Of a stretch of DNA of 7,369 bases, positions 1 to 7,369 are shown piece by piece. A program made the translations under genes and the position numbers. Positions within the stretch are counted from its first letter, which is position 1. Each line of letters begins with the position of its first letter. The notes beneath the pieces are model-generated. The model searched no databases. It was not told the DNA's origin and saw only the letters and a list, made by a program, of their open reading frames with translations. Origin of the DNA: Prolixibacteraceae bacterium (GTDB lineage Bacteria; Bacteroidota; Bacteroidia; Bacteroidales; Prolixibacteraceae); contig JAGODU010000192.1 of the NCBI GenBank assembly GCA_017998095.1, positions 1-7,369 of the forward strand, given 5' to 3'.

Positions 1-1
1 A

Positions 2-241
2 TTTGTTCGCAAACCATTAACTGCCAAGTTCATTCAATATGATGGCAGTGATGAGATGCGTGATTGGCTTAATGCTGAATACGCAGGAGTATATGTTGAT
101 GGAGGATGCCTGTTCTTTAGTGATGCAGACGAGGCTTTCCCTGAAATATTAGAAGATGATTGGTTACATATAGCAGGAGGAATCATTATAGATGTGATAG
201 CCCCGCTAAAGTTCAAAGAAATGTATGAGGAGGTGAAATAA
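2..241 (+). CDS. Small phage protein, 5'-truncated by the window edge
   Basis: The reading frame is open from the first bases, so this is the C-terminal ~79 residues of a gene starting outside the window. The internal ATG at 56 is probably not the start, because the upstream residues look like real protein. The visible N-terminal part (KPLTAKFIQYDG, then a WL pair) resembles small phage proteins that begin with a KKPVVIEAIQFDG-like strand. In those proteins the C-terminus is a 'GDWII.. GEFYPC.. F...YE' segment; here DDWLHIAGG and then FKEMYEEV take that place. The function of that family is unknown to me. A copy of the CCCGCTAAAG word (202-211) encodes APLK just before the last helix. The stop codon TAA (239-241) overlaps the next gene's ATG by one base, indicating translational coupling. 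The family assignment is from memory of motifs, not a search. Confidence 0.7.
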   Translation, partial: FVRKPLTAKFIQYDGSDEMRDWLNAEYAGVYVDGGCLFFSDADEAFPEILEDDWLHIAGGIIIDVIAPLKFKEMYEEVK

Positions 242-657
242 TGTTTAATACAACTATTCATCATAAAGAATATATACCCTATACAAAAAATGTAGAGGTA
301 AATGAGCATAGAGCACCCACAGATGAAAGCATTAAACTATTTGACGAAATACAACAACGCACTATTAATAGGGTTGTCAATTCATTTGAAATAAAAGATA
401 ATACTATTAATGCAGTTGTTGTTTACTTTGTTCATTCTATACAGATAGACAAACTTGAGTTTGTTTGTAAGTTTTATTTTAATGGGAAAGGACATCAGTT
501 CAATGGAGAAATACTGAGACATGAATTAATAAATAGTAAATACGGCAGTAATGCAGTAGCCATAGAATTAGGGAAACGGTTATGTTATTTATTTGCTGAT
601 AATGTTTTAAAAGAAGTACCAGATCTACATAAATATTTAAATAGCAACTTATGGTAA
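241..657 (+). CDS. Conserved-looking phage hypothetical protein
   Basis: This encodes 138 residues with no signal peptide or membrane segment. The segment EHRAPTDESIKLFDEIQ (about residues 22-38) resembles a motif I associate with small hypothetical proteins of phages, followed by an alternating strand region (INAVVVYFVHSIQIDKLEFVCKFYFNG) that suggests a small alpha/beta fold. I cannot assign a function. The start is coupled to the upstream stop by a one-base overlap, and the gene ends seven bases inside the next one (ATG at 651), so it is part of the same transcript. It is one of the few genes here without a copy of the CCCGCYAAAG word. Confidence 0.8.
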   Translation: MFNTTIHHKEYIPYTKNVEVNEHRAPTDESIKLFDEIQQRTINRVVNSFEIKDNTINAVVVYFVHSIQIDKLEFVCKFYFNGKGHQFNGEILRHELINSKYGSNAVAIELGKRLCYLFADNVLKEVPDLHKYLNSNLW

Positions 658-1127
658 AACATTTCTATTTTGCACTATTTATGGTGCTTATTAGCAGTAC
701 TTTAGCGGGAAATACGTACCTACATCGTAATAACGCCACATATATTGTCCTGCAACCAGGTGACTTCGGCATAGGACTACGCTACGACAGACACTTCGGT
801 AATAACGGTGTTTATACTTCGCTTGCTAAAGGACGATACAGACTTCCCGATGGTGGTTATATCAATGACCATTACAAGGCATCGTTAGGCTATATGAGGC
901 AACTTCCGCTAAAGACTAATAAACCCGTACACGATTATGCTCTTATAGGTCTTACTTATCATACTTATGGAGCAAGACAATATGGAGAGGGTATAATCAA
1001 TGAGAAAGTCTTTAAACCTATTTCCTTTGAAGTAGGAGTAGGGGCGAACATTTTCCGTTTTAAGTACGGGATACGATTTGATATACTCAAACATGAGGGT
1101 TCTATTGATTTTGGATTTACGTTTTAA
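651..1127 (+). CDS. Exported, outer-membrane beta-barrel-like protein
   Basis: This encodes 158 residues. The N-terminus is a classical signal peptide: a basic start (MVKHF), a hydrophobic core (about residues 5-17) and a small-residue cleavage region near TLAGN (about 18-21). The mature part is rich in alternating aromatic and glycine strands (YIVLQPGDFGIGLRYD, YALIGLTYHTYG, FEVGVGANIFRFKYGIRFD) and ends in an aromatic residue (DFGFTF), as expected for a small outer-membrane barrel recognised by the BAM machinery. A phage barrel of this kind could block a receptor (superinfection exclusion) or be a captured host surface protein; neither can be proved here. A CTTTAGCGGG word (700-709) encodes the end of the signal peptide, and TCCGCTAAAG (905-914) lies in a probable extracellular loop. 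It overlaps the upstream gene by 7 bp and lies 10 bp before the next. Confidence 0.75.
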   Translation: MVKHFYFALFMVLISSTLAGNTYLHRNNATYIVLQPGDFGIGLRYDRHFGNNGVYTSLAKGRYRLPDGGYINDHYKASLGYMRQLPLKTNKPVHDYALIGLTYHTYGARQYGEGIINEKVFKPISFEVGVGANIFRFKYGIRFDILKHEGSIDFGFTF

Positions 1128-1137
1128 TTTATAAACT

Positions 1138-1524
1138 ATGAACTTACTTTTAGCACTATTTCTCATTGTATTTGAGGCAGTATATGAGGGTATTAAGGAT
1201 AAAACTTTGGCGGGTGTGGTAGAGTTTATCTACCGTGCAGTTCTTACCGTCATAGCGTTTATGTGGATGGGAGGGCTGATGGTGCTTGCCCCGCCAGAGT
1301 CATCCTTATTATACACATTAGGTGGCTATCTTCTTCTTAGATTTGCTATCTTTGATGCGATATACAACCTGATGAGTGGACTACCTGTATTTTTTATTGG
1401 CACTACAAAACTGTTTGACAAAGCATGGCGTTGGTTCTTTTCTAAGACGGGCATCCCTCATGAGCATTTCTTAGCCCTGCTAAAGTTCATATGCTTACTT
1501 ATTGGAATAACTTGGTTATTATAA
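1138..1524 (+). CDS. Multi-pass inner-membrane protein, function unknown
   Basis: This encodes 128 residues, very hydrophobic. A short hydrophobic/amphipathic N-terminus (residues 1-13) is followed by probable membrane helices at about 31-52, 56-77 and 109-127. A polar segment containing FDAIYN, IGTTKLFDKAWRWFF and the basic/aromatic loop lies between the last two. No enzyme motif is visible. Size and topology are compatible with a phage membrane accessory protein or a holin-like protein, but I have no positive evidence for lysis function and no endolysin is nearby. Two CCCGCYAAAG-type words (1205-1214 inverted, 1290-1299 direct) bracket the first helix, and a third (1476-1485) starts the last helix. 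It sits 10 bp after the barrel gene and 9 bp before the SSB gene, in the same run. Confidence 0.7.
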   Translation: MNLLLALFLIVFEAVYEGIKDKTLAGVVEFIYRAVLTVIAFMWMGGLMVLAPPESSLLYTLGGYLLLRFAIFDAIYNLMSGLPVFFIGTTKLFDKAWRWFFSKTGIPHEHFLALLKFICLLIGITWLL

Positions 1525-1533
1525 TTACATTTT

Positions 1534-1974
1534 ATGGCAGATACAAAAAATTATCACACACTTGATGGTACTCTTTATGCTAAAAATACAAGACAAGTAC
1601 AAGGAGTAAAAGACCCATCACAGACTTATGAGTTTAAATCAATAGTACTGGAAGTCAAAACAATAAAAAAAATTAAAACTAAAGAAGGTAGTTATATTGA
1701 TAAGACCTTTAGCGAGCTTCCTGAATTTGACTTAGGGTATGGCGTTGACTATGATCAGTTTAGTATAGGAGATGCCATAACAGTCAAGTTTGCAGTAGAA
1801 GGTAGAGAGTACAAGTCACGTGGAGGGGAAAAGAAGGTAATGACTAAGTTAAGAGCATTATTTGTATCTTTCACGGATATTACTAAAACCCCGCCAAAGA
1901 GCAAAGACGAAGAAATCTTTGTTGCTCCTAATCCTTTGATAGATGATTTACCTGAAGATGATTTACCATTTTGA
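1534..1974 (+). CDS. ssb: Single-stranded DNA-binding protein (OB fold)
   Basis: This encodes 146 residues. The C-terminus, DDLPEDDLPF, is the hallmark acidic tip by which bacterial and phage SSBs bind partner proteins (PriA, RecO, exonuclease I and others). It follows a flexible proline-rich linker (about residues 115-136). The first ~110 residues are rich in beta strands with basic and aromatic residues (YEFKSIVLEVKTIKKIKTKEG, DAITVKFAVEGREY, KLRALFVSFTD), consistent with an OB fold. The role would be coating of single-stranded DNA in phage replication or recombination. Sequence similarity to E. coli SSB is low, so the call rests mainly on the tail and strand pattern. CTTTAGCGAG (1707-1716) and CCCGCCAAAG (1890-1899) lie in it, the second in the linker (TPPKS). 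The next gene begins 3 bp after the stop. Confidence 0.75.
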   Translation: MADTKNYHTLDGTLYAKNTRQVQGVKDPSQTYEFKSIVLEVKTIKKIKTKEGSYIDKTFSELPEFDLGYGVDYDQFSIGDAITVKFAVEGREYKSRGGEKKVMTKLRALFVSFTDITKTPPKSKDEEIFVAPNPLIDDLPEDDLPF

Positions 1975-1977
1975 TCT

Positions 1978-2214
1978 ATGAAAGCAATACTTGAATTTGA
2001 CCTTGACGAACCTGATGACAGAATGGATCATCTAAGGTGCATTAAATCCACAAATATGGCTATTGTCTTATTTGAATTTACCTATAATACATTTAAGACC
2101 GCCTATGACTATCAGGATATTAATAAGGACACTGATATGGTGGAATATCTTAAACAGAGGTTCATAGACCTTATGGATGCAAATAATGTTAATATAGACG
2201 AACTAATATCGTGA
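1978..2214 (+). CDS. Small conserved phage protein (MKAxLEFxL type)
   Basis: This encodes 78 residues, starting MKAILEFDLDEPDDRMDHLRC. It resembles a widespread small phage protein that begins MKAxLEFNLPE, followed by a helical stretch around a CxxxxxMxxALxEF-like pattern, and ends with a helix-turn such as LMDANNVNIDEL. Those proteins often lie among replication and recombination genes and have no established function that I know of. It is acidic with no membrane segment. The gene lies 3 bp after the SSB stop. Its own TGA (2212-2214) overlaps the GTG start of the next gene in a GTGA arrangement, so translation of the two is probably coupled. Confidence 0.7.
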   Translation: MKAILEFDLDEPDDRMDHLRCIKSTNMAIVLFEFTYNTFKTAYDYQDINKDTDMVEYLKQRFIDLMDANNVNIDELIS

Positions 2215-2513
2215 AATACACTAACACCATAATAAACGGAGACTTCAATATAGATGCGGTATTATCTGATAAGGTAGGACTTAGGCAGGCATCCGTCCTA
2301 TTGGCTATTCCTGTGGCTTTTGCAGGTATCGTTATACTCTCAGGTATATTACCATTTGCTGTAATGGCAGATGGGGGACGTTATGCCCGCCTGAGATATT
2401 ATCAATACCTAAAAGCAAGACAGAAGGAGCAAGGTATTGACCGCCTGCTAAAGTCCTTTGAATTAACAAAATATCAGAAACATATTATTAAATCAACACT
2501 TATAAACATATGA
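2211..2513 (+). CDS. Small single-pass membrane protein, unknown
   Basis: This encodes 100 residues from a GTG start at 2211. The start is supported by the GTGA overlap with the upstream stop; the next ATG codons are far inside. The polar N-terminus is followed by a strongly hydrophobic stretch (about residues 28-52), then a basic helical tail (YARLRYYQYLKARQKEQGIDRLLKSF) likely in the cytoplasm. No domain is recognised. The stop overlaps the next ATG (ATGA at 2510-2513), and the partner is also a membrane protein, so the two may form one membrane complex; this is an inference. CCCGCCTGAG (2386-2395) and CCTGCTAAAG (2444-2453) both fall in the tail. Confidence 0.65.
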   Translation: MKYTNTIINGDFNIDAVLSDKVGLRQASVLLAIPVAFAGIVILSGILPFAVMADGGRYARLRYYQYLKARQKEQGIDRLLKSFELTKYQKHIIKSTLINI

Positions 2514-3034
2514 CACTAAACTTATTTCTTTGGCTCTTTACTTTAATCACTTTCGTATCTTACGTAACATATATTGTGGTAAAGTATGGAATGCAGAAGT
2601 CTATATCTGCAAGCTGGAACAACTTAGAGAACCCTGTAAAGAAGAGTCTTTATAGTTGGGCTATGGCGTGCGTAGCCCTGCCAATGGCTATCATATCAGA
2701 TAATGCTATGGGTATATGGGCGGGATTCTTTCTTGCTATTACCTTTGCAGCACCAACAGGGGGCAGTAGACTTAATCATTTCCTGCACTGCCTTGGTGCT
2801 AATGTAGGTATGCTATTAGGGACACTTCAACTTATCCTTGTTTTTGGAGGGATATTCAACTGGATACTTGTAGGACTGTGTTATATTACAGTAGTTACGA
2901 TGCTCGCCATAGCAAGCAAAAGTAAGATCACTGAATCGGGTAATGCAAGCAGGTTCCCAACATCTACCTCATGGATAGAGATAGCGGTGTTCATCACTGT
3001 CATGATAGGACTATTTTTTGAGAAAGTTGTGTGA
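2510..3034 (+). CDS. Multi-pass membrane protein, unknown
   Basis: This encodes 174 residues with about six hydrophobic segments: roughly 3-25, 48-64, 66-84, 95-113, 114-134 and 154-171. Short loops include a basic stretch near KKSLYS and a polar loop near SKSKITESGNASRFP. No transporter or enzyme motif is visible and I do not recognise the family. The start is fixed by the ATGA overlap with the upstream membrane gene. It ends the first tight gene run: the TGA at 3032-3034 is followed two bases later by an exact CCCGCTAAAG word (3037-3046) in the short gap before the next gene. Confidence 0.7.
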   Translation: MTLNLFLWLFTLITFVSYVTYIVVKYGMQKSISASWNNLENPVKKSLYSWAMACVALPMAIISDNAMGIWAGFFLAITFAAPTGGSRLNHFLHCLGANVGMLLGTLQLILVFGGIFNWILVGLCYITVVTMLAIASKSKITESGNASRFPTSTSWIEIAVFITVMIGLFFEKVV

Positions 3035-3036
3035 TG

Positions 3037-3046
3037 CCCGCTAAAG
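3037..3046 (+). repeat. Exact CCCGCTAAAG word in an intergenic gap
   Basis: This is a perfect copy of the dispersed word in the 33-bp gap between two genes, in the context GATGCCCGCTAAAGTTAT. It has no inverted partner in the gap, so it is not a terminator by itself. The flank GATGCCCGCT is shared with the copy at 4984. Confidence 0.8.
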
Positions 3047-3067
3047 TTATAAATTAAAACAGCAAAG

Positions 3068-3295
3068 ATGACAGCAGAAGAATTTTTAAAAGAAATACTT
3101 GACATGAAGCATATCCCTCTTTCATTAACTCTTTCATCTAAGAACTTAATATTCCTTTTGGAAGAATATCATAATTCCTTTAGCGGGCAACCCGAACATA
3201 CGGAACCCCCGCTTGAGTTAAGAATATGTACTACCTGTGGTAAAGAGTTTAAATCTAATATTAATAATCCTATTTGTCCGAGTTGTTATCTGTAA
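3068..3295 (+). CDS. Small zinc-ribbon protein
   Basis: This encodes 75 residues. The N-terminal ~35 residues form a probable amphipathic helical part (EEFLKEILDMKHI, LIFLLEEYHN). The C-terminus carries two CxxC pairs (Cys54/Cys57 and Cys70/Cys73) separated by 12 residues, a classic zinc-ribbon knuckle pair. Such small ribbons in phages usually bind nucleic acid or protein; the substrate here is unknown. The linker between the two parts (about residues 37-51, SFSGQ..PPLEL) is encoded exactly by an inverted pair of CCCGCYAAAG-type words (3178-3217), suggesting the linker was created or remodelled by that element. The gene starts 33 bp after the upstream membrane gene and its TAA ends 5 bp before the next ATG. 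Confidence 0.7.
   Translation: MTAEEFLKEILDMKHIPLSLTLSSKNLIFLLEEYHNSFSGQPEHTEPPLELRICTTCGKEFKSNINNPICPSCYL
3178..3217. repeat. Inverted pair of the dispersed word inside a gene (linker)
   Basis: CTTTAGCGGG (3178-3187) is followed 20 bp later by CCCGCTTGAG (3208-3217). GCGGG/CCCGC pair perfectly, with partial pairing outward, so the transcript could form a stem-loop. The enclosed bases are GC-rich compared with the flanks. The element lies precisely between the helical and zinc-ribbon parts of the host gene. Confidence 0.6.
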
Positions 3296-3300
3296 AGATA

Positions 3301-3828
3301 ATGAGTTGTAAAATTTATGAGCAAATGAAAATAACCACACTTGAAATGGAGGAATGCCTTGCAAGATACTTTTCATATAGACGTAATTTGGTTATTCCAA
3401 ATGTGTCTTGGGGCTTCAATATCCATGAATGCGATTTATTGGTTGTAACTAAATCCGGTTACTTAATCGAGGTCGAAATTAAGATAAGTAAATCAGATTT
3501 AAAAGCAGACATGAAAAAGGAGCACAATCACCACGATCATTATAACAGAGTTAAAGAATTATATTTTGCCATGCCGGAAAATCTTGCAGAAGATAAGGAA
3601 TGTATTGATTTAGTTCCTGAAAATGCGGGTATTATTTTAGTTAGTAAGTGGAAGCCTAACTGGCATAAGGACTTATTTGTACAGGCAAGAACTATCCGCA
3701 AATCAAAAGTCAATAAGGCAGCCGGCAAACTATATGATAATGAAAAGTATCAACTTGCAAGGCTCGGAACTATGCGTATATGGTCGCTAAAGAAGAAAAT
3801 AATAAAAATAACCAGCCATGAAAATTGA
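3301..3828 (+). CDS. MmcB-like PD-(D/E)XK nuclease
   Basis: This encodes 175 residues from the ATG at 3301, 5 bp after the previous stop. An upstream in-frame TTG at 3274 would overlap the zinc-ribbon gene and is less likely; the ATG at 3325 is another option. The core reads ECDLLVV (Asp45), a glycine turn, then IEVEIK (Glu57, Glu59, Lys61), the D...ExK signature of PD-(D/E)XK nucleases. After it come SKSDLKAD and a YFAMPENL strand, then a VPENAGIILV strand. This order (EVK-S--D---D, FYFAVP, P---GLI) matches MmcB-type DNA-repair nucleases. The protein probably cuts or binds DNA in phage repair, recombination or host-DNA breakdown; which of these is not visible. GTCGCTAAAG at 3783-3792 is a weak copy of the dispersed word. 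The 3' end overlaps a possible small ORF. Confidence 0.75.
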   Translation: MSCKIYEQMKITTLEMEECLARYFSYRRNLVIPNVSWGFNIHECDLLVVTKSGYLIEVEIKISKSDLKADMKKEHNHHDHYNRVKELYFAMPENLAEDKECIDLVPENAGIILVSKWKPNWHKDLFVQARTIRKSKVNKAAGKLYDNEKYQLARLGTMRIWSLKKKIIKITSHEN

Positions 3829-3901
3829 ACCACTACTTTTATTTGTAAAGATTTTGGCGGGTTTCTATACATATCGCCCGCTTATGTTCAAAAACTATTG
3901 A
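3818..3901 (+). CDS. Possible 27-residue hydrophobic peptide
   Basis: An ATG at 3818, overlapping the nuclease gene by 11 bp, opens a 27-codon frame ending in TGA at 3899-3901. It encodes a peptide with a hydrophobic first half (IEPLLLFVKILAGF) and a short basic end. The overlap and the 12-bp gap to the next ATG suit this compact operon, and otherwise the 85-bp space would be unusually long. It also contains an inverted pair of the dispersed word (3852-3861 and 3877-3886), read in the same frames (LAG and RPL) that predominate elsewhere in the window. It may equally be an untranslated spacer with a stem-loop. Confidence 0.35.
   Translation: MKIEPLLLFVKILAGFYTYRPLMFKNY
3852..3886. repeat. Inverted pair of the dispersed word between genes
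   Basis: TTTTGGCGGG (3852-3861) and CCCGCTTATG (3877-3886) are separated by 15 bp of AT-rich sequence. GCGGG pairs with CCCGC. It lies between the nuclease and Lar-like genes or inside the small ORF there. It lacks a following T-tract, so it is not a typical rho-independent terminator. Confidence 0.5.
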
Positions 3902-3913
3902 AAACTATACATT

Positions 3914-4162
3914 ATGAAAAATAAAACAGTAAAATTAAAAGATGCCGAGATAAGTCTATTACCCTGTCCTTTCTGCGGTAGTACCGATCTGTCCTTCAGT
4001 TATGACACAACATACGGTCAGGGAGATCGTAGATTTAATCATGCAAGGATTGTGTGTAATAATTGCACAGGAGCAAAAGGTGATGGATACGGCTATGGAG
4101 AACCCAATGATTACGACACAATGTCCCTACGGAGGAGTTGGAATCAAAGAACCGCCCGCTAA
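3914..4162 (+). CDS. Lar-family restriction-alleviation-like zinc protein
   Basis: This encodes 82 residues. LLPCPFCGSTDL (about residues 15-26) followed by a VCNNCTGAKGDGYG segment (Cys48/Cys51) gives two CxxC pairs, and the C-terminus ends in SWNQRTAR. This 'LPCPFCG ... C..C.A ... W N.R' layout is the signature of the Lar family (restriction alleviation) and related phage zinc proteins. Rac-prophage Lar lowers type I restriction by favouring modification. Many phage relatives are untested, so that role is only possible here. The TAA stop (4160-4162) lies inside an exact CCCGCTAAAG word (4155-4164). The gap to the next ATG is 11 bp. Confidence 0.75.
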   Translation: MKNKTVKLKDAEISLLPCPFCGSTDLSFSYDTTYGQGDRRFNHARIVCNNCTGAKGDGYGYGEPNDYDTMSLRRSWNQRTAR

Positions 4163-4164
4163 AG
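4155..4164 (+). repeat. Exact CCCGCTAAAG word supplying the Lar-like stop codon
   Basis: This is a perfect copy of the dispersed word. Its internal TAA is the stop codon of the Lar-like gene, and the word ends 9 bp before the ATG of the ASCH gene at 4174. Confidence 0.8.
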
Positions 4165-4173
4165 CACAAGACT

Positions 4174-4779
4174 ATGAAAGAAAGACCAATTTTATTCAGT
4201 ACAGAAATGGTGAGAGCCATTTTAGATGGACGGAAGAGCCAGACAAGAAGGATAATTAAGCCACAACCGGAAATAATTAAGAAAGTTCCCTATTACATAG
4301 AACTTGAACAGCATTGGGGCAAATTATCATTTACCTATTCTAATGGCGAATCAAGGTTGGTAAATCCCAAATATGATATTGGAGATGTACTTTGGGTAAG
4401 GGAAACATGGAGTCCTATTGAGTTTGAAGATGGAACGCATTTCAGATATAAGGCTTCATTTGTTGAGAATAACTGCTTAAACCCCAAATGGAGACCCTCA
4501 ATCTTTATGCCTAAAGAAGCATCCCGTATAAAACTCAAAGTAACCAATATCAGAGTTGAAAGATTGCAGGATATAACGGAAGAAGATGCGGTTGCGGAGG
4601 GAATTGAGCCATTGTCAGAATATGATCCTAAAAAATATGGTTGGAGATTTAAGGATTATTTGCACAACTCATCTTGTCTGCCAAAAGCATCTTATCAGAC
4701 ACTTTGGGAATCCATTAATGGCAAAGGTTCATGGGAAGTTAATCCTTGGGTCTGGGTAATTGAATTTGAGAAACTATAA
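4174..4779 (+). CDS. ASCH-domain phage protein
   Basis: This encodes 201 residues from the ATG at 4174. An in-frame TTG at 4138 lies inside the Lar-like gene and is not needed, because family members begin close to the ERPILFS strand seen here. Hallmarks are FSTEMVRAILDGRKSQTRR (residues 7-25, the conserved basic GRKTQTRR loop), then YDIGDVLWVRETW, a beta strand ASRIKLKVTNIRVERLQDIT, EEDAVAEGI, and a C-terminal WV.NPWVWVIEFE. ASCH domains are PUA-like beta barrels predicted to bind RNA or modified nucleotides. One member, YqfB, hydrolyses N4-acetylcytidine, but for this phage subgroup no activity is established to my knowledge. No copy of the dispersed word occurs in it. It is probably the last gene of its run: the next 76 bp hold palindromes and a promoter. 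Confidence 0.85.
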   Translation: MKERPILFSTEMVRAILDGRKSQTRRIIKPQPEIIKKVPYYIELEQHWGKLSFTYSNGESRLVNPKYDIGDVLWVRETWSPIEFEDGTHFRYKASFVENNCLNPKWRPSIFMPKEASRIKLKVTNIRVERLQDITEEDAVAEGIEPLSEYDPKKYGWRFKDYLHNSSCLPKASYQTLWESINGKGSWEVNPWVWVIEFEKL

Positions 4780-4797
4780 TGGTGTAATTTTCATTAG

Positions 4798-4827
4798 TTA
4801 CATGTAAGGGACAATATTTACATGTAA
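4798..4827. promoter_or_regulatory. Two identical 10-bp palindromes, likely operator pair
   Basis: TTACATGTAA occurs at 4798-4807 and again at 4818-4827, both perfect palindromes, start-to-start distance 20 bp (about two helical turns, same DNA face). They lie immediately upstream of the TACCTTTG promoter element at 4839-4846, and the second overlaps the position where a -33 element would be. This is the expected layout for a dimeric regulator binding cooperatively. The downstream gene encodes a helix-turn-helix and a winged-helix gene lies further on; either could be the regulator. Confidence 0.65.
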
Positions 4828-4838
4828 AATATATTTTT

Positions 4839-4846
4839 TACCTTTG
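4839..4846 (+). promoter_or_regulatory. Bacteroidota -7 promoter element (TACCTTTG)
   Basis: TACCTTTG matches the TAnnTTTG -7 consensus of the Bacteroidota primary sigma factor. No good TTTG -33 element is present at the usual distance; TTTA at 4817-4820 is the nearest, so the promoter may need an activator or be repressed at the palindromes. Transcription would begin around 4851-4854, only a few bases before the ATG at 4856. Confidence 0.6.
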
Positions 4847-4855
4847 TCTAAATTT

Positions 4856-5599
4856 ATGGAAATGAAAATAGACGAAGGTAAATGTATTTATGTATTGTTT
4901 AATTCTATTACCAAATACACCAAAATAGGCATTACGGATAATATAGAATCAAGGATAACATCATTGGAGAATGCTTGTGGATGCCCGCTTGAGTTAATAT
5001 ACAAAACTAAACACCTTATATGTGCCGAGATATATGAGTCTAATATTCATGCCACACTATCTGAATATCGCAAGAAGGGCGAATGGTTTGAACTACCATC
5101 ACCCAACCATGCTGTTGATATAGTTGAGGCGGCTATTAAAGAAGCAACAAGTGATGTTCTTGTGGAAAATTATAAAAAAGGATATTCAATATCCAGTATG
5201 GCTAAAGAATACCAAGTATCACGTCAGGCAATACTCGCCCGCCTTAAAAAATACGGAGTATATGACGCAAAAGGTCAAATATATGAAGTAACACCTAATG
5301 CCTGCAAAACAGCATTTATAACACAACTTGGTAAAAAAGACAATAAGGCACATCATATATCTACCGTAGATGAATCATCTGACGATACTATCTATCTTGA
5401 TGGCGAAGTACCCGATCTCCCGCTAAGAAATCTTAAAAGAATAGAACCCAATATCAACTCCAATGGAGAATGGTATCAGGTATCTATGTTTAAGGATGGT
5501 GAGTTCATTTACTCATATACCCGTGATATTAATAAGGCAAGGGCGTACATACAAGGAGTAAGAGCAGCCGAATATGCCGACACAACCAAACCCCGCTAA
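4856..5599 (+). CDS. T5orf172/MUG113-type GIY-YIG protein with HTH
   Basis: This encodes 247 residues from the ATG at 4856. A TTG at 4844 falls in the promoter element and the ATG at 4862 is an alternative. The N-terminal ~85 residues read IYVLFN..TKYTKIGIT, SRITSLENACGCPLELIYKT, then EIYESNIHATL and KKGEWFEL. This is the GIY-YIG-like order of the T5orf172/MUG113 families, with the catalytic-type Arg, Glu, His and GEWF residues present. Residues ~110-138 (GYSISSMAKEYQVSRQAILARLKKYGV) form a helix-turn-helix. The last ~100 residues are unassigned, with strand-rich WYQVSMFKDGEFIYSYT. The protein probably binds and cuts DNA, and may regulate its own palindrome-bearing promoter (inference). Dispersed words at 4984, 5238, 5419 and 5592 fall in it; the last contains the TAA stop. 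Confidence 0.75.
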   Translation: MEMKIDEGKCIYVLFNSITKYTKIGITDNIESRITSLENACGCPLELIYKTKHLICAEIYESNIHATLSEYRKKGEWFELPSPNHAVDIVEAAIKEATSDVLVENYKKGYSISSMAKEYQVSRQAILARLKKYGVYDAKGQIYEVTPNACKTAFITQLGKKDNKAHHISTVDESSDDTIYLDGEVPDLPLRNLKRIEPNINSNGEWYQVSMFKDGEFIYSYTRDINKARAYIQGVRAAEYADTTKPR

Positions 5600-5601
5600 G
5601 G
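5592..5601 (+). repeat. Dispersed word (CCCGCTAAGG) supplying a stop codon
   Basis: This is one mismatch from CCCGCTAAAG. The TAA within it (5597-5599) ends the GIY-YIG gene, 7 bp before the ATG at 5607. Confidence 0.6.
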
Positions 5602-5606
5602 CTATA

Positions 5607-6020
5607 ATGACCTACATATATCCCTCATATAACCCCTATACGTATCTAACCATACTAACTATCCACTTTATCCTGTTATGCCTCTATATGGCCTATACGT
5701 ATACGCCATTGTGCTATGAAAATCACCTTATATGTAACAGGGAGACAAACATTGACTCAACAGATAATGATAAATGGTGCATGAACATTGATATAGCGGA
5801 TGGTAGTGTGTGTATGAACATTGAACCTTATGGGGGGTCTATGCATACTTTGGCGGGGTCGGTCGCCTGTTCGGAAGTCGTTTTGTTGATCCCCGCCAGC
5901 TCCAAAAAGAATTCTTTTTACCCTGTATTAAGTAAAAAAGCTGCCAGCCTGTCAGTTTTGCCTAAAAAGCAAATATTTAGGGAATTGAATATCAATAGAA
6001 TACATTTCTATTTGACATAA
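5607..6020 (+). CDS. Doubtful membrane protein ORF with short internal repeats
   Basis: The ORF encodes 137 residues from the ATG at 5607, 7 bp after the previous stop; an ATG at 5574 would overlap the GIY-YIG gene by 26 bp. The start is rich in Tyr/Pro (YIYPSYNPYTYL), then a membrane helix (about residues 13-33). After that the sequence changes: CMNID and CMNIE repeats 11 residues apart (DNA repeat TGYATGAACATTGA at 5778-5791 and 5811-5824), a GC-rich stem-loop (5848-5899), then a basic stretch with Ser/Lys repeats. The first third looks like a genuine small membrane protein. The rest may be a degraded or noncoding extension that happens to stay open. No family is recognised. Confidence 0.45.
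   Translation: MTYIYPSYNPYTYLTILTIHFILLCLYMAYTYTPLCYENHLICNRETNIDSTDNDKWCMNIDIADGSVCMNIEPYGGSMHTLAGSVACSEVVLLIPASSKKNSFYPVLSKKAASLSVLPKKQIFRELNINRIHFYLT
5848..5899. repeat. Stem-loop from inverted pair of the dispersed word, GC-rich loop
   Basis: TGGCGGGG (5851-5858) pairs perfectly over 8 bp with CCCCGCCA (5891-5898), enclosing a 32-nt loop. The outer arms are CTTTGGCGGG (5848-5857) and CCCGCCAG (5892-5899). The loop is markedly GC-richer than the flanks. A 16-bp palindrome (AAAAAGAATTCTTTTT, 5904-5919) follows, whose second arm provides a T-run. The whole could act as a terminator or RNA-stabilising structure. Confidence 0.6.
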
Positions 6021-6127
6021 TGCTAATTATAGGGTTTTGTTAAAATTTAGGAAAACAGGGCTAATAAAGTTAATTAACAAAGGTCTAAATAACTGATTAT
6101 TAAAACAAACAAAGATATTTTAACAAA
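6021..6127. other. AT-rich intergenic spacer
   Basis: This 107-bp gap lies before the winged-helix gene. I see no convincing TAnnTTTG on the + strand. TATCTTTG appears on the - strand (6110-6117) but no gene faces that way. The A-rich stretch before the ATG (6101-6127) is a typical unstructured Bacteroidota leader. Confidence 0.4.
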
Positions 6128-6499
6128 ATGACTCATGCCACTAATATTAATAACTTGTATATATTGTCAGGATTATTACATTATAAGGCCACTAAACAGG
6201 CAAGGGATCAATACAAGATTAACACACACCAGATAACAGTATTATTTGCCTGTTATGTTTGTAGTGTATTTATTAAGGATATATTTCTTATATATAATGT
6301 ATCACAGATATTGAATAGTTATAATTACAAGAGATTAAGGGAGTATATTAATAGTCTTGTAAGTATTGGATTGATAACTTTAGCGGGCGCAAATAAATAT
6401 AAATTGTCTTCTGATGGTTTGCAGGTAATCCAGGATATTAATAATAATATGGATAAGATACTATATAATTTTTGTAATGTTTATAATATTGACCTTTAG
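6128..6499 (+). CDS. MarR-like winged-helix transcriptional regulator
   Basis: This encodes 123 residues. After an N-terminal dimerisation-like helix (YILSGLLHYKATKQARDQY), residues ~34-80 form a helical DNA-binding core (HQITVLFACYVCSVFIKDIFLI, VSQILNSYNYKRLREYINSLVSIGLI). Residues ~82-97 make the hairpin wing (ITLAGANKYKLSSDG), then a long helix (LQVIQDINNNMDKILYNFCN). This is the order of MarR and related winged-helix proteins, though the 'ligand' helices are short. It probably binds DNA as a dimer and controls phage genes; the TTACATGTAA pair at 4798-4827 is a possible but unproven target. An exact CTTTAGCGGG word (6378-6387) encodes the tip of the wing (TLAG), and a second (6494-6503) supplies the TAG stop. 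Confidence 0.7.
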   Translation: MTHATNINNLYILSGLLHYKATKQARDQYKINTHQITVLFACYVCSVFIKDIFLIYNVSQILNSYNYKRLREYINSLVSIGLITLAGANKYKLSSDGLQVIQDINNNMDKILYNFCNVYNIDL

Positions 6500-6503
6500 C
6501 GGG
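6494..6503 (-). repeat. Exact dispersed word (inverted) supplying a stop codon
   Basis: CTTTAGCGGG on the + strand; the TAG at 6497-6499 is the stop codon of the winged-helix gene. This is the third gene in the window whose stop is inside the word. Confidence 0.75.
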
Positions 6504-6518
6504 CAAAACATGACGTTC

Positions 6519-6534
6519 ATTAAATCGCTTTAAT
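6519..6534. terminator. Weak candidate stem-loop after the winged-helix gene
   Basis: ATTAAA (6519-6524) and TTTAAT (6529-6534) form a 6-bp stem around a TCGC loop. The stem is AT-only and the T-rich stretches follow only after 15-20 bases, so termination activity is doubtful. Confidence 0.25.
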
Positions 6535-6575
6535 ATCACTTTGCCTTAAAATATTTTTATTATTTTTATTATTGT

Positions 6576-6596
6576 GTTAATTTACAGTTAATTACA
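6576..6596. repeat. Adjacent direct repeat GTTAATTTACA / GTTAATTACA
   Basis: Two nearly identical units (6576-6586 and 6587-6596) lie in tandem with an 11-bp period, about one helical turn, 24 bp upstream of the -33 element of the next promoter. They could be half-sites for a regulator bound in tandem. AT-rich composition makes chance similarity more likely than for the 4798-4827 palindromes. Confidence 0.4.
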
Positions 6597-6619
6597 ATTA
6601 TCATTTTTTTGCTTAAAAA

Positions 6620-6651
6620 TTTGCATTGTATTTTTTGCTGGTTTAATTTTG
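6620..6651 (+). promoter_or_regulatory. Bacteroidota promoter (TTTG - 20 bp - TAATTTTG)
   Basis: TTTG at 6620-6623 and TAATTTTG at 6644-6651 are separated by 20 bp, matching the TTTG-N19-21-TAnnTTTG consensus of the Bacteroidota primary sigma factor. Transcription would begin near 6657, about 22 bases before the ATG at 6680. It is the best promoter in the window and drives the last genes. Confidence 0.75.
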
Positions 6652-6679
6652 GTATATTGTTTAACCAAATTTATGAACC

Positions 6680-7042
6680 ATGAAAACAAAATTATCTTTT
6701 AATAATCTTGATGAGATGTTAAAAAGTCCCGAGTATGAAATTTGGGAATCTGAAACTTTGCTTAATATACAATATCAGATTATTAATGGTGATCCTGATT
6801 TAAGTATTGATGAAATTATTGAGTGCAATGATAATGGTTTGTTTGGTCATTCGCATAGGGAATTTATTGAGTGCTGGAGTGAATATCTGGATAACCTGAA
6901 AGTTTGGGAATCTAAATATGATTTACCACAGGACAAACCAAAGTTTGATATTATGCGTTTAACTTATAACAAGATTAAAAAAGAAATAGATAATTGTTAT
7001 AAATACCATACTGATCATTTTACTATTAATGATATTATTTAA
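6680..7042 (+). CDS. Acidic phage hypothetical protein
   Basis: This encodes 120 residues, polar and mostly helical in appearance, with no signal peptide, membrane helix or cysteine cluster. Recurrent Trp/Glu patches (YEIWESETLL, FIECWSEYLDNLKVWESKYDL) suggest a protein-binding surface. The N-terminal net charge after MKTK is acidic. I do not recognise a family. It is the first gene behind the strong promoter at 6620-6651, so it may be highly or early expressed; small acidic phage proteins with such placement are sometimes host-takeover or anti-defence factors, but nothing here shows that. Its start context (TTGTTTAACCAA, then ATGAAAACAAAATTAT) is repeated before the next gene. Confidence 0.7.
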   Translation: MKTKLSFNNLDEMLKSPEYEIWESETLLNIQYQIINGDPDLSIDEIIECNDNGLFGHSHREFIECWSEYLDNLKVWESKYDLPQDKPKFDIMRLTYNKIKKEIDNCYKYHTDHFTINDII

Positions 7043-7070
7043 CCATTGTTTAACCAATTATTTTACTATT

Positions 7071-7235
7071 ATGAAAACAAAATTATTCTTATTCAGTATT
7101 TTTTCACACCCTTACAAAATAATGCGGTGTAAGGCAGTTAATAATCTTTGTCCCTTTATAGGATGGAACGAGACTGCAATTCATATAAATATCCCTTTGT
7201 TTATAGGATGTTTAATAATTAATGTTTATAGATAG
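7071..7235 (+). CDS. Small hydrophobic hypothetical protein
   Basis: This encodes 54 residues from the ATG at 7071; an upstream ATG at 7029 overlaps the previous gene and is less likely, because the sequence just before 7071 repeats the leader of the gene at 6680. The N-terminus (MKTKLFLFSIFSH) is hydrophobic, and a second hydrophobic stretch (INIPLFIGCLIINVY) lies at the C-terminus, with three cysteines overall. It could be a small membrane protein. The start is nearly identical in DNA to the start of the previous gene, so the ORF may partly result from duplication of a leader rather than be an old gene. The TAG stop is followed one base later by an inverted pair of the dispersed word. Confidence 0.45.
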   Translation: MKTKLFLFSIFSHPYKIMRCKAVNNLCPFIGWNETAIHINIPLFIGCLIINVYR

Positions 7236-7236
7236 A

Positions 7237-7261
7237 CTTTAGCAGGCGATCCCGCCAAAAG
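7237..7261. repeat. Close inverted pair of the dispersed word after a gene
   Basis: CTTTAGCAGG (7237-7246) and CCCGCCAAAAG (7251-7261) face each other across 4 bp, making an imperfect palindrome directly after a stop codon. Pairing is interrupted (best inner stem GGCG/CGCC), and a TTATATTTA stretch follows. It may be a weak terminator or simply the shortest version of the paired element. Confidence 0.5.
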
Positions 7262-7304
7262 TTATATTTAAAAATCAATTTCTTAAACTTAAAAACTATT
7301 TATT

Positions 7305-7369
7305 ATGAGTACAAGAGCAAACATTATCCTTAAAGAATCATATTCATATAAGGATGCAGAAGGAAAAAT
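7305..7369 (+). CDS. Start of a phage MSTRANI-type protein, cut by the window edge
   Basis: Twenty-one codons are visible, beginning MSTRANIILKESYSYKD. Proteins beginning MSTRANIxIKD are frequent in phages; in those I know, a YRHSDGYP motif follows downstream, and their function is not established. The leader AAAAACTATTTATTATG (from 7291) resembles the leader before the Lar-like gene at 3914. The gene continues beyond the right edge. Confidence 0.6.
   Translation, partial: MSTRANIILKESYSYKDAEGK

Follow-up and report, generated by a model that had tools for sequence, protein, structure and literature searches.

The ten-letter word CCCGCYAAAG occurs in marked excess in the window, by which we mean the whole 7,369-bp stretch of DNA analyzed here, and in four long records of related phages, here called G408, G421, G424 and G425. 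The window is an entire metagenome contig, apparently from the early region of a Bacteroidota tailed-phage lineage. Our favored, still tentative, reading is that the copies may be asymmetric recognition sites of this one lineage, similar to the stoperators of mycobacteriophages and read by a phage-encoded protein, most likely the predicted MarR-fold protein encoded at 6128–6499.

Copies of the word in the window

Recounting gave ten exact and nine one-mismatch copies, 19 sites in total on both strands, in agreement with an earlier note on this DNA as to the number, strands and span of the copies. The note had put the random expectation well below one, and 200 dinucleotide shuffles of the window bore this out, yielding a mean of 0.02 exact copies (at most one) and 0.34 copies when one mismatch was allowed (at most three). 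The reversed word, used as a control, was found in the window neither exactly nor with one mismatch. We consider the excess in the window to be confirmed and real. Each of the ten word positions carried 1.0–2.5 bits of information over the 19 sites, and no conserved flank was found around them, every flanking column having 0.6 bits or less. No study of the word appeared among the titles listed by a text search for it.

The first exact copy (CCCGCTAAAG, 202–211, plus strand) is centered 34 nt upstream of the ATG of the next gene, at 241. The second (700–709, minus) lies close to the 5′ end of an ORF at 651–1127, where it reads TLAG in the sense of the gene, and CCCGCCAAAG is found both within the ORF at 1138–1524 (1205–1214, minus) and close to the 3′ end of an SSB-like gene (1890–1899, plus). 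The SSB-like gene (phrog_4932; 1534–1974, plus) is common to the related phages, and G424 has the word at the same place; a small gene at 1978–2214 (plus) is also present in G424 and G425, with the same gene order as in the window. Another exact copy (3037–3046, plus) is intergenic, between ORFs at 2510–3034 and 3068–3295, and that at 4155–4164 (plus) provides the TAA stop of the ORF at 3914–4162, directly upstream of the next ATG (4174). Two exact copies on the minus strand are paired with degenerate forms on the plus strand: 3178–3187 converges with CCCGCTTGAG at 3208–3217, and 5848–5857 faces CCCGCCAGCT at 5892–5901. A degenerate form such as CCCGCTTGAG is also present at 4984. The last two exact copies, both minus, are at 6378–6387 and 6494–6503, one within the winged-helix gene described below and one across its stop. 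The one-mismatch copies are TCCGCTAAAG (905–914, plus), CCCGCCAGAG (1290–1299, plus), CCTGCTAAAG (1476–1485 and 2444–2453, both plus), CTCGCTAAAG (1707–1716, minus), CCCGCTAAGG (5592–5601, plus), which provides the TAA stop of the ORF at 4856–5599, and three that belong to convergent intergenic pairs: CCCGCCAAAA (3852–3861, minus) with degenerate CCCGCTTATG (3877–3886, plus) and, with a gap of 4, CCTGCTAAAG (7237–7246, minus) with CCCGCCAAAA (7251–7260, plus).

The word in related phages and bacterial genomes

Counted against a Markov background, a comparison that the earlier note had proposed for related genomes, the 84-kb G408 record had 31 exact copies where 0.26 were expected, and the three other long relatives also have the word: 10 copies against 0.14 in G421, 5 against 0.20 in G424 and 6 against 0.27 in G425, compared with 10 against 0.01 in the window. 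The reversed word was absent from all of these sequences except G425, which had one. The note had held that its claim would fail if there were no excess over a codon-aware model. Such an excess holds for the set: 22 exact copies lie within ORFs of G408, against a mean of 0.59 and a maximum of 3 in 300 codon shuffles, and codon shuffles of G424 reached its observed four exact in-ORF copies. Because G408 is enriched relative to both nulls and three more long relatives share the word, the note's idea of a recognition-type word dispersed over both strands gains support.

Over these phages the motif widens to CCCGCHADAG, and the favored form differs from phage to phage: CCCGCTATAG was the commonest in G425 (10 times), and CCCGCTAAAG, CCCGCCAAAG and CCCGCAAGAG in G408 (20, 11 and 11 times, respectively). 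Stoperator systems combine numerous copies of a single short, asymmetric site per phage genome with a consensus that depends on lineage, and both traits are seen here. In G424, CCCGCYAAAG was not the top dispersed word. The lineage fragments G417 (5.8 kb) and G422 (16.2 kb) had no exact copies, and the fragments L168, L171 and L172, found by terminase, had one each. A pattern scan for convergent pairs retrieved four contigs, of which only L158, identical to G408, was dense in the word; in L157 and L159 the match was the pair itself, and L160 had seven copies in 177 kb.

No copies were found in the distant terminase relatives Cellulophaga phi46:3 and phi13:2, a Flavobacterium elemo phage and MW202828. 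Neither phi46:3, phi13:2 nor the elemo phage (again to base 60,000) had a standout dispersed word of its own by a filter that would also miss G424, whose best word does not outscore those of the distant relatives. MW202828, covered to base 60,000, has a palindrome. Among 152 loci, some overlapping, around relatives of a phrog_874 gene (the best 80 of 584 confirmed) and an MmcB-like gene (72 loci), both of which the window also encodes, six had one exact copy and none had more. Strong repeated words at loci L120, L104, L023, L056, L069 and L100 were tandem repeats, and those at L027 and L017 were short palindromes. The putative capsid protein had no match in the phage collection, and its family was found in 0 of 395 Bacteroidota genomes in a search run without a positive control. 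Another search counted 201 relatives of this protein.

Counts in sampled genomes of the host phylum were low for the form tested, the 11-mer GCCCGCTAAAG, with at most six copies per genome in overlapping sets of 395 and 247 Bacteroidota genomes. CCCGCYAAAG itself was near or below the reversed control in nine bacterial genomes. The suggestion that the word marks self (host) DNA thus found no support in the sampled Bacteroidota genomes, which may not include that of the host.

Placement, turnover and alternative functions

The sites are not mainly intergenic, as stoperators would be, since 22 of the 31 exact copies in G408 lie within mechanically called ORFs. The other nine are not wholly within one ORF, compared with a non-ORF share of 6–7% of the record by the same mechanical calls, so that copies are in excess outside ORFs. 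They are also in excess just upstream of start codons: 9 of 32 same-strand exact copies were 5–40 nt upstream, against 5.3% of random places, in a test that, like those of polarity and stop-codon copies below, was chosen after the data had been seen. The start-associated sequences of Cluster K mycobacteriophages are likewise repeated phage motifs near gene starts, but are known only from the short intergenic spaces ahead of genes, where only a minority of CCCGCYAAAG copies lie. Nor do the copies follow local transcription in the manner of stoperators; in the window and four records, 32 exact words were on the same strand and 30 on the opposite one.

DNA identity at copies within genes was 0.555, no better than the 0.542 of their flanks (sign-flip P = 0.23 over 137 non-independent comparisons). 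An apparent conservation of same-place copies between orthologs, seen in 23 of 222 tests, was set aside because it was gone once flanks were used as the control. The copies are not insertions either, with 8 of 152 words in alignment gaps against 41 of 831 at control places. Copies within genes turn over by substitution between relatives; the relatives compared were either identical or, for the most part, about 65–75% identical in DNA. Spacing in G408 was not significantly regular (CV 0.89, P = 0.12). Most copies are single, with no clusters beyond a few close pairs (gap of 60 or less). Summed, there were 6 such pairs where random placement gives about 14.3; five of the six converge, and paired copies have no fixed gap.

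One alternative, which we regard as somewhat unlikely, is a Chi-like or other polar word governing the processing of phage DNA ends, either by shielding them from a nuclease (a host enzyme of the AddAB/RecBCD type or one of the phage) or by directing recombination through it, with selection on density and direction and not on place. Chi sites are dispersed through genic and intergenic DNA alike and lean in one direction along the genome, and ten positions would be long for one. The phage word is similarly dispersed and asymmetric, is found anywhere on both strands, genic and intergenic, with turnover by substitution, and also leans one way: in the four records, CCCGCHADAG words pointed the same way as the putative capsid gene by 84:39 (exact words 35:17, other forms 49:22), a partial lean that was found post hoc. 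It is present in both arms though early-arm genes run opposite, and is independent of transcription; the remaining CCCGC words show the reverse lean (161:236). The complement CTTTAGCGGG includes AGCGG, given as the Chi of B. subtilis AddAB in PMC4824097, a match that may be due to chance. Against this alternative, 124 one-mismatch words outside CCCGCHADAG showed no polarity (66:58), and the exact words ran 1:4 in G424 and 5:5 in the window. Furthermore, Chi is a host word, whereas the phage word is longer, shifts its favored form between related phages and, in the form tested, is scarce in the sampled Bacteroidota genomes.

It is unlikely that the word instead has a different phage role, in replication priming, in genome packaging or DNA compaction, or as the target of some phage transcription factor besides the winged-helix protein. 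G408 does encode an exonuclease-like protein, an Mre11-like phosphoesterase, endonuclease VII and a primosomal-like protein, and the unclustered sites would fit, but no positional link was found between those genes and the word, and the only place-conserved copy unique to one gene family is at the winged-helix gene.

Also doubtful is a phage-owned polar code for self DNA, in which a word of about 10 bp would be kept at genome-wide density and direction while its dialects drift together with the phage protein that reads it. Through such a code, the nuclease, recombination or packaging machinery of the phage would recognize its own DNA and the direction in which to run, making the word the phage's equivalent of Chi or uptake words. 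DNA uptake sequences are words of the same 10-bp class, also with lineage dialects, but sit in the chromosomes of competent bacteria. Recognition words spread over a whole genome are known chiefly from bacteria, as with Chi, uptake words and HIP1.

A further suggestion of the note, already disfavored, that the copies derive from a small palindromic element (a REP-like mobile element, left as dispersed remnants or half-copies), is very improbable. The convergence of close pairs would fit, as would a REP-like palindrome including CCCGCTAAAGCGGG in the Bacteroidota genome G201, but the second half of that palindrome is absent after the window's copies, the flanks are not conserved and close pairs are depleted. 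The idea is not supported because alignment gaps hold no excess and the copies are mostly lone asymmetric words, not a palindromic unit inserted at new places. G201, with its three copies in 9.4 kb, is a separate phenomenon. As explanations of the whole excess, chance, base composition, codon usage and conserved protein motifs are refuted: neither shuffled sequence (dinucleotide or codon) nor Markov models nor the reversed-word control reaches the numbers for the whole set, even if some in-gene copies, such as CTTTGGCGGG in the portal gene, may follow the protein and the four in G424 are matched by shuffles.

A winged-helix protein as candidate reader

For the recognition-site reading, the candidate word-binding protein is encoded by the winged-helix gene (6128–6499, plus), which matches Pfam HTH_45 below the cut-off and has relatives in G408, G421, G424 and G425. 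Their proteins are only 21–31% identical to the window's protein, and a protein search with the latter found only itself. A structure model from five sequences has a MarR fold (pLDDT 88.7), with TcaR and MepR at a TM of about 0.7; the best viral fold match was weak (E 2.2e-3). One exact copy (6378–6387) is within the gene, and a second (6494–6503) spans its TAG stop, reading CTTTAG followed by CGGG. The latter copy is fixed at the end of the gene: in a test chosen post hoc, 4 of 499 ORFs in the five sequences ended in TAG followed by CGGG, and all four were orthologs of the winged-helix gene, in the window, G421, G424 and G425. G408, the richest in copies, has no such copy, and its nearest word starts 35 nt past the stop.

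The MarR-fold model and the copy at the stop codon lend indirect support to one of the note's guesses, that a phage protein may bind the word. We suggest that a phage-encoded DNA-binding protein, most likely this small winged-helix protein, recognizes the word sites, that its binding at dispersed sites would regulate the phage as in mycobacteriophage repressor/stoperator systems, and that the copy at the gene's own end may be a self-control site. MarR proteins usually bind palindromes, as dimers, and the asymmetric word without a fixed pair gap speaks against such a reader. Also counted against the stoperator-like reading are the predominance of copies in ORFs, where conservation does not exceed that of the flanks, their indifference to transcription, the missing stop-codon copy in G408, the copy-free G417 and G422, the rank of the word in G424, the weak viral fold match and a scan of 26 of the 119 ORFs of G408 that found neither an integrase nor any lysogeny gene.

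PMC3029335 gives 24 stoperators in L5 and 34 in Bxb1, both Cluster A mycobacteriophages, and PMC6550527 describes a consensus that differs between related phages along with the repressor. The likeness to our word is one of site features (short asymmetric sites, tens per genome, a form varying by phage and an HTH-type phage reader, here a candidate). Stoperators span 13 bp, lie for the most part between genes and follow the direction of transcription, whereas CCCGCYAAAG is 10 bp. Stoperators, the best phage example that we found, are tied to repression in mycobacteriophages. The Bacteroidota phage word, being dense, asymmetric, directional, drifting and subject to turnover within genes, is a directly testable system, with five candidate-reader variants that can each be matched in vitro to the word form of their own phage.

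Occurrence of the word in the window and in related phages

Ten exact matches to CCCGCYAAAG were found in the window, compared with 0.02 in shuffled sequences, and 19 matches with at most one mismatch, compared with 0.34, a recount that agreed with the copy locations given in the earlier note. Across these 19 sites, all ten word positions carried 1.0–2.5 bits of information, and no flanking column exceeded 0.6 bits. The degenerate forms CCCGCTTGAG and CCCGCCTGAG further enlarged the set, and the wider motif CCCGCHADAG had 11 copies.

Viral contigs scanned for a convergent pair of word copies yielded four hits, including G408 (IMGVR_UViG_3300037075_000004), a phage record of 84,145 bp. It contained 31 exact copies (0.26 expected under a second-order Markov model), 77 one-mismatch copies (7.3 expected) and no copy of the reversed word, showing that the excess seen in the window holds against a Markov background in a larger relative. 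The favoured forms were CCCGCTAAAG (20 copies), CCCGCCAAAG (11) and CCCGCAAGAG (11), the first being the top dispersed word of G408 even under a third-order model. The large terminase and portal belonged to PHROGs head-and-packaging families. Among 40 of 78 records listed, the nearest by terminase were phages of Cellulophaga, Flavobacterium and Maribacter and one environmental podovirus, at 23–25% identity, and the four of these relatives that were counted had no word copies.

ORF 20577–22046 of G408 matched no PHROGs family, and we infer that it is the capsid gene from its position beside portal and terminase. A profile of this putative capsid retrieved 12 loci, including G408 itself and two identical pieces of it with six and four exact copies. 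G421 (85 kb, 73% identity) had 10 exact copies (0.14 expected), and three identical pieces of it had two, one and one; G424 (77 kb, 54% identity) had five (0.20 expected), G425 (86 kb, 54% identity) six (0.27 expected), and the fragment G423 (6.5 kb, 53% identity) one. The exact word was absent from the fragments G417 (5.8 kb, 81% identity) and G422 (16.2 kb, 64% identity). CCCGCHADAG occurred 63, 15, 20 and 25 times in G408, G421, G424 and G425, respectively; G425 favoured CCCGCTATAG (10 copies), and G424 had no clear favourite. The window was assigned to this lineage because it shares three genes with G424 and G425, in identical order and strand: SSB-like, 1978–2214 and winged-helix (6128–6499, +).

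Six of 152 loci reached via two window genes had one exact copy each, and the others none. Counts of GCCCGCTAAAG ranged from 0 to 6 per genome across 395 Bacteroidota genomes, 139 of which matched, and from 0 to 5 across a second, partly overlapping set of 247, of which 116 matched. In nine bacterial genomes, CCCGCYAAAG had 1 to 41 copies per genome, fewer than its reversed control in eight (8 versus 5 in the ninth). We conclude that it is a real, lineage-specific, dispersed recognition word of Bacteroidota phages. No title describing it appeared among the matches listed for literature on the word and on dispersed words in phages or Bacteroidota, with subscription journals thinly covered.

A REP-like palindrome, GATACTTC-CCCGCTAAAGCGGG-CTCAGTATG, recurs in contig 1 of the Bacteroidota genome G201 at about 3104353–3132894 (L153–L154), also as a variant with CCCGCCAACGGCGGGG; the phage word inside it looks like a coincidence. 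A second repeated family in G408 (L163–L167), GTGCGGCTACCAATA, with 14–24 copies of its 9- and 10-mers, failed the dispersion filter and therefore looks like a clustered repeat.

Origin and placement of the copies

Codon usage was ruled out as the source by shuffling synonymous codons, with ORFs, here and in what follows, called mechanically (at least 50 codons, longest first) or, in the window, picked by hand. Exact copies numbered 22 versus 0.59 in G408, 6 versus 0.08 in the window, 9 versus 0.42 in G421, 4 versus 0.54 in G424 (within the shuffle maximum of 4) and 4 versus 0.24 in G425 (maximum 2); CCCGCHADAG gave 15 versus 1.52 in G424 and 20 versus 1.32 in G425. The excess as a whole survived codon shuffling. 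The earlier note had suggested remnants of a small palindromic element, which was not supported, since words fell in alignment gaps no more often than control places (8/152 versus 41/831). In-gene copies were no better conserved than their flanks (137 non-independent comparisons). We infer that single copies are gained and lost by substitution while density is maintained.

Exported-looking genes of G408 (L166, 2471–2914) and G425 (27751–28197) share the position of a word, which falls where the protein resembles a signal peptide and reads TLAG or TIAG; this may reflect protein constraint. Window ORF 651–1127 also reads TLAG at its word; no ortholog pairing was found.

Exact copies lay 5–40 nt upstream of a start codon in 9 of 32 same-strand cases (background 5.3%, P about 3e-5, post hoc) and in 3 of 30 opposite-strand cases. 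In G408, 9 of 31 were not contained entirely in one ORF, compared with a non-ORF share of 6–7%. At window positions 4155, 5592 and 6494 the word furnishes the stop codon of the preceding gene. Close pairs were rarer than random in the window, G408, G424 and G425 (6 versus about 14.3, summed). Five of the six were convergent, with no fixed gap, and none of the explanations offered accounts for this convergence.

Orientation and comparison with known systems

The chief rival to a phage-encoded reader is a possible polar, Chi-like role in the processing of DNA ends, and its strongest argument is a directional lean. CCCGCHADAG ran with versus against the putative capsid gene at 43:20 in G408, 10:5 in G421, 12:8 in G424 and 19:6 in G425. 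The lean was kept in the late arm (exact 21:9, other CCCGCHADAG 20:12) and in the early arm, whose genes run the opposite way (14:8 and 29:10); remaining CCCGC words leaned in reverse (161:236). The complement of the word also includes AGCGG, the Chi of B. subtilis (PMC4824097). However, the lean was missing from one-mismatch words outside the motif (66:58) and from the window (5:5), and exact words in G424 ran against it (1:4). Chi is likewise scattered and directional, but no host enrichment of the word was seen among the bacterial genomes counted.

The sites resemble the stoperators of Cluster A mycobacteriophages in their numbers, their asymmetry and the way the consensus shifts from one lineage to another (PMC3029335, PMC6550527). 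Stoperators are mainly intergenic and oriented with transcription, whereas the word described here lies mostly in ORFs and does not follow local transcription, and it was therefore not classed as a stoperator. The best reading is a putative mechanism in which a phage-encoded protein would read the dispersed word.

A candidate reader and other operator-like sites

At the winged-helix stop codon, the window, G421, G424 and G425 all retain CTTTAG|CGGG or a variant of it, with no likeness, judged by eye, in the sequence 3' of it. Only these four genes, among 499 ORFs, end in TAG|CGGG. The G408 gene has no such copy; a word starts 35 nt beyond its stop. The family is divergent (21–31% identity to the window member), and the window protein matched Pfam HTH_45 at 21.2 bits, under the cut-off of 25.5. 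A confident model from five sequences (pLDDT 88.7) predicted a MarR-type fold, with TcaR and MepR among the best fold matches and no viral match at E 0.001; a sequence profile gave only weak matches to solved structures (E 0.14 and above). Because of the fixed stop-codon copy and the predicted fold, this protein is the first candidate reader, with putative self-control.

The window, a metagenome contig, also encodes an SSB-like protein, an MmcB-like nuclease, a Lar-like zinc ribbon and a T5orf172 protein of GIY-YIG type. Parts of G408 (L166, L165, L164) encode an exonuclease-like protein, an Mre11-like phosphoesterase, endonuclease VII, a DNA methyltransferase and a PAPS-reductase-like protein. 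Promoter elements of the TAnnTTTG type, a Bacteroidota consensus, together with the named relatives of its lineage, suggest that the window comes from Bacteroidota. Two TTACATGTAA palindromes (4798–4807 and 4818–4827) lie upstream of the T5orf172 gene (4856–5599), adjoining a promoter-like box, TACCTTTG, and look like an operator pair. A separate phage, MW202828 (Manatee Spring podovirus, L208–L210), has a dispersed site of its own, the palindrome TCGTTAACGA, whose eleven dispersed copies are embedded in a longer GTGTCGTTAACGACAC-type inverted repeat. In locus L027 (1474–11318) the perfect palindrome ATCCGTATACGGAT is found at six dispersed sites, which are likely operators.
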